Below, in pieces: positions 1-64,000 of a DNA stretch of 64,000 nucleotides. Below the pieces are notes generated by a model, which saw nothing but the letters and a program-made list of their open reading frames with translations, ran no database searches and was not told where the DNA came from. The DNA lies in NCBI GenBank assembly GCA_002722055.1, contig PBKD01000014.1, positions 142,533 through 206,532 on the forward strand, given 5' to 3'. Numbering within the stretch: position 1 is the first letter of the stretch; each line of letters opens with the position of its first letter. The position numbers and the translations under genes were made by a program. The stretch comes from Rhodospirillaceae bacterium. Lineage in GTDB: Bacteria; Pseudomonadota; Alphaproteobacteria; SHVP01.

Positions 1-460
1 CTTCAGGAAAAATATCTAATCTTCCCATATAAAATAATAGAATAATATTTGAAGACCAAGGACCAAATCCATTTAATTTTTGAATTTCATTTTTTGCATC
101 TTGATCATTCAATTTTTTCCAATAATAAAAAATTTTTGTATTATTTTTTACTTTTATTGCTAAGTTTTTCATAAAGTTTATTTTAGTATAAGAGATTCCA
201 ATTTTTCTTAAATCTTCGACATTAGTTTTTAAGATGCAATCTGGACTAATTATTTTGGAGGAGGAAAACATTTTTTTCAATCTTGAAAAAATTACATTAG
301 CAACCTTGTTTGATAGTTGTTGATTTATAATTATCTTAATTAAAGACTCATAATTTAAACGGCGTACATTTAAACTAACTGGACCAAGTTGTTCAACCAG
401 TAATTTGAATTTACTATTTTTTTCAAGAAACTTAATCGCATCCGAAATATCAACAAACAT
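1..460 (-). CDS. alkA: DNA-3-methyladenine glycosylase II (AlkA-type), 3' end cut by window edge
   Basis: The minus frame from ATG at 458-460 stays open to base 1, giving 153 codons without the C-terminus. The protein has IIINQQLS near residue 38, LRKIGIS near residue 80 and LNGFGPWSSNIILLF near the end, followed by MGRLDIFPE. This is the helix-hairpin-helix-GPD layout of AlkA-like glycosylases, which excise alkylated bases. The catalytic Asp normally follows FP.. and lies outside the window, so activity cannot be judged. The start follows a small ORF by 5 bases. Family assignment is confident; the gene name is by similarity to family motifs only. Confidence 0.8.
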   Translation of the reverse strand, partial: MFVDISDAIKFLEKNSKFKLLVEQLGPVSLNVRRLNYESLIKIIINQQLSNKVANVIFSRLKKMFSSSKIISPDCILKTNVEDLRKIGISYTKINFMKNLAIKVKNNTKIFYYWKKLNDQDAKNEIQKLNGFGPWSSNIILLFYMGRLDIFPE

Positions 461-465
461 TAATA

Positions 466-645
466 TTACCAATCATCAATATTACCTTTTTTTAAAATTT
501 TCGGTTTTAAAGGATCTAAAATTTTATCTGGAATTGAAAACCTTGGTCTTTTACCCTGAAATTGTAAATCTTGGATTTTGTTCTGCAAGGAGGTTGTTAA
601 ACCTCTTGGAAACTTCATAGAAAAGATAATTTGAATACTCTCCAT
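466..645 (-). CDS. Doubtful small ORF between the methyltransferase and alkA
   Basis: The 59-codon frame starts at ATG 643-645; a TTG at 661-663 would add six residues. It ends 5 bases before the alkA start, which would suit coupling. It has basic stretches (KFPRGL, QGKRPRF, LKPKILKKG) and no family I recognise. It is in frame with the methyltransferase stop TAG (670-672), so it could be an unrelated open stretch. Its ATG lies in the loop of a 24-base hairpin and no Shine-Dalgarno is evident. It may be a real small gene, a remnant of what followed glmS before the island inserted, or noise. Confidence 0.3.
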   Translation of the reverse strand: MESIQIIFSMKFPRGLTTSLQNKIQDLQFQGKRPRFSIPDKILDPLKPKILKKGNIDDW

Positions 646-657
646 CCGAAAAGTATT
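634..657. other. Hairpin just downstream of the methyltransferase stop
   Basis: On the minus strand, AATACTTTTC and GGAGAGTATT can form a 10-bp stem (two G-U pairs in RNA) around a GGAU loop, 12 bases after the methyltransferase stop. No T-run follows, so it is not a standard intrinsic terminator. It could be an mRNA 3' stabiliser or part of the island junction. Confidence 0.4.
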
Positions 658-669
658 GTCCAATCTGAC

Positions 670-713
670 CTACTCCACAGTTACCATCTTTTCCAAATCT
701 GTAGGTTGATTAA
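670..713 (-). repeat. Displaced or mimic copy of the glmS 3' end (distal repeat)
   Basis: Read on the minus strand this encodes NQPTDLEKMVTVE-stop, the last residues of the methyltransferase. The true glmS end encodes DQPRNLAKSVTVE-stop. Thirty of 44 bases match with no gap, including a 9-of-10 block over the VTVE codons, and similarity stops at both ends of the block. It is in frame with glmS and reads as a degenerate attachment-type repeat. Confidence 0.6.
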
Positions 714-2007
714 ATAAAGGAAAATCATCAGATTCAATTTCAGTATTGGATTCAATTGATTCATATTTCACATTAGCGAATGTCTTTAAAATTGCCTCTA
801 AAATGTATCTAACACCATCCACAGGAACTGCCATTCCTATTTGTCTTCTCACACTTTCTTTTGAACCATGAAAAATGAAATCATCAGGGAAGGTTTGTAA
901 TCTAGCACGTTCTCTGTTAGTGAGTGCTCTATTCTCAATCCAGTGATATACGTGAGTTCCACCTCCTCCACTTCCAGTAATAGTATATGCTGGTTTCTCC
1001 GGGTCTAATCTTTTATAAATCATAGATAATTTCGCACCTTTAACATTTAGTTTTAAGTTTTCAGGCAAATCTGCGGTCCAAGCATTTTCACCTGGTTTTA
1101 TATGTTTTAAACGTTCAACAACATTAGTACTTTGTTTTGTAAATTCGTGATTTGCACAATCGCTTTTAATAGGTGGTTCAGTAATAGCATCCTTACAATT
1201 TTTGAATCTATTCAATATTGGTGGTTTTGGAATCTTGAATTTCAATTTTAAATCTTTTCTTATTCCAACAATTATATATCTATGCCTTGTCTGAGGAATT
1301 CCGTATTCTTCAAATTTGTAAAGATGCGTTGTGAGTTCGTAACCATGTCTACCTGCATGCTTCAATTCATCAAGTATTTTTTTAAAAGCACCACCAGAAT
1401 TTGCACTAGATATTCCAGACACATTTTCTGCAAAAATAAATTTAGGGTTATTTTTGTTAATGTACTTTACACCATAAGAATATAAAGGACCATAATTACC
1501 ATCTAAACCTTTTGTTTCTCCAACGCTACTAAAATCATTACATGGAAAACCATATAAAAAACCGTCTACGTATGGTAATTTATTAACTAAATTCTCACTT
1601 ATATCATCGCATATAACTTTAAAATCTTTATTCCTTTTATTGGAAATATTAGTTTGAAAAGTCATACAAGTATCTTGGTGGTTATCAGTCGCCCAAACGT
1701 GCTCAAAACAGTATTTTTTTCCTTTTACTATTAACTTAGATTTTTTAGCAGCTAACGCAATTCCACCAGGACCACAATACATTTCGCCAATAGTAAATTG
1801 ATTAACTTTTGGTTTCTTTTCTATGGTTGGAAAGACATAAGGTTCTCTATTTAAAATTTCATTCTCATATTTTTCTAAAAACAAAGTCATTAAATCTCTT
1901 AATTTCTCAGATGGTTTGACGCCTAATTGTTGACATGCTAATTTGAAATCTGCAGAAAGGTCATTGGGAAGACGGAATTGAAATTTAGAGTTGCTTTCTT
2001 TGTCCAT
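670..2007 (-). CDS. DNA (cytosine-5-)-methyltransferase with N-terminal ribbon-helix-helix domain
   Basis: Modification enzyme of a type II restriction system, methylating cytosine C5 with SAM. The catalytic domain starts near residue 71. It shows motif I (EMYCGPGGIALA), motif IV with nucleophile Cys156 (GFPCNDFSS), motif VI (AENVSG), motif VIII (QTRHRYIIVG), RERARLQTFPDDF, and motif X (GMAVPV, where Asn of the usual GNAVPV is Met). Residues 8-50 (FRLPNDLSADFKL...LGVKPSEKLRDLMTLFLEKY) have the strand-helix-helix pattern of RHH repressors, suggesting self-regulation (inference). The last 13 residues mimic the GlmS C-terminus. It is divergent from the nuclease gene with about 56 bases between. 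Recognition site unknown. Confidence 0.93.
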   Translation of the reverse strand: MDKESNSKFQFRLPNDLSADFKLACQQLGVKPSEKLRDLMTLFLEKYENEILNREPYVFPTIEKKPKVNQFTIGEMYCGPGGIALAAKKSKLIVKGKKYCFEHVWATDNHQDTCMTFQTNISNKRNKDFKVICDDISENLVNKLPYVDGFLYGFPCNDFSSVGETKGLDGNYGPLYSYGVKYINKNNPKFIFAENVSGISSANSGGAFKKILDELKHAGRHGYELTTHLYKFEEYGIPQTRHRYIIVGIRKDLKLKFKIPKPPILNRFKNCKDAITEPPIKSDCANHEFTKQSTNVVERLKHIKPGENAWTADLPENLKLNVKGAKLSMIYKRLDPEKPAYTITGSGGGGTHVYHWIENRALTNRERARLQTFPDDFIFHGSKESVRRQIGMAVPVDGVRYILEAILKTFANVKYESIESNTEIESDDFPLFNQPTDLEKMVTVE

Positions 2008-2063
2008 ACAATTATAGCAACATAATTTTAATAAAGTGTCAATTTAATTATAGAACATTGGTT
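2008..2063. promoter_or_regulatory. Divergent promoter/operator region of the RM genes with a direct repeat
   Basis: AATTATAGCAACAT (2010-2023) recurs as AATTATAGAACAT (2046-2058), in the same orientation and 36 bases apart, one next to each gene start. The first repeat read on the minus strand holds a perfect TATAAT (2011-2016) preceded by TG one base upstream, an extended -10 for the methyltransferase. The second holds TATAGA just before the nuclease start. These are candidate operators for the methyltransferase's RHH domain. Neither gene has room for a Shine-Dalgarno after such a -10, so near-leaderless transcripts are possible. Confidence 0.5.
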
Positions 2064-3095
2064 ATGTTTACTAATGGTGAAATTGGAGAAAACTTTGGAA
2101 AAGAGATAGAAAGCAAACTTAAAAATGCTATAGACTTAGAGGTTGCTTCTGGATTTTTTAGTTATAAGTTATTAGAGAGACTTACACCTACTTTTAAACA
2201 AATTGCAAAAAAAGGTTCATGTAAGTTGTTATTTGGAATGATTTTTCATGATAAAGCAACAAAGAGTCAAAAAAAATGTCTCATTAAGTTGAATAACGAA
2301 TTAAAAAAAATCAATAAAGATAGCGGCGTTTTTATTACTATTCAACAATATCATGGAAAGATTTTCCGCATTGTTGAAAAAAAGTGCGAAAATATTTATA
2401 TCGGTTCATCAAATCTTTCTTACTCTGGATTTAAAACATACAAAGAATTTAATTTACTTGTTAAAGATAATAAAGACCAATTATTAGTAAAACATTTTCT
2501 GAAACATTTGTTTAATGAAACAGACCCTAAGAAAAAAATTGGTTTTCCATTAGATGCAGTTGATTTACAACTCAAAAGTCAAACCTACCCCACTACACTT
2601 CCTAAGAAAACATTAGCGAATTTTGAAATTCCTAAAAGTAAATTTCCAAAAACACTCCCAAAAAATTCACTCATAATTAAGCATCGTCCATCAGAACAAC
2701 CTCGTTCCTCATTAAATCTATATTTTGACAAAGGTAGAAAAAACAAGAGTGGAAAATATTCACCTAGACCATGGTATGAAATAGAAATAACGAGTGAAAA
2801 AAATGAAAGGTTAGACCCATGGTATCCCAAGGGTGATTGGACTGCTTTTGTTAATGATGACGAAAAATATTATAAATTAGAAATGGTAACCTCTTCAGGC
2901 GACCCAAAATCCCCCAAAGCAATTCAATCTAAAAATGGAAGAAATATTTTAGGAGAACTGATTAAAGGTAGACTTGAAAGAAAAAATGTCCTTAAGAAAT
3001 TTGAACAAATTACTCAAGAAATATTGGATGATTATGGAAAAGATTATATTGAACTTAAAAAAATTAAAGACGGTGTTTATGTGATGGTAATTTAG
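2064..3095 (+). CDS. NgoFVII-like type II restriction endonuclease (PLD fold)
   Basis: Partner of the neighbouring methyltransferase; it would cleave unmethylated DNA. The N-terminal half is phospholipase-D-like: HGK (His97, Lys99) followed by IYIGSSNLSYSGF with Asn117, the HxK...N pattern used by metal-independent PLD nucleases such as NgoFVII and BfiI. The C-terminal half (RPWYEIEI, WYPKGDWTAF, ILGELIKGRLE) fits the specificity domain of NgoFVII-type enzymes. I chose ATG at 2064 over an in-frame TTG at 2058. It converges with the small ORF at 3122-3454. The specific recognition sequence cannot be read from the protein. Confidence 0.85.
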   Translation: MFTNGEIGENFGKEIESKLKNAIDLEVASGFFSYKLLERLTPTFKQIAKKGSCKLLFGMIFHDKATKSQKKCLIKLNNELKKINKDSGVFITIQQYHGKIFRIVEKKCENIYIGSSNLSYSGFKTYKEFNLLVKDNKDQLLVKHFLKHLFNETDPKKKIGFPLDAVDLQLKSQTYPTTLPKKTLANFEIPKSKFPKTLPKNSLIIKHRPSEQPRSSLNLYFDKGRKNKSGKYSPRPWYEIEITSEKNERLDPWYPKGDWTAFVNDDEKYYKLEMVTSSGDPKSPKAIQSKNGRNILGELIKGRLERKNVLKKFEQITQEILDDYGKDYIELKKIKDGVYVMVI

Positions 3096-3121
3096 CATTA
3101 ACTTAAATTATTGTTTAATTA

Positions 3122-3454
3122 CTAAACTCTAAGAAAATATAATTTAAAATCTGAGTAAATATGTTTACTTTTTTTCTTTTTGTGAATTTGCTGTTTGTTT
3201 AATATCCCATAAATAATTCCTTTTGTAAATTTTTTATCCCTTAAGGATTTATAGTTCATGCTATTTAATTTATTTGCGATTTGTTCATAGGTTAATTTTT
3301 CATCAATCAAATTGAATATTAAATCTATTAAATGTTTTCTATATGAGGAAAATCTTTGAACACCCCAAAGATAATTTACTGTAATATCAACTTTGAATTT
3401 AAGGTAAACTTTAGTGCTTCCAGAGGAGAAATACCCCCTTTGGAAATCACTCAA
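3122..3454 (-). CDS. Small recombinase-like HTH protein or remnant within the RM island
   Basis: The open frame has a TTG start that overlaps the last codons of glmS, and no ATG or GTG near a plausible N-terminus. The recognisable part is residues 38-85, with LIDEKLTYEQIANKLNSMNY and then KKFTKGIIYGILNKQ. It resembles the DNA-binding region downstream of serine-recombinase catalytic domains, where IA..LN..G precedes a K-rich turn. No catalytic domain is present. It is either a small DNA-binding protein or the tail of a lost recombinase, which fits its place at the island edge. The start is uncertain, and the overlap with glmS may be an effect of insertion. Confidence 0.5.
   Translation of the reverse strand: MSDFQRGYFSSGSTKVYLKFKVDITVNYLWGVQRFSSYRKHLIDLIFNLIDEKLTYEQIANKLNSMNYKSLRDKKFTKGIIYGILNKQQIHKKKKSKHIYSDFKLYFLRV
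3418..3445. other. Hairpin immediately after the glmS stop codon
   Basis: TTCCA and TGGAA form an outer 5-bp stem. Inside, after one mismatch, GGGGG faces CTCCT on the minus strand (two G-U pairs), with a TATTT loop. The structure begins one base past the glmS stop at 3447. No T-run follows. It could protect the 3' end of glmS mRNA or mark the island junction; termination is not established. Confidence 0.45.
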
Positions 3455-3490
3455 CAGTTACAGATTTTGCCAAGTTTCTTGGCTGATCAA
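3447..3490 (-). repeat. glmS 3'-end copy of the island-flanking direct repeat
   Basis: The last 13 codons plus stop of glmS. They match 670-713 at 30 of 44 positions in the same orientation. The conserved GlmS tail (NLAKSVTVE) is encoded here, so this copy keeps glmS intact. Confidence 0.6.
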
Positions 3491-5270
3491 CATCTGCTCC
3501 CCTTGATACAGCTACATGATATGCGATTAATTGGACAGGAATTGAATATAAAATTGGATTTACAAAATTATCAACCTTTGGCATTGAGACAATTTTCCAA
3601 ACCTTTTTATCTAAATCTCCTAATTTATCTGAGTCTGTTATGATAATAACTTTAGCACCACGAGCAATAACCTCCTGCATATTCGAAATAGTTTTTTCGT
3701 ACAGCGGACCCTCTGGAGCAATTACAATTACTGGAACTCCTTTTTCAATTAAAGCAATAGGACCATGTTTCAATTCACCTGCAGCAAAACCCTCTGAATG
3801 AATATAGGATACCTCCTTAAGCTTAAGAGCACCTTCTAGAGCAATTGGATATTCTGAACCTCTGGCTATATATAAAACGTTTGAAACATCTGAAAAATTA
3901 TCAGAAATTGATTTTATTTGTAAATCATCTTGCAATATATCAGCAATTTTTGATGAAACCTCTGATATTGCTTTAGATAATTTCTTAGATTCATTTTTAT
4001 CGATTATTTTTTTTGATACACCCAAGGAAATTGTAAAAACTGCTAAAGCAACTAATTGGCACGTAAAGGCTTTTGTCGAGGCTACTCCTATTTCGGGTCC
4101 AGCATTAATTAAAAGCAAACCATCACTCTCTCTTGCAATAGTACTTTCCCTAACATTTACTAAAGATACAATATGTTGTGACTGGGATTTTGCATATCTT
4201 AGAGCCGCTAATGTATCTGCGGTTTCACCTGACTGAGATATAAAAAGGGTAAGTCCATCTTTGGGCAAAGGTGTTTCTCGGTATCTAAATTCAGATGAAA
4301 TATCAACTTCTACTGAAACCCTAGCATAACGTTCTATCCAAAATTTTGCCACTAATCCTGCATAATAAGAACTTCCACATGCAACAATTGTTACTTTTGA
4401 AATCTTAGCAAGGTTTACCCCTAAACTGGGCAATTTAATTTCTGAGTCAGCAGGATTAAAAAAAGTATTTAATGTATCACCTATAACTGTTGGTTGCTCA
4501 TAAATTTCTTTCAACATATAATGAGGGAAGTTACCCTTACCAATTTGGATAGGGTTAAATTTTGATTCCACTATATCTCTCTTGACTTCTTCACCGAGCT
4601 TATTCCAAAAGTTTGCACCATCTCTGCTTAATTCAACTAAATCACCCTCTTCTAAATATGAGATATTAGTTGTTTCATTTGAAAGCGCAGCAGCATCGGA
4701 CCCTAGAAACATTTCATTATCCCCCCAACCAACTGCTAAGGGACTTCCACTTCTGGCACCATATATTTTTTCACAATTTGAAGAAAAAATTAATGCAATT
4801 GCATATGCACCTTCTAATCGATTAAGCGAGTTTGAAAATGCTTCCTTAGGGGACAATCCTTTGTCTAAATAATAAGAAATCAAGTGAACTATAGCCTCAC
4901 TATCTGTATCGCTTTGAAACTTATAGCCTAATAATCCTAATTCCTCTTTAATCGTCTGAAAATTTTCAATAATACCATTATGAACCGCAGCAACCATATT
5001 TGTTGCATGAGGATGTGCATTAGTTTCATTGGGCACACCATGTGTAGCCCATCTGGTATGACCTATCCCTAAACTCCCTTTTATTGGATGTTTTGAAACT
5101 TCATGAGATAAATTAATTAATTTTCCTTCAGCTCGCCTCCTATGAATTTCTTTATCGTGAATAGTAGCAATGCCTGCAGAGTCATACCCCCTATACTCTA
5201 GATTTTTCAACCCGTTGAGCAATCTATCTGAAATATCATTCTTTCCAATTATACCTATAATACCACACAT
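3447..5270 (-). CDS. glmS: Glutamine--fructose-6-phosphate aminotransferase (isomerizing)
   Basis: Makes glucosamine-6-phosphate from fructose-6-phosphate and glutamine, the entry to UDP-GlcNAc. It starts MCGIIGIIG, with Cys2 as the glutaminase nucleophile after Met removal. The class II amidotransferase domain fills roughly residues 2-215 (HTRWATHG, SDSEAIVHL). Two SIS domains follow, with FISQSGETADTLAAL and GVASTKAFTCQ, and the C-terminus is RNLAKSVTVE. At 607 residues it is full length. It follows glmU by 18 bases, so the two are probably co-transcribed. The 3' end is the junction of the RM island. Confidence 0.97.
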   Translation of the reverse strand: MCGIIGIIGKNDISDRLLNGLKNLEYRGYDSAGIATIHDKEIHRRRAEGKLINLSHEVSKHPIKGSLGIGHTRWATHGVPNETNAHPHATNMVAAVHNGIIENFQTIKEELGLLGYKFQSDTDSEAIVHLISYYLDKGLSPKEAFSNSLNRLEGAYAIALIFSSNCEKIYGARSGSPLAVGWGDNEMFLGSDAAALSNETTNISYLEEGDLVELSRDGANFWNKLGEEVKRDIVESKFNPIQIGKGNFPHYMLKEIYEQPTVIGDTLNTFFNPADSEIKLPSLGVNLAKISKVTIVACGSSYYAGLVAKFWIERYARVSVEVDISSEFRYRETPLPKDGLTLFISQSGETADTLAALRYAKSQSQHIVSLVNVRESTIARESDGLLLINAGPEIGVASTKAFTCQLVALAVFTISLGVSKKIIDKNESKKLSKAISEVSSKIADILQDDLQIKSISDNFSDVSNVLYIARGSEYPIALEGALKLKEVSYIHSEGFAAGELKHGPIALIEKGVPVIVIAPEGPLYEKTISNMQEVIARGAKVIIITDSDKLGDLDKKVWKIVSMPKVDNFVNPILYSIPVQLIAYHVAVSRGADVDQPRNLAKSVTVE

Positions 5271-5288
5271 AAATTAAGACCTTATGAA

Positions 5289-6614
5289 TTATTTATTTGA
5301 CCTGTTTTTTGCCCAATCATCTTTAATTAAATCAGAAGATCTTTTACTTTCGACGTGTAAAGAATGCTCAGGCACATTATCTCTAACAACACTTCCTGCA
5401 GCTACTACTGCTCCATTCCCTATATTAACTGGGGCAACCAATACACTATTTGAGCCTATGGATACTTTTTCACCAATAAATGTTTTTGATTTTTTTATTC
5501 CATCAAAATTAGCGGTAATTGTACCTGCACCAATATTGCTCTCTTTACCTATACTAGAGTCTCCAATATATGCTAAATGATTTACTTTTGCATTTTCACT
5601 AACATTACTATTCTTTATTTCTACAAAATTTCCTATATGAGATCCAGAACCAATTTGAGACCCTGGCCTTATTCTAGCAAACGGTCCTATTGTGACATCA
5701 TTTTTTATTTCTGCATTTTCAATATAAGAAAATGCTTTAATATAACAGTTATCACCGATAATTACACCTTTACCAAAAAATACATTAGGCTCAATTACTA
5801 CATCTTTCCCAATAATTATATCATCACTAAAATAGACTGTTTCTGGGTCAATTAAAGTTACACCTTTATCTAAAAAATTTTTACGAATTTTCTTTTGTAT
5901 TACCCGTTCCGCTACTGATAAATCATACTTGCTATCTATACCCATAAGCTCACCCTCTGATGCTTTAATTACAGAACATTTAAAATCTTTATGTTTTGCA
6001 ATACGAACTATGTCTGTCAAATAATATTCTTTCTTACTATTATTATTATCTACTTTATCTAATAAACTCCATAAAATTGAAGCATCAACTGCCATAGATC
6101 CACCATTGCATAAGTTGATCATTAATTCCTTCTCGCTTGCATCCTTATACTCTACAATGGATATAAGCTCACCTTTTTTATTTAATTTTAATCTTCCATA
6201 TTTTCCAGGTTTTTTTGTTTCAAACCCCAGAACCACGACATTAGAACCTGAATTTATAGAATCAATCATTTTCTGCAAAGTGCCCACCTCTACAAATGGA
6301 TCTGCCCCAAACAAAATTAACACTACTCCCTCTTCAACACCCATTCTCTCCTTTGCTGCCATAACAGCATGAGCAGTTCCTTCTCTATTTTTTTGAATTA
6401 CAGATGGATAAGGTTCAACTAATTTCTTTGTTAATTGATCATTTGGGCCAATAACAAATGTAATTTGTTTAGGGTTTAATTTTTCTACAGTTTTTATCAA
6501 ATAATTAATTATAGGCTTGCCAGCTACCTCATGCAAAACCTTAGGTTTTTTCGAATTCATTCTAGTGCCAAGCCCAGCAGCCAAAATTATTACTTCAAGA
6601 TTTCTAGTCAACAT
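5289..6614 (-). CDS. glmU: Bifunctional UDP-GlcNAc pyrophosphorylase / glucosamine-1-phosphate acetyltransferase
   Basis: Acetylates glucosamine-1-phosphate and transfers UMP to give UDP-GlcNAc for peptidoglycan and LPS. The N-terminal nucleotidyltransferase has LAAGLGTRMNSKKPKVLHEV (residues 11-30) and FGADPFVE. The C-terminal half is a left-handed beta-helix of hexapeptide repeats (GPFARIRPGSQIG, VEIKNS, HLAYIGDSSIG, IGAGTI). Its 441 residues match the alphaproteobacterial length. It is first in the glmU-glmS pair and divergent from gph, a common alphaproteobacterial arrangement. Confidence 0.96.
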   Translation of the reverse strand: MLTRNLEVIILAAGLGTRMNSKKPKVLHEVAGKPIINYLIKTVEKLNPKQITFVIGPNDQLTKKLVEPYPSVIQKNREGTAHAVMAAKERMGVEEGVVLILFGADPFVEVGTLQKMIDSINSGSNVVVLGFETKKPGKYGRLKLNKKGELISIVEYKDASEKELMINLCNGGSMAVDASILWSLLDKVDNNNSKKEYYLTDIVRIAKHKDFKCSVIKASEGELMGIDSKYDLSVAERVIQKKIRKNFLDKGVTLIDPETVYFSDDIIIGKDVVIEPNVFFGKGVIIGDNCYIKAFSYIENAEIKNDVTIGPFARIRPGSQIGSGSHIGNFVEIKNSNVSENAKVNHLAYIGDSSIGKESNIGAGTITANFDGIKKSKTFIGEKVSIGSNSVLVAPVNIGNGAVVAAGSVVRDNVPEHSLHVESKRSSDLIKDDWAKNRSNK

Positions 6615-6740
6615 GTTCCAAAATATCTATTGTTTATTTTATTCATATTATTGTAACTTAAATATTATTAACTGTTCTACTTTAAATTTAGGTGATATTA
6701 ATCAATAATTATTACTGGTTCTTTCAAATTTAAGGTAAAA

Positions 6741-7415
6741 ATGAAACTTATAAATAAAACTGTTGTATTTGATTTAGATGGCACTCTAATTGATACTTTA
6801 CCAGATATTCATGAAGCTCTTAAGTCAACGGCCCAAAAATTTGGTTTGAAAAATCTCCCTACTGAACATCTTAGAAAGCTTCTAAGTCATGGATCCAGAA
6901 AGCTGATAGAAAGCCAGTTTGATTTTTCAGAAAAAAAATTTTCAGAAAAAGAAATTAAATCTGCGTCCAAACACTTTATTAACTATTATAAAAAAAATAT
7001 ATCTACTTATAGTAAATTATTTCCAGGTATAATCGATTGCTTAGATTGGCTGAAAAATGAATCAGCAAAAATAACTATTTGTACAAATAAATATGAAAAA
7101 TTAGCTAAACAACTTACTAGAGATTTAGAGATAGATAGTTATTTTAGTGTAATAACTGGTAGTGATACATTTAAATATAGAAAACCAGACCCACTACATT
7201 TAAAGAAAACAATAAAACTAGCTAAAGGTAAACTTAATAATTCGATTATGGTCGGAGATTCTATCACTGATTTTCAAACTGCAAAAAATGCAGGTATTCC
7301 AATAATTATAGTCGGATGGGGGTACTCTGATATTCCAGCAAAGACTATAGGTGGAGACAGTTTTATAGAAGAAGGAAAAGAATTAGCTAAAACTATTAAA
7401 AGTATTCTGATTTAA
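6741..7415 (+). CDS. gph: HAD-family phosphatase, probably phosphoglycolate phosphatase
   Basis: Likely hydrolyses 2-phosphoglycolate. Motif I is FDLDGTLIDT, with Asp11 as nucleophile and Asp13 as acid/base. Motif II is ITICTNK, motif III Lys in YRKPDP, and motif IV MVGDSITDFQTA. A helical cap lies between motifs I and II, as in the subfamily. AGGT precedes the ATG by 4 bases. The substrate is inferred from family and from its position opposite glmU; other small phosphate esters are possible. Confidence 0.85.
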   Translation: MKLINKTVVFDLDGTLIDTLPDIHEALKSTAQKFGLKNLPTEHLRKLLSHGSRKLIESQFDFSEKKFSEKEIKSASKHFINYYKKNISTYSKLFPGIIDCLDWLKNESAKITICTNKYEKLAKQLTRDLEIDSYFSVITGSDTFKYRKPDPLHLKKTIKLAKGKLNNSIMVGDSITDFQTAKNAGIPIIIVGWGYSDIPAKTIGGDSFIEEGKELAKTIKSILI

Positions 7416-7424
7416 ATTTCTATT

Positions 7425-8243
7425 ATGCTTAAATTAAATTATATAATTTTTCTATTTTGTTCTAGTATACTTTTATACTCATGTTCAAATAATAATCTAA
7501 ATTCAACAAAGATTATACCTACTTTTCAAAATGAAAAAGAAATAAAAAATAAAAATAAGACATCAAAGATCTATTTCTTGGGTTTAGCGTTATGGGGAAA
7601 TGGAGAAGAATGGTCTGAAAATGATATAATTGATTTAGAGAAAATCTTTAGAGATGTATATTTTAATAGAAAATTTAATTCATTTATTTTTAGTAATAAG
7701 GGAATAGATTCAAAAAACAAATTACCCTATTTCTCTGAAAAGAAATTAGAGATCTTAATAAAAAATATAAGTGATTTAATAACTGAGAAAGATATAATAA
7801 TAATAACTATATCATCACATGGTTTCCCAGGGGGAGTTACTTATCGAATTGGCATTACACCAAGCGCTCCTATCTTAGGTGACAGAATTCAAGAGATACT
7901 TAGACCTATTAAAGAAAATAATATACTTATTATTATTTCATCATGTTACTCTGGGTCACTAATTGACTCCCTCAAAGGAACAAATCGTATTATTTTTACT
8001 GCTGCTTCCGCAGATAAGCCTTCTTTTGGATGTGACAAAGAATCAAAGAATTCGTGGTTTATTGAATCATTAAATGAATCATATTATAAACATTTAAACA
8101 CTAAAAAAAGATTTTCTCTAAAAAAATGGTTTAATGAAACAAAAAATATTGTAAAAAAGAAAGAAGAAAGACTCGGATACCCTCATTCTTTCCCACAAAT
8201 TTTTATTGGAAAAAATGCAAATCCGTTTGTTTTTTTATTATAA
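7425..8243 (+). CDS. Peptidase C13 (legumain/caspase-clan) lipoprotein
   Basis: Residues 1-19 are a lipoprotein signal peptide with lipobox LYSC, so Cys20 would be lipidated and the protein exported. The remainder carries a clan CD cysteine-peptidase signature: IITISSHG (His132) and ILIIISSCYSG (Cys174), each after a hydrophobic strand, then TAASADKPSFGC. That is the His/Cys dyad layout of bacterial Peptidase_C13 proteins. It begins 9 bases after gph and could be co-transcribed with it, though no functional link is evident. The catalytic residues look intact; target unknown. Confidence 0.8.
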   Translation: MLKLNYIIFLFCSSILLYSCSNNNLNSTKIIPTFQNEKEIKNKNKTSKIYFLGLALWGNGEEWSENDIIDLEKIFRDVYFNRKFNSFIFSNKGIDSKNKLPYFSEKKLEILIKNISDLITEKDIIIITISSHGFPGGVTYRIGITPSAPILGDRIQEILRPIKENNILIIISSCYSGSLIDSLKGTNRIIFTAASADKPSFGCDKESKNSWFIESLNESYYKHLNTKKRFSLKKWFNETKNIVKKKEERLGYPHSFPQIFIGKNANPFVFLL

Positions 8244-8303
8244 TTATATTTTAATTAAAATTAAAATTAAAATACATACTCACTTACTAATAGGTTATAC
8301 ATT

Positions 8304-9146
8304 ATGAACTTTGAAAGCACAGATTCTTATATAGCTACTGAAGATTTATTACTCTCGGTGAATGCAGCTATTAAACTTGAAAGACCATTACTTATTAAAG
8401 GAGAGCCAGGAACAGGAAAAACTATCTTAGCTCAAGAGGTAGCAAAGAATTTGGATTTACCATTAATTGAATGGCACATTAAATCAACTACTAAAGCCCA
8501 GCATGGCTTATATGAATACGATGCAGTAGCAAGACTAAGAGATTCCCAATTAGGAGATGATAGAGTAAAAAATATAGAGAATTATATTATAAAAGGTAAA
8601 CTTTGGGAGGCATTTACAAGTAGTAAAAGACCAATTTTACTTATTGACGAAATAGATAAAGCAGATATAGAGTTTCCGAATGATCTGCTTTTAGAAATTG
8701 ATAGAATGGAATTCTATGTATATGAGACTAAAAAAACTATCAAAGCTTTTCACAGACCTATAGTAATAATTACATCAAATAATGAGAAAGAGCTTCCTGA
8801 TGCTTTTCTTAGAAGATGTTTTTTTCATTATATTCAATTTCCAGATGCTGAGGTAATGAAAAAAATAGTAGATGTACATTTTCCTGGAGTAAAGAAAAGA
8901 TTAATTGATCAAGCTCTAAGAACTTTTTTTGAAATAAGAAATATGCCTGGTTTAAAAAAGAAACCATCTACATCAGAACTTCTAGATTGGCTAAAACTTC
9001 TAATGGCTGAGGAAATATCAGCTGATGCTCTTTATTCTAATGACCCAAATAATTTTATTCCTCCTCTTTATGGAGCTCTTGTTAAAAATGAACAAGATAT
9101 TCAGTTATTTGAAAAAATTGCTTTTATTAAAAGAGGTGAAATATAA
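8304..9146 (+). CDS. MoxR-type AAA+ ATPase
   Basis: Walker A is GEPGTGKT (residues 33-40), Walker B is PILLIDEIDKAD, sensor 1 lies in IIITSNNEKELPDAFLRRC, and the arginine finger region is RRCF. The sequence fits the CoxD-like branch of MoxR ATPases, which act with VWA-domain proteins to activate or insert metal cofactors in other enzymes. It begins 60 bases after the C13 gene and is followed 3 bases later by a VWA partner, so the two are almost certainly one unit. No cox or mox structural gene is in the window, so the client enzyme is unknown. Confidence 0.88.
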   Translation: MNFESTDSYIATEDLLLSVNAAIKLERPLLIKGEPGTGKTILAQEVAKNLDLPLIEWHIKSTTKAQHGLYEYDAVARLRDSQLGDDRVKNIENYIIKGKLWEAFTSSKRPILLIDEIDKADIEFPNDLLLEIDRMEFYVYETKKTIKAFHRPIVIITSNNEKELPDAFLRRCFFHYIQFPDAEVMKKIVDVHFPGVKKRLIDQALRTFFEIRNMPGLKKKPSTSELLDWLKLLMAEEISADALYSNDPNNFIPPLYGALVKNEQDIQLFEKIAFIKRGEI

Positions 9147-9149
9147 GCT

Positions 9150-10331
9150 ATGCTTTATAGTTTGCTTGAAAAACTTAAAGAAGCAAAGATACCAATTAGT
9201 GTAAGAGAATACCTTACACTTCTTGATTGCCTTAACTCAAATTTAATTAATTCTAAAATTGATGATTTTTACTTTATTGCAAAAACTTCATTAATTAAGG
9301 ACGAGAGATATTTCGATAAATTTGATAAAATATTTTCTGAGATTTTTAAAAAACATGAATCTCTATCTGAAGCACTTAAACCAACCTTAGAAATACCAGA
9401 AGAGTGGATCAAGAAATCTATAGAGAGAATATTTACAAAAGAAGAAATTGAAAAATTGAAAAGTACTGGGACCTTTGAGGATCTAATTGATAAATTTAAA
9501 GAAGTATTTAAAAAACAAGAGAAACGACATCAGGGTGGTAATAAGTGGATAGGAACCTCTGGAACCTCTCCATTTGGTGCTTATGGGTATAACCCAGAAG
9601 GAATAAGGATCGGACAAAATAAGTCTATAAATAAAAGAGCTGTAAAAGTTTGGGATCAAAGAAAATACAAAGATCTTGATGATACCGTGGAAATAGGAAC
9701 CCGGAATATTAAGATTGCTCTCAGACGTCTTAGAAGTTTTGCTAGATCTGGAAAAGAGGAAAAATTTGATATTAAAGAAACTATTAAGTCAACGGCAAAT
9801 AATGCCGGATATTTAGAAATTAAAATGAAAAAAGAAAGAAAAAATAATGTTAAAGTTTTATTACTAATAGATTCAGGTGGATCTATGGATGAGTGGGTTA
9901 AGGTATGCTCAGAGCTATTTTCTGCTTCAAAAAGTGAGTTTAAAAATTTAGAATATTATTATTTTCATAATTGTATTTATGAAAAAGTTTGGAAAAGCAA
10001 TTATCTTCGAGACACCGATTCATTGGATACTTTATCCTTAATAAATACATATTCTGCTGATTGGAAGTTAGTTTTTTTAGGTGATGCAAGCATGAGTCCC
10101 TATGAAATTCTCGCTCCTGGTGGAAGTGTAGATCATTGGAATAAAGAAACCGGAGAATATTGGTTGAAAAAAATGGTCAGTTTCTATAGAAGATCTGTCT
10201 GGATTAACCCTATAAAATATGAGTACTGGGAATATACCCCTTCAATAAGTATAATAAAAAAAATTTTTAATGAAAAAATGTTTCCACTAAATTTAAGTGG
10301 AATTGACAATGCAATGCAAGAATTAAAATAA
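9150..10331 (+). CDS. VWA domain-containing CoxE-like protein, MoxR partner
   Basis: The N-terminal half is helical and charged. The C-terminal VWA domain (from about residue 225) has a MIDAS-like LLIDSGGSMDEW starting near Asp240, with Gly at the place of the first Ser of the usual DxSxS. This is common in CoxE-like proteins. Conserved segments include YYFHNCIYEKVW, LVFLGDASMSPYEI and WINP. It starts 3 bases after the MoxR stop. Such pairs are chaperone-like complexes for maturation of other enzymes; the client here is not identifiable. Confidence 0.85.
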   Translation: MLYSLLEKLKEAKIPISVREYLTLLDCLNSNLINSKIDDFYFIAKTSLIKDERYFDKFDKIFSEIFKKHESLSEALKPTLEIPEEWIKKSIERIFTKEEIEKLKSTGTFEDLIDKFKEVFKKQEKRHQGGNKWIGTSGTSPFGAYGYNPEGIRIGQNKSINKRAVKVWDQRKYKDLDDTVEIGTRNIKIALRRLRSFARSGKEEKFDIKETIKSTANNAGYLEIKMKKERKNNVKVLLLIDSGGSMDEWVKVCSELFSASKSEFKNLEYYYFHNCIYEKVWKSNYLRDTDSLDTLSLINTYSADWKLVFLGDASMSPYEILAPGGSVDHWNKETGEYWLKKMVSFYRRSVWINPIKYEYWEYTPSISIIKKIFNEKMFPLNLSGIDNAMQELK

Positions 10332-10351
10332 AATTTTTAATTATATGTAAA

Positions 10352-11101
10352 ATGATTATTCAAAACGACATATTTGTTGAAATTTTAAATATAGCATTTT
10401 CTGCAGGGAAATCTATTCTAGAAGTAAAAAAAAATAAAATAGATGTAAACTATAAGAATGATAAATCCCCTATAACAAATGCAGATAGACAAGCAAATGA
10501 CATAATTATGAAAAAGCTTAGAGTTTTAACACCTGAAATTGAAATAATTTCTGAGGAAAATAAAAATAATCCCCTTATAAGTAGTGATATTTTTTGGATG
10601 ATTGATCCTTTAGATGGAACTAAGGAATTTATAAATGGAAGCGATGATTTTACTGTTAATATCGGATTGATAAAAAACAAAATACCTATTTTTGGGTTAA
10701 TATATGCACCATCAAAAGATATAACTTATTATACAAAAAATAACTGCTCTTATATTTTACTTAATAAAAACTCTGAAAAAAAAATAGAGACAAAAAAAAA
10801 TAAACTTAAATATGAAATAGCGCTTATGAGTAATTCACATAATAATAAAGATACTGAGGACTTTATTAATAATAATGCAATACCTTCTGTAAAAAAAGTA
10901 GGGAGTTCCCTAAAATTTTGTCTAGTTGCAAGCGGGGAAGGTGATATCTACCCTAGGTTTGGCAGAACAATGGAATGGGATACAGCAGCGGGGCAAGCAA
11001 TAGTTGAAGCTGCTGGAGGAAAAGTAGAATTACTAAATGGAAACGCACTAACATACGGGAAAAAAAATTTTATAAACCCGTCTTTCATTTGCAAAAGCTA
11101 A
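10352..11101 (+). CDS. cysQ: 3'(2'),5'-bisphosphate nucleotidase (inositol monophosphatase family)
   Basis: Hydrolyses pAp/PAPS-type nucleotides in sulfur metabolism. Metal-binding motifs of the superfamily are present: SEENK for the first Glu, DPLDGTKEF (about residues 83-91) and EWDTAAGQAI near the C-terminus. Its 249 residues suit CysQ. Its stop codon interlocks by 4 bases with that of the convergent acuI gene. A related sugar or inositol phosphatase cannot be excluded, but the TKEF variant favours CysQ. Confidence 0.85.
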   Translation: MIIQNDIFVEILNIAFSAGKSILEVKKNKIDVNYKNDKSPITNADRQANDIIMKKLRVLTPEIEIISEENKNNPLISSDIFWMIDPLDGTKEFINGSDDFTVNIGLIKNKIPIFGLIYAPSKDITYYTKNNCSYILLNKNSEKKIETKKNKLKYEIALMSNSHNNKDTEDFINNNAIPSVKKVGSSLKFCLVASGEGDIYPRFGRTMEWDTAAGQAIVEAAGGKVELLNGNALTYGKKNFINPSFICKS

Positions 11102-12084
11102 TTTATTTTAACAATTGTCCTACCCCTTATAGATCCATTTAGAATTTTCTTTGATTCATCTAACAGCTCTTCAAAACTAATTAGATTAGATAAAGAATCA
11201 AGTTTTTCTAGAGGAAGATCTCTTTCTAGTCTAGACCATGCCTCTTTTCTTAAATTATATTCACAATTAACTGAATCTATGCCTAGCAAATTTACTCCTC
11301 TAAGTATAAATGGTAATACTGTAGAATTTAAATTTATACCTCCAGCATTTCCACAAGACGCAACAGAGGAATTTCTATCAAGCTGGGCTATAATAGTTGA
11401 AATTATCTCACCACCGACTGTATCAATTGCACCACCCCAAGTTGCAGATTCAAGAGGTTTGGAATCTCGCATCAGATTTTCTCTGGAAATACAATCTATT
11501 GCACCTAAATTTTTTAAAAAACTGATATTTTCTTCTCTACCAGTTGAAGCAGTAACCTTGTAACCAAGGTTAGCTAAAACTGCCACAGCAATACTCCCTA
11601 CGCCTCCCGCAGCTCCTGTAACAATAACATTTTTTTCTTTATTTATCCCATTTTTTTCCAAAGCAAGCACACACAACATTGATGTAAAGCCAGCAGTTCC
11701 AATTGCCATAGACCTTTTTAAATCAATTCCTTTAGGTATATGTATAACTTTATTTGAATCTAGACGTGCAAATTCTGAAAAGCCACCCCAAACAGTCTCT
11801 GAAAGCCCACTGCCGGTAGCAACAACTTGATCTCCTTCTTTGAAATCAATGCTTGAAGACTCCTCTACAACACCAGCAAGATCTATTCCTGGCACCATTG
11901 GAAATTTTCTAATTACTTTTCCTTTATTTCCATTAAGCGCTAGTCCATCTTTATAATTTATACTGGAGTAATTTACCCTTATTAAAACCTCTCCATCAGG
12001 CAAATCCTCAAAAGGTATTTCTTTCTTTAATAATTCGAACTCACCTTCATTGTCTGTTACCAATATTGCTTTAAATTTTTTCAT
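11098..12084 (-). CDS. acuI: Acrylyl-CoA reductase / MDR-family quinone oxidoreductase (AcuI/YhdH)
   Basis: NADPH-dependent medium-chain reductase without catalytic zinc ligands. It has the AcuI/YhdH landmarks SSINYKDGLALNG, FPMVPGIDLAG, the Rossmann motif VTGAAGGVGSIAVAVLANLG, ATWGGAIDTVGG and LGIDSVN. The family reduces acryloyl-CoA to propionyl-CoA, a detoxification step in marine bacteria that degrade DMSP or 3-hydroxypropionate. AGGT precedes the ATG by 6 bases. It follows dihydroorotase with 20 bases between. The reaction is inferred from family. Confidence 0.85.
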   Translation of the reverse strand: MKKFKAILVTDNEGEFELLKKEIPFEDLPDGEVLIRVNYSSINYKDGLALNGNKGKVIRKFPMVPGIDLAGVVEESSSIDFKEGDQVVATGSGLSETVWGGFSEFARLDSNKVIHIPKGIDLKRSMAIGTAGFTSMLCVLALEKNGINKEKNVIVTGAAGGVGSIAVAVLANLGYKVTASTGREENISFLKNLGAIDCISRENLMRDSKPLESATWGGAIDTVGGEIISTIIAQLDRNSSVASCGNAGGINLNSTVLPFILRGVNLLGIDSVNCEYNLRKEAWSRLERDLPLEKLDSLSNLISFEELLDESKKILNGSIRGRTIVKIN

Positions 12085-12104
12085 TAGACTACCTTTAATA
12101 TAAA

Positions 12105-13439
12105 TTAATTATTTTGCATTGTTTCAAAAAATTTGAATTGTTTGTTTTCAGGTTTTGACAGTAGCTCTCCTTCCTTCATTACAAAACCACCGTTTATAAT
12201 AGTAGCAATTGGCCACCCTGTAACTTTAAAATTATCAAATTGCGACCAGCCACACTTACTAACAATCCAATCATTTGCAATAGATTTCTTTAAATTCAAA
12301 TCTACAATAGTTAGATCTGCATCATAACCAACCGCAACCCTTCCTTTATTTATCAAACCAAAGACCTTTGATGGGCTATAACTCATAAGGTCAACTAAAT
12401 TAAAAATAGATAAATTACCTTTAGATACATGATCTAACATAATTGGAACTATAGTCTGAACACCTGGCATTCCTGAAGGAGAATGAGGGTAAGCTTTATT
12501 TTTATTTTCTTTTGTATGAGGGGCATGATCCGAACCTAGTATATCTACTACCCCTTGTTGAACAGCTTTAATTAGAGCAAGTTTATGCTCTTCCCCTCTT
12601 ATAGGAGGGTTCATTTGTGCATAGTTTCCAAGATTATCGTAACAAGATGGAGCACTTAATGTTAAATGTTGCGGAGTAACCTCAACAGTAGCTATATCCT
12701 TATATAATTTTAGCAATTCTATTTCTTTTGCTGTAGTTACGTGAAGAACATGTACTCTTTTCTTAAGTTTTCTTGCTATATCTAATAACCTTTTTGTTGC
12801 AATATATGCAGTATCCTCATCTCTCCAAATTGGATGATTATGTGAATCGCTCTCTCTTAGATGCTTTCTTTCTTCTAGTCTTTGATTATCTTCACAGTGA
12901 ACTGCAACTCTACGAGAGACATTGCTTAAAATCTTCTCTAAATTTGAATCATCGGGAATCAACAAATTACCTGTGGAAGCACCCATGAATATCTTCACAC
13001 CACAACAACCAGGACTTTTTTCAATTTGGTGTAATTCTTCAATATTATTAGTAGTAGCACCAATATAAAAAGCATAATTACACCAGGATTTTTTTTCTGC
13101 AATATCAATTTTAACTCTAAGATTTTCTATTGTATCTGTAGGTGGTTTTGTGTTTGGCATTTCAAATACTCCAGTCACTCCACCTAAGACCGCGCCTCTA
13201 GTACCAGTTTCTATTTCCTCTGCTTGCTCAAAGCCAGGCTCTCTAAAATGAACTTGAGTGTCAATTAAACCCGGCAATACTGTTAAACCCTTTGCATTAA
13301 AAACAGAATCAGCATTTCTTTTATCTAAATCTCCTAAGTCAGTAATCTGTCCATTATTTACCGCAATATCAGTAATTGTTGACCCATTATGGGAAATCAA
13401 ATTTCCATTTTTTATAAGCAAGTCATATTTTTTTTTCAT
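12105..13439 (-). CDS. pyrC: Dihydroorotase (class I type, 444 residues)
   Basis: Ring closure of carbamoyl-aspartate to dihydroorotate in pyrimidine synthesis. It shows VHFREPG, MPNTKPPT, GVKIFMGASTGNLL, HVLHVTT and DILGSDHAPHT, placing it in the class I dihydroorotase group. In the metal motif, Gln62 stands where the first His of DxHxH normally is (IDTQVHFREPG). I recall this variant in alphaproteobacterial homologues. No pyrB is adjacent, so this may be a stand-alone or second dihydroorotase, and a related cyclic amidohydrolase role is possible. Confidence 0.8.
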   Translation of the reverse strand: MKKKYDLLIKNGNLISHNGSTITDIAVNNGQITDLGDLDKRNADSVFNAKGLTVLPGLIDTQVHFREPGFEQAEEIETGTRGAVLGGVTGVFEMPNTKPPTDTIENLRVKIDIAEKKSWCNYAFYIGATTNNIEELHQIEKSPGCCGVKIFMGASTGNLLIPDDSNLEKILSNVSRRVAVHCEDNQRLEERKHLRESDSHNHPIWRDEDTAYIATKRLLDIARKLKKRVHVLHVTTAKEIELLKLYKDIATVEVTPQHLTLSAPSCYDNLGNYAQMNPPIRGEEHKLALIKAVQQGVVDILGSDHAPHTKENKNKAYPHSPSGMPGVQTIVPIMLDHVSKGNLSIFNLVDLMSYSPSKVFGLINKGRVAVGYDADLTIVDLNLKKSIANDWIVSKCGWSQFDNFKVTGWPIATIINGGFVMKEGELLSKPENKQFKFFETMQNN

Positions 13440-13468
13440 ATTGTTTTGTTATACTCAAATTTAGTTTT

Positions 13469-15214
13469 TTAATTATTAGAAAGCACATCAAATATTGTAC
13501 CTTCTGTTTTTTTATCAATAATATGAATTTTATACCATAAAGAATAAAAAAGAAGAACCCAAGCAGCAAGACTAGACTTTTTTGTCTTTTTCATAAAAAT
13601 ACTTCTTACAGATGATGGGTAAGCTATGTCTTTTATACATTCTTGTTGGGCTACCAGAGGACCAAGCATCTCTCCCTCCTGAAAAATCCAGTCGACAACT
13701 GGAACAGTGAAACCACTCTTTCGCTGAAAAGCTTTTGCTGATTTATCTTTATGAGATAACCACTTTCTTAATATATATTTACCTCTACCTTGACGAATTT
13801 TTAATTTGTCAGGTAAATTGAAAGAGTTCTCAAAAATTATATTATCAAGGTAAGGGGTTCTGCCTTCTAAGCCATGGTACATTAGGCACCTATCAACTTT
13901 GTTTAATAAATCATTAGGCAACCAATATTTAGTGTCAAAAAGTTGTGCGTTTTGTAATTTTGTAAGGCAAGAATAATTTTCAAAAAGGACATTATAATTT
14001 TTTGGATTTAAGAATTTATCTCTTAGTATACCTTTTTTTGCAAATATAGATTTCTTTTGTAGATTATTATTATTAAATAATAATGGTCTTAGTATTTTTC
14101 TGTATCTACCATATCCGGCAAAAAGCTCGTCTCCACCTTCACCACATAATATTACTTTTAAGTCTTTTGAGGCCCTCTCAGCTAGTAAAAATGTTGGTAG
14201 AACTGCATAGTCCGCAACAGGATCATCTAATGCTTTAATCACTCTTGGCAAATCATTAATAAAATTATCCTTATCAACCTTTAACTCAATATGATTGGAT
14301 TTATATTTTGAGGCTAAATAAGACGAGTGATCCCTTTCAAAATTACTGGCTATATCAAAGTATGCTGTATATGAGTTAACAGGTTTGTCTAATAATTCAG
14401 ACATGATTATTAGCAATACTGTCGAGTCTATGCCACCAGAAAGAAATAACCCAAGAGGAACATCAGCCCGTAAATGCTTTGAAACACTATCATATAATGC
14501 ACTATCTAATTTTTTTAAAAAACCTTTGTCAGATTTATTTTTATTTCCGATTTTTTTTAAAGGGTTATTTAAAAATTTTTTTTCTATTTTTCCCTTTTTT
14601 ATAATTATAGTTTCCCCAGGCAAAACCCTTTTAATTCCACTGATTATAGTATTTGAATCTAGAGAATATTGATGTGCTAGTAACTCCTTTAATACATTAT
14701 TATCTATTTTTTTATCAATAATCTCTGCTTCACATAAGGCCTTAATTTCTGAAGCAAAATAGAAGCCTGATTCATTAATAATATAATAAAGAGGTTTGAT
14801 ACCAAAGGGATCCCTAGAAATAATAAGTTTATCTTCATTTTCATCATATAGAGCTACTGAATACATACCTCTTAAATGGTCACTAAATTTTAGCCCATAC
14901 TTTTGATATAATGGGATGATTACCTCGCAATCTGAACTTGATGAGTAACTATACTCACTATTATTTCTAATTAGTTCTTTATAATTATATATTTCTGCAT
15001 TTGCTATTAAAGCTACACCATCCGCACAAAAAGGCTGCCTACCATTTGAAATATCGATTATTGATAATCGAGTATGCACAAAACCAACTTGAGAATTTTG
15101 ATAGGTACCATTTTGATCAGGACCACGATGATAGAGAGAACCTTCAAGACTTTTGAGTAAGTTTGAACCATTAAAACCTTTATTAGAAGTATAATAACCT
15201 GCTATTCCGCACAT
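13469..15214 (-). CDS. asnB: Asparagine synthase (glutamine-hydrolysing)
   Basis: It begins MCGIAGYY, with Cys2 as the amidotransferase nucleophile, then LYHRGPDQNG and SIIDISNGRQP. The synthetase domain has the PP-loop LFLSGGIDSTVLL, followed by VILCGEGGDELFAGYGRY and YLDNIIFE. Its 581 residues fit AsnB. It is last in an operon of three glycosyltransferases and shares one base with the preceding gene. In that setting AsnB-like enzymes often amidate sugar carboxyls or serve surface polysaccharide assembly, but free asparagine synthesis is equally possible. Confidence 0.88.
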   Translation of the reverse strand: MCGIAGYYTSNKGFNGSNLLKSLEGSLYHRGPDQNGTYQNSQVGFVHTRLSIIDISNGRQPFCADGVALIANAEIYNYKELIRNNSEYSYSSSSDCEVIIPLYQKYGLKFSDHLRGMYSVALYDENEDKLIISRDPFGIKPLYYIINESGFYFASEIKALCEAEIIDKKIDNNVLKELLAHQYSLDSNTIISGIKRVLPGETIIIKKGKIEKKFLNNPLKKIGNKNKSDKGFLKKLDSALYDSVSKHLRADVPLGLFLSGGIDSTVLLIIMSELLDKPVNSYTAYFDIASNFERDHSSYLASKYKSNHIELKVDKDNFINDLPRVIKALDDPVADYAVLPTFLLAERASKDLKVILCGEGGDELFAGYGRYRKILRPLLFNNNNLQKKSIFAKKGILRDKFLNPKNYNVLFENYSCLTKLQNAQLFDTKYWLPNDLLNKVDRCLMYHGLEGRTPYLDNIIFENSFNLPDKLKIRQGRGKYILRKWLSHKDKSAKAFQRKSGFTVPVVDWIFQEGEMLGPLVAQQECIKDIAYPSSVRSIFMKKTKKSSLAAWVLLFYSLWYKIHIIDKKTEGTIFDVLSNN

Positions 15215-16251
15215 TAGCTTATAATTCTTTGAAAAAAATTAATATAATTCTTAGCGACTAAGTCTTGCGTAAAATTTTTCTTATAAGAAACATACCCATT
15301 TTCAATTAATTTTTGCCTTTTTTTAATATCTAAAGCTAATGCCTTTATTGAGTCTGACAAGAATGAAACATTATCAATTGGAAAAAGAACTCCATTTTCA
15401 TCGTTGACAATTAATTCTTTTGGTCCTTGAGAATCAGAAGCAATTATTGGAGTTTTATTTGCCCAAGCCTCTAAGATAACATTTCCTAATGGCTCATGTC
15501 TTGAAGGGCAAACAAAAATATCAGATTTGTGAAACAAATCTGCAATATCTTCCCTCCAGCCTAAAAAATTTACTCTATCACCAATGCCTAGTTTTTTTGA
15601 TAAATAAATCAAATCATTTTTTAGTGGCCCATCGCCAGCAATAGTTAAAAAAACAAAATTTAAATTCACAATTGACTTAAGCAATATGTCAAATCCTTTA
15701 TTTTTATGAAAACGCCCAGCAGAAAATAGATTAATTTTTTTATTATCATTACCCTGATCAATGTTTTTTGTGATTGATATAGCAGGACTATCAACAAAGT
15801 TAGGTATGTAATGTAACCCTAAGTTGGGCATATTAGCATTCTCAAGCCACTTTAAAATACCTTTAGTATTAGCAATTAAATAATCACAATTTTTATAGTA
15901 TTTTAAATTATAATACCCACCTAATCGGGCTACATGAGTAAATTTTTCTTTTTTCAAAGAACGTGACGTATGGAAAGTAGCTCTATTCATCCATGAAATC
16001 ACTATATTAGGTAAAAAATTTTCAAACTCTTTTCTTATTATTTTATCAGTTCTATAATCAAAAACCCCTCCAAATTTAGCTTCAGTAACAGAAAGATTTG
16101 ATGATAAAAGCTTTGGCACTCTTCTACTGTTTGACCTTGTAATAATTTTTTGATGAACCTTAAACTCTGATAGAGCAACTGATAAACGTACAAAAAAATT
16201 TTCTGCTCCGCCATTTTCAGAACCTGCCATAATTTGCATTACACGTATCAT
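15214..16251 (-). CDS. Glycosyltransferase family 4 (GT-B)
   Basis: The N-terminal segment has GSENGGAENFFVRLS, the acceptor-side loop of GT4 enzymes. The C-terminal Glycos_transf_1 domain has FSAGRFHKNKGFDILLKS, DIFVCPSRHEPLGNVILEAWA (EX7E-type region) and ASDSQGPKELI. It transfers a sugar from a nucleotide donor, probably to LPS or another surface glycan on the cytoplasmic face. It overlaps the upstream GT2 gene by 4 bases. Donor and acceptor cannot be inferred. Confidence 0.88.
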   Translation of the reverse strand: MIRVMQIMAGSENGGAENFFVRLSVALSEFKVHQKIITRSNSRRVPKLLSSNLSVTEAKFGGVFDYRTDKIIRKEFENFLPNIVISWMNRATFHTSRSLKKEKFTHVARLGGYYNLKYYKNCDYLIANTKGILKWLENANMPNLGLHYIPNFVDSPAISITKNIDQGNDNKKINLFSAGRFHKNKGFDILLKSIVNLNFVFLTIAGDGPLKNDLIYLSKKLGIGDRVNFLGWREDIADLFHKSDIFVCPSRHEPLGNVILEAWANKTPIIASDSQGPKELIVNDENGVLFPIDNVSFLSDSIKALALDIKKRQKLIENGYVSYKKNFTQDLVAKNYINFFQRIIS

Positions 16252-17027
16252 TTATATTTTTCTATTCTCGCTCTAATGTAAGAAATAAGTGGAAAAAGCC
16301 CTGCCATCAATGCAATAACAAATCCATAAATACCCTCTTTATATCCCCTCCTAAAAATAAAGCACTTTAAAAATCTTGAAAAAAACCTTCTTATATTATT
16401 TGGAAGATTTCCAATATTTTTACTTTCAACCAGATCTAGAGATTTATAGTAAGTATATTTATCTAAACGCTTAATCATATCTGATATATCTTTATCAACA
16501 AAATGAATAATTCTACTTTTTAAAAGACCTTTATTCCCAGATAAAACTAACTTGGGATGAATGCGTTGACGCCCCCACGTTTTTGCTCCCTTGCGAAACA
16601 ACCTTGGAGCTGCAGAAACCCCCCATGATCCACCCCACCCATATCTAACTAATTTTTTCCCAATATAGTTATCAAAAGGGATTAAGTAATAATCGTAGTT
16701 ACTCTTTTTTATAACTGATAATAACTCTAATTTTAGTTCTGGGCTTACCACTTCATCCGCATCTATTTCAAGAATCCACTCTGAAGTACAATTTTCAATT
16801 CCAAAGTTTCTCCTATCTCCTTCTATAGGCCACTCGCCTTCTAAGACTTTTGCAGAAAACCCCTGAGCTATTTTCTTGGAATCATCAGTAGTTCTATCGA
16901 GGACAACAATAAGTTCATTTCCAAAATTTACTGATTGCAAGCATTCAGATAAATTTGATTGCTCATTTCTGGCTACTACAAGAATACTTAAAGTATCATT
17001 AATTATATTTAAATCATTTTTTTTCAT
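16248..17027 (-). CDS. Glycosyltransferase family 2 (WaaE/KdtX-like)
   Basis: GT-A fold with LSILVVARNEQSNLSECLQS near the start and a DxD-type motif EIDADEVVS near residue 92. The segment FGIENCTSEWILEIDADEV is typical of the LPS-core glucosyltransferase WaaE group. The C-terminus has a hydrophobic patch (YGFVIALMAGLFPLISYI) that may bind membrane. AGGT lies 5 bases before the ATG. The gene overlaps the heptosyltransferase by 14 bases and the GT4 by 4. Likely acts on LPS core. Confidence 0.87.
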   Translation of the reverse strand: MKKNDLNIINDTLSILVVARNEQSNLSECLQSVNFGNELIVVLDRTTDDSKKIAQGFSAKVLEGEWPIEGDRRNFGIENCTSEWILEIDADEVVSPELKLELLSVIKKSNYDYYLIPFDNYIGKKLVRYGWGGSWGVSAAPRLFRKGAKTWGRQRIHPKLVLSGNKGLLKSRIIHFVDKDISDMIKRLDKYTYYKSLDLVESKNIGNLPNNIRRFFSRFLKCFIFRRGYKEGIYGFVIALMAGLFPLISYIRARIEKYK

Positions 17028-17970
17028 TTTTACCTAAAAGATCAATGAAAGCTTTTTCAACAACCTCTACTTTTAAATCATACATATAACTTTTTTGACT
17101 TTTATAATTGTAATTTGGCAAAGATATAATTTCTTTAAAACTTCTCTCAGTTCTGACCCAAGCACAATTTTCCCCCCATGGAGCATAAACTTTCTCTGGA
17201 CTGGGTCCAAAAAGGCCCAAAGTTGGAATATTGCTTGCTGCTGCTAAGTGCATTAAACCTGAATCATTCCCAACAAAACAAATACATTTTTCCATACAAG
17301 CATAAACATCCAAAATATTAGTCTTTCCAATTAAATTTATATGTTCAATATTTGATAAATAGTCAATTAGTGGCCTGATCATGTGCATTTCTTCCGGCAA
17401 ACCAAATAAAGCTACAATAGAATTCTTTATGATCCCATCTCTGCCTGATATTTTTGAGATAAATTTAATAAAATTTTCTGCTGGCCATTGCTTCCCACCC
17501 CAATTAGCTGTTGGCGCAATTGCAATTATTTTTTTATTTTTTGGCATAAGATGATCAGCAATAATTTTATTTTTCTCACTGATATATATATGAGGAGCAA
17601 GGGGCTCATGTAAGTTAAATAATAAAGATAATGAGACTAATTGATGAACATTAGAAAGCTTTTTCGTAAAAATTTTTTTTGATTTCGTAAAAATTAAATA
17701 GCTAATTGCAGAAGACCTAAGATCAATCACAATATCCCAAAAATTTGGCAGAACCTTTATCCATAATTCTAACCAGTGTAGAGAATATTTTTTTTTATTC
17801 ATAATGATAATTTTTTCAATGTTTGGAGTCTCTTCAAAAATTGATGATGCAGCTTTTCCACAAGCAATTGTTATTTTTGATTCTGGGTTATTTTCAATCA
17901 ATAAATTTAAGGCGCCAGTAGACAAAATGGCGTCCCCAATTCTAGAAGAAGTAATAAATAAAATTTTCAA
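17014..17970 (-). CDS. Glycosyltransferase family 9 (heptosyltransferase-like)
   Basis: It begins MKILFITSSRIGDAILSTG, the GT9 N-terminal motif. It has IAIAPTANWGGKQWPAENF (nucleotide-sugar binding) and CFVGNDSGLMHLAAASNIPTLGLFGPSPEKVYAPWG, the family's signature D-SG-MH-A region. It would add heptose or a similar sugar to the LPS inner core. It overlaps both neighbours, by 4 and 14 bases, so it is translated with them. Confidence 0.9.
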   Translation of the reverse strand: MKILFITSSRIGDAILSTGALNLLIENNPESKITIACGKAASSIFEETPNIEKIIIMNKKKYSLHWLELWIKVLPNFWDIVIDLRSSAISYLIFTKSKKIFTKKLSNVHQLVSLSLLFNLHEPLAPHIYISEKNKIIADHLMPKNKKIIAIAPTANWGGKQWPAENFIKFISKISGRDGIIKNSIVALFGLPEEMHMIRPLIDYLSNIEHINLIGKTNILDVYACMEKCICFVGNDSGLMHLAAASNIPTLGLFGPSPEKVYAPWGENCAWVRTERSFKEIISLPNYNYKSQKSYMYDLKVEVVEKAFIDLLGKNEKK

Positions 17971-18458
17971 TTTAAACCTTCATTTAATTTACTATTTAGC
18001 TGGTTTATCCAGTTTTCTACTCTATTTTTATTCATACTAAAGTCAAAAAGTCCATACTTAGATCTACTATATATAATAAAACTAACATATCCGTCTAACT
18101 TTAAAAATTTTACATCAATTATGTCTGGAAATCTAAAAACCTTTGATTTTTGAACAAATTGGTAATGGTTTTTTTTATATTTAACAAATTTTACTCGCTG
18201 TGAAACATATATGATGTTTATTAAAATATTCTTTAACTTTACCATAGAAATTTCAATTTTTGGGGAGAATTTATTTGGCGTAACATTTTTACAATAGTCT
18301 TTTGGGCACAAAATATAACTATTATATTTTTTAGTATTTTCAAATTTTGTAAAATCAATATATATATTGCTATTTCCTGATTCTGCCGCCCCACTAGTAG
18401 ATAAAAATATAACTAGTGATATATTTATAAATAATATTTTAAATAATTTAAATTTCAT
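17967..18458 (-). CDS. DUF1499 family exported protein
   Basis: The signal peptide covers about residues 1-25 (LFINISLVIFLSTSGAAES). The mature part has CPKDYCKNVTPNKFSPKIEIS, YQFVQKSKVFRFPDIIDVKFL, SFIIYSRSKYGLFDFSMNKNRVENWI, the conserved pattern of DUF1499 proteins. The function of the family is not established. It is first in the glycosyltransferase operon, overlapping the GT9 gene by 4 bases. Its start abuts a palindromic region shared with divergent ygfZ. Confidence 0.8.
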   Translation of the reverse strand: MKFKLFKILFINISLVIFLSTSGAAESGNSNIYIDFTKFENTKKYNSYILCPKDYCKNVTPNKFSPKIEISMVKLKNILINIIYVSQRVKFVKYKKNHYQFVQKSKVFRFPDIIDVKFLKLDGYVSFIIYSRSKYGLFDFSMNKNRVENWINQLNSKLNEGLN

Positions 18459-18476
18459 ATAATATAAGTATATTAT
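18459..18476. promoter_or_regulatory. Palindromic divergent promoter region between the DUF1499 gene and ygfZ
   Basis: ATAATATA-AG-TATATTAT is an 8-bp inverted repeat with a two-base centre. It begins directly upstream of the DUF1499 ATG and lies 24 bases before the ygfZ start. It supplies -10-like hexamers in both directions. It may be a symmetric divergent promoter or an operator; AT-rich sequence makes chance palindromes common. Confidence 0.35.
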
Positions 18477-18499
18477 TTATCATCTGAATGGAAAAATAA

Positions 18500-19390
18500 A
18501 TGATAAAAAAATATATATCACAACTCTTCAACAGATCTATAATTAGTGTTTCTGGTTCGGAATCAAGGAATTTTTTACAGGGACTAATTTCAAACGATAT
18601 TAACCTAGTTGACTCTGAAAAGATGATTTTTTCTGGTATGTTTAACCCTCAAGGAAAGTTCTTTTCTGATTTTTTCATTTTCCAGCCAGATAAAAAAAAT
18701 CTTGACATACTCTATATTGACTCTAATTCAAACCAAACCGATGATATCATTACAAAACTTAATACTTATAAATTAAGATCAAAAATTGATATAAAAGAAA
18801 TATCTGATAAATTCTCTTTTTTTTCAATTATTAATATTAATAAACAAATTTTTTTAGAGAATGATAAAAATAATTTATTAAAAAATTGTATTATTCATAA
18901 CGACCCTAGGTTAGAAAAACTTGGAAAAAAAATTTATGTCCCAAAAGAACTAGAAGAAAGGTTTATTAATCAATTCAGTAATTTTTTTAAAAAAGATTTT
19001 TATGAAATAAATAGAATTCAATTAGGAATTCCTGATGGGGTAAGTGACATCATTCCAAATAAGGATTTCCCTCTAGATTTTGGATATGATCAACTTAATG
19101 CAATATCTTTTTCTAAAGGGTGCTATATAGGCCAAGAAATTACAGCAAGAACTCATAATAGAGCCAAACTAAAGAAGAAAATTTTTCTGGTTAAATCTGA
19201 ACAAAAATTACCTGATTTTAATTCTCAAATTTACTACAAAGGGAATAAAGTAGGCAAGATGCTAAGTAAACTTTGTGGAACTGGAATCGCATTGCTTGAT
19301 AAAAGTTTAACCGAGGAGTGCATAAAAAATAAAGAATTTTTAGAGTCTGATAATATCAAAATAACACCCTATATAACATCCTGGAACTAG
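18500..19390 (+). CDS. ygfZ: YgfZ/GcvT-like folate-binding protein
   Basis: Folate-dependent factor for assembly or repair of Fe-S proteins. The hallmark KGCYIGQEITARTHNRA near residue 209 is the conserved K-G-C-Y-x-G-Q-E motif of YgfZ, with the essential Cys. The N-terminal FLQGLISNDINLV matches the GcvT-like folate domain. Its 296 residues are usual. It is divergent from the glycosyltransferase operon and convergent with ppdK, ending 4 bases short of it. Confidence 0.9.
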   Translation: MIKKYISQLFNRSIISVSGSESRNFLQGLISNDINLVDSEKMIFSGMFNPQGKFFSDFFIFQPDKKNLDILYIDSNSNQTDDIITKLNTYKLRSKIDIKEISDKFSFFSIININKQIFLENDKNNLLKNCIIHNDPRLEKLGKKIYVPKELEERFINQFSNFFKKDFYEINRIQLGIPDGVSDIIPNKDFPLDFGYDQLNAISFSKGCYIGQEITARTHNRAKLKKKIFLVKSEQKLPDFNSQIYYKGNKVGKMLSKLCGTGIALLDKSLTEECIKNKEFLESDNIKITPYITSWN

Positions 19391-19394
19391 TAAT

Positions 19395-22064
19395 TTAATT
19401 TTTCTTTGATTTTATTGCAGCTTGAGCAGCCGCCAACCGAGCTACTGGAACTCTATATGGGGATGCTGAGACGTAATCAAGGCCAACCTCATGAAAGAAA
19501 TTAATTGATTCAGGATCACCTCCGTGTTCACCACAAATCCCAATTTTAAGATTATTATTTGTCTCTCTACCTAAGTCATGGCCTATTTTCACTAATTTAC
19601 CAACACCATTTTGATCAATAGAAATAAAAGGATCTATTGAAAAGATTTCATTATTCAGATAGTCATCTAAAAAACTTGATGAATCATCCCTACTAATTCC
19701 TAACGCTGTTTGAGTAAGGTCATTAGTACCAAAACTAAAGAAATCTGCATTTATTGCTATTTCGTCTGCACATAGAGCAGCACGTGGCAGTTCAATCATA
19801 GTTCCAACATAGTAATCCAAAGATATTGGATTTTCTTTTTTTATTTGATCTGCAACATTGTCTATTTTTTGTTTCAATAAATTAAACTCATCCTTTGTGG
19901 CAACTAAAGGTATCATAACTTCAGGATAAACTCTTTCACCTGTCTCATTTATAACCTCAATAGCTGCTTCAAAAATTGCTCGCGCTTGCATTTCATATAT
20001 TTCAGGATAAGATATTCCTAATCTACAACCTCTATGCCCAAGCATTGGATTCACCTCTTTAAGAGCTTCTGACCTTCTTTTTAGATTGCTGCTTTTAATA
20101 CCTGAAATTTTAGCAATCTCATCAATTTCATCATCTTTATTTGGAAGAAATTCATGCAATGGAGGATCTAGCAGCCTAATTGTGACAGGGAGCCCCTTCA
20201 TGATTTTAAAAATTTCTTTAAAATCATTTTTTTGAAAAGGAAGTAATTTGGATAAAGCAGATTTTCTTCCAATTTCATCCTCAGATAGTATCATTTGTCT
20301 AACATATATTATTCTATCTGCATCAAAAAACATGTGCTCTGTCCTACAAAGACCTATCCCTTCAGCTCCAAACTCACACGCAATCTTAGCATCTGCAGGA
20401 GTTTCTGCATTTGTTCTTACTTTCAATTCCCTATATTGATCTGACCAATTAATTATCTTCATAAAATCTTCATTTAATTCTGGTTTAATCATAGGAGCTT
20501 CTCCAAAAATAACTCTACCTTTACTACCATCAAGTGTTATAAAATCTCCCTCTCTATAAACTTTAGAACCAACAAAGAAACATTTTTCTTCATAACTAAT
20601 TCTTATTGAAGAAACTCCTGAAACACACGGAGTGCCCATACCTCTCGCAACCACAGCTGCATGACTAGTCATTCCACCTCTACTTGTTAAAATACCTTCA
20701 GCAGCATGCATGCCATGAATATCTTCCGGACTAGTTTCCTCTCTAACTAGAATAACTTTCTTTCCCGAAGATTTTTGTATTTCAGCTTCATCAGCAGAAA
20801 ACACAATTGAACCAGAGGCTGCTCCGGGGGAAGCTGGTAAACCACTAGCAATAATTTCTAAAGATATGTTTGGGTCAATCATTGGATGAAGTAATTGATC
20901 AAGAGATGATGGATCTATTCTTGTTAGAGCTGTATCTTGATTTATTAAACCTTCAGAGACCATATCAACAGCAATTTTAATTGCTGCTCTAGCAGTTCTT
21001 TTTCCATTTCTTGTCTGTAGCATCCAGAGCTTACCTTTTTGAACTGTAAATTCTATATCTTGCATATCTCTATAATGTTTTTCTAATTTATGGTATATGC
21101 TAACTAGCTCAGAAAAAACCTCTGGCATAACCTCTTCCATAGATGGCTGATCAGACCCTTCTTTAATTCTATCAGACTTTGTTAAGTTTTGCGGAGTTCT
21201 TATACCTGCTACAACATCTTCACCTTGCGCATTAATTAAAAATTCACCAAAAAAAGATTTTTCACCTGTTGAAGGGTTTCTAGTAAATGCCACACCAGTA
21301 GCAGATGTTTCTCCCATATTTCCAAAAACCATAGCCTGAACATTAACTGCAGTTCCCCAACTCATAGGAATATTATTTATCTTTCTATAAGTTATAGCTC
21401 TCTGATTCATCCAAGAACTAAAAACAGAGCCAATAGCTCCCCACAATTGCTCAATTGGCTTCTGGGGAAAGTCTAAGTTTGTCTCAGCCTTAACTATTTC
21501 TTTAAATTTTTTAACTAAATCTATTAAGTTGGTAGAGTCTAAATCACTATCATTTTCGACACCTTTAGATAGTTTCATTTCCTCAAGGATTTTTTCAAAC
21601 TTATAATGAGAAACACCCATTACTACATCACCATACATTTGAATGAAACGTCTATAACTATCCCAAGCAAATTTATCGTTACCACTGGCAGCTACAAGGC
21701 CTTGAACTGTTTCATCATTTAGACCTAAATTCAATACTGTATCCATCATGCCTGGCATGGACGCCTTCGCCCCTGACCTCACAGAAACAAGAAGTGGGTT
21801 TTTTCTATTACCAAAACTTGCCTCAGTAATTTTTTCTATTTTTTTTATTGCTAAATTTACCTGTTCTGATAATTCTGCTGGGTACTTTTTATTTTGCTTA
21901 TAATAAGCATCACATACTTCAGTTGTAATTGTGAATCCAGGTGGCACTGATAAACCTAAATTACTCATTTCAGCTAAATTAGCACCTTTTCCTCCAAGCA
22001 AATCTTTCATAGAGGCATTTCCTTCTGCCTCCTTATTACCGAAAGTATATACCCATTTGCCCAT
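19395..22064 (-). CDS. ppdK: Pyruvate, phosphate dikinase
   Basis: Interconverts pyruvate + ATP + Pi with PEP + AMP + PPi. Domains in order: N-terminal ATP-grasp (LLGGKGANLAEMS, VRSGAKASMPGMMDTVLNLG), the swivelling phosphohistidine domain (GGMTSHAAVVARGMGTPCVSG, catalytic His after TS), and a PEP/pyruvate TIM barrel (GLCRTEHMFF, MLGHRGCRL, SFGTNDLTQ, GICGEHGGDP). At 889 residues it is full length. GGGAGA lies 6 bases before the ATG. It follows glyS by 10 bases, a common order in Alphaproteobacteria. Confidence 0.97.
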   Translation of the reverse strand: MGKWVYTFGNKEAEGNASMKDLLGGKGANLAEMSNLGLSVPPGFTITTEVCDAYYKQNKKYPAELSEQVNLAIKKIEKITEASFGNRKNPLLVSVRSGAKASMPGMMDTVLNLGLNDETVQGLVAASGNDKFAWDSYRRFIQMYGDVVMGVSHYKFEKILEEMKLSKGVENDSDLDSTNLIDLVKKFKEIVKAETNLDFPQKPIEQLWGAIGSVFSSWMNQRAITYRKINNIPMSWGTAVNVQAMVFGNMGETSATGVAFTRNPSTGEKSFFGEFLINAQGEDVVAGIRTPQNLTKSDRIKEGSDQPSMEEVMPEVFSELVSIYHKLEKHYRDMQDIEFTVQKGKLWMLQTRNGKRTARAAIKIAVDMVSEGLINQDTALTRIDPSSLDQLLHPMIDPNISLEIIASGLPASPGAASGSIVFSADEAEIQKSSGKKVILVREETSPEDIHGMHAAEGILTSRGGMTSHAAVVARGMGTPCVSGVSSIRISYEEKCFFVGSKVYREGDFITLDGSKGRVIFGEAPMIKPELNEDFMKIINWSDQYRELKVRTNAETPADAKIACEFGAEGIGLCRTEHMFFDADRIIYVRQMILSEDEIGRKSALSKLLPFQKNDFKEIFKIMKGLPVTIRLLDPPLHEFLPNKDDEIDEIAKISGIKSSNLKRRSEALKEVNPMLGHRGCRLGISYPEIYEMQARAIFEAAIEVINETGERVYPEVMIPLVATKDEFNLLKQKIDNVADQIKKENPISLDYYVGTMIELPRAALCADEIAINADFFSFGTNDLTQTALGISRDDSSSFLDDYLNNEIFSIDPFISIDQNGVGKLVKIGHDLGRETNNNLKIGICGEHGGDPESINFFHEVGLDYVSASPYRVPVARLAAAQAAIKSKKN

Positions 22065-22074
22065 TCTTATCTCC

Positions 22075-24147
22075 CTAAATACCCTCTAGTTTTGAAAAAT
22101 CAGCTACTTTATTAAACGTATTTCTAATCATTGCCAATAACTGAAGGCGGTTTTTTCTAATTAACTTATCAGATGAATTGACTTTTACATACTTAAAAAA
22201 ATTATCAATAGGATTATTTAGATGTGATAATTCCTCCATTGACTCTGAAAATTTCTCTAAACTGATATACTTTAGAGTATTTTTTGAGACTTCTTGTAGT
22301 TTTTCATACAGCTTATTTTCTTCATCTTGCTCAAATATTTCAATTGATGGTTCATCGCCATATATATATGAATCTTTTTTTTCTTCAATTAATAATATAT
22401 TATGAGCCCTCTTATAACCTCCTAATAGATCATCAACTCCAAACAAGTTTACAAATTTGTTAAGAGCCATAACTCGAGACATGACATTTGGTAAATTATC
22501 TGTACTCAGAAATGGAACTGAGGCTGCAATTATATCATACTTTATCCCTTTATTTTTCAAGTAGGAAACTAATCTTGATTCTATAAAAATCATAATTTCT
22601 CGACAAATATTACCTACATTAGTATCTATACCCTGATCAATGAAGCTATCAAGTGATAATGAAAATAATGAATTTAAATTTATTTTTAAATTATTCTCTA
22701 TAATGATGCGAATTATTCCTAGGGCAGATCTTCTCAAACCATATTGATCTCCTGAACCAGTAGCTCTCTCTCCTGCAATATAAAAACCAGTTAAAGAGTC
22801 GACTTTATCAGCTAAAGCAATTGTAACTGTCACGGGCTTTGAGGGGCAAGTATCATTAGGCCCAACTGGAGAGTAGTGATCTCTGATTGCATCACTCACT
22901 TCATCACTTAGGCCTGACGATTTTGCAAGATAACCTCCAATCTTACCTTGTAATTCAGGAAATTCTGTAACAGTCTCAGACAACAGGTCCGATTTACATA
23001 GTCTAGCAGCGGTATCTATATGAAAGGCAGATTCACCATAATTTTTACTATATATTTTCTCGGATAGAAATTTTATCCTACCCACTTTCATACTCATATC
23101 TCCAAGTTCTCTGTGAAAAACTATTTTAGATAAATTGATAGAGAAATACTCTAAACCTTTTGTAAGATCATTTTTGTAAAAAAAACTTGCATCTGAAAGC
23201 CTTGCCTTTAAAACTCTTTCATTTCCTTTAATAACTACGGGCTCACTCTCTTCTGAAATTATATTTGTAATAATGATAAATTTCTCTGCAATTTTTTCAT
23301 TTTGATACAGAGTAATATATTTTTGATGGGTGCGAATCGAAACCTCTAATATTTTTTGAGGTAAGTTCATGAATTCTTTATCTATTGAACCAACCAAAGC
23401 CTTAGGCCATTCAACTAAACCGGTAAGCTCATTAATTAAATTCATATCATTTAAGAGTTTTAGCTCATAGGATTTTGATATTTCTTCTACTTGTTTAATA
23501 ATTTCTTTTCTTCTTTGATTCTGATCGAACATAACCTTACTATTAATCATGCTAATTTGATAATCAGAAAAACTTTTTACTGGAATTTCCTTTTCAGAAA
23601 AAAATCTATGACCATAAGTCAAGTTTGAGGACTGAGTTAAGCCATATTGAAATTTTATAACTCTTTCATCATATAGACATAAAATTGATTTGATTGGTCT
23701 TACCCATCTTACAGAATCTGAGCCCCACTTCATAGACTTTGGCCAAGATACTTTAGAGAGTAAATCAGGTAATATTTCAGCTAATAAATCTTTTGTGTAT
23801 TTTCCTTTCTCTTCAATTAAAGCAAAGTAAAATTTACCCTTTTTAATATCCCGTATCTCAACTTCATTTATTTTTTTTCCTACTGATTTTAGAAAACCAT
23901 TAATAGCCACTTCAGGAGATTCAATACTTGGTCCTTTTTTTTCTTCAATACTATCAGCCTGCTTCCTGTCAATTCTCTCAATGAAAATAACCAATCTTCT
24001 AGGGGTGTAAAAGCATCTTGGATTGATAAACTGTAATTTTAAATCAGTTAAAATTTTACAAATTAAATTTTTAAGATTTTCAGCAGCAAAATCCTGAAAG
24101 TTAGCTGGAATTTCCTCAGAGTGAATCTCTAATAAAAACTCTGTCAT
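22075..24147 (-). CDS. glyS: Glycine--tRNA ligase beta subunit
   Basis: Beta chain of the bacterial (alpha-beta)2 glycyl-tRNA synthetase, with tRNA recognition and HD-like regions. Landmarks are LLEIHSEEIPA at the start, RRLVIFI, MKWGSDSVRWVRPI, LPQKILEVSIRTHQKY, ADKVDSLTGFY and GLRRSALGIIRI. At 690 residues it is full length. GAGG precedes the ATG by 5 bases. It sits 7 bases after glyQ. Confidence 0.97.
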   Translation of the reverse strand: MTEFLLEIHSEEIPANFQDFAAENLKNLICKILTDLKLQFINPRCFYTPRRLVIFIERIDRKQADSIEEKKGPSIESPEVAINGFLKSVGKKINEVEIRDIKKGKFYFALIEEKGKYTKDLLAEILPDLLSKVSWPKSMKWGSDSVRWVRPIKSILCLYDERVIKFQYGLTQSSNLTYGHRFFSEKEIPVKSFSDYQISMINSKVMFDQNQRRKEIIKQVEEISKSYELKLLNDMNLINELTGLVEWPKALVGSIDKEFMNLPQKILEVSIRTHQKYITLYQNEKIAEKFIIITNIISEESEPVVIKGNERVLKARLSDASFFYKNDLTKGLEYFSINLSKIVFHRELGDMSMKVGRIKFLSEKIYSKNYGESAFHIDTAARLCKSDLLSETVTEFPELQGKIGGYLAKSSGLSDEVSDAIRDHYSPVGPNDTCPSKPVTVTIALADKVDSLTGFYIAGERATGSGDQYGLRRSALGIIRIIIENNLKINLNSLFSLSLDSFIDQGIDTNVGNICREIMIFIESRLVSYLKNKGIKYDIIAASVPFLSTDNLPNVMSRVMALNKFVNLFGVDDLLGGYKRAHNILLIEEKKDSYIYGDEPSIEIFEQDEENKLYEKLQEVSKNTLKYISLEKFSESMEELSHLNNPIDNFFKYVKVNSSDKLIRKNRLQLLAMIRNTFNKVADFSKLEGI

Positions 24148-24154
24148 AAGTTCC

Positions 24155-25021
24155 TCAATTTTTTACCCAAAGGTCACAACATAGTTTTGTAAGAGATCTA
24201 ACTCTACTGATGTACTTAGCTCTTTCAGAAACACTTATAACTCCTCTTGAGTCTAGAAGATTAAATAAATGACTTGCTTTAATGCATTGATCGTAAGCAG
24301 GTAAGGCTAACTTATTATTTATTAAATCACTACATTGAGATTCAGCGTCTTCAAAATGCTTGAGAAGGGTTTTTGTATTTGCACTATTAAAATTATAGTC
24401 GGAAAATTCCTTCTCTTGTCTTTTATATACATCGCCATAAGATTTACCACCATCTTCTTTGGACAAACCGTTCCAATTTATATCATATACATTATCAATT
24501 TCTTGAATATACATCGCTAGCCTCTCTAAGCCATATGTGATTTCTCCAGGTATTGGGTTACAATCTATACCTCCCACCTGTTGAAAGTAAGTAAACTGAC
24601 TAACTTCCATACCATCACACCACACCTCCCATCCAAGGCCCCAAGCACCTAAAGTAGGACTCTCCCAATCATCTTCTACAAATCGAATATCATGCTTTCT
24701 AAAATCAATACCAATAATACCTAGACTCTCTAAATATAAATCTTGAAAATTTGAGGGAGAAGGTTTCATAATAACTTGAAACTGGTAGTATCTCTGCAAC
24801 CTATTAGGATTATCACCAAATCTTCCGTCAGCTGGACGTCTTGATGGCTGAACATATGCAGCATTCCAAGAATCTGGGCCCAAGGACCGCAGAGTTGTAG
24901 CAGGGTGAAAAGTTCCTGCTCCAACCTCTAGATCATAAGGCTGTAAAATCACACAACCAACATCACCCCAAAATTTTTGGAGAGATAATATTATAGATTG
25001 AAAAGACATAGACTTTGACAA
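24155..25021 (-). CDS. glyQ: Glycine--tRNA ligase alpha subunit
   Basis: Catalytic class II alpha chain. It has [25 protein letters not shown] and [56 protein letters not shown] and [12 protein letters not shown], all diagnostic. The start is taken as TTG at 25019-25021: it follows the upstream stop by one base and gives the few residues usual before SFQ. An ATG at 25009 is the alternative. Co-transcribed with glyS. Confidence 0.96.
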
Positions 25022-25022
25022 T

Positions 25023-25244
25023 TTAACACCAAGGACAATTACTTATTTTACAATCTAAATTTACATTAGTTGAAATATAATTACGACATCTATCACAAAA
25101 TTGTGTATTAAGAACTTTATAATTATTATTTTCCATTTTACTTTTCTTAAATCTTAATGATTTACTAAAGGTATTAAACAAAAAAATAACACCTAAAACT
25201 AATAAAACTGTAAATACTACTTTTGAAAAACTAATTCCTAACAT
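25023..25244 (-). CDS. Small membrane-anchored protein with Cys pairs (unknown)
   Basis: 73 residues with one transmembrane helix at about 5-27 ([18 protein letters not shown]), a basic stretch, then a Cys-rich tail: Cys50-x2-Cys53, Cys65 and Cys70-x2-Cys73. The two CxxC pairs look like a small zinc-ribbon facing the cytoplasm. It lies between the S49 peptidase and glyQ, 6 bases from one and 1 base from the other, so it is expressed with them. No function is recognised. Confidence 0.7.
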
Positions 25245-25250
25245 AGAAAC

Positions 25251-26075
25251 CTACAAACCAAACCTTGACCAGACAGAGCGGGAGTGAATTGATTCAATTA
25301 CCGCATCAGTTAAACAAGTCATTGCATGATTATTGTTATTCAGCCCCAACCTTCTTCTTACCCAACTTTGCTCAAATCCAAAGATTTTAAACTTGACTTT
25401 TTCACCATACTTTTCTCTCATTGTAGAGTAAATATCCCCTAATTCGTCTACTAATCCAAAATCTCTAGCCTTGGAACCACTCCAGAATTCACCAGTGAAT
25501 AATTCAGACTCTTCTCCATTAAGCCTATTTTTTCGCCTCAATCTAACAATTGATTTAAAGTTTTCATGAATTTCATTTTGTAATCGTTTTAATCTCTCAA
25601 CATCTTCTGTCTTTTCAGAAATAAATGGATCGAGAAAAGATTTACTATCCCCAGATGTATGAAGACGCCTTTCAATTCCAATTTTTTTTATTAATTCCTG
25701 GAAGCCAAAGCCACCTGAAATAACGCCTATCGAACCAATAATTGAGTTCTTATCTGCGTAGATTTTATCACCAGCACAGGCTAACCAGTAGCCACCTGAA
25801 GCTGCAACATCTTGAGTAAATGAAGTAACATTTAGTTTTTTCTCATCTGCAAGAAGCCTAATTCTTTTGTAAATTAATGAGGTCTGAACCGGAGAACCGC
25901 CCGGACAGTTTATATCTAATACAACCTCTCTTATTCCTTTTTGTCGAAAGGCCTGATCAATAGGTTTTGCCATAGTTAATATATTTAGACTTTTAGATCC
26001 ACTTGATAAAGTTCCATTTAACCTAAGTATAGAAACTACATTTTTATTTTTTTTTAATATATTAAAAATTTTCAT
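25251..26075 (-). CDS. S49 family serine peptidase (SppA/SohB-like, short form)
   Basis: Signal-peptide-peptidase-type fold: VLDINCPGGSPVQTSLIYKRI, TQDVAASGGYWLACAGDKIYA with the catalytic Ser in AASGGYW, and SIIGSIGVISGGFGFQELIKKIG. Its 274 residues match the short alphaproteobacterial form. There is no clear N-terminal membrane helix, so location is uncertain. AAGG precedes the ATG by 8 bases. Next to trmN6 and glyQ as in many relatives. Confidence 0.88.
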   Translation of the reverse strand: MKIFNILKKNKNVVSILRLNGTLSSGSKSLNILTMAKPIDQAFRQKGIREVVLDINCPGGSPVQTSLIYKRIRLLADEKKLNVTSFTQDVAASGGYWLACAGDKIYADKNSIIGSIGVISGGFGFQELIKKIGIERRLHTSGDSKSFLDPFISEKTEDVERLKRLQNEIHENFKSIVRLRRKNRLNGEESELFTGEFWSGSKARDFGLVDELGDIYSTMREKYGEKVKFKIFGFEQSWVRRRLGLNNNNHAMTCLTDAVIESIHSRSVWSRFGL

Positions 26076-26098
26076 AATTATTAACCTTATATACTACC

Positions 26099-26863
26099 TC
26101 AACAATCTGCAAGAGGTTCCGCAAGCTTCAGAGTTTTCCCTCTACGTAAAATATCTTCAGCACGACTAGTGAAACCATTAGTTTCTTTTTGGTGAAGCTC
26201 AAAGGAGTAAATTTTTTTTACCCTCTCATCTCCTTTTAACCAACCCTGAACTATTACTCTTTTAGGGTATTCACCCTCTCTAGGCAAAAGATTCAAAACC
26301 CTTAGAGTGAAAAAAATTTCAGAAAAAACACTAATAATTTCATGATATCTATAATATGGAATAATTAGAGTAAAGCTACCACCTATCTTTAGCAAATCAA
26401 CACAATACCTTATCCATTCTTTTAGAGAAACTTTACTCTCATGGAAAGCTACTCTCTTTCCTAAATTATTTGGCAATTGGTTCACTTTTTTCTCATAAAA
26501 AGGTGGATTAGTAACGATATGATCAAATTTTTTTCCTGAAAAAACACAGCCTAAATTCGATATATCTGAGTCAATAACAGTGATTTGACCTGTAAGTTGA
26601 TTTATAATTATGTTTTCTTTTAAAAGTTCTACATGGGCTGGGAAGTTTTCAACAGCAAAAATATCAAGTTTTTCTGGTCTTTTTGCGAGTACTAATGATA
26701 TTGCTCCTGTGCCAGCTCCAATATCTAGAATACGGTTTTTTTCTATTCCTGGCGTTGCAGCAGCTAGAAAAATACTATCTGAGTTAATCCTATACCCATA
26801 TTTAGGCTGTTTGATTATAATTGAACCTCCTAAAATGGTATCTCTCGTGTATTCAATATTCAT
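26099..26863 (-). CDS. trmN6: tRNA1(Val) (adenine(37)-N6)-methyltransferase-like protein
   Basis: SAM-dependent methyltransferase with motif I ILDIGAGTGAISLVLAKR and the N6-adenine catalytic motif TNPPFYE. The N-terminal TRDTILGGSIIIKQPKYGYRINSDSIFLA matches YfiC/TrmN6 proteins, which modify A37 of tRNA1(Val). Divergent from ispB, with a short intergenic region. The substrate is a family inference. Confidence 0.85.
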   Translation of the reverse strand: MNIEYTRDTILGGSIIIKQPKYGYRINSDSIFLAAATPGIEKNRILDIGAGTGAISLVLAKRPEKLDIFAVENFPAHVELLKENIIINQLTGQITVIDSDISNLGCVFSGKKFDHIVTNPPFYEKKVNQLPNNLGKRVAFHESKVSLKEWIRYCVDLLKIGGSFTLIIPYYRYHEIISVFSEIFFTLRVLNLLPREGEYPKRVIVQGWLKGDERVKKIYSFELHQKETNGFTSRAEDILRRGKTLKLAEPLADC

Positions 26864-26957
26864 AAATTAATTAAACCAATTTTGACTTTGTAAAAAACAA
26901 TACTTATTATCTTGATGCTGAAGTAAATATAATTTAATTTTGAATGAGAGGCAATTT

Positions 26958-27977
26958 TTGACTAAAATATATAGACTAGATCCTAATAGGGTTGAGGAAA
27001 ATAACCCACTCGATATCCTAGCTGAAATTATTGAACCAGAAATTAACCTTGTAAACCAGATCATTCTAAAAGAGACCGAAAATCGAGTCAGTCTTATACC
27101 TAAATTAGCAAGCCACATAATATCTTCGGGTGGGAAAAGACTTAGACCAATGCTGACCATTGCTTCAGCGAAACTTTGCCAATATTCAGGAAATAGACAT
27201 ATAAGGCTAGCAGCGTGCGTTGAGTTCATTCATACTGCAACCTTACTTCATGATGATGTAGTAGACTCTAGTAACTTAAGAAGAGGAGTTAAATCGGCAA
27301 ACACTGTATGGGGTAATGAATCTAGTATTCTAGTTGGAGATTATTTATTCAGTAGAGCATTCCAGCTTATGGTTTCTGATGGATCAATCAAAGTTCTAAA
27401 AGTATTATCAGATACTTCGGCTATTATTGCGCAAGGCGAAGTGCATCAATTACTAACAAAAAATGATTTAGACACAAGTGAAGACACCTACTTAGATGTT
27501 GTAGAAGCAAAAACCGCCGCTCTTTTCTCAGCAGCCTGCAAAGTAGGAGGAATAGTGGCTGATAGAAAAATTACTGATCAAAATTCTTTAGAGAGTTATG
27601 GTAAAAATTTAGGTATTGCTTTCCAACTCATTGACGATGCTCTTGATTATTCTGCAACTTCATCAAAATTAGGCAAATCTAGAGGAGACGATTTCAAAGA
27701 AGGTAAAATCACTATTCCTGTTATTCTAGCATACAGAAGAGGAGATAGTGAAGAGCGATCATTTTGGCAAAAAACTCTTGTAAGTTGTAAACAAAATCAA
27801 AATGATTTCGACCACGCAGTTATGTTAATGAATAAACATAACTCCATAAGAGACACAATTAAAAGAGCTAAACATTATGGAGATAAAGCAAAAGATGCTT
27901 TAGCCATATTTCCAAATGATAGAATTAAAGAAATTTTAATCAACTTAGTTGATTATTGTATAAAAAGAGATAAATAA
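26958..27977 (+). CDS. ispB: Polyprenyl (octaprenyl/decaprenyl) diphosphate synthase
   Basis: Long-chain trans-prenyltransferase making the ubiquinone side chain. The first Asp-rich motif is LLHDDVVDSSNLRRG and the second LIDDALDYSAT, with GGKRLRP near the start. I take TTG at 26958 as the start because GAGAGG lies 6 bases before it; a TTG at 26940 would add six residues but has no ribosome-binding site, and no in-frame ATG is near. It lacks the DDxxxxD spacing of farnesyl synthases; the short-chain paralogue ispA is also in the window. Confidence 0.92.
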   Translation: MTKIYRLDPNRVEENNPLDILAEIIEPEINLVNQIILKETENRVSLIPKLASHIISSGGKRLRPMLTIASAKLCQYSGNRHIRLAACVEFIHTATLLHDDVVDSSNLRRGVKSANTVWGNESSILVGDYLFSRAFQLMVSDGSIKVLKVLSDTSAIIAQGEVHQLLTKNDLDTSEDTYLDVVEAKTAALFSAACKVGGIVADRKITDQNSLESYGKNLGIAFQLIDDALDYSATSSKLGKSRGDDFKEGKITIPVILAYRRGDSEERSFWQKTLVSCKQNQNDFDHAVMLMNKHNSIRDTIKRAKHYGDKAKDALAIFPNDRIKEILINLVDYCIKRDK

Positions 27978-28022
27978 AAGTTCTTCACCAAACCATTTAA
28001 ATTAATAAATTAGGAGAAAACA

Positions 28023-28226
28023 ATGGCACCTAAAAAAAAGAAAAAAAAATCAAGTACAACAAAGAAAACTAAAATATCCAATACTAATAGAAAAAAAATT
28101 GCTACTAAAACAAAAAAAATAAATAGAAAATTACGGAAAAAGAAAATAATAAAATCAAATTCAAATAACGATCTTAAATCTCTTAATGAGGGATTTAAAG
28201 CACTTGCATCTGTTTATAGAAAATAA
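28023..28226 (+). CDS. Small Lys-rich basic protein (unknown)
   Basis: 67 residues, of which 22 are Lys and 4 Arg. The first 45 residues are almost all K, S, T, N and R, then comes a more ordinary tail LKSLNEGFKALASVYRK. AGGAGA lies 6 bases before the ATG, and the ORF follows ispB by 45 bases, so translation is credible. The composition resembles histone-H1-like or ribosomal-tail peptides and suggests nucleic-acid binding (inference). Poly-A-rich codons in an AT-rich genome can produce such ORFs, but the ribosome-binding site argues for a gene. Confidence 0.6.
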   Translation: MAPKKKKKKSSTTKKTKISNTNRKKIATKTKKINRKLRKKKIIKSNSNNDLKSLNEGFKALASVYRK

Positions 28227-28365
28227 ATTTATTATGAATTAATTTTTCTTTTATTTAATAACTACAGTAAATTTAGTCTAATTATTATTTTTTAAATTTA
28301 AATGTCTTTCATTGTATTCAAGTTTTTTAATAGTTATATAGTATAAAAATTCTTTATAAAATTCT

Positions 28366-28371
28366 TATAAT
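28366..28371 (+). promoter_or_regulatory. Candidate -10 element for the GYD gene
   Basis: A perfect TATAAT lies 29 bases before the GYD start, in the 174-base gap after the Lys-rich gene. No convincing -35 is seen at 17 bases upstream. The rest of the gap (28227-28365) is AT-rich and holds nothing I recognise. Confidence 0.35.
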
Positions 28372-28400
28372 GAAATTTACTAGAAAAGGAGTGAACTAAA

Positions 28401-28733
28401 ATGAAAATACTAACGTTGGCAAAATATTCACCAGAGGCAATAAAAGGAATGGTAGAAAACCCAATGAGCAGAGCAAAGGCTGTCTCTGCAGTATTTGAAG
28501 GTGCAGGAGTTAGAGTTCATAGTATTGACTTCTGTCTTGGAGATTGGGATGTTGTATTGATTGCTGAAGCAGAGTCAATGGATAAATATACAGCAGTTAT
28601 ACTAACAGTGGTTTCTTCAGGTGCAATCGATGATTGGAAGACATACCCTTTAATTAGTGATGAAGAATTTACTAAAGGCATGCAAAAAGCAAATGAACTT
28701 GTCTCTGCTTCCGCTTACAAAAAACCAAATTAG
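28401..28733 (+). CDS. GYD domain-containing protein
   Basis: Small alpha/beta-barrel-dimer-like protein of the GYD family, seen in LAKYSPEAIKGMVENPMSRAKAV, VHSIDFCLGDWDVVLIAEAES and AVILTVVSSGAIDDWKTYPLI. Family members have no established enzymatic role. Strong Shine-Dalgarno AAAGGAG lies 9 bases before ATG. Its stop interlocks with that of the convergent SDR gene. Confidence 0.82.
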   Translation: MKILTLAKYSPEAIKGMVENPMSRAKAVSAVFEGAGVRVHSIDFCLGDWDVVLIAEAESMDKYTAVILTVVSSGAIDDWKTYPLISDEEFTKGMQKANELVSASAYKKPN

Positions 28734-29668
28734 TGTATTTTAAAAAAACTCTCACAAAAATCCCAAAGAGCATCTCTTTCTCTTTGATGCTCTTTGGTTA
28801 GCCATAAATATTTATTTCTCTTTTTTCTATCAAACCAAAGCTTACCAGTTTTAATTTTTTTATTTTTGGATGCCGCCAACCAATAAATGGTATCAGCTCC
28901 CTCAGCTAAATTTCTTAATCTTTTTTCTAAGTAATTACTGAAGAAAGGAAGGGATTTTTGAAGGCCAGGTGTTCTTACCCAACCAGGATGCATTGAAGAG
29001 ACTAGAACATTACTATCCTCAAGTTTTTCAGACCATATCTCAGATAAAATTACTTGACCCCTTTTTGTTTGTGCATATGAGGATACACCATTATATTTAC
29101 CTTGTTTACCTAAAGCCTTGAGGAAAGAAAATTTAATTAAATACATACCACCACTCACAACCCATATAATACGCCCTCCTTTAAGCCTTGGAGTAAGAAG
29201 TTTAGTAATTAAATGAGGGCCGAATATATGTGTAGCAAAAGCTAATTCTAAACCATCTCTGGTAAAAGATCTTTCTGTAGGAATTAGCCCTGCATTATGA
29301 ATAAGAATATCTATATGTTTTTCCCTGAATTTACTAATAAATTCTTCTATAGATTTTGAATCTGAGACATCAACTACCTCAAGGGTAACATCGCAACCTT
29401 CAGATTTTAGTTTATTTACAGCAAATTCTCCCTTAGTTTTATTTCTACATAACATAAAAACTTTTGCTCCATGACTTGCAAGTTTTTTGGCTATATAGAA
29501 TCCAATACCATTATTTGCTCCTGTAACTAAACAAACCTTTCCTTGAATATTTTGATTCAAAGCCTCTTCATCAAAATATTTTTTATGTCTTTTGTACCCA
29601 TATGAGTCGAATGAGAAGAAAACAGTTAAATCTAAAATTTTATCAATAAATCTCATAATTAAATTCAT
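28730..29668 (-). CDS. Short-chain dehydrogenase/reductase (DHRS12/retinol-dehydrogenase-like)
   Basis: Rossmann motif VTGANNGIGFYIAKKLASHG, then HNAGLIPTE, catalytic Ser in WVVSGGMYL and the YxxxK pair in SSYAQTKRGQV. The 40-residue N-terminal extension before the cofactor domain (DSYGYKRHKKYFDEEAL) and the MHPGWVRTPGLQKSLPFF segment resemble the DHRS12 branch. Substrate unknown; lipid or retinoid-like alcohols are typical for relatives. Confidence 0.85.
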   Translation of the reverse strand: MNLIMRFIDKILDLTVFFSFDSYGYKRHKKYFDEEALNQNIQGKVCLVTGANNGIGFYIAKKLASHGAKVFMLCRNKTKGEFAVNKLKSEGCDVTLEVVDVSDSKSIEEFISKFREKHIDILIHNAGLIPTERSFTRDGLELAFATHIFGPHLITKLLTPRLKGGRIIWVVSGGMYLIKFSFLKALGKQGKYNGVSSYAQTKRGQVILSEIWSEKLEDSNVLVSSMHPGWVRTPGLQKSLPFFSNYLEKRLRNLAEGADTIYWLAASKNKKIKTGKLWFDRKKRNKYLWLTKEHQRERDALWDFCESFFKIH

Positions 29669-29758
29669 TTACAAAAAAAATGAGTAAAAAATAGCAAAAT
29701 AGAATATATTTAAATTATTTTCTAGAATATTAAATTAATACACTATATATAAATAGCT

Positions 29759-30538
29759 ATGATATCAATTAAACAAATTCCTGTTCTAAATGATAATTAT
29801 ATTTGGATGATTAATGTATCTGAAAAATATACTGCCGTAGTTGACCCAGCTATTCCCGAACCAGTCATTAAAGAATTAAAAAGAAATAATTGGAAGCTTA
29901 CACATATTTTAAACACCCACCATCATAGCGACCATACTGGAGCAAATATACAGTTAAAAAAAGATTCAAATTGTAAAATCATTGGTCCAAAGGCAGACCA
30001 TGATAGGATACCAGGTATTGATATATTTCTCGAAGATCAAGATGAATTCGAATTTGGAACAGAAATAGTCAAAGTTTTGGACGTTCCTGGACATACTAAA
30101 GGACATATAGCATTTCATTTTCCTGAGTCTGAAGCTTTATTCTGTGGCGACACTCTTTTTGCTCTGGGCTGTGGAAGAGTATTTGAAGGAACAATGGAAC
30201 AAATGTGGGAATCACTAACAAAAATATCTCAACTCCCAAAGCAAACAAAAATCTACTGCGCACATGAATACACTTTAGCAAATGGTACTTTTGCATTAAC
30301 AATTGAACCAAATAATGAAAAATTAAAATTTAGAATGAAAAACATAAAAGAAAAAAGAAATAAAGGTATTTCAACAATTCCTTCTACACTAGAAGAAGAA
30401 ATAGATACTAACCCTTTCTTGAGACCAGATAGTATAGAAATACAAGAGAACCTATCTTTAGTAGGATCTCCACTTGTGGATATATTCGCTAAAACTAGAC
30501 AATTGAAAGATAGCTTTAAAATAATAGAGAATAATTGA
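29759..30538 (+). CDS. gloB: Hydroxyacylglutathione hydrolase (glyoxalase II)
   Basis: Metallo-beta-lactamase fold hydrolysing S-lactoylglutathione. It has the binuclear metal motif THHHSDHTGAN, then VPGHTKGHIAFHFPE, ALFCGDTLFALGCGRVFEG and CAHEYTLANGTFAL, the GloB-specific C-terminal signature. 259 residues, full length. It ends one base before the convergent EamA gene. Confidence 0.94.
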   Translation: MISIKQIPVLNDNYIWMINVSEKYTAVVDPAIPEPVIKELKRNNWKLTHILNTHHHSDHTGANIQLKKDSNCKIIGPKADHDRIPGIDIFLEDQDEFEFGTEIVKVLDVPGHTKGHIAFHFPESEALFCGDTLFALGCGRVFEGTMEQMWESLTKISQLPKQTKIYCAHEYTLANGTFALTIEPNNEKLKFRMKNIKEKRNKGISTIPSTLEEEIDTNPFLRPDSIEIQENLSLVGSPLVDIFAKTRQLKDSFKIIENN

Positions 30539-30539
30539 A

Positions 30540-31403
30540 CTAATTTTTATTCTTTAATTCTCTGATTGCAATATAAGTAGCAGAAGCAAAAATTATTGCA
30601 CCACCTACCCAAGTCCAATTATCAGGAAGTTCAGAAAAAATAATATAACCTAGAATTGAAGCCCAAATTAACCTTAGAAAATCTAATGGCAATACTGCAC
30701 CAGTATCACCAGATTTAAATGCTCCTGCTAAAGCTAAGTGCCCTGCTGCTCCGAAAAAACCAACTAAAAAAAGATAAAATAAATCTTCTAACCCTGGCCA
30801 TGTCCAGAAAAAAATTGCAGGAACTAACGATAAAGGTGCCATAAATAAACCCATATAAACAGTTAGAGTAATAGAAGATTCTGTTTTAGATAAAAATTTA
30901 ATTATTGTCATTGAACCTGCCCAAACAATTGAAGAGCAAATAACAAAAATCGAACCTAGGTTCACTTCATTAAATCCTGGCCTAATAACAATCCAAGCAC
31001 CAAAAAAACCTATTATTAATGCTATCCATCTTTTAAGATCAGATTTCTCACCCAGTAAAAATATTGCAAGAAAAACTGTGAATAATGGAGCAGTAAAGGA
31101 CAAAGCAACATTTTGAGCTAAAGGCGACAATGTCAAAGCTGTAAAGAAGAAAAGCATTCCACATGTCTGTAGAATGCTTCTATAAAAATGCCAGCTAAGT
31201 TTATTTGTTTTAAGAATTGAAAAACTATATCTAAAAAAAAGTGGAGTCACAACTAAAAGACCAAAAAAATTTCTAAAAAATGCTATTTCAATTGGATGAA
31301 TATTTTCTGAAACTAACCGCACACATACTTGCATAAGTGTAAAGGTTAATGTTGCTATAAGCATATAAAATATACCAAAGCTATTAGATGATAATTTGAG
31401 CAT
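30540..31403 (-). CDS. EamA/DMT-family transporter
   Basis: 287 residues with about ten hydrophobic helices in two EamA repeats; the second repeat begins near LGSIFVICSSIVWAGSMTII. Motifs PLAQNVALSFTAPLFTVFLAIFL and ALAGAFKSGDTGAVLPLDFLRLIWA are typical of drug/metabolite exporters. Inner-membrane protein; substrate not predictable. It follows the tandem hydrolase gene closely (17 bases). Confidence 0.88.
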   Translation of the reverse strand: MLKLSSNSFGIFYMLIATLTFTLMQVCVRLVSENIHPIEIAFFRNFFGLLVVTPLFFRYSFSILKTNKLSWHFYRSILQTCGMLFFFTALTLSPLAQNVALSFTAPLFTVFLAIFLLGEKSDLKRWIALIIGFFGAWIVIRPGFNEVNLGSIFVICSSIVWAGSMTIIKFLSKTESSITLTVYMGLFMAPLSLVPAIFFWTWPGLEDLFYLFLVGFFGAAGHLALAGAFKSGDTGAVLPLDFLRLIWASILGYIIFSELPDNWTWVGGAIIFASATYIAIRELKNKN

Positions 31404-31420
31404 GAATATGTTTTTTAAAT

Positions 31421-33118
31421 TTAATTTTTTTCTAAGAAGGATATAATTTCAGATGTGAATTCTTTTGCTTTATATTCAAGAAATCCATAGTCCTCATTTG
31501 GTAAATCTCTAACTGTAACATTTTTTATACTTGAAAAATATTTATCTGTTCTATCTTGAAGACCATCTCTGGGTTTAAATATTAGGGTAGGCTGGTTAAT
31601 ATAACTTAATGTTTCATACAATTTATATGAAAAAACTGCTTTATGACCCCAATGAGCAAAAGGTCCTCCTCTTAGAGCTTCAACAAAGTTTCTTTCTATA
31701 ATTTTGCCTGTAGCTTGACTTCCACTAAGCATTTTGACAGAACTCCACCTTTTTATAAGATGAGAGCCATCAGTTTGTGGCTGATTATAATTTGATTTTT
31801 TATATCTTTCTTCTCTCTCATGTTTATCAAAACATGGCAAACCATTTAGTATCAAATTACTAACTAGGCCTTTATTGAAAGCAGCTATATGTAGTGCAAT
31901 TACTGCACCTGTGTGATCCCCCATTATATCAATGGGATTTTCACCTGATATCTGCATCAATGATCTAATAACTATTTTTGATAAACTATCAATAGATGGC
32001 TCTTGTTCTGTCGGGTCAGATTCTCCAAAACCTGGGATGTCCATAGCAATTGCCAATCTATCCTTACCTAACTCTAGTAATAAATTTTCAAAATTTCTTG
32101 ATGAAAAAGGACTCATATGCAAACATAAAATAGGTTTTCTTTGATATTTTGGCGAACCTGATACTCTTGCATGTACCTGCACTCCATCAATATTTAAAAA
32201 TATTTTTTTTATCTTCTTATTAACTCGATTAAAATTTGGTTTATAAATATTTGCTGATAAGTTTTCTATATTTAATTTAATTTGATTGTCATAGAATTTT
32301 TTTAATATATTGCTATACATTTCAGTATCTATTGATAAAGATCCCATACCATAGTTAGGTAATTCCATTATGCTTCCATTAACAAGAAAATTTGATGATG
32401 CCTTTGTAGCATCCCATAACATGTCATTGGGACATAATACTAATAATGGATGATTTATTTTTGGAAGATTATCTGCATGATTAACAGCAAAAGCAGCGTT
32501 ATGACCATACCAACCCTTGTCTAGCGGCCTTTGCATTTCAATAAAATCTCTGTTAATCAATTCTAATGGAGAGTTTGTATACCACTTCTGAAGTGACTTC
32601 CACCTTTCAACAAAATGAGCTCCATCTTCAGGGATAATGTCCTTTGGCTTTTCATCTTCAAGGTGTAACATCATTTTCTTCATTTGCTTTTTTGAGTAGA
32701 CTGGGCATGAATTGAAAACTGCGCTTCCAATTTTTGAAGGGTTTTGCTTGATTATTTCAACCGCAATTTTTGCACCAGTATGATCACCAAAAAGATTTAC
32801 TGTGTCAAAATTTAAGTGATTTATAAACTCTATAATTGAAAATGCATAATCAGAAATATTGGGAGGTGAAACTGGTGCATCAGAGTCACCAAATCCTGGA
32901 GTATCAATTGCATAGACTAGTCTATCTGAACATAATTCTTTCATTAAACCTTCAAAAGGCCTGCTATTAGAAGGACTTTGATGAAGTAAAATAATTGGAT
33001 CTTTAGAACCTAAATCTTTTCCAGCACGCCTAAGATGTAACTGGCCAAATATTCCATCAAAGTACTCCCTAGTTACTTCACTTGGTTTTCTCCAAAAAAT
33101 TTCAATTTCTCTGTTCAT
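31421..33118 (-). CDS. Tandem alpha/beta-hydrolase fusion with GDHTG elbows
   Basis: Two homologous alpha/beta-hydrolase units in one 565-residue chain, about residues 1-285 and 295-565. Shared landmarks are LHQSPSNSRPF and LHMSPFSSRNF, PGFGDSD and PGFGESD, and DGAHFVERW and DGSHLIKRW. At the nucleophile elbow both halves have GDHTGA, so His replaces the usual Ser/Asp/Cys. An acidic residue follows near the third strand (PND, PRD), but no common final His is evident. It could be an atypical enzyme or a binding protein. Divergent from the Hyi-like gene and upstream of the EamA permease. Confidence 0.75.
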   Translation of the reverse strand: MNREIEIFWRKPSEVTREYFDGIFGQLHLRRAGKDLGSKDPIILLHQSPSNSRPFEGLMKELCSDRLVYAIDTPGFGDSDAPVSPPNISDYAFSIIEFINHLNFDTVNLFGDHTGAKIAVEIIKQNPSKIGSAVFNSCPVYSKKQMKKMMLHLEDEKPKDIIPEDGAHFVERWKSLQKWYTNSPLELINRDFIEMQRPLDKGWYGHNAAFAVNHADNLPKINHPLLVLCPNDMLWDATKASSNFLVNGSIMELPNYGMGSLSIDTEMYSNILKKFYDNQIKLNIENLSANIYKPNFNRVNKKIKKIFLNIDGVQVHARVSGSPKYQRKPILCLHMSPFSSRNFENLLLELGKDRLAIAMDIPGFGESDPTEQEPSIDSLSKIVIRSLMQISGENPIDIMGDHTGAVIALHIAAFNKGLVSNLILNGLPCFDKHEREERYKKSNYNQPQTDGSHLIKRWSSVKMLSGSQATGKIIERNFVEALRGGPFAHWGHKAVFSYKLYETLSYINQPTLIFKPRDGLQDRTDKYFSSIKNVTVRDLPNEDYGFLEYKAKEFTSEIISFLEKN

Positions 33119-33181
33119 TTAATACCATCTTCTTTTTTTTATGCTATAAATAAAATTTTATTTTGTCTAATATTAATTACC

Positions 33182-33964
33182 ATGCTCAAGATTTCTGCAA
33201 ATATTTCTTTATTATTTACTGAATTACCAATGCTAGATAGGATTAAAGCTGCTTGTGATGAGGGATTTACAGCTTTTGAACTTCATTTTCCCTATGAAAT
33301 ACCTATTGAAGAACTTATTAAAGTTGTAGAAAAAACAAAAATGAATGTTTCTATTTTTAATTTTCCTGCTGGAGACTTTCCCAATGGCGGCCCAGGAATA
33401 GCTTCTATTTCGGAGAGAGAGGCTCATTTTAGAGCTTCAGTAGCTGAAGCACGAATGTATGTTGAAGCTTTAAAGCCTTACGGAGTAAATATGTTATCAG
33501 GATGCCCACTAAAATATACAAAAAAAAAACTTGGGGAAAAAATATTTATAAAAAATCTGATATATGCTGCACAGAGATTTCAAGACACAAATACTTTAAT
33601 GCTTATCGAACCAATTAATTTATACGATAGACCAAATTACCTAATTAATACAACTTTTGAAGCTATAGAAATTATTAAAAAATCTCAATTACAGAATGTC
33701 AAAGTTCTATTTGATATTTATCACATGCATAGAATGGGAGAGGATATTAAAAAAACAATTATTAATAATTTCTCATATATTGGGCATATACAATTTGCTG
33801 ATTACCCTGGAAGAAACCAACCTGGAACAGGAAAAATTAAATTTGAAGAAATCTTTAATACTTTAAAAAAGTTAAAATACGATAGATGGATAGGAGCTGA
33901 ATATAATCCAAAATCTACAACATATAATTCTTTATCATGGTTAACTCAATTTGGTTTTATCTAA
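33182..33964 (+). CDS. hyi: Hydroxypyruvate isomerase-like TIM barrel protein
   Basis: AP-endonuclease-2/xylose-isomerase-like TIM barrel. Features typical of Hyi/OtnI are FEAFELHFPYE-like FTAFELHFPYEIP near residue 32, FNFPAGDFPNGGPGIAS, MLIEPINLYDRPNYLI, VLFDIYHMHRMGEDI and HIQFADYPGRNQPGTGKI with the metal-site residues. It would interconvert hydroxypyruvate and tartronate semialdehyde. The stop overlaps the next start as TAATG. Confidence 0.85.
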   Translation: MLKISANISLLFTELPMLDRIKAACDEGFTAFELHFPYEIPIEELIKVVEKTKMNVSIFNFPAGDFPNGGPGIASISEREAHFRASVAEARMYVEALKPYGVNMLSGCPLKYTKKKLGEKIFIKNLIYAAQRFQDTNTLMLIEPINLYDRPNYLINTTFEAIEIIKKSQLQNVKVLFDIYHMHRMGEDIKKTIINNFSYIGHIQFADYPGRNQPGTGKIKFEEIFNTLKKLKYDRWIGAEYNPKSTTYNSLSWLTQFGFI

Positions 33965-34881
33965 TGGCAAATAAGAGAAAGATCAAACCGCAAACAAATT
34001 TTTCTAGAAACATGGATTTTGAATATGGTATTCCAAAAAATCTAGGGAAAAAAATTAGAAGAATTATTGCAAATAATCCATCTAATTTTACGTTATATGG
34101 CACAGGGACATATATTATTGGAAAAGGAAACGTTGCAATTATTGATCCTGGACCTGATGATGATCAACATATAAATTCATTACTTAAGGCACTAGAAAAA
34201 GAAAAGATAACTCATATTTTTGTAACTCATACCCATAAAGATCATTCACCTGCTGCTAAAAAAATTCATAAATTAACCAAAGCGCCTGTATACGGTTTTG
34301 GAAAACACCCAAAGAATTTATGTAAAGATCTATCATTTGTCGAAGAGGGAATAGACTATGATTTTTCACCTACCATAAAAATAAATGATAATGAAATTTT
34401 CAAAGGAGAAAATTGGACAATTAAAGCTATCCACACTCCTGGGCACACATCAAATCATGTATGTTATGAGCTAATTGAAGAAAGCACTCTGTTTAGTGGA
34501 GATCACTTAATGGGTTGGTCTACTACAGTCATAGCACCACCCGATGGAAGTATGTCAGATTATTTAATTAGCCTCAGAAAACTTTTGAATTTTTCTTTCA
34601 AAATCTGTTGGCCAACACACGGACCACCAATAGAAAATGTATCAAATTTCATTGAGCTAATAATTAAGCATAGAGAACATAGGGAAAAACAAATACTAAA
34701 AACGCTAGAAATAAAAGATAATATTAATGAAATAGTAAAAGAATTGTATAAAGATAAAGATCCAGCATTATTTCCTGCAGCATCTCTATCAGTCCTTGCT
34801 CATTTAATCTTTTTAGTAGAGAAAGGGAAAGTTATATCTGAAAAAAAAATTACTCTAGGATCTAAATTTAGAATTGTTTAA
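33964..34881 (+). CDS. MBL-fold metallohydrolase (LACTB2-like)
   Basis: THTHKDHSPAAKKI is the HxHxDH metal motif, with IHTPGHTSNHVCYELIEE, LFSGDHLMGWSTTVIAPPDGSMSDY and CWPTHGPPI completing the site. The C-terminal winged-helix-like segment (ALFPAASLSVLAHLIFLVEKGKV) matches LACTB2-type proteins. I start at ATG 33964, which forms TAATG with the hyi stop and implies coupling; an ORF opening at 33937 overlaps hyi more and lacks support. The stop interlocks with the convergent synthetase gene. Confidence 0.85.
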   Translation: MANKRKIKPQTNFSRNMDFEYGIPKNLGKKIRRIIANNPSNFTLYGTGTYIIGKGNVAIIDPGPDDDQHINSLLKALEKEKITHIFVTHTHKDHSPAAKKIHKLTKAPVYGFGKHPKNLCKDLSFVEEGIDYDFSPTIKINDNEIFKGENWTIKAIHTPGHTSNHVCYELIEESTLFSGDHLMGWSTTVIAPPDGSMSDYLISLRKLLNFSFKICWPTHGPPIENVSNFIELIIKHREHREKQILKTLEIKDNINEIVKELYKDKDPALFPAASLSVLAHLIFLVEKGKVISEKKITLGSKFRIV

Positions 34882-36500
34882 TTATTTATTTTATAACCTT
34901 TAAACTCATCTCTCAGCTTTGATTTTAATAACTTTCCTGTTGCAGTATGTGGAAGTTCATTAACAAATACTACATCATCTGGAATCCACCACTTTGCTAC
35001 TTTACCAACAAAAAAATCTAAAACTTCTTTTTTTGTGAGTTCACTTTTTTTATCTTTAATAACAAGCAATAGCGGTCTCTCATCCCATTTGAAATCTTTA
35101 ATACCAATGACACAGGCTTCTAAAATTTTTTCATGACCAATTGCAATATTTTCTAAGTCTATCGAACTAATCCACTCCCCACCTGATTTGATAACATCTT
35201 TTGATCTGTCAGTTATTTGCATAAAACCATCACTATCGATTGTAGCAACATCACCAGTATTAAACCATCCCTCCTTATCAACAATAGGCTCATCTTCTTT
35301 AAAATATCTCTCAGTAATCCATGGACCCCTAACTTTTAAATTCCCAAATGAGCTTCCATCTCTTGGCATCAGTTTTCCATCATCATCTGTAATTATCATC
35401 TCAACACCAAATATTGCTCTACCTTGTTTAGCGCTTAAATTTAATTTTTCTTCATATGAAAGCTTGGAGTGTTTTGGAAGTAACCTGCTAACTGTACCTA
35501 ATGGACTCATTTCCGTCATTCCCCAAGCATGGAGAACTGTTACATTATATTTTTCAAAAAAATCTTTTATCATTGATTTAGGTGCAGCCGAACCGCCAAT
35601 CACTAAATTCTTCACGGTATCTATACTACCCTTAATCTCATCCATATAATTTAATAACATTAACCACACGGTTGGAACACCTGCAGAGATTGTTATACCT
35701 TCATCATTAATTATTTCATAAATACTTTTTCCATCCATCTCTGACCCAGGCAACACTAGTTTAGACCCACTCATAGGAGCAGCATAAACCAAACCCCATG
35801 CATTTGCATGGAACATAGGCACAACAGGCATTACAACTGATGATGATGATATACCTAGTGTATCAGGCGTGGCTGTAGCCCAGGCGTGAAGGAGAGTAGA
35901 CTTATGTGAATATAATACACCTTTTGGATTTCCTGTTGTTCCAGATGTGTAGCAAAGAGAACAAGCATCATCTTCTTTAAATTGAGGCCATTCTATATCT
36001 ATATTTTTTTGATCAATTATATTCTCATAAGATAAAAGATTTTCTAATTTAATTCCCGGATTAGATTTATGAGATTGCATTATTACATAATGATCAATAG
36101 TTAACAATTTTTTAGATATATTACAAATCAAACTGGAAAATGACTCATCAAAAAAAAGAATTTTATCCTCAGCATGATTAGCAATATATATTATCTGCTC
36201 TTCAAACAATCTAGGGTTTATAGTATGCAATACTCCCCCCATACTCGATATAGCATAGTATAATTCAAAATGTCTATGATCGTTCCATGCTAAGGTTGCT
36301 ACCCTGTCTCCTTTTTTTAGACCTAATTTATTTAATGCTTGAATTAATTTTTTTATTCTATTTGTAGCCTCAGAGTAGTTATAAATAAATTTTTCAGTTT
36401 TATTTACTTTTGAAATTATCTCAACATCCCCATAATTTTTATCTGCAAAATCAATTATGGAAGATACTAATAACTGTTTATTTTGCATAAGACCGAGCAT
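34878..36500 (-). CDS. Acyl-CoA synthetase, AMP-binding (DmdB-like)
   Basis: Adenylate-forming ligase with [17 protein letters not shown] (P-loop), [28 protein letters not shown] and the catalytic Lys in [13 protein letters not shown]. The N-terminus [19 protein letters not shown] and [20 protein letters not shown] match the family that includes methylmercaptopropionyl-CoA ligase DmdB and medium/long-chain ligases. I choose ATG at 36500 because GAGG lies 6 bases upstream and it begins just after the CDF stop; a longer reading to 36533 overlaps that gene. Substrate not determined by sequence. Confidence 0.88.
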
Positions 36501-36501
36501 A

Positions 36502-37437
36502 TTAGACCTCAAAAAAATCTCTCTGATCATCAATACCCTCAGGATCTTGATGAATAATTATTTCTGAACCTGGAAAATTATATAACAAAAGCTCTTCCAC
36601 TTCATCAGAAATTTCATGAGCCATTAATAAAGATATACTTGCAGGTAATTCCAGATGGAACTGAATAAAATTTTTGGAACCAGATTTACGTGTTCTTAGG
36701 TCATGAATATTGTTTACTAGACTATGTTTTAAAACAATTTCAATGATTCTTTGCCTATCTTCCTCGCTAAATTCTTTATCCATAAGCTCGTCTATCGAAG
36801 AAATAAAAATCTTATATGATATAAATAAAATATATATAGATATTAAAAGTGCAACTATTGGGTCAATTAGTGGAATTTCTATATATGATGTAAATAAAAG
36901 AGATATAATTACTCCACTATTAAGAAGGACATCACTGAAATAATGCAAAGAGTCTGCCTCTATAGCTTTTGAATTAGTTTTTTTAATTATTCTTCTTTGG
37001 TATATAACTAATGCTATTGTTACTAAAAGTGAGATAAAAATGATAATTATGCCTTCAAAACTATTCTCAATGATCTTAGGCGAAAAAAATCTTCTAACAA
37101 CCTCTATCAATAAAAAAATAATTGAACCAAAAATAAATGTCGACTGAGCTAAACCTGATAAAGCTTCTGCCTTTCCATGACCAAATCTATGCTCTTTATC
37201 AGCAGGAATCAGAGCCTGTCTTACAGCAAATAAGTTAAATAAAGATGCTAATGAATCAAAAACAGAGTCGACTAAACTGGATAAAATAGATACTGAATCT
37301 GTCATTGACCAAGCAATAAATTTAATAAATACTAGGAAAATAGCTACTAAAACTGAAGCATAAGTGACATTGCGCAAGGCACGAGAGCGTTCAACAATTG
37401 ATATATCTGAATCAATATTATCTTTTAAATAAGACAT
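36502..37437 (-). CDS. Cation diffusion facilitator transporter (FieF-like)
   Basis: Metal/proton antiporter with six membrane helices and a cytoplasmic tail. Helix 2 has SLVDSVFDSLASLF with the metal-site Asp pair, followed by DKEHRFGHGKAEALSGL. Helix 5 has DSLHYFSDVLLNSGV. The C-terminal ZT_dimer-like domain has HDLRTRKSGSKNFIQFHLEL. It exports Fe, Zn or Mn, not resolvable here. It sits 1 base from the synthetase gene and 12 from pdxH. Confidence 0.9.
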   Translation of the reverse strand: MSYLKDNIDSDISIVERSRALRNVTYASVLVAIFLVFIKFIAWSMTDSVSILSSLVDSVFDSLASLFNLFAVRQALIPADKEHRFGHGKAEALSGLAQSTFIFGSIIFLLIEVVRRFFSPKIIENSFEGIIIIFISLLVTIALVIYQRRIIKKTNSKAIEADSLHYFSDVLLNSGVIISLLFTSYIEIPLIDPIVALLISIYILFISYKIFISSIDELMDKEFSEEDRQRIIEIVLKHSLVNNIHDLRTRKSGSKNFIQFHLELPASISLLMAHEISDEVEELLLYNFPGSEIIIHQDPEGIDDQRDFFEV

Positions 37438-37449
37438 AAAGCAATTTAA

Positions 37450-38040
37450 TTAGGGGTATAAAAGAGAACGATTCCACTTTTTTCCAGATCTGATATATTC
37501 AACTCTTTCGTGAAGCCGTGAGTTTCCTTCATTCCAAAACTCTATTAAATTTGGAAATAAACAAAATCCTGACCAAAATGAGGGCCTCCTAACAGCAATA
37601 TCTTTAAACTTTTCTTCTATAGATTTAACTTTATCAATAAGGGTTTGTTGGCTTTCAAGTTTTTTTGATTGGGAGGAAGCCCATGCACCGATTTGACTTG
37701 GCCTAGATCTTGTTTCAAAATATTTATCTGCAAGATCGTCAGAAATTAAACTTACTTCTCCCTCAACTCTAATTTGTTTTTTTAATGACTTCCAATGGAA
37801 ACATATAGACGCAAAGTTATTATACAAAAGAGCTTTACCTTTTTGACTCTCAAGATTTGTAAAAAAAGTTGCGCCATCGTCATTAAATGATTTAATTAAA
37901 ACCATCCTAACTTGTGGCTTGCCTTTTATCGATAATGTAGAAAGGGCAGCAGCATTGAAATCAGAGATTTCAGATGACTTAGCCTCAACTAACCATGCCT
38001 TGACCATCTCTATAGGGTTTTCTAAAATCTCAATCGCCAT
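37450..38040 (-). CDS. pdxH: Pyridoxine/pyridoxamine 5'-phosphate oxidase
   Basis: FMN enzyme of PLP synthesis/salvage. Diagnostic segments are PQVRMVLIKSFNDDGATFFTN, WKSLKKQIRVEGEV, YFETRSRPSQIGAWAS and FWSGFCLFPNLIEFW, then RLHERVEY near the C-terminus. 196 residues, full length. First gene of a minus-strand unit divergent from the lipoprotein/J-protein/fabI/aroC run. Confidence 0.95.
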   Translation of the reverse strand: MAIEILENPIEMVKAWLVEAKSSEISDFNAAALSTLSIKGKPQVRMVLIKSFNDDGATFFTNLESQKGKALLYNNFASICFHWKSLKKQIRVEGEVSLISDDLADKYFETRSRPSQIGAWASSQSKKLESQQTLIDKVKSIEEKFKDIAVRRPSFWSGFCLFPNLIEFWNEGNSRLHERVEYIRSGKKWNRSLLYP

Positions 38041-38144
38041 TATATAGTCCCTAAACTTTATAAAGATAAAAATATTATTTTAGCTTATAAAAATAAAAAA
38101 AAAAAATAAAGATAATTTTTAATTAAATTTAATTTTTTTTAGTA

Positions 38145-38150
38145 TATAAT
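38145..38150 (+). promoter_or_regulatory. -10 element immediately before the glycine-zipper lipoprotein
   Basis: A perfect TATAAT ends 6 bases before ATG 38157, placing the expected transcript start at or next to the start codon. With no Shine-Dalgarno visible this suggests a leaderless mRNA. The -35 is not obvious in the A/T runs upstream. Confidence 0.45.
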
Positions 38151-38156
38151 TTGCGA

Positions 38157-38633
38157 ATGAGCATTAGAATTATTATCATATATTTTTTATTTATTACTTA
38201 TCTCGCTTCTTGCAGTAATACTCAAGATAGTAAAAAAATAGGTCAAGTCTTAGGTGCAATTAGTGGCACAATAATTGGTTCTAAATTAGGTAAGGGCGCT
38301 GGTAAAAATTTTTATACAGCTTCAGGGGCAATAGTGGGGTCAATAATTGGAAAGAATTTGGGAGAGATAATATCTAAAACTGATATAGATTATATATCTT
38401 CAAAAACAGGAGAAGTTTTAAATGATAATGAAATTGGAAAAAAATATTCATGGAAAAATTCTGAAACTGGAAACAGTGGTTATGTAAAAACAGAAAGAAA
38501 ATTCAAAAATCAAAACCAAAATTGCAAGGAAATAAAGCAAGTAATTAAAATTAAAGAAAAAATTAAGGAAATATATAGCACTGCTTGTGAACAATCCGAC
38601 GGTAGTTGGAGAATTTCTAAATTAGATAAATAA
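38157..38633 (+). CDS. Glycine-zipper lipoprotein (17-kDa surface antigen type)
   Basis: Signal peptide with lipobox LASC (Cys about residue 19 of the ATG form), so an outer-membrane lipoprotein is likely. A glycine-zipper region follows (VLGAISGTIIGSKLGKGAG and ASGAIVGSIIGKNLG), as in the rickettsial 17-kDa antigen and related envelope proteins. The C-terminal part has YSWKNSETGNSGYVKTERKF and a Cys pair. I choose ATG 38157 over TTG 38151. Role: envelope integrity, by family. Confidence 0.8.
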   Translation: MSIRIIIIYFLFITYLASCSNTQDSKKIGQVLGAISGTIIGSKLGKGAGKNFYTASGAIVGSIIGKNLGEIISKTDIDYISSKTGEVLNDNEIGKKYSWKNSETGNSGYVKTERKFKNQNQNCKEIKQVIKIKEKIKEIYSTACEQSDGSWRISKLDK

Positions 38634-38701
38634 TATTTAATATATTTAATTAACTATGTCTTAACCTAAATTAGCTAATTTACATATTCGGAGGTAAATA
38701 A

Positions 38702-39646
38702 ATGCAAGCTGCTAACCCATACGAAATATTAGGCATAAGGCATAACGCTAATTTAGATGAAATAATCAAAGCATTCAGAAAAAAAGTAAAAAAATTACAT
38801 CCTGATACTAATCCAAAATCAAAATTTAATTCATCAGAATTTAACTATCTATTCAAAGCATACAACTTCCTTAAGAATAATAATAAGCGAAAACTTTATG
38901 ATGACGGAAAAATAGATTTTTGCGGAAGTTTTAATAAATATAAAAAAAGAGTAAATAAAAAAAAATATCCCAATGAAAATAGTAATAAAAAAAATTTAAA
39001 TAAATATAAAAAATTCTTTGATAAACAATTTTTAGATAAATATATTAAAAATTTTATAAATAATAAAAAATTATTAATTACAAAAAAAATTATGAAAAAT
39101 AATTATAATAATGCGATTATTAGCTCGAAATTAATTTCAATTCCATTCACTCTCTCAGTCATAGGAGGGTACAGAAGAATAAAGCTTAATGATGGCAAGT
39201 ATGTTAAAATAAAAATTCCATCAGGCATAAAAACTGGTCAAATAATTAGGCTTAAGGAAAAGGGAGAAAAATCTCTGGATGGCTCAAAGAAAGATTTACT
39301 TATTAAAATAAGAATAGAGAAACATAAGCTGCTCTACAGAGATGGTGATAATGTAATTTTAGATTTACCAATCTCAATCAGTGAAGCTATTTTAGGAGGT
39401 AAAGTTAAAGTACCTACTATTCGTGGTCTAAAAGAGATAATGATCCCCAGAGAATCTAATACAGGCAAAACTCTGAGGTTAAAAGGCTTAGGTATTCAAA
39501 AAGATAACAGTATATTATCTGGCGATCAGCTTATAAAATTAATTATTTCATTTCCAAAAAAAATTGATCACGAACTGGAAGATTTTGCTTTAAATTGGTC
39601 AAAAAAAAATTATAATCCGAGGAATGATTTACAAAAATATATTTAA
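38702..39646 (+). CDS. DnaJ-class molecular chaperone (CbpA-like, no zinc domain)
   Basis: N-terminal J domain with NPYEILGIRHNANLDEIIKAF and the HPD motif (KLHPDTNPKSK, about residues 35-37), which stimulates DnaK ATPase. A Lys/Asn-rich linker runs to about residue 145 with no Cys repeats. The C-terminal peptide-binding domains contain VKIKIPSGIKTGQIIRLKEKG and ISEAILGGKVKVPTIRGL. Strong GGAGG 6 bases before the ATG. It precedes fabI and aroC, an order common in Alphaproteobacteria. Confidence 0.88.
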   Translation: MQAANPYEILGIRHNANLDEIIKAFRKKVKKLHPDTNPKSKFNSSEFNYLFKAYNFLKNNNKRKLYDDGKIDFCGSFNKYKKRVNKKKYPNENSNKKNLNKYKKFFDKQFLDKYIKNFINNKKLLITKKIMKNNYNNAIISSKLISIPFTLSVIGGYRRIKLNDGKYVKIKIPSGIKTGQIIRLKEKGEKSLDGSKKDLLIKIRIEKHKLLYRDGDNVILDLPISISEAILGGKVKVPTIRGLKEIMIPRESNTGKTLRLKGLGIQKDNSILSGDQLIKLIISFPKKIDHELEDFALNWSKKNYNPRNDLQKYI

Positions 39647-39708
39647 AGACTTTCATAAAAGTCAATTATAGATTTTTTAATAATAGTATTCCTGAATGGA
39701 TTAGAAAT

Positions 39709-40548
39709 ATGGATTCTTCAAACCAAATCATGAATGGGAAAAAAGGCCTAGTTATGGGTGTGGCCAATGATAGATCGCTTGCTTGGGGAATTGCTAATAT
39801 GCTTGGAGAGCATGGCGCTGATTTGGCTTTCACTTACCAAGGCGAAGCTTTGAGGAAAAGGGTAGAACCATTAGCAAACTCAGTCAATTCAAATTTTCTC
39901 ATGGAATGTGACGTATCAAATACAGATGATGTTCATAGTATCTTTGATAAAATAAATGATAAATGGGGTAAATTAGATTTTTTTGTTCATGCAATAGGTT
40001 TTTCAGATAAAAATCAATTAAAAGGAAGGTACATTGATAAAATAACAAAAGATAATTTCCTTAATACAATGGATATATCATGCTTTTCTTTTACTGAACT
40101 TTGTAGATTGGCAGAACCTCTGATGAGCAATGGGGGTAGTTGTCTTACTCTTACCTATTATGGAGCTGAAAAAGTTATGCCACATTATAATGTTATGGGC
40201 ATTGCTAAGGCAGCTCTAGAAGCATCGGTAAAATATCTTGCTATGGATATGGGACGTAACAATATTAGAGTAAATGCAATTTCAGCTGGTCCAGTAAAAA
40301 CATTAGCATCAAGTGGGATAGGTGATTTTAGATATATACTGAAGTGGAATGAATATAACTCTGCTCTAAAAAGAAATACCACCATTGAAGATGTAGGTGG
40401 GGCTGCACTATACTTATTATCAGATTTGGGAAGAGGTACTACTGGTGAGATACATCACGTAGATTGTGGTTACCACCTAGTAGGAATGAAAGCAGCAGAT
40501 GCGCCTGATATAGCAGTCGTTTTAGAAAAAACAACAAAAATTAAATAA
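39709..40548 (+). CDS. fabI: Enoyl-[acyl-carrier-protein] reductase (NADH)
   Basis: Last reduction step of fatty-acid elongation. It has the FabI-type cofactor motif GLVMGVANDRSLAWGIA, CDVSNTDDV, FVHAIGFSDKNQLKGRY and the catalytic Tyr-x6-Lys in HYNVMGIAKAALEASV, then RVNAISAGPVKTLASSGI. At 279 residues it is full length. ATG 39709 gives the usual N-terminal lead; an internal ATG at 39730 is the alternative. Sequence shows no evident pseudogene features. Confidence 0.95.
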   Translation: MDSSNQIMNGKKGLVMGVANDRSLAWGIANMLGEHGADLAFTYQGEALRKRVEPLANSVNSNFLMECDVSNTDDVHSIFDKINDKWGKLDFFVHAIGFSDKNQLKGRYIDKITKDNFLNTMDISCFSFTELCRLAEPLMSNGGSCLTLTYYGAEKVMPHYNVMGIAKAALEASVKYLAMDMGRNNIRVNAISAGPVKTLASSGIGDFRYILKWNEYNSALKRNTTIEDVGGAALYLLSDLGRGTTGEIHHVDCGYHLVGMKAADAPDIAVVLEKTTKIK

Positions 40549-40570
40549 ATTAATATAAAAGAAAAATTTT

Positions 40571-41653
40571 ATGTCATTCAATACATTTGGTCACTTATAT
40601 AGAACAACTACTTGGGGAGAGAGTCATGGGCCCGCTATTGGTTGCGTGGTTGACGGTTGCCCACCTAATATAAATTTAGAAGAAATAGATATTCAAAAAT
40701 GGTTAGACAAAAGAAAGCCGGGACAATCGAGATTTACAACTCAAAGAAAAGAGCAGGATAAAGTTAAAATTCTCTCAGGAGTGTTTGAAGGCAAAACCAC
40801 AGGCACACCTATATCTTTATTAATTGAAAATATGGACGCAAGATCAAAGGATTATGATAAAATTAAGGATAAATTTCGACCTGGGCACGCTGACTTTACC
40901 TATCAAAAAAAGTATGGTCATAGAGACTACAGAGGTGGGGGCAGACAATCCGCTAGAGAAACAGCATGCAGAGTAGCGTCTGGAGCTGTAGCAAGAAAAA
41001 TCTTAGGTTCTGAATTATCAATAAAAGGGGCTGTCATTCAGATAGGTGATTTAGAAATTAACCGAAACAATTGGAATGAAAATGAAATTGATAATAATCC
41101 CTTTTGGTGCCCTGATATTGAGAAAGTTAAGATTTGGGAAAAATATCTTGATGAGATAAGAATGTCAGGATCATCTGTCGGCGCGATAATTGAAATAACT
41201 GCTAGAGGAATTCCTGCGGGCCTAGGCGCACCTATATATAAAAAGTTAGATGCAGATATAGCTAGCGCTATGATGAGTATTAATGCTGTGAAGGCTATAG
41301 AAATTGGTTCTGGTGTCAATGCTTCTACTTTAAAAGGTGAAGAGAATGCAGATGAAATAGTTATAAAAAATAATAAAATAAAATTTAATAGTAATAATTC
41401 TGGCGGTATATTAGGGGGAATATCTTCTGGACAAGATCTAATTGTAAGATTTACTGTAAAACCAACATCATCTATTCTTATAGAGACAAAAACAGTAAAT
41501 ACAAAAAATGAAAATGATACTATTAAAACTACAGGTAGACATGATCCTTGTGTAGGAATCAGAGCCGTGCCAGTTGGAGAAGCAATGCTTGCGTGTACCC
41601 TAGCCGATCATTTTCTTTTGCACCGAGCCCAGGTTGGAGAGTTAAATGAATAA
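40571..41653 (+). CDS. aroC: Chorismate synthase
   Basis: Converts EPSP to chorismate with reduced FMN. Signatures [62 protein letters not shown] and [18 protein letters not shown] are all present. 360 residues, full length. It follows fabI by 22 bases and overlaps the next start by 8 bases. Confidence 0.97.
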
Positions 41654-42224
41654 AGAAAACGGTATTCATTCATTAAATATAAACGAGAATGATATTAATG
41701 ACTTAGAAGATGATTTACAAAAATATTTTAGTATATGCAAGGAAAAGATAGGGTTTATACCTAATGTGTTAAGATCATATAGCTGGAATCAAAAAAAACT
41801 CAGGTATTTTTCAAAATTTTATAATGAAATTATGTTAGGCGAATCAAAACTTTCAATACTAGAAAGAGAGATGATAGCATTAGTTGTTTCTTCGACGAAC
41901 GACTGTTACTACTGTCAGACAGCACATGGATCTGCCGTTAGATTAATTTCAAAAGATAAGATTTTATCTGAAGTTCTTTCAATGAATTATAGAAGTGCAA
42001 ATTTATCTCAAAGACATCTAGCAATGTTAAACTTTTCAACAAAACTTACTCTAACTCCAGAACAGATTATTGATAAAGATAGAAATGATCTAAGAGAAAG
42101 AGGGTTCACAGAAGAGGAAATCTGGGATATTTGCGAGATAGTAGGTTTTTTTAATATGACTAACAGATTGGCCTCTGGGATTGAAATGACTCCAAATAAA
42201 GAATATCACAATCAAGGAAGATAA
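41646..42224 (+). CDS. AhpD-like peroxidase-related protein
   Basis: Carboxymuconolactone-decarboxylase/AhpD fold with the redox CxxC...H motif in [15 protein letters not shown]. Upstream [20 protein letters not shown] and [15 protein letters not shown] fit the uncharacterised peroxidase-related enzyme group. The 192-residue protein is probably a thiol peroxidase or disulfide reductase. Its ATG lies within the aroC end, so translation is coupled. It abuts the tlyA stop exactly. Confidence 0.85.
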
Positions 42225-42968
42225 TTATTTCTTTTTAGCAGCAATAAAAAACTCCTTATTGCCTGCTGGCCCTTCAATAGGGCTCTGGCATATGCCTTCC
42301 ACAGACCATTTCATATCATCTTCCAACCAAAGGTTTATATTTTTGCAAACCTCTCTATGGATAGTTTGATCCTTAACTACACCACCTTTCTTAACATTTA
42401 TTTTTCCAGCTTCAAATTGGGGTTTAATTAAGGAGATTAATCTAGAATTTTTTGCTACTAAATTCAAAATGGAAGGTAGGGCTTTCTTTATACTTATAAA
42501 GCTAACATCACAAACAATTAAATTAATTAAATCTTTAAAATTTTTTTCGTCTAAATATCTTGCATTTACTCTTTCCATTACAATAACTCTATTATCTTTT
42601 CTAAGTTTCCATGATAACTGTCCATAACCGACATCAATTGAATAAATTTTTTTGGCTCCACGTTTTAAAAGAACATCTGTAAAGCCTCCTGTTGAAGAAC
42701 CTATATCAGCAGCAATTACCCCTTCAACGTTGTATGAAAATTTATTTATTGCATAATCTAATTTAATTCCACCCCTTGAAACCCACTCGTGTTTGGGTTT
42801 ACGTATCTTGAGAATTGAGTCAGTTTTTACTAGATATCCTGCTTTAGTAATTAAATTATCATTACAAAGAACATATCCAGATAAAATTAGGGAAGCAGCT
42901 CGGGATCTACTAGAAGTTAAACCTCTATCAGCAATTAATTGATCAAGTCTAATTTTATTTTCTTTCAT
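42225..42968 (-). CDS. tlyA: TlyA family rRNA (cytidine-2'-O)-methyltransferase
   Basis: The N-terminal S4 RNA-binding domain (IRLDQLIADRGLTSSRSRAASLI) is followed by an FtsJ-like methyltransferase with AADIGSSTGGFTDVLLKRGA, YSIDVGYGQLSWKLR and DVSFISIKKALP. TlyA proteins 2'-O-methylate rRNA cytidines. Last gene of the long minus-strand run; 12 bases after ispA. In many relatives dxs lies between these two genes; it is absent here. Confidence 0.93.
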   Translation of the reverse strand: MKENKIRLDQLIADRGLTSSRSRAASLILSGYVLCNDNLITKAGYLVKTDSILKIRKPKHEWVSRGGIKLDYAINKFSYNVEGVIAADIGSSTGGFTDVLLKRGAKKIYSIDVGYGQLSWKLRKDNRVIVMERVNARYLDEKNFKDLINLIVCDVSFISIKKALPSILNLVAKNSRLISLIKPQFEAGKINVKKGGVVKDQTIHREVCKNINLWLEDDMKWSVEGICQSPIEGPAGNKEFFIAAKKK

Positions 42969-42980
42969 CTACAAGCTAGT

Positions 42981-43868
42981 CTATCGATCTCTTAAAATAA
43001 TAAATTTTGCTAAACTCTGGAGTTTTTCTGATTTAACTCCGAAAACGCACTCTAAATTTTTGTTGGCTTGATCAATAAGTTTTTTTGCCTCATTTTTTGA
43101 AAATTTCAAACCATAATTTGAAACCAAATTTTTTTTACCAAGATCGATATCTTTATTTACCTTCTTTCCAATTTTCTTTTCCTCACCTTCTACATCTAAA
43201 ATATCATCAATAATTTGAAAAGCTAAGCCTATATCGAGACCAAAATCCTTTAGGGCATTACACTCATAATTACTTGCACCACCAAGTATACCCCCGGCTT
43301 CACAACAAAAAGAAAGTATAGCCGCTGTTTTCATGCTATTTATTCTAAGTATCTCCGACTTTTCAAAGTTATTAGATTGTGAGAGCAAATCAATCATTTG
43401 CCCCCCACACATCCCTCTATACCCGCTAACTTCTGACAGTCTATCAATTAAACGAATTCTAATTTTTGCTTCTTCATTAATTATATTACTAGTCAATAGC
43501 TTAAATGCTTCAATTAATAATGAATTACCTGCAAGAGTAGCAGTTGCCTCATCAAACTCGATATGCAAACTGGGTTTACCTCTTCTTATTTCATCATTAT
43601 CCATACAAGGCAAATCATCATGAATAAGCGAAAAGGTATGAACCATCTCAATGGATGCTCCAACTAAAACTGATTGATTTAAGGGAACGTCAAAAATACT
43701 AGATGACGCAAAAACTATATAGGGACGTATTTTTTTACCAGATCCTATAGATGAATACCTCATTGCATTAACTAATCTTGACTCAGGACTATTTGGAACT
43801 TTAAAACGTTCTTCCAAAAGTTTATCAACCTTATTAGCAATAAACTTCAGATCATCGCTAAAAGTCAT
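42981..43868 (-). CDS. ispA: Farnesyl diphosphate synthase
   Basis: Short-chain prenyltransferase of the geranyltranstransferase type. GSGKKIRPYIVFASS, the first Asp-rich motif LIHDDLPCMDNDEIRRGKPS with the DDxxxxD spacing typical of bacterial FPP synthases, and the second motif IIDDILDVEG. 295 residues. It starts 2 bases after xseB, the usual alphaproteobacterial pairing. Confidence 0.94.
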   Translation of the reverse strand: MTFSDDLKFIANKVDKLLEERFKVPNSPESRLVNAMRYSSIGSGKKIRPYIVFASSSIFDVPLNQSVLVGASIEMVHTFSLIHDDLPCMDNDEIRRGKPSLHIEFDEATATLAGNSLLIEAFKLLTSNIINEEAKIRIRLIDRLSEVSGYRGMCGGQMIDLLSQSNNFEKSEILRINSMKTAAILSFCCEAGGILGGASNYECNALKDFGLDIGLAFQIIDDILDVEGEEKKIGKKVNKDIDLGKKNLVSNYGLKFSKNEAKKLIDQANKNLECVFGVKSEKLQSLAKFIILRDR

Positions 43869-43870
43869 AA

Positions 43871-44134
43871 TTAATCTATTTCTATGCTTTCTGATTCAAG
43901 CGACCCATCTTCTAGGGGAACAATTTTTTCAATCTTCTCCTTAGCTGATTTTAACTTTGATTCACAATGAACTCTCAATTGAGATCCCCTTGTATAAATA
44001 TCAATTGATTCATCTAATGTTACTTTACCATCCTCAAGCTTAGTGATAATTTTTTCTAGTTCCAATAGACTCTCCTCAAAAGAGAGTTTTTGTATATCTG
44101 AAGGTATCTCTATTTTATTAATTTTTTTTGCCAT
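43871..44134 (-). CDS. xseB: Exodeoxyribonuclease VII small subunit
   Basis: Short helical subunit of ExoVII. LSFEESLLELEKIITKLEDGKVTLDESIDIYTRGSQL carries the XseB signature (residues about 17-52), and 87 residues is the normal size. It lies between the HDAC-like gene and ispA. The large subunit XseA is not in the window. Confidence 0.93.
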   Translation of the reverse strand: MAKKINKIEIPSDIQKLSFEESLLELEKIITKLEDGKVTLDESIDIYTRGSQLRVHCESKLKSAKEKIEKIVPLEDGSLESESIEID

Positions 44135-44167
44135 AATTTATCTCTAGAAATATATAAGAATTTAACA

Positions 44168-45109
44168 CTACATACTATCAGCTTTAATTAAAGCAGCAAC
44201 ATGATTAAATGAACTTTCCTCCAATGCAAGAAGATTATAGCCACCTTCGAGCACAGATATTAGCTTTCCAGAACAATACTTTCTTGCTACTTCAGATACC
44301 CTTTCAGTAACCCAAAAATAATCATCAGAAATAAGCTTGGTACCAGAAATATCGTCTAATTCATGCCCATCAAAACCAATTGATAGTAAAATTATTTCTG
44401 GCTTAAATATTTTTAATATTGTGACAAGTTTATTATTTACTAATTTTCTAAACTCAAATGAACCTTCGCCTGGAGATAGAATATAGTTATTTATATTATT
44501 TTCAGTAGAATTTAACCCTAAACCAGTCCCTGGGTACAATGGTGATTGATGTATAGAGCAAAATAAAAAATTTTCATCATTTTTACTTCTGACCCATTCC
44601 TCTGTTCCATTGCCATGATGTACATCAATATCAATTATGGCAATTTTTTTTATTCCTAACTCATATCTTGCATATGCGGCTCCAATAGCAATGTTATTGA
44701 ATATACAAAAACCCATTCCATTTGATACTCTTGCATGATGACCTGGAGGCCTGACAACACAAAAGGCATTTTTTATTTTTCTTTGATTTACCATTTTTAT
44801 TGCAGAAATAACTGCGCCTGGTGCCCTTAAACAAGCTTCCAAGGATCTCGGTGAAAGTATTGTGTCACTGTCTAATTTTATGACCTTCTTTAAAGGGAAA
44901 AAATTAGTTATTTTATCAATATATGTTCTATCATGGACTTTAGCTATTTGATCATTAGTAGCATAAGGACAGTCGAAATTTTTTATTTCATCTATTTTCA
45001 ATTTATTTAATCTATTTAAAATTTTTTTAATTCTTAAATTACTCTCTGGGTGGTTATCCCCAGTATCATGCCAAAAAAAAGAAGGGTGTGAGAAAATACC
45101 TGTTTTCAA
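44168..45109 (-). CDS. Histone deacetylase-like (class II/acetoin utilisation) amidohydrolase
   Basis: Zinc-dependent deacetylase fold. It has VVRPPGHHARVSNGMGFCIFNN (active-site His pair), IAIIDIDVHHGNGTEEW (Asp-x-His zinc ligands), LLSIGFDGHELD and VLEGGYNLLALEES. Bacterial members act on acylpolyamines, acyl-lysine or related amides; the substrate is not evident. The frame opens at TTG 45136 inside alkB, but a TTG at 45109, 4 bases after the alkB stop, is a better start. Commonly found before xseB in Alphaproteobacteria. Confidence 0.88.
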   Translation of the reverse strand: MKTGIFSHPSFFWHDTGDNHPESNLRIKKILNRLNKLKIDEIKNFDCPYATNDQIAKVHDRTYIDKITNFFPLKKVIKLDSDTILSPRSLEACLRAPGAVISAIKMVNQRKIKNAFCVVRPPGHHARVSNGMGFCIFNNIAIGAAYARYELGIKKIAIIDIDVHHGNGTEEWVRSKNDENFLFCSIHQSPLYPGTGLGLNSTENNINNYILSPGEGSFEFRKLVNNKLVTILKIFKPEIILLSIGFDGHELDDISGTKLISDDYFWVTERVSEVARKYCSGKLISVLEGGYNLLALEESSFNHVAALIKADSM

Positions 45110-45113
45110 ATTA

Positions 45114-46145
45114 TTATTCCGTAAATCTAATAACAACAGGATCCATTATTTTTTTCCATAAAACAGGAATTAAGGCAATAATTACCATTAAACTATAACC
45201 ATAAGGTAACTGAGGGGAATCTCTGTCGTGTCTCAATTGAAAATATCTTCTGCCAGCATATTTATGATGATCAGAATGTAAAGGCAGATTAAAAAGTGAA
45301 TAATTACTAAAAATATGATTCGAGTTCCATGAATGTTTGCTACTAAATTTTTCATAATTTCCAGCTGATATTTCTTTTCTATTTAAACCATAGTGTTCAA
45401 TATAGTTAATAACTTCTAATTCAAAAATAGATATCAAACTTTGCAATATAAAAAATAACAGGCCATAAAAACTAAAAAAATAGAAAACTATATATATTAT
45501 TAATAACTGAATGAAAAAATCTTGAATCATAATATTCTTCAAACTATATATTTGAATTTTCTTCCTTAATAGCCTTCGTTTTTCAATACCCCAAGCACTT
45601 TTGAAACTTCCAATTAAGGAAGAAAAGAAAAAGCTATATACATTTTGACCATATTTTGCGGATGCTGGGTCTTGTGGAGTAGCAACATTAATATGGTGGC
45701 CATGAACATGCTCAATACAAAAGTGGGGGTAAGATACAGTAAATAGAATTAGCCGGGATAGAAATCTCTCAAACTTACGCTGATGAATTAACTCATGAGC
45801 AGCAGTTATTCCAAAAGCACCACTAGATATACCAGCAGAGAGAACTAGACCAAAATACTCTATAAAAGTTAACTCAAAAAAAGAGATATAAATTAAACAA
45901 AAAAATAAAACAAAAATCTGAATTGGAAAAGCCGCAAAAGTCAAAAATTTAAAAAAAGAATCTGAAAATTTAGTTTTTGAAAGATCTCCTTTATAAATTT
46001 TTTTTCCAAAAAATATATCTAAAATTGGTAGAATAAAGTACCCAAGGAATAAAGTTAGAAATGTGAAGGGTCCACCAAGCCATAAACCTAATACTACCGA
46101 AAATGGAAGAGAGAAACATAGAATATACGGCATTACAAAAAACAT
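45114..46145 (-). CDS. alkB: Alkane 1-monooxygenase (AlkB-type, membrane di-iron)
   Basis: Integral-membrane non-haem di-iron oxygenase that would hydroxylate alkanes at the terminal carbon. His motifs are HELIHQR (117-123), EHVHGHH (145-151) and LHSDHHKYAGRRYFQLRH (from about residue 295), followed by PQLPYGY. The extended third motif with YFQLRH...PQLPYGY is AlkB-like rather than desaturase-like. About six membrane helices flank these. Upstream genes in the same run encode FadD, enoyl-CoA hydratase and acyl-CoA dehydrogenase. No rubredoxin or rubredoxin reductase is in the window. Confidence 0.85.
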   Translation of the reverse strand: MFFVMPYILCFSLPFSVVLGLWLGGPFTFLTLFLGYFILPILDIFFGKKIYKGDLSKTKFSDSFFKFLTFAAFPIQIFVLFFCLIYISFFELTFIEYFGLVLSAGISSGAFGITAAHELIHQRKFERFLSRLILFTVSYPHFCIEHVHGHHINVATPQDPASAKYGQNVYSFFFSSLIGSFKSAWGIEKRRLLRKKIQIYSLKNIMIQDFFIQLLIIYIVFYFFSFYGLLFFILQSLISIFELEVINYIEHYGLNRKEISAGNYEKFSSKHSWNSNHIFSNYSLFNLPLHSDHHKYAGRRYFQLRHDRDSPQLPYGYSLMVIIALIPVLWKKIMDPVVIRFTE

Positions 46146-46161
46146 TATGACTTATCCAAAT

Positions 46162-47826
46162 TTATTTATTCTTTTCTATTTCTTCTGCAACTAGTTCTTT
46201 TTTTGACAACTTACCAATCATAGTTTTTGGAAGTTCATCTCTAAATTCTAAAAACTTAGGAATTTCAATTTTGCTAAGTTTGTCCTTAAGAAAATTAAGC
46301 AAATCCCTAACCTCCAGATTTTCACCATCTTTAAGTTTTATAAATGCCTTTACTGCTTCACCCGAACTTGAATCCGGAATACCTATAACTGTCACTTCAG
46401 CTATAGAGGGGTGCTTATAAATACCTTCTTCGACATTACGGGGATAAACATTAAAACCGTTGACCAACACAAGATCCTTTATCCTATCAATAATAAAAGT
46501 ATAACCATCCTCGTCTAAATAACCTACATCCCCAGTTCTAAATCTTCCGTCAATGATTGTTTCATTTGTTACCCCTGGCTTTTTCCAATAACCTTTCATT
46601 ACTTGGGGACCGGATATACAAATCTCACCTATCTCACCTTGTTTAAGAATTTTTTTAGGGTTCTCTTTATCGCTTATATGAATTAATGTTTTAGGCATAG
46701 GAAGGCCAACTGAATTCTCTTTATTTTCACCGTTTATTGGATTAGCGCACGCTACAGGTGAGGTCTCAGTTAAACCATATCCTTCAACTAAAGTACAGCC
46801 TGTTATATTCTCAAAACCTTTCTTTACGTCTAATGGCAATGGAGCACCTCCAGAGAGGCAAGCCTTAATTGAACTCAGATCAAATTTAGAAATCTTTGGA
46901 TAATTCAAAATGGCATTATACATAGTTGGTACACCAGCCAAAAATGTTGCTTTTTTTGAGTGTATATCTTTCAAAACAGGCAATAACTCAAAGCGTGGAT
47001 GCATAATCATCTTTGCTCCCATTTGTATAGACATGTTCATTACTACAGTCATAGCGAATACATGGAAAAAAGGTAAAACAGCCATAACACTCTCTTCTCC
47101 CATGCTAAAGCCAGGGAACCATAACCTTTCTTGTATAAGATTAGCATAAAGGTTTGAATGAGTTAGCATTGCTCCTTTTGAAACTCCTGTTGTTCCACCT
47201 GTATACTGTAATACAGCAATATCCTCATCAGGATCTATGCTAATATTTTTATAATCTCCATCATTATTTATAAGCTCCGCAAAAGGTACTATATCTTCTG
47301 TGCTATCGAAATTTGATATTTCTCTCATTTTAACTAACGGAAAAAGAATATTTTTGGGAAAAGGAATTACTTCTGCAAAAGTACCAACAATTATTTTTTT
47401 TAATCGCGTCTTATTTAACAAGTTAAAAATCTTAGGATATAAGATTTTTAAATTTAAAGTCACCATAATATCAGTATCAGAGTCTTCTAGCTGATGTATT
47501 ATTTCATTCTCAGCGTATAACGGACTAAAGTTTACCACCACACCCCCGGCTTTCAAGATGCCAAAATATGAAACAACAAACTGAGGACAATTTGGAAGAA
47601 AAAGTCCAACTTTAGTTCCCTTAGTTACGCCTAGTTGTTGAAATCCAAGAGCTGCTCTATCTACCATTTGGGAAATTTTTTTATAGCTGAACTCTTTTCC
47701 AAGAAAATCAATACATTTTCTGTTTCCAAAGTTTTTTACTGTATTATCTAAGATGGAAAAAAGAGGTTCTCCTTTTATTTCTGAGTTCCAATCTACATCT
47801 TCTGGGTATTTTTTCTCCCACAACAT
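46162..47826 (-). CDS. fadD: Long-chain-fatty-acid--CoA ligase
   Basis: Adenylate-forming ligase with LQYTGGTTGVSKGAMLTHSN, GYGLTETSPVACANP, FRTGDVGYLDEDGYTFIIDRIKDLVLVNGFNVYPRNVE and the C-terminal Lys in PKTMIGKLSKKEL. These follow the FadD pattern, and the first 12 residues (MLWEKKYPEDVD) are also FadD-like. GGGAGAAGA precedes the ATG. It sits between alkB and the enoyl-CoA hydratase and probably activates long-chain acids derived from alkane oxidation. Confidence 0.9.
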   Translation of the reverse strand: MLWEKKYPEDVDWNSEIKGEPLFSILDNTVKNFGNRKCIDFLGKEFSYKKISQMVDRAALGFQQLGVTKGTKVGLFLPNCPQFVVSYFGILKAGGVVVNFSPLYAENEIIHQLEDSDTDIMVTLNLKILYPKIFNLLNKTRLKKIIVGTFAEVIPFPKNILFPLVKMREISNFDSTEDIVPFAELINNDGDYKNISIDPDEDIAVLQYTGGTTGVSKGAMLTHSNLYANLIQERLWFPGFSMGEESVMAVLPFFHVFAMTVVMNMSIQMGAKMIMHPRFELLPVLKDIHSKKATFLAGVPTMYNAILNYPKISKFDLSSIKACLSGGAPLPLDVKKGFENITGCTLVEGYGLTETSPVACANPINGENKENSVGLPMPKTLIHISDKENPKKILKQGEIGEICISGPQVMKGYWKKPGVTNETIIDGRFRTGDVGYLDEDGYTFIIDRIKDLVLVNGFNVYPRNVEEGIYKHPSIAEVTVIGIPDSSSGEAVKAFIKLKDGENLEVRDLLNFLKDKLSKIEIPKFLEFRDELPKTMIGKLSKKELVAEEIEKNK

Positions 47827-47859
47827 ACTCTTCTCCCATAAATAATTAATTTTGTATAA

Positions 47860-48657
47860 CTACTCACCTTTAAAAATAGGTTTACGCTTCTCCAAAAAAC
47901 TCTTTACACCTTCTTCAAAATCACTTGTTGCAGAACTCATTGAAAAAAATTCAGTTTCTGTTTGAAGTTGTACCACCTCATTGGTGTAAAGCGATTGATT
48001 AATAAGTTTTTTTGTAAGTCCAATGGCTTTTGTAGGCCCTTTTGATAATTCCTCTACAAGGGCATTAACAGAAGAGTCAAGATCTTCATTTTTTGTAATA
48101 CGATTTATAATTCCTAATTCCAAAGCTTTTTCTGCATCCAATCTGTGTCCTAAAAAAGCTATCTCTTTTGCTTTTTTTATACCTACAAGCCTTGGTAGAA
48201 AAAAAGTAGAACCTCCATCAGGGCTTAGACCTATATGATTATATGCTAGATTAAATTTTGAGTCTGATGATGCAATTGCTAAATCGGAACACAAAACTAA
48301 ACTAAGACCAAATCCAGCTGCTGCTCCTTTCACCTTAGCTATAATTGGCACAGGTGTATTTATAAAATTTAAAATAGCCATGTGTAATTGACTTAAAAAT
48401 TTTTGAAAATGGTCTTTTCTCTCTTCTGGCGATAAGTCAAGAATTTTACCAAACATATTAATATCACCACCAGCACAGAAGTGATCTCCTGATCCCTCAA
48501 AAACTATACATTTTAAAGATTTATTAGATAAGATTCTTTGACTTACATCAATCAAACATTTACCAAAATCTTCATTCATTGCATTGAGAACTTCAGGTCT
48601 ATTAAACTTCACTATAGCAATATTGTTATTTAATTTTAATATAACCTCTTCAGCCAT
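47860..48657 (-). CDS. Enoyl-CoA hydratase/isomerase family protein
   Basis: Crotonase fold with FNRPEVLNAMNEDF, FEGSGDHFCAGGDINMF (oxyanion-hole segment), KVKGAAAGFGLSLVLCSDLAIAS and GLSPDGGSTFFLPRLVG. The last holds one catalytic acidic residue position; the second Glu of classic hydratases is Asp-Gly here (LSPDGG), which is more like isomerase/PaaG-type members. GGAGGATAAG precedes the ATG. Two bases separate it from the acyl-CoA dehydrogenase. Role: beta-oxidation, by context. Confidence 0.87.
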   Translation of the reverse strand: MAEEVILKLNNNIAIVKFNRPEVLNAMNEDFGKCLIDVSQRILSNKSLKCIVFEGSGDHFCAGGDINMFGKILDLSPEERKDHFQKFLSQLHMAILNFINTPVPIIAKVKGAAAGFGLSLVLCSDLAIASSDSKFNLAYNHIGLSPDGGSTFFLPRLVGIKKAKEIAFLGHRLDAEKALELGIINRITKNEDLDSSVNALVEELSKGPTKAIGLTKKLINQSLYTNEVVQLQTETEFFSMSSATSDFEEGVKSFLEKRKPIFKGE

Positions 48658-48659
48658 TC

Positions 48660-50462
48660 TTATCCTCCAAAACTTGCAAAATCAACAGAACCTAAAGCCG
48701 TACCACCTGCCTTAACAGATACTGGAGAATTAATAACTCTTGGTAAGTATTGTTCAGCAAAGAATCTAGCTATTTGAATTTTGTTTTTATAGAAACTTGA
48801 ATTTGTTTTTTGGTTTTTTATCTTATTAAATGACTTCAATGCTGCTTTAGATAGAAAATAGCTACCTAATAAAATACCAAATATATCTAAGTAAATGCTA
48901 GCACTGGACGCTGCATCATTAAAATTTTTTATTGCTTTTGAACTAATCCATTCGGTCGATATTTTGAATGAATCCATTGATTTCTCAAGAAGTTCAGAAA
49001 TGATCTCTAGATCTTGACTATCTTCATTATTTAAATCTGATATCAATTCCCTTATTTGTTTAAAGAGAAAATCAACAGCTTTACCTCCAGATTGTGATAA
49101 TTTTCTAAATACTAAATCAAGAGCCTGAATGCCATTTGTACCTTCATAAATAGGAGCAATTCGAGAATCTCTTAAATGCTGAGCTGCTCCGGTCTCTTCT
49201 ATAAATCCCATCCCCCCATGAACTTGTAAACCAGTTGAGGCTGAGGAAAAACCTATATCAGTACACCAGCTTTTCACAATTGGAGTAAGCAAATCAACAA
49301 GTTCAGAATAAAGTTTTTTGGAGTCATCATTACTATGATACTTACTTAAATCAGCATAAACACCTGTGGTTAAAATTAAACCTCTCATCGCATCAATTTT
49401 TGATTTTATGTCTAGGATCATCCTTTTTACATCTGGATGCTCTATTATAGAAACAGATTCATCAGACTGCACCAAGGGGCTTTTACCCTGCTTACGGGAA
49501 AATGCATATTCCAAAGCTTGTTGATAAGCTCTTTCTGCAATTGACAAGCCTTGAACACCAACATCAATTCTAGCGTGATTCATCATGGTGAACATGCACC
49601 TCATTCCTTGATTTTCTTGACCAATCAACCAACCTTTTGCACCTTGTGTTTCTCCATATAACATTACTGCCGTGGGACTTGCATGAATCCCAAGCTTTCT
49701 CTCTAATGAACCACATCTTAAATCATTTTTTTCAGCTATAACACCATCATCATTTACAAAGAACTTCGGAACTAAAAAAAGTGAGATACCTTTTGTACCC
49801 TTAGGACTATCAGGAGTTCGTGCTAAGACAAGATGAATTATATTTTCTGCAAGATCATGATCTCCATATGTAATATATATCTTTGTACCAAAAATATTAT
49901 AACTACCATCAGAATTAGGAATAGCCTTGGTTGTTAGCGAACCAACATCTGAACCAGCTTGAGGTTCAGTGAGATTCATTGTGCCGGTCCATTCTCCAGA
50001 AACAAGTTTTGATAAATACTTTTTTTTAATTGATTCCGAAGCATGAGCTGAAATTGCCTCGACAGCACCAGATGTTAGAAGTGGGCATAAACTAAATGCC
50101 ATATTTGCTGAAGTAAAAAATTCATTTACTGACAGTCCTAAGGCAAATGGCATATTTTGACCACCAATATCTTCAGGAAAACTGATACCATTCCACCCTC
50201 CTTCAACAAATTTTTTATAAGCTTCTGGGAAACCAGGTGCAGTTTTAACTGAGCCATTTTCAAGAGTAGCCCCTTTTTTATCTCCAATTTGATTAATGTC
50301 TGCAATTGGACCTGAGGCTAGTTTACCTGCTTCTTTTAATACAGCTTGAGTTAAATCCTCTGAAATATCCTTAAAATTACTTAATGAGGTAAGTTCTCTA
50401 TAAGCAGTTATTTCATTTAAAGTAAATAAAACTTCATCTATAGGAGGTGAATAATGGGGCAT
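48660..50462 (-). CDS. Acyl-CoA dehydrogenase (600-residue, DmdC/FadE-like)
   Basis: FAD acyl-CoA dehydrogenase with the N-terminal extension MPHYSPPIDEVLFTLNEI and a long C-terminal tail, the architecture shared by DmdC (methylmercaptopropionyl-CoA dehydrogenase) and long-chain FadE5-type enzymes. Signatures are WTGTMNLTEPQAGSDVG, IFGTKIYITYGDHDL, LGIHASPTAVMLYG, QVHGGMGFIEETG and IAPIYEGTNGIQALDLV, with the catalytic base Glu in YEGTNGI. First gene of the eight-gene minus run; AAAGG 6 bases before the ATG. Substrate inferred from context as a fatty acyl-CoA. Confidence 0.9.
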   Translation of the reverse strand: MPHYSPPIDEVLFTLNEITAYRELTSLSNFKDISEDLTQAVLKEAGKLASGPIADINQIGDKKGATLENGSVKTAPGFPEAYKKFVEGGWNGISFPEDIGGQNMPFALGLSVNEFFTSANMAFSLCPLLTSGAVEAISAHASESIKKKYLSKLVSGEWTGTMNLTEPQAGSDVGSLTTKAIPNSDGSYNIFGTKIYITYGDHDLAENIIHLVLARTPDSPKGTKGISLFLVPKFFVNDDGVIAEKNDLRCGSLERKLGIHASPTAVMLYGETQGAKGWLIGQENQGMRCMFTMMNHARIDVGVQGLSIAERAYQQALEYAFSRKQGKSPLVQSDESVSIIEHPDVKRMILDIKSKIDAMRGLILTTGVYADLSKYHSNDDSKKLYSELVDLLTPIVKSWCTDIGFSSASTGLQVHGGMGFIEETGAAQHLRDSRIAPIYEGTNGIQALDLVFRKLSQSGGKAVDFLFKQIRELISDLNNEDSQDLEIISELLEKSMDSFKISTEWISSKAIKNFNDAASSASIYLDIFGILLGSYFLSKAALKSFNKIKNQKTNSSFYKNKIQIARFFAEQYLPRVINSPVSVKAGGTALGSVDFASFGG

Positions 50463-50608
50463 ATTAGACCTTTTTATTTAAAAATTTATACAATTGAATT
50501 ACTTATAAGATTATAGAATAATTCATGGTAAAAATGAGTGCAACATTACAAGTTTTAATCAACAAATTATAAGAATAATTATTTAAAATCAGATACTTAA
50601 ATATAAAT

Positions 50609-51556
50609 ATGAATATTTATAAACCCACAAAAAAAACGCTAGCACTTGCTGTAAACAAGCTCAAAAAGGCAAAATTGGTTGTTTTTCCAACCGAAACAGT
50701 CTATGGGCTTGGAGGAGATGCTACATCTGAAAGTGCTATTCTAAAAATTTATACTTTAAAGAAAAGACCTAGATTTAACCCTTTAATTATTCATTGTTCC
50801 AGTCAAGAAGATGCTATGAAGATAGGTAAATTTGATAACTTAAGCATAAAATTAGCAAATAATTTTTGGCCTGGACCATTAACAATAGTTTTGCCAAGTA
50901 AAAAATCTAGTCAAGTTTCTAAACTTGCAACCTCAGGCCTCCAGACAGTTGCTTTAAGAATCCCAAGAAATAAATTTGCTATTGAATTAATTAAATTATT
51001 TGGAAAGCCGATAGCAGCACCTAGCGCAAATCCATCTGGAAAACTTAGCCCAACATGCGCAGAGCATGTTCAACAAAAATTAGGAAAAAAGATTGATTTA
51101 ATCATTGACGATGGAAATGCATTAAAAGGAATAGAGTCAACTGTTATTTCTATTATAAATAATAAAGTTTATTTGCTAAGGCCAGGGGCAATAACTAATG
51201 AAGAAATTGAGGAAGTACTTGGAAAAAAATTATTAATAAATAGTTTTGAAAAAAATTTATCTCCAGGAATGCTAAAAAATCACTATGCAACAACAAAGCC
51301 ATTAAGAATAAATGCAAAAAGAGTTTTTAGTGATGAAGCGCTTCTTTCTTTTGGAAATAAAACACCCAAAGGTGCATTTAAAACTCTAAACTTAAGTAAA
51401 AATGGCAACCTTAACGAGGCAGCACAAAATTTATTTTCAATGCTTCATAAATTAGAAAAATTAAAAGTAAGAAAAATTGCTGTTTCCTCTATACCTGATA
51501 CTGGACTAGGAAAAGCTATAAACGATAGACTAAAAAGGGCATCGTATTCAAAATGA
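50609..51556 (+). CDS. L-threonylcarbamoyladenylate synthase (Sua5 type)
   Basis: Makes TC-AMP for the t6A modification of tRNA. The YrdC domain has VVFPTETVYGLGGDATSE, IYTLKKRPRFNPLIIH, FWPGPLTIVLP, VALRIPRN and PIAAPSANPSGKLSPT. The C-terminal Sua5 extension (SPGMLKNHYATTKPL onward) makes 315 residues, so this is the two-domain Sua5 form. It overlaps the next gene by 4 bases (ATGA). The 146-base gap before it has nothing recognisable beyond AT-rich sequence. Confidence 0.93.
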   Translation: MNIYKPTKKTLALAVNKLKKAKLVVFPTETVYGLGGDATSESAILKIYTLKKRPRFNPLIIHCSSQEDAMKIGKFDNLSIKLANNFWPGPLTIVLPSKKSSQVSKLATSGLQTVALRIPRNKFAIELIKLFGKPIAAPSANPSGKLSPTCAEHVQQKLGKKIDLIIDDGNALKGIESTVISIINNKVYLLRPGAITNEEIEEVLGKKLLINSFEKNLSPGMLKNHYATTKPLRINAKRVFSDEALLSFGNKTPKGAFKTLNLSKNGNLNEAAQNLFSMLHKLEKLKVRKIAVSSIPDTGLGKAINDRLKRASYSK

Positions 51557-52983
51557 AAAAGATTGCCTCGATTATAACAAAAGAAAATATTGAAAATCTT
51601 AAATTAATATGTGGAGAAAATGGGTGGACGGATGCAGAAGATATAAATGAAAAATACCTTTCTGAGGAAAGGAACTTTTATAAAAGCTACTCGCCCATAA
51701 TATTAAGGCCAGACAGTACTCTTAAAATATCAAATATACTGAAATATTGTTATAAAAAAAATATTCCTATTGTTCCTCAAGGAGGGAATACTGGTTTAGT
51801 TGGTGGTACCGTTTCCGGACATATATCTAATGAAATAATTCTTAACTTAGAAAAAATGAATAAAGTTCGTGAGCTTTCACATACTGACTCTGTACTAATT
51901 GTTGAGGCAGGTGTCAAACTTCATGAAGTTCAATCTATTGCTAAATCAATAAATAAGTTTTTTCCTTTAAGCTTAGCGTCTGAAGGTACATGCCAAATCG
52001 GAGGTAACTTAGCAACAAATGCGGGAGGAGTTCATGTTATCAAATACGGTAATGCTAGGGATTTAGCACTCGGCCTTGAGGTAGTACTAGCTGATGGAAC
52101 AATAATTAATGGCTTAAAAAAACTTCGAAAGGATAATTCAGGATATAATTTAAACCAGCTCTTTATTGGGTCTGAGGGAACATTAGGAATAATAACTGCG
52201 GCATCTCTAAAATTATTTCCTATTCCATATGAAGTAAATACAATTTTATTAGCTTTAGATTCATTAGAAAATGCAATAGAAATAATGAATGAATTGAAGA
52301 AAATATATTTAGAAAGACTGAGTGCCTTAGAGTTTTTTTCTAATTTTTCCCTTGAAATAGTTTTGAAAAACACAACAAACACCATGAGGCCTTTTGAAAA
52401 AAATTACCCCTGGTACATTTTAATTGATATTGAAGGAACACCTGATACGAATCACAATAGTAACTCTATAGAAAATTTTCTATTTGAAAATTTGAAGAAA
52501 AATACAATAAAAGATGGTATAGTTGCAAAAAATCTTAAAGAAAAAGAAAATTTTTGGAAATTAAGAGACAGTATCCCTTACGCTCAAAAACCAGAGGGGG
52601 CAAGCATTAAACATGACATTTCTATTCCAATAAGCAAAATATCGCAATTCTTAGATGAATCTACAAAAAAAATTCATAAAGCTATTCCAAATATACGGCC
52701 TTGTATATTTGGTCACCTAGGTGACGGAAATATTCATTTCAATCTTTCAAAACCGATTCAAATGGAAAACCTTGTTTTTGAAGAATATCAAGATAAAATA
52801 AATAAAATCATTTTTGATATTGTAATAAATTACAATGGATCAATAAGTGCAGAACATGGAATAGGTCTAGTCAAAAAAGAAGCAATAAAAAATTATAAAG
52901 ATAAATCTGAAATTACCATTATGAAGAATATAAAAAAAATATTTGATGAAAAAAATATTTTGAACCCTGGGAAATTAATTTAA
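51553..52983 (+). CDS. FAD-linked 2-hydroxyacid dehydrogenase (D-2HGDH/GlcD-like)
   Basis: VAO-type flavoprotein with the FAD-binding segment VPQGGNTGLVGGTV, LASEGTCQIGGNLATNAGG and SEGTLGIITAASLKLFP. The C-terminal GlcD-like oxidase domain has CIFGHLGDGNIHFNLS and SAEHGIGLVKKEAI. The HLGDGN...EHGIG pattern is shared by D-2-hydroxyglutarate dehydrogenase, D-lactate dehydrogenase and GlcD. 476 residues. Its end overlaps that of ald by 9 bases. The exact substrate is not resolved. Confidence 0.88.
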   Translation: MKKIASIITKENIENLKLICGENGWTDAEDINEKYLSEERNFYKSYSPIILRPDSTLKISNILKYCYKKNIPIVPQGGNTGLVGGTVSGHISNEIILNLEKMNKVRELSHTDSVLIVEAGVKLHEVQSIAKSINKFFPLSLASEGTCQIGGNLATNAGGVHVIKYGNARDLALGLEVVLADGTIINGLKKLRKDNSGYNLNQLFIGSEGTLGIITAASLKLFPIPYEVNTILLALDSLENAIEIMNELKKIYLERLSALEFFSNFSLEIVLKNTTNTMRPFEKNYPWYILIDIEGTPDTNHNSNSIENFLFENLKKNTIKDGIVAKNLKEKENFWKLRDSIPYAQKPEGASIKHDISIPISKISQFLDESTKKIHKAIPNIRPCIFGHLGDGNIHFNLSKPIQMENLVFEEYQDKINKIIFDIVINYNGSISAEHGIGLVKKEAIKNYKDKSEITIMKNIKKIFDEKNILNPGKLI

Positions 52984-54090
52984 TATTTCTTTTATACTTT
53001 TATATGGTAAACCAAGAGAGTCAGATACAGGTTTATTAATAACATTTCCAGAAAAAATATTTAAACCATTAGCCAAGTTTTGGTCATTAATTAAAGAATT
53101 TCTTAATCCCTTGTCAGCAATATTCAGAATAAAAGGGAGAGTAGAATTATTCAGGGCATATGTAGAAGTCCTAGCTACTGCTCCTGGCATATTTGTAACA
53201 CAATAGTGAATAACATCATGAACTATATATGAAGGGTCATCATGAGTTGTCCCCCTACTTGTCTCAAAACAGCCACCCTGATCGATTGATACATCAACCA
53301 TAACACTACCTTTTTTCATTTTTTTTACTAGATCCTCTGTAACTACACGAGGAGCTGAAGCTCCAGGCACCAGCACAGCTCCTATAACTAAATCTGCTTC
53401 AATTACTTTCTCCTCAATTAAATCTAAAGTTGGATACAAGGTAGTTATTGAAGTTCCAAACATCTGATCTAGCTCTGCTAAACGATAAGGGTTAAGGTCA
53501 AATATATAAACATCGGCTCCAAGGCCAACCGCCATTTTAGCAGCATTTGTTCCAACAATACCTCCTCCAAAAATTATTACTTTAGCCGAAGGCACTCCTG
53601 GAACTCCGCCCAAAAGCTGACCTCTACCACCTTTAGAAATTTCCAAGAAATGAGCACCACATTGTATAGACATTCTGCCTGCAACCATACTCATTGGCGC
53701 TAGCAATGGAAGGCCACCTTTATCATCGGTGACCGTTTCATATGCTATAGCTGAACATCCAGATTTAATAAGAGCATTTGCTTGTTTTCGATCAGGGGCA
53801 AGATGAAGATAAGTAAAAAGTATCTGGTCGTTTCTTAAAAATGAATATTCTATCTCTTGAGGCTCCTTTACTTTAACTACAAGCTCTGAATTTCTCCAAA
53901 TATCTTCAGCCTTATCGACAATTTGTGCACCTGCATCAATATAATCTTGATTGGAAATGCCTATCTTAATTGCTGCATTTGACTGAACGTTTACCGAATG
54001 ACCTCTAGAAATAGCTTCTCTTACACTAGAGGGAGTCATACCAACTCTATATTCATGAATTTTAACTTCTTTAGGAACACCTATCCGCAT
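52975..54090 (-). CDS. ald: Alanine dehydrogenase
   Basis: NAD-dependent deamination of L-alanine to pyruvate and ammonia. It shows MRIGVPKEVKIHEYRVGMTPS, KVKEPQEIEYSFLRNDQILFTYLHLA, the nucleotide-binding VIIFGGGIVGTNAAKMAVGLG, VDVSIDQGGCFETSRGTTHDD and CVTNMPGAVARTSTYALNN. 371 residues, full length. It lies 3 bases after the aminotransferase stop, so the two are one unit. Confidence 0.97.
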   Translation of the reverse strand: MRIGVPKEVKIHEYRVGMTPSSVREAISRGHSVNVQSNAAIKIGISNQDYIDAGAQIVDKAEDIWRNSELVVKVKEPQEIEYSFLRNDQILFTYLHLAPDRKQANALIKSGCSAIAYETVTDDKGGLPLLAPMSMVAGRMSIQCGAHFLEISKGGRGQLLGGVPGVPSAKVIIFGGGIVGTNAAKMAVGLGADVYIFDLNPYRLAELDQMFGTSITTLYPTLDLIEEKVIEADLVIGAVLVPGASAPRVVTEDLVKKMKKGSVMVDVSIDQGGCFETSRGTTHDDPSYIVHDVIHYCVTNMPGAVARTSTYALNNSTLPFILNIADKGLRNSLINDQNLANGLNIFSGNVINKPVSDSLGLPYKSIKEILN

Positions 54091-54093
54091 GTC

Positions 54094-55429
54094 TTATTCT
54101 ACCTTATTTAATACTTCACCAATAGTTTCAAATAATTGGTTTATTTCATTTTTTTCAATAATTAAAGGAGGTGATAATGCTATAGTATCACCAGTAACTC
54201 TTACCAAAACACCTCGTTCATAGCAATGGGCAAAAACATCATTAGCCCTTGCGCCTGGTTTATCTTTTCTAGATTCCAATTCAATTCCAGCTATCAGGCC
54301 TAAATTTCGTATGTCCTTTACATAAGGATAGTCTTTGAGAGAGTGAGCAACCCCTTCCCAGTAATCAGATAATGATAGCGCTCTTTCAAACAAACCATCT
54401 TCTTTATAAACATCAAGAGTAGCTAAACCTGCGGCACATGCTAATGGGTGGCCAGAATATGTATAACCATGAAATAACTCAATTGCTCCATCTCCGGAAC
54501 CATGCATGAATGCATCATAAATTTTTGACTTAACAAATACGGCGCTCATTGGGACTGTGCCATTAGTGAGCCCTTTAGCAGAAGTTATCATATCAGGAAC
54601 CACATCAAAATACTCTGTTGCAAAAGGTTTACCAAGTCTTCCAAATCCAGTAATAACCTCATCAAATATTAAGAGTATACCATGTTTATCACATATTTCT
54701 CTTAGCCTTTTTAAATAACCTATAGGAGGAACAATTACTCCTGCAGAACCCGAAACAGGCTCAACGATTACTGCAGCAATAGTTGAGGCATCATGCAGAT
54801 TAACTATCTTTTCAAGCTCATCAGCCCAATGAACACCCCATTTAGGCTGGCCTTTTGAAAAGGAATTTTTTTCTAAATTATAAGTAGCAGGTAAATGATC
54901 AACTCCCGATAGTAGGGGACCAAAAAACTTTCTATTATTGACCATTCCCCCAACAGATATTCCACCAAAACCTACACCATGGTAACCCTTTTCTCTTCCG
55001 ACAAAACGTGTTCTTGAAGCTTGACCAATTATTCTTTGGTATGCAATGGCAATTTTTAATGCTGTATCAACTGCCTCAGAACCTGAATTAGCAAAAAAAA
55101 ACATGATCTAAATCATTTGGCATTAATGCAGTTAATTTTGCAGCAAATTCAAATTCTGATGGATGTCCCATTTGAAAAGCCATTGAATAATCCATCGTAG
55201 AAACTTGATCCTGAACAGCCTCAACAATCTTTGTTCTACAATGACCAGCATTTACACACCATAAACCAGCTACACCATCAAGAATTTGTCGATTATCATA
55301 CGATGTATAGTACATACCTTTTGCGGCAACCAACATTCTTGGGTTAGCTTTGAAAGATCTATTTGAAGTAAATGGCATCCAGTATGAATCCAAATTATTT
55401 GTCTTAATATCAATTGCATTCTTAATCAT
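54094..55429 (-). pseudogene. Omega-amino acid--pyruvate aminotransferase, frameshifted in a T-run
   Basis: Class III PLP aminotransferase of the beta-alanine/omega-amino-acid:pyruvate type. The N-terminal frame (55088-55429) has SYWMPFTSNRSFK, DGVAGLWCVNAGH and ends ALMPNDLDHVFFC. The second frame (54094-55104) resumes FFANSGSEAVDTALKIAIAYQ, has EPVSGSAGVIVPP, DEVITGFGRLG and the PLP Lys in TSAKGLTNG. The break is a run of nine T on the coding strand (55093-55101); eight would restore DHVFFANSGSEA. It could be a real mutation, a base-calling error, or slippage at translation. Apart from this the gene is complete and ungapped. Confidence 0.85.
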
Positions 55430-55462
55430 ATTATTTCCTAAGCCGAATATTCATAATCTTTT

Positions 55463-56674
55463 TCACTTTCTTGACGGCTCATATAATATTACTGGGCCAT
55501 CTATCCCTTTCATACCATACTTTCCCGCCTCATCAAATACTATTGGTTTACCTTGGGATAATTCCCTTACTATATTTGATACAAGAATTTTATCAGTTTC
55601 AGCCGCATCGCATATTCTAGCCGCCATCTGAACAGTTGATCCAAATAGATCATTTTCTTCAACTATCGGCTCACCAGCATTTATTCCAATCCTCATATGG
55701 AGGGAAAGTTCTTTATTCTCTGAGTTATGGGCTCTTAGACCTTTTATCATAATCAATGCAGACTCTACAGCTTGATGTGATTTAGAAAACCTAGCCATTA
55801 TTCCATCACCTGTATGTTTAACTTCTTTTCCACTAAAATCTCTGAGCGCAAGCCTAACAATGGCATTATGAACTCTTAAAACTTTTTGAGCACCTTCATC
55901 GCCTAATTCTTGTGTTAACTTTGTTGAACCTACTATATCAGTAAAAAGAACTGCAATCGGGCCATCAGTTGTTGAAGAATCTTTCTTAGGGTTTCTCCAT
56001 TCATTTATAGCATTTTCAATCTTGCTTGCTGCATTCATGTCCCCTTTTAAATAATCTTTTAAAGCATCTGTTCCAGCTTGAAACATTGAGATGTATTGAG
56101 GCTCCAAAAGATACTCATCGTAATTGTCTGCAAGCTTCTTAGCTGCTGATGGTTTATTGCCTATAAGAGACAAAACTCTCTCTAAAAGTTTTATAAACTG
56201 GTCGTAATTTAAGGAACTATCTTCACGCACTACTTCACATGCTCCAGCTAAGTATAAATTAGTTCCAAATCGATCAGAACTTGCAATATTTATATTTTTT
56301 AAAACTAAATGTTGAAGAGAATTTTGTAAAAAATTCATTAATGCTAGTGTTGCCTCCTTATCATCCCCTTCAGGCTCAACCTCTTGTTCAACATCAACAT
56401 CTTCAGATAAATTGTCCTCAAAATTATCTAGCGAAGGCTCAATAACTGGGTCACTTGAATAGTTTCTTTTTTTATTTTTTCTTTTCTTAGATAATTTTTT
56501 TTTCTTTAATGTTTTACTTTTATTTTTTTTTGTTTTATTTATATTTTTTTTTGTGCTTCCAAAAATACTTGACATCAACTCCTTTTCTTCTCTTGAGAGA
56601 AAGACTTTAGCCAAAAGGCTATAACTCAAAAGAAATGAGAGAACAAATATACCCCAACTAGCATATTCAAGCAT
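55463..56674 (-). CDS. Membrane-anchored adenylate/guanylate cyclase (class III)
   Basis: One N-terminal transmembrane helix (about residues 5-27), then a very Lys/Asn-rich segment, an acidic stretch, and a helical region. The C-terminal class III cyclase domain (about 240-385) has AVLFTDIVGSTKLTQELGDEG with the metal Asp in FTDIVGS, HTGDGIMARFSKSHQAVESA and GINAGEPIVEENDLFGSTVQMAARICD. It would make cAMP. No sensory domain is recognised in the linker. It lies upstream of the aminotransferase/ald pair and downstream of an acidic single-pass membrane protein. Confidence 0.88.
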   Translation of the reverse strand: MLEYASWGIFVLSFLLSYSLLAKVFLSREEKELMSSIFGSTKKNINKTKKNKSKTLKKKKLSKKRKNKKRNYSSDPVIEPSLDNFEDNLSEDVDVEQEVEPEGDDKEATLALMNFLQNSLQHLVLKNINIASSDRFGTNLYLAGACEVVREDSSLNYDQFIKLLERVLSLIGNKPSAAKKLADNYDEYLLEPQYISMFQAGTDALKDYLKGDMNAASKIENAINEWRNPKKDSSTTDGPIAVLFTDIVGSTKLTQELGDEGAQKVLRVHNAIVRLALRDFSGKEVKHTGDGIMARFSKSHQAVESALIMIKGLRAHNSENKELSLHMRIGINAGEPIVEENDLFGSTVQMAARICDAAETDKILVSNIVRELSQGKPIVFDEAGKYGMKGIDGPVILYEPSRK

Positions 56675-56743
56675 TCATTTTGCCCCATAAGTGAAATCAT
56701 AAAAAATTTTTATAAATAAATTATATATTTATTCGTATTCTTT

Positions 56744-57250
56744 TCAAATACCAAATTGGCCATATAAACTTAATCCGAATTTTTGAAAAATCAATGTAAT
56801 GATAGCAGCAAAACCACAACTAAATATCAAGATACTTAGCATCTTGATTACAAGTGATATTTTAGAACTCTCAGTTACCTCAATATTATTTTCTTTTAAA
56901 ACTCTTTTTTTTCTTTTTCCTAAACTTTCTGCCTGTGGCTTCTCATCAGGAACTTCATCCATCCAACTCTTTGGACTTTCTTCATTTTTATATTCATCTT
57001 CATTTTCACTTGAAGATTCTTCATAGTTTTCGGCTGATTTATCTGGTTCTGTTGTAAAAACCGTCTTCTCTTGTTTCGCTCCCGTAGCAGGATCCAATGT
57101 CTCTCTGATAACTTTTACAGCTTGAACATGCCTCTGTGAGGCAAGTTGCTTTGCATCTTCAACTGCTATTGTCTCCTGATGACCGGGAAATGTAGCGTCA
57201 ATAAGCCACCGATCTTTTGACTTCACATATAATTCTACACTTGTTTCCAT
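56744..57250 (-). CDS. Single-pass membrane protein of unknown function upstream of the cyclase
   Basis: 168 residues. The N-terminal part (METSVELYVKSKDRWLIDATFPG, AVEDAKQLASQRHVQAVKVIRE) is a compact alpha/beta-like segment. An acidic low-complexity linker follows (about 72-110), then a basic patch, and a C-terminal transmembrane helix (about 132-158, ISLVIKMLSILIFSCGFAAII). It is in the same orientation as the adenylate cyclase, 69 bases away, so they may act together. AAAGATAA precedes the ATG. No family recognised with confidence. Confidence 0.65.
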   Translation of the reverse strand: METSVELYVKSKDRWLIDATFPGHQETIAVEDAKQLASQRHVQAVKVIRETLDPATGAKQEKTVFTTEPDKSAENYEESSSENEDEYKNEESPKSWMDEVPDEKPQAESLGKRKKRVLKENNIEVTESSKISLVIKMLSILIFSCGFAAIITLIFQKFGLSLYGQFGI

Positions 57251-57328
57251 TAGTTATCTTTAATTGTAAAATTATTTAATACTATCTGAATTTAATTAAT
57301 AATTGAACAGAAAGGATAATACTTATCA

Positions 57329-58561
57329 TTATTGGTTTTTTTTCAATACTTCATCAATTACTTTATCACCAGTTGGCAAACCAAATTCAAACTTTCCAAA
57401 TATTGACATATTTCTATCCCAGTTTGCACCAAATTGAGAAGCCATAGCATTAACATCCCTATAAAATCTATGAACTGGATTCGTATCATACAGACCTACA
57501 GCTCCCATATGTCCAAATAGTCTATTTACCGAACTTACACATAGTTTTGCTATAAAAGCTCTATCTCTTGTTATTTTTGCAACCTCTCTTGCAGAAAGAG
57601 ATTGCTTATTAAGTCCTTTTTCATGAAGAACTCTGTTTATATTATTATATATCAAAACTGCTGCATCTATCTCTGCTGAAGACTCTGCCAATCTATGCTG
57701 GACAGGGACTTGATCCTTAATTGAATTTCCAAAAATTGCACCCTTCCTATCAGAAGTAAGGTTTTTATAAGCCTCATAAGCGCCTTCAGATGCTCCGATT
57801 AAAGGACCAAGAAAACTAGATCCAAAGTAAGGAAGAAATGGCATTTCATACAAATAGCTTTCTGGGTTTATTGAAGCTCCTGGAGGGTTTCTATCAAAAG
57901 TTGCATGAGCATTAATTGTTCTATATTCTGGAACAAAAAGGTTATCACATTTTATATCTTTGCTTCCAGTCCCTCTCATTCCAATTACATGCCAAGTATC
58001 AATGATTTCAAGTTCACTTGTGGGAACCAAAAGCCTTATATATTTTGAATGATCTCCAGGATCATTTCCATCAATATGTGAGTGGACTATTGACCACTCA
58101 GAGTGATCTACACCTGAGGCAAATCTCCATGTTCCACTTAAATTATAACCTCCCTTAGTTTTTACAGCACAACTACTTATTTGAGCAGAAGCCGTTACAA
58201 TAACTTGGTTTTGATTGCTACCCCAAATTTCATCTTGGCATTCTAGAGACATCCTTCCAGCGATAGCGGCATGAGCACCTACAACAGAAACTATCCAAGC
58301 CGATGAGGGACAACCCCTAGCAATTACCCTTGCGGCATCAGCATGAGTAGCCCAACCCATAGAATAACCTCCATACCTTTTTGGTTGATAAATCCTCATT
58401 AGACCTGAGTTGAATAAATCATCAATATTTTTCTTTGGTAATTTACGATCTTGCTCAGCCTCAAGAGCTCTATCTTTAAAGATTGGAATGAGTGATTCAG
58501 CCCTCTTTATTATATCTTCTCGGCTGGGAATATTGCCATTTATATGCATATCTAAAGACAT
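57329..58561 (-). CDS. Acyl-CoA-dehydrogenase-fold flavin monooxygenase (HsaA/DszC-like)
   Basis: FMN/FAD group D monooxygenase-like protein of the acyl-CoA dehydrogenase fold. GLMRIYQPKRYGGYSMGWATHADAARVIA, GCPSSAWIVSVVGAHAAIAG, YNLSGTWRFASGVDHSEW and WHVIGMRGTGSKDIKCDNLFVPEYRT match the family that includes HsaA and DszC oxygenases. It lacks the catalytic Glu motif of true acyl-CoA dehydrogenases. Start at ATG 58561, with GGAG 8 bases upstream, rather than TTG 58564. A flavin reductase partner is not in the window. Substrate unknown. Confidence 0.85.
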   Translation of the reverse strand: MSLDMHINGNIPSREDIIKRAESLIPIFKDRALEAEQDRKLPKKNIDDLFNSGLMRIYQPKRYGGYSMGWATHADAARVIARGCPSSAWIVSVVGAHAAIAGRMSLECQDEIWGSNQNQVIVTASAQISSCAVKTKGGYNLSGTWRFASGVDHSEWSIVHSHIDGNDPGDHSKYIRLLVPTSELEIIDTWHVIGMRGTGSKDIKCDNLFVPEYRTINAHATFDRNPPGASINPESYLYEMPFLPYFGSSFLGPLIGASEGAYEAYKNLTSDRKGAIFGNSIKDQVPVQHRLAESSAEIDAAVLIYNNINRVLHEKGLNKQSLSAREVAKITRDRAFIAKLCVSSVNRLFGHMGAVGLYDTNPVHRFYRDVNAMASQFGANWDRNMSIFGKFEFGLPTGDKVIDEVLKKNQ

Positions 58562-58592
58562 CAAAAGTCTCCATTAACGATTTGAGATAAGC

Positions 58593-58598
58593 ATTATA
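58593..58598 (-). promoter_or_regulatory. Candidate -10 for the HsaA-like gene
   Basis: TATAAT on the minus strand, about 32 bases before ATG 58561, with no strong -35 in the adjacent AT-rich sequence. It lies between the tRNA-Phe end and the gene. Confidence 0.35.
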
Positions 58599-58626
58599 CT
58601 ATATTTTTTAGCTTTTCTCTATAAAA

Positions 58627-58702
<76 letters not shown>

Positions 58703-58725
58703 AAATTTTATCACTAAGAGGCTGG

Positions 58726-58754
58726 GTTATAAAGGGTCATATGCTTTAAGTCTA
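58726..58754 (-). promoter_or_regulatory. Candidate sigma-70 promoter for tRNA-Phe
   Basis: On the minus strand, TAGACT (4 of 6 to TTGACA) and TATAAC (5 of 6) are separated by exactly 17 bases. The predicted transcript would begin about 17 bases before the tRNA 5' end. Position and spacing are good; the match is found by eye. Confidence 0.5.
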
Positions 58755-58828
58755 GAAAAATTAAAAAAAAAATAGTTTAAATCATAATTACAATCAAAAT
58801 AGGGCTATAAAAAGCCAAAAAATATTAC

Positions 58829-59419
58829 TTAGACTCCAACACCATTGATAAGGGATACTGTCTCATAAAGAGGAAGTCCTATTACATTTGTATAAGAACC
58901 TTTTATTTCAATTATAAAAGTAGAAGCTTTTCCTTGAATTGCATAACTCCCCGCTTTACCCAGCCATTCTTTGGATTCAATATAATAGTCTATATCTGAA
59001 TTAGATAATCTTTTGAACCTTACTTTAGTCATGACTATCTTATGATAAAATCTATCTTGTTTAAACAAAACTACGCAGGAATATACTTTATGCCACCTTC
59101 CTGATAATAAAAATAGTGAATTTTTTGCTTTAATTTTATCTTCTGTTTTGTCAAGTATACTAGCTCCACATACAACTACAGTATCTGCAGCAATTATTAT
59201 GTTATCTGGAAATTTTTTTTTAAATTTTTTCCCTTTGAGTATTGCTACTCTTAAAACATAATCTCTGGGGGTTTCATTTTTATAAATTGTTTCATCTATT
59301 GATGGAGAAACTACATTGCAAGGATTAATACCAATAGAATTTAAAAGAGAAAGCCTCTGAAGTGATTGGGAAGCTAGAATTATTTTTTTGTTTATTTTTA
59401 TATAAAAGGGATCCAACAA
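58829..59419 (-). CDS. maf: Maf family nucleoside triphosphate pyrophosphatase
   Basis: Hydrolyses non-canonical or canonical NTPs (dTTP/UTP/7-methyl-GTP types). It begins IILASQSLQRLSLLNSIGI; the usual S-P-R-R of Maf is S-L-Q-R here, which is unusual. Other motifs are ADTVVVCGASILDKTED, SGRWHKVYSCVVL, WLGKAGSYAIQG and GSYTNVIGLPLYE. 196 residues. It follows infA, as in other Alphaproteobacteria. The start is a TTG near 59419. Which Maf/YhdE subclass is uncertain. Confidence 0.9.
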   Translation of the reverse strand: MLDPFYIKINKKIILASQSLQRLSLLNSIGINPCNVVSPSIDETIYKNETPRDYVLRVAILKGKKFKKKFPDNIIIAADTVVVCGASILDKTEDKIKAKNSLFLLSGRWHKVYSCVVLFKQDRFYHKIVMTKVRFKRLSNSDIDYYIESKEWLGKAGSYAIQGKASTFIIEIKGSYTNVIGLPLYETVSLINGVGV

Positions 59420-59420
59420 A

Positions 59421-59639
59421 TTATTTATATCGAAAAGTTATTCTACCTTTGGATAAATCATATGGTGTCATCTCTACTAAAACTTTATCTCCAGCTAAGA
59501 CTCTAATTCGATTTTTTCTCATTTTACCTGAAGTGTGAGCAAGAACCTCATGATCATTTTCTAATTTCACTCTAAACATAGCATTTGGAAGAATTTCTTC
59601 CACTAAACCAGACATCTCTAACAATTCTTCTTTAGCCAA
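59421..59639 (-). CDS. infA: Translation initiation factor IF-1
   Basis: S1/OB-fold initiation factor. [53 protein letters not shown] is the conserved sequence, with 72 residues total. The start is TTG at 59637-59639, supported by AAGGAG 6 bases upstream; no ATG is present at the N-terminus. Sits between the phosphatase gene and maf in the conserved alphaproteobacterial cluster. Confidence 0.96.
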
Positions 59640-59719
59640 TTAATACTCCTTTTAGGTTGTTAGCGTAACATTATACACTTTTGATTATAAAAGTCACAAA
59701 TTAATTAATCATAATTAAT

Positions 59720-60148
59720 TTATTTACTGATAAATTTTTTTATTATTAATTTGTTTATTTGTTCACGAACTTCTCTATAAGAACTCAAAATTTGCTCTCT
59801 ACTGCCATGAACATTGCTCACGTCATAGCAAGGCCAATATTCAATTTCCCAGGAATTATACCTGGTTAATTCTTTAGATAAATGCTGTGCTTCAGGAGAT
59901 AAAGTTATTACTATGTCAAAATCTTTATTAATAATATCTCTGATTAACTGATGCTGATGATCAGATATATCAATATTGATTTCAGACATTACTTCAATTG
60001 CAAAGTTATCAATTTCTCCTTTTTTCACCCCTGCAGACTCAACATGAATAGCAGTATACAAATGATTTTTTAACAAACCTTCCGCAATTACTGACCTTAC
60101 AGAGTTTAGATTGCATACAAACAAAACGGAGTTAATAACCTTTTTCAT
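59720..60148 (-). CDS. Low molecular weight phosphatase family protein (ArsC/LMW-PTP fold)
   Basis: P-loop VLFVCNLNSVRSVIAEG with the CX5R signature (Cys-Asn-Leu-Asn-Ser-Val-Arg). The acid-loop region is less obvious, near VITLSPEAQHLSKEL. 142 residues. The conserved neighbour of UPF0262 and infA in Alphaproteobacteria. May be a phosphotyrosine phosphatase or arsenate reductase-like protein; not decidable here. Confidence 0.85.
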   Translation of the reverse strand: MKKVINSVLFVCNLNSVRSVIAEGLLKNHLYTAIHVESAGVKKGEIDNFAIEVMSEINIDISDHQHQLIRDIINKDFDIVITLSPEAQHLSKELTRYNSWEIEYWPCYDVSNVHGSREQILSSYREVREQINKLIIKKFISK

Positions 60149-60151
60149 TTT

Positions 60152-60616
60152 TTACCTCAAGTGGAGCACACTTATTAGCGTAAATAGTCTTCTAGAAGTT
60201 TTATCATCTAATTTTACTTTGCCAGAAAGCCTCTCTTTTACCATCGCTGATCCCTCATTATGTAAGCTCCTCCTAGCCATATCTATTGTCTCTATCTGAG
60301 AGGGTGAGGATGACCTAATTGCCTGAAAATAACTATCGCATATTGATAGATAATCTCTAATTAAGCCTCTAAATGGGTTAAGAGACAGTCCAATTATTGT
60401 TATAGGGGTTTTATCAATTTGCCTAATATCTAATAGCACTCTGTTTTCTTTAATAGACAAGATTAGGTCAAATGGCCCAATGATTTCTGATTTAATTAAT
60501 TTAAAATAATTTTTTTCTAATAGATCATAAATTGCAATTTTTTTTTCTTGCTCAATATCTAAGCTTCTTTTAGCAACAGTTTTTTCATCAATTTCAAGAG
60601 CAATTATATCCTGCAA
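60152..60616 (-). CDS. UPF0262 family protein
   Basis: Alphaproteobacterial family without known function. IALEIDEKTVAKRSLDIEQEKKIAIYDL, GPFDLILSIKENRVLLDI, SLNPFRGLIRDYLSICDSYFQAI and DMARRSLHNEGS are family segments. 154 residues. It lies between hisD and the phosphatase gene, spacing 15 and 3 bases. Confidence 0.88.
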   Translation of the reverse strand: MQDIIALEIDEKTVAKRSLDIEQEKKIAIYDLLEKNYFKLIKSEIIGPFDLILSIKENRVLLDIRQIDKTPITIIGLSLNPFRGLIRDYLSICDSYFQAIRSSSPSQIETIDMARRSLHNEGSAMVKERLSGKVKLDDKTSRRLFTLISVLHLR

Positions 60617-60631
60617 AATTAAATTACCTAA

Positions 60632-61930
60632 CTAAGTTTTATCTTTTAACCTGATGGAGACAGATAATGCATGAGCTGATAATCCCTCATATTCTGCAAT
60701 AGTTAAAATATCATCACTAAGAGCATTTAGGGATTCATTAGTGCTTTGAATAATGGAACTTCTTTTTAGAAAATCTAAAACTGATAAACCCGAAGTAAAT
60801 CGAGATGTCCCAGAAGTAGGCAAAACATGATTAGGTCCAGCAATATAGTCACCTAAAGCTTCAGGAGTATTTCTTCCAAGAAAAATAGAACCAGCATTAG
60901 AAAATTTTGAAAGAAGTTCTTTTGGATTATCAACAGATAATTGCAAATGCTCTGGGGCAATTTTATCAATTATGGGACCAACATTATTAATATTATCTAC
61001 TATAATTATAAGTCCATTATTGTTCCAACTCTGAGAGGCTATCTCAGATCTTTTCAAATGATTCAAATGATATTGAATTTTTTCTGCAACTTTGTTGGCA
61101 AAATCATATGAATCACAAATTAAAATAGACCTTGCCTCAGTATCATGTTCTGATTGAGATAAAAGGTCAGTTGCAGTCCATTCTGGATTACCAATTGAGT
61201 CAGAAACAACTAATATCTCTGAGGGGCCAGCAAAAGCATCTATACCCACTTTACCAAAAACAATTTTTTTTGCAGTAGCAACAAAAATATTACCTGGGCC
61301 AACAATTTTATCTACTTTATTAATTGTTTCTGTTCCATACGCAAGAGCTGCAACAGCTTGAGCACCACCTATTTTATAGATTTCTTTAATTCCAGCAATT
61401 TCTGCAGACACTAAAATAACCGGATCAATTAACCCATTAGGAGCAGGTACTGTCATTACAATTCTACTTACGTTAGCAACTTTCGCAGGAATAGAATTCA
61501 TCAAAACACTACTAGGATAAACTGCTGTTCCACCAGGCACATAGATTCCTACCGAAGAAATTGGTGTCCACCTATGACCTAAGCCAATACCAAGTTTATC
61601 ATAATAAAAATTATCTTCAGGTAACTGAGATTTATGATAGGAAAATATTCTATCTCTTGCTTTCTTTAAAGCATCAATTATTTTCTGCGAAACATTTTTT
61701 TTTGCTTTTATAATTTCCTCTTCTGATACTATTAATTCTTTTGACGAGAGAAAACAATTATCAAAATCTTTATTATATTTTATTAAAGCATTATCACCGT
61801 TATTCTTTACATCTTCAATAATTGAAAAAACCTTTTTTTCAACAGAGGTTCCTTTTCCGGAAGATGTGCTTAATATATCATCTAGTTGTATATAAAAATC
61901 TTTATCTTGAAAGTTAAGCTGCTTTACCAT
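60632..61930 (-). CDS. hisD: Histidinol dehydrogenase
   Basis: Last two oxidation steps of histidine biosynthesis, zinc- and NAD-dependent. VGIYVPGGTAVYPSSVLMNSIPA, KIGGAQAVAALAYGTETI, DKIVGPGNIFVATAKKIVFG, DAFAGPSEILVVSD, LSQSEHDTEARSIL (catalytic region), GPNHVLPTSGTSRF. 432 residues. It overlaps hisG by 17 bases. Confidence 0.97.
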   Translation of the reverse strand: MVKQLNFQDKDFYIQLDDILSTSSGKGTSVEKKVFSIIEDVKNNGDNALIKYNKDFDNCFLSSKELIVSEEEIIKAKKNVSQKIIDALKKARDRIFSYHKSQLPEDNFYYDKLGIGLGHRWTPISSVGIYVPGGTAVYPSSVLMNSIPAKVANVSRIVMTVPAPNGLIDPVILVSAEIAGIKEIYKIGGAQAVAALAYGTETINKVDKIVGPGNIFVATAKKIVFGKVGIDAFAGPSEILVVSDSIGNPEWTATDLLSQSEHDTEARSILICDSYDFANKVAEKIQYHLNHLKRSEIASQSWNNNGLIIIVDNINNVGPIIDKIAPEHLQLSVDNPKELLSKFSNAGSIFLGRNTPEALGDYIAGPNHVLPTSGTSRFTSGLSVLDFLKRSSIIQSTNESLNALSDDILTIAEYEGLSAHALSVSIRLKDKT

Positions 61931-62582
61931 GAACTATCTCAGAAAATTTATCTATTAAATTATTAATTTTTTTAGGTTTAGTTTTCAATGATGTTCTATT
62001 AACAATCAAATGGGTCGAGATATCTGTGATTTTTTCTTTTTCAACTAAACCATTTGCTTTTAAAGTCTCACCTGTCTCTACTATGTCAACTATAGTATCG
62101 CATAAACCCAGACTAGGAGCGAGCTCAATAGCACCATTCAATTTAATACAATTGGCCTGAACTCCTATTTTTTCAAAGTGCCTTTTAGTTATATTAGGAT
62201 ATTTTGTTGCAACTTTTTCATAACTAGCAGCCAGATTTCCATTTTTTAAACTTAAATTTACAGACCTTGCAATAACAAGCTTGCAAATGCCTATTTTTAA
62301 ATCTAATGGCATATATAGTTCAGAATAACCTTGTTCTAAAATGTCATCTTGCCCAGCAATACCAATATCTGCAGCACCAAAAGCCACAAAGGTAGGTACG
62401 TCAGAACTCCTAATTCTAACTAAGTCTATATCCTGATCATTTGTTGAAAATCTTAATTTACGAGATTTAGGATTATTAAATTCTTTCTCTGGCAAAATTT
62501 CTGACTTCAGTATCAAGTCTACTGACTTATTCAAAATACGCCCCTTTGGTAATGCAAAGATAATTTTTTCAAAATCTTCCAA
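61914..62582 (-). CDS. hisG: ATP phosphoribosyltransferase catalytic subunit (short form)
   Basis: First step of histidine biosynthesis. FALPKGRILNKSVDLILKSEI, FGAADIGIAGQDDILEQG and GLCDTIVDIVETGETLKANGL with 222 residues and no C-terminal regulatory domain: the short HisG form, which normally requires HisZ (not in the window). The start is TTG 62580-62582 with AGGAG 6 bases upstream. Overlaps hisD. Confidence 0.95.
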   Translation of the reverse strand: MEDFEKIIFALPKGRILNKSVDLILKSEILPEKEFNNPKSRKLRFSTNDQDIDLVRIRSSDVPTFVAFGAADIGIAGQDDILEQGYSELYMPLDLKIGICKLVIARSVNLSLKNGNLAASYEKVATKYPNITKRHFEKIGVQANCIKLNGAIELAPSLGLCDTIVDIVETGETLKANGLVEKEKITDISTHLIVNRTSLKTKPKKINNLIDKFSEIVHGKAA

Positions 62583-62617
62583 GTTACTCTCCTAAAAATT
62601 CTTTAATTGTATAATTC

Positions 62618-63058
62618 CTAGAGCCTTTCTAAATTGTGATTCGGAACAGTACCAGTTTTCCAGGGCTCAGATAAATCCTTTAATATGCACTCCACACACT
62701 CAACCTCTAAATCAATCACAGCTCCACCAGCAAAATTCAAATATATGTGGATCAAATGACCTCCATCAGTTTGGTAATTTATAGCAAGTAACTCAAGTGG
62801 TAAATTTTCTTTTTCATTATTTAAACTCTTTGTTCTAACTCTTAAAACACCTTGAAATCTTATAATTGAGTATATTCTCTCTTTTTTATTGATATTTTCC
62901 CATTTAAATCTATTTACAAGAAGAATAAATGTTCTTTGTTTTTTTAAAAATGTCATGTTTTTTTTTAAAATTATTGAGTCTTGGACCATGCTTGAAATGA
63001 TATCTAAATCAATGAAATCTAAGGCTAATATATTTTTTTCATTATTATTTCTAACCAT
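62618..63058 (-). CDS. DUF2948 family protein
   Basis: 146-residue protein with ILALDFIDLDIISSMVQDSI, FILLVNRFKWE, LELLAINYQTDGGHLIHIYLNFAGGAVIDLEVECVECILKDLSEPW, the features of alphaproteobacterial DUF2948 proteins. No known function. It lies between murA (start overlaps its stop region as TAAATG) and hisG, as in relatives. Confidence 0.87.
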   Translation of the reverse strand: MVRNNNEKNILALDFIDLDIISSMVQDSIILKKNMTFLKKQRTFILLVNRFKWENINKKERIYSIIRFQGVLRVRTKSLNNEKENLPLELLAINYQTDGGHLIHIYLNFAGGAVIDLEVECVECILKDLSEPWKTGTVPNHNLERL

Positions 63059-64000
63059 TTAAAACCCAGTTATTCTATCAATATCCGCACCACAGTTTGT
63101 TAATTTTTGCACTAAATCTTCATAACCTCTGTCTAAGTGATATATTCTACTTATAACTGTTTCTCCTTGTGCAGCTAAACCAGCTAAAACTAATGATACC
63201 GATGCTCTAAGATCGGTGGCCATTACCGGAGCCCCTTTAAGTTTTTTAACACCTTTAATAATAGCAGTTGGACCTTCTTGGGTTATATTCGCTCCCATCC
63301 TTACCAATTCTGGAATATGCATGAATCTGTTTTCAAAAATATTCTCAGTTATTATTGAAGAACCATTAGCCAGAGATAATAGAGCCATTATTTGAGCTTG
63401 CATATCAGTTGGAAACCCAGGGTAGGGCTGAGTTGCTATATCAAATGGAATTATATCACCTTCTCTTGAGACAATAATAGCATCACCATCTTCCACAATT
63501 GATACACCCGTTTTTGAAAGAATATCAAATACTGAAAAAAGCTGATTAGTTTGAGCTCCCTGTAGCTTAATGACACCTCCGGTTATTGCGGCTGCTATAG
63601 CATAAGTGCCTGTCTCAATTCTATCGTTAGCTACTGTAAAATCTGTTTCACCAAGCTCATCCACCCCATAAATAGTTATTTTATCAGTACCTAAACCTAA
63701 AATTTTAGCACCCATCGTATTCAAAAATTTTCCTAATTCGGAAATTTCAGGCTCTTTCGCACAATTGAATAAAACAGTCTTACCCTTAGCTAGTGTAGCA
63801 GCCATCATAAGGTTTTCTGTAGCACCTACAGAGACTTTAGGTAAGTTAATTTCTGATCCTATTAAACCCTTTTTTGCCTCTGCATTGACATAACCATCTT
63901 CCAAAGAAATACTTGCACCCAAACTTTCAAGTCCATTTAAATGTATATCAATAGGCCTTGTCCCAATAGCGCATCCACCTGGTAATGAAACAGAAGCTTT
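63059..64000 (-). CDS. murA: UDP-N-acetylglucosamine 1-carboxyvinyltransferase, 5' part outside window
   Basis: First committed step of peptidoglycan synthesis. The frame is open to the window edge, giving 314 codons that lack the N-terminus. The catalytic loop VSLPGGCAIGTRPID lies at the edge, with the PEP-binding Cys. Other motifs are GATENLMMAATLAKGKT, NDRIETGTYAIAAAITGG, PYPGFPTDMQAQIMALLSLANG and ATDLRASVSLVLAGLAAQGET. First gene of the DUF2948/hisG/hisD cluster; complete in its C-terminus. Confidence 0.96.
   Translation of the reverse strand, partial: KASVSLPGGCAIGTRPIDIHLNGLESLGASISLEDGYVNAEAKKGLIGSEINLPKVSVGATENLMMAATLAKGKTVLFNCAKEPEISELGKFLNTMGAKILGLGTDKITIYGVDELGETDFTVANDRIETGTYAIAAAITGGVIKLQGAQTNQLFSVFDILSKTGVSIVEDGDAIIVSREGDIIPFDIATQPYPGFPTDMQAQIMALLSLANGSSIITENIFENRFMHIPELVRMGANITQEGPTAIIKGVKKLKGAPVMATDLRASVSLVLAGLAAQGETVISRIYHLDRGYEDLVQKLTNCGADIDRITGF

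Follow-up and report, generated by a model that had tools for sequence, protein, structure and literature searches.

In the very large α/β-hydrolase superfamily, the textbook nucleophile is Ser, Cys, or Asp. In the stretch of DNA analyzed here (64,000 nucleotides, hereafter the window), an ORF on the reverse strand (31421–33118) encodes a fused double α/β-hydrolase-fold protein of 565 residues, P0001, in which each half carries GDHTG at the elbow, as indicated by the ORF translation, Pfam, and a structural model. We compared this protein with Ser/Cys–His–Asp hydrolases (esterases, 3-oxoadipate enol-lactonase, C–C hydrolases of the BphD/DxnB2 type, and PHB depolymerase). P0001 shares with these enzymes the fold (VIA-align Z about 26–29 over about 250 residues, rmsd mostly 2.1–2.9, mostly for the C half), the elbow, the HxxP loop, and the acid position, whereas it has a His at the elbow, lacks the final His, and is mostly only 13–19% identical to them. 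The meta-cleavage C–C hydrolases BphD and HsaD have a Ser–His–Asp triad, whereas P0001 has neither the Ser nor the final His, and the curated HsaD model gave 52.6 bits against a cut-off of 400. Haloalkane dehalogenases and epoxide hydrolases (including Cif-like ones) rank high in Foldseek and phmmer searches, and their GHDWGG aligns with GHHTGG; however, they use an Asp nucleophile, and a His is aligned there in the family described below.

The NDR family has a non-enzymatic α/β-hydrolase fold. The Pfam Ndr model scores the whole of P0001 marginally (24.6 bits against a gathering cut-off of 23.3), with no single stretch passing alone, whereas Abhydrolase_1 scores far higher (58.6) and has two matching stretches. 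No NCBIfam model came near its cut-off for P0001; when 34 family members were scanned, the N half was near no cut-off, and the others were judged by E-value (best, 1e-21). Among PDB chains, the best score with the family profile was 93.4 bits, compared with at least 226 bits for HTG members, so that no solved relative was found. A His elbow in an α/β-hydrolase fold was not found in a search of the open-access literature. P0001 belongs to a distinct and apparently undescribed family of single or fused proteins, for which we coin the name GxHTG and which is a new variant within a known fold family.

Histidines at the nucleophile elbows of P0001

The N half (residues 1–285; 32264–33118) and the C half (residues 300–565; 31424–32221) were delimited from the alignment of the halves, from an alignment of 42 fused proteins (A1), and from an AlphaFold2 model built with A1 (mean pLDDT 94.6, pTM 0.93). 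The halves are 30.5% identical across 259 residues. GDHTG occurs at residues 111–115 (32774–32788) and again at 400–404 (31907–31921), and a DG(A/S)H..(E/K)RW element reported in the preliminary description was found in both halves, as DGAHFVERW (165–173) and DGSHLIKRW (450–458). The DGAH (165–168; 32615–32626) and DGSH (450–453; 31760–31771) parts of these elements are cap motifs recognized in the half alignment and A1.

In the model, the N-half elbow consists of strand 107–112, His113, and helix 114–125, and the C-half elbow of strand 396–401, His402, and helix 403–414. Structural searches of the model with Foldseek and VIA-align returned ordinary α/β-hydrolases; the VIA-align rows mostly span residues 301–565, and the N-half fold is read from the secondary structure of the model and from the alignment. 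For comparison with Ser-type enzymes, 138 units were cut from fetched proteins, and the 128 of at least 225 residues were aligned, 10 shorter ones being dropped. The aligned set comprises 99 HTG units, 16 non-HTG C halves, and, as an outgroup, 13 rows of Ser-type proteins from other Pseudomonadota. The column of His113 holds Ser in 13/13 outgroup rows which, together with the modeled elbow, argues that there is no Ser elbow elsewhere in P0001. The model and the alignment thus show that His113 and His402 occupy the exact nucleophile position of the elbow. This bears out the earlier proposal of two hydrolase halves with GDHTG in place of GxSxG; the ORF, Pfam, the model, and the alignment all agree on it, and the true elbow Ser that might have lain elsewhere in each half did not appear.

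The catalytic-acid position is occupied by Asp232 in the N half (32423–32425), which does not vary among the 42 doubles of A1, and by Asp518 in the C half (31565–31567; alignment column 346). The final catalytic-His column, which holds His in 13/13 outgroup rows, has Met258 (32345–32347) in the N half and Tyr544 (31487–31489) in the C half; in the model, these residues lie in the loops after strands 248–253 and 534–539, where a catalytic His would be located. P0001 therefore has the canonical fold, a strand–turn–helix G-x-Nu-x-G elbow, and an acid after strand 6/7, and it has neither a Ser, Cys, or Asp nucleophile at the elbow nor a His after strand 8. In other words, P0001 retains the elbow together with the HxSP loop and the acid Asp, the Ser is replaced by His, and nothing takes the place of the final His.

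A conserved set of cap residues comprises DGxH, W173, and R190-x3-E194-x2-R197. The presence of R190, E194, R197, H168, and H206 in the cap suggests a carboxylated substrate. A metal site formed by the conserved His residues 28, 46, 113, 168, and 206 was considered and set aside, since His28 lies within strand 25–32 and is also found in 5/13 outgroup rows.

Both halves are under purifying selection: among three orthologues, dN/dS was 0.08–0.09 for the N half and 0.12–0.13 for the C half (rough values, with dS up to about 2), and HTG is kept in the N and C halves of all nine GDHTG orthologues.

We tentatively favor, at somewhat less than even confidence, the reading that P0001 has two catabolic active sites in which the elbow His serves as an acid–base residue. 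Both halves would be active sites, and the His would not form a serine-type acyl-enzyme; it would be aided by Asp232 or Asp518 and by the Asp of GDHTG. In acetylcholinesterase, the residue preceding the Ser is close to the catalytic His, and by analogy the Asp of GDHTG could stand in for the missing final His. The substrate would be a small, probably carboxylated intermediate gripped by the Arg/Glu/His set of the cap. Against two active sites stand the variation of the C-half acid in GDHTG proteins (Asp in 9, Glu in 5, and Gln in 2 of 16) and the degenerate C halves of GSHTG-like doubles.

Constancy of the elbow and final histidines in the GxHTG family

Membership in the GxHTG family was defined by a profile A2 score of about 200 bits or more together with a His elbow. 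The P0001 halves, which are themselves rows of A2, score 294 and 282 bits. When all ORFs of the loci fetched by then were scored with no selection by motif, the elbow was His in 130/130 units at 230 bits or above, a tally that is partly circular because A2 was made from HTG rows only. His was found in 3/4 units at 200–230 bits and in 4/20 at 150–200 bits, with singles of the GVRTG, GFATG, GVATG, GSMTG, and GTQTG types falling in the latter range along with degenerate C halves. Below 110 bits, the Ser elbow is dominant, and the Ser-type rows all score 110 bits or less. Beyond the window's family, that is, in the other families of its class and one genome of another class, 26/30 units above 150 bits have a His elbow. 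Neither in this tally nor in the fetched loci did a Ser elbow occur above 110 bits. These unselected tallies replace an "invariant His" read from A1, A2, and the 128-unit alignment, which was dropped as circular since the rows had been chosen by motif. The altered elbow noted in the preliminary description is thus real, and it is a family-wide feature, not one confined to P0001.

Ala (GFATG), Arg (GVRTG), Met (GSMTG), or Gln (GTQTG) replaces the elbow His in paralogues below 205 bits, and some of these are conserved across several genomes. The fold can therefore do without the elbow His, which, judged from these sequences, is usual in the family and not obligatory. Members with GFATG, GVRTG, and GSMTG in the window's own genome (L005:1486–2280, L060:8403–9245, and L058:7971–8822) each represent a type that recurs in other genomes. 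A second, more distant group of Ala-elbow hydrolases (GAATGG, GCATGG; L051:11869–12699, L052:2763–3635) keeps a His near the end.

The position of the His at the superfamily's Ser/Cys/Asp point of attack, its presence in every one of the high-scoring units, and the conserved HxSP oxyanion loop would suit a true covalent nucleophile, with an acyl or other imidazole intermediate resolved with the Asp and, in GYHTG proteins, also with the final His. We consider this improbable, as the search of the open-access literature gave no α/β-hydrolase with such a nucleophile and GDHTG members are without a base to resolve the intermediate. Slightly more improbable still is a site in which another residue is catalytic, either the oxyanion-loop Ser (Ser48/Ser336) or a cap His (168/453 or 206/492), and the role of the elbow His is limited to positioning the substrate. 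Ser48, Pro49, and His168 are indeed nearly as conserved as the elbow in doubles with two HTG motifs; yet Ser48 is replaced by Thr in 5/5 GHHTG and 3/3 single-domain GDHTG units, and His206 is replaced by Tyr or Pro in several groups.

The preliminary description saw no final His. This holds for P0001 and does not extend to the GYHTG paralogues, where, in the 128-unit alignment, the final His is kept in 28/29 units, compared with 0/34 for GDHTG. Intermediate values were found for GMHTG (3/5), GFHTG (2/6), and GNHTG (1/3), and the residue is absent from GSHTG (0/11), GTHTG (0/5), GHHTG (0/5), and GLHTG (0/1) units; in GSHTG units, the loop of the final His is itself gone. As the HTG rows were picked by motif, this table is uninformative on the constancy of the elbow His. 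Under the acid–base reading favored above, the final His of the GYHTG relatives would still belong to the site. The raw link between elbow Asp and final His is strong (29/29 units with Asp lack the final His, and 24/25 with Tyr have it); a linked change of the two was nevertheless not adopted, since the association is not independent of kinship and comes from too small a number of independent changes, with 2 pairs on starred branches and a sign test giving p = 1.

A tree of 115 units was computed with the elbow and final-His columns removed. A branch with 97% support separates the whole family, including the degenerate C halves, from the Ser rows. Because single-domain His-elbow proteins (GHHTG and GS/GTHTG) branch outside the halves of the GY/GD/GM doubles, the elbow His is older than the fusion that gave rise to these doubles. 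GSHTG-type doubles with degenerate C halves form a separate group (94%), a placement that suggests a second fusion. GDHTG units are nested among GYHTG units, N and C halves alike, and the Asp of GDHTG may, on this tree and short of proof, have been acquired after duplication. The earlier proposal that the change of nucleophile preceded duplication thus stands for the His and may not hold for the Asp. A separate gain of the Asp in each half, favored by the large tree, was not adopted, a single GDHTG clade not being rejected (p-AU 0.26); one clade of all C halves was not rejected either (p-AU 0.587).

GSHTG N halves joined to a C half with a decayed elbow (GHQGG, AWNGA) are retained in many genomes (L042:9454–11214, L047:3130–4824, L050:5709–7463), and the decayed half is a candidate structural or regulatory half. 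Two adjacent GHHTG genes with overlapping open frames (L138:686–1588 and 1489–2313) look like an unfused counterpart of the doubles.

Distribution and gene neighborhood

The family is expanded in the window's order, where P0001 has matches in 10/10 genomes (up to 82 per genome, ordinary hydrolases counted). The stretches read from the window's own genome hold five fused and three single GxHTG genes, in addition to the GFATG, GVRTG, and GSMTG singles. Prevalence at genome scale is a lower bound, as only the best 6 or 8 candidates per genome were scored: among 299 Pseudomonadota genomes, matches above 226 bits occur in at least four, the window's own and three others, and among 385 genomes of the class (best 6 candidates), at least 29 match at 1e-35, five of them in the window's family, so that at least 24/380 lie outside it. 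The family is also present on proteobacterial and actinobacterial plasmids, with single-domain forms on plasmids of Variovorax, Streptomyces, Shinella, Sphingomonas, Rhodococcus, Novosphingobium, and Antarctobacter. A Steroidobacteraceae GYHTG double (L038:5707–7761) is placed within the clade of the window's family, and transfer is possible.

Neighbor counts were made in nine genomes with a full-length GDHTG orthologue, using stretches of at most 20 kb, some of which end early. An EamA permease gene (PF00892; 30540–31403, reverse strand) lies 17 bases downstream of the P0001 gene on the same strand and adjoins the GDHTG gene in 7/9 genomes. Divergent from P0001 and 63 bases off is a gene for a Hyi-like TIM-barrel isomerase (33182–33964, forward strand; TIGR03234 276.5 bits, below the cut-off of 353), present in 8/9 genomes, the sole exception being G008. 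It is followed by a metallo-β-lactamase-fold (MBL) hydrolase with a BLACT_WH domain, assigned by Pfam (33937–34881, forward strand; 6/9), and by an acyl-CoA ligase near 3-(methylthio)propionyl-CoA ligase (34878–36533, reverse strand; 802 bits, cut-off 822; 5/9). Between one and four GDHTG genes stand in tandem within the module, in the order EamA, (GDHTG)1–4, Hyi, MBL, ligase. These counts support a conserved neighborhood of GDHTG genes made up of the permease, the isomerase, the MBL hydrolase, and the ligase; the small module of the first three genes proposed earlier is therefore retained, with the ligase to be added.

GYHTG doubles lie in another conserved block in six genomes, with Acyl-CoA_dh_2-type flavoproteins, a cyclase-domain protein, an omega-aminotransferase, and an alanine dehydrogenase, not all of which are present in every genome; a CoA transferase also occurs beside GYHTG relatives. 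Plasmid-borne single-domain genes have catabolic genes as neighbors, encoding an amidohydrolase, an acyl-CoA dehydrogenase, an adenylate-forming enzyme, an aldehyde dehydrogenase, an Asp/Glu racemase, and an isopropylmalate dehydratase; for the plasmids of Streptomyces, Rhodococcus, and Antarctobacter, the neighbors are less telling.

The window has its own stretch (50609–58564) of sua5, FAD oxidase, ald, class III aminotransferase, cyclase, an uncharacterized gene, and Acyl-CoA_dh_2, collinear with L044, L101, and L116. It is without the GYHTG double that those loci carry between the flavoprotein and the uncharacterized gene, and the interval at that site, between 57250 and 57329, measures 78 bases. 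Next to the hydrolase arrays of this family, TPR and cyclase-domain proteins are found repeatedly (L041:16548–18878, L043:6591–8105, L044:6198–7358). Elsewhere in the window, a small protein (7425–8243) starts like a lipoprotein and contains a legumain-like Peptidase_C13 domain, and a C5 DNA methyltransferase-like ORF lies next to a PLD-nuclease-like ORF (670–3095); judged by their translations, these two are perhaps a restriction–modification pair.

Catalysis or binding

A non-catalytic binder, be it a pseudoenzyme or a sensor, would account for the loss of both the Ser and the final His: the pocket would bind a metabolite, with the elbow His as a mere ligand contact and the halves as receptor or scaffold. 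The conserved paralogues in which Ala, Arg, or Met takes the place of the His, the C halves of one fused subfamily that are without the elbow motif, the cyclase-domain proteins near several of these genes, and the Ndr score slightly above its cut-off all fit such a role. We nevertheless regard it as unlikely, though the least so of the alternatives. The neighbors are mainly catabolic enzymes and transporters, the polar cap set and Asp232 are conserved, and the occurrence of up to four tandem copies in one module fits enzymes better than sensors.

The catabolic setting and the expansion of the family thus speak for enzymes. On the favored reading of two acid–base active sites, the step catalyzed by P0001 would form part of a route that also includes the Hyi-like isomerase, the MBL hydrolase, and the acyl-CoA ligase. 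EamA would transport one of the compounds of this route across the membrane. For the family as a whole, it is possible, at somewhat less than even odds, that His replaced Ser with an acid–base or nucleophilic duty, that the final His then became dispensable and was lost several times, and that the family, once fused to itself, expanded in marine Alphaproteobacteria into a set of tools for handling intermediates of catabolism.

The His-elbow family is annotated just as "α/β hydrolase," and its members would be taken for ordinary esterases in every genome. The GYHTG/GDHTG pair offers a natural comparison of His-elbow sites that have the classical His with sites that lack it. Given the abundance of these genes in the window's order, they are likely important to the diet of these marine bacteria.
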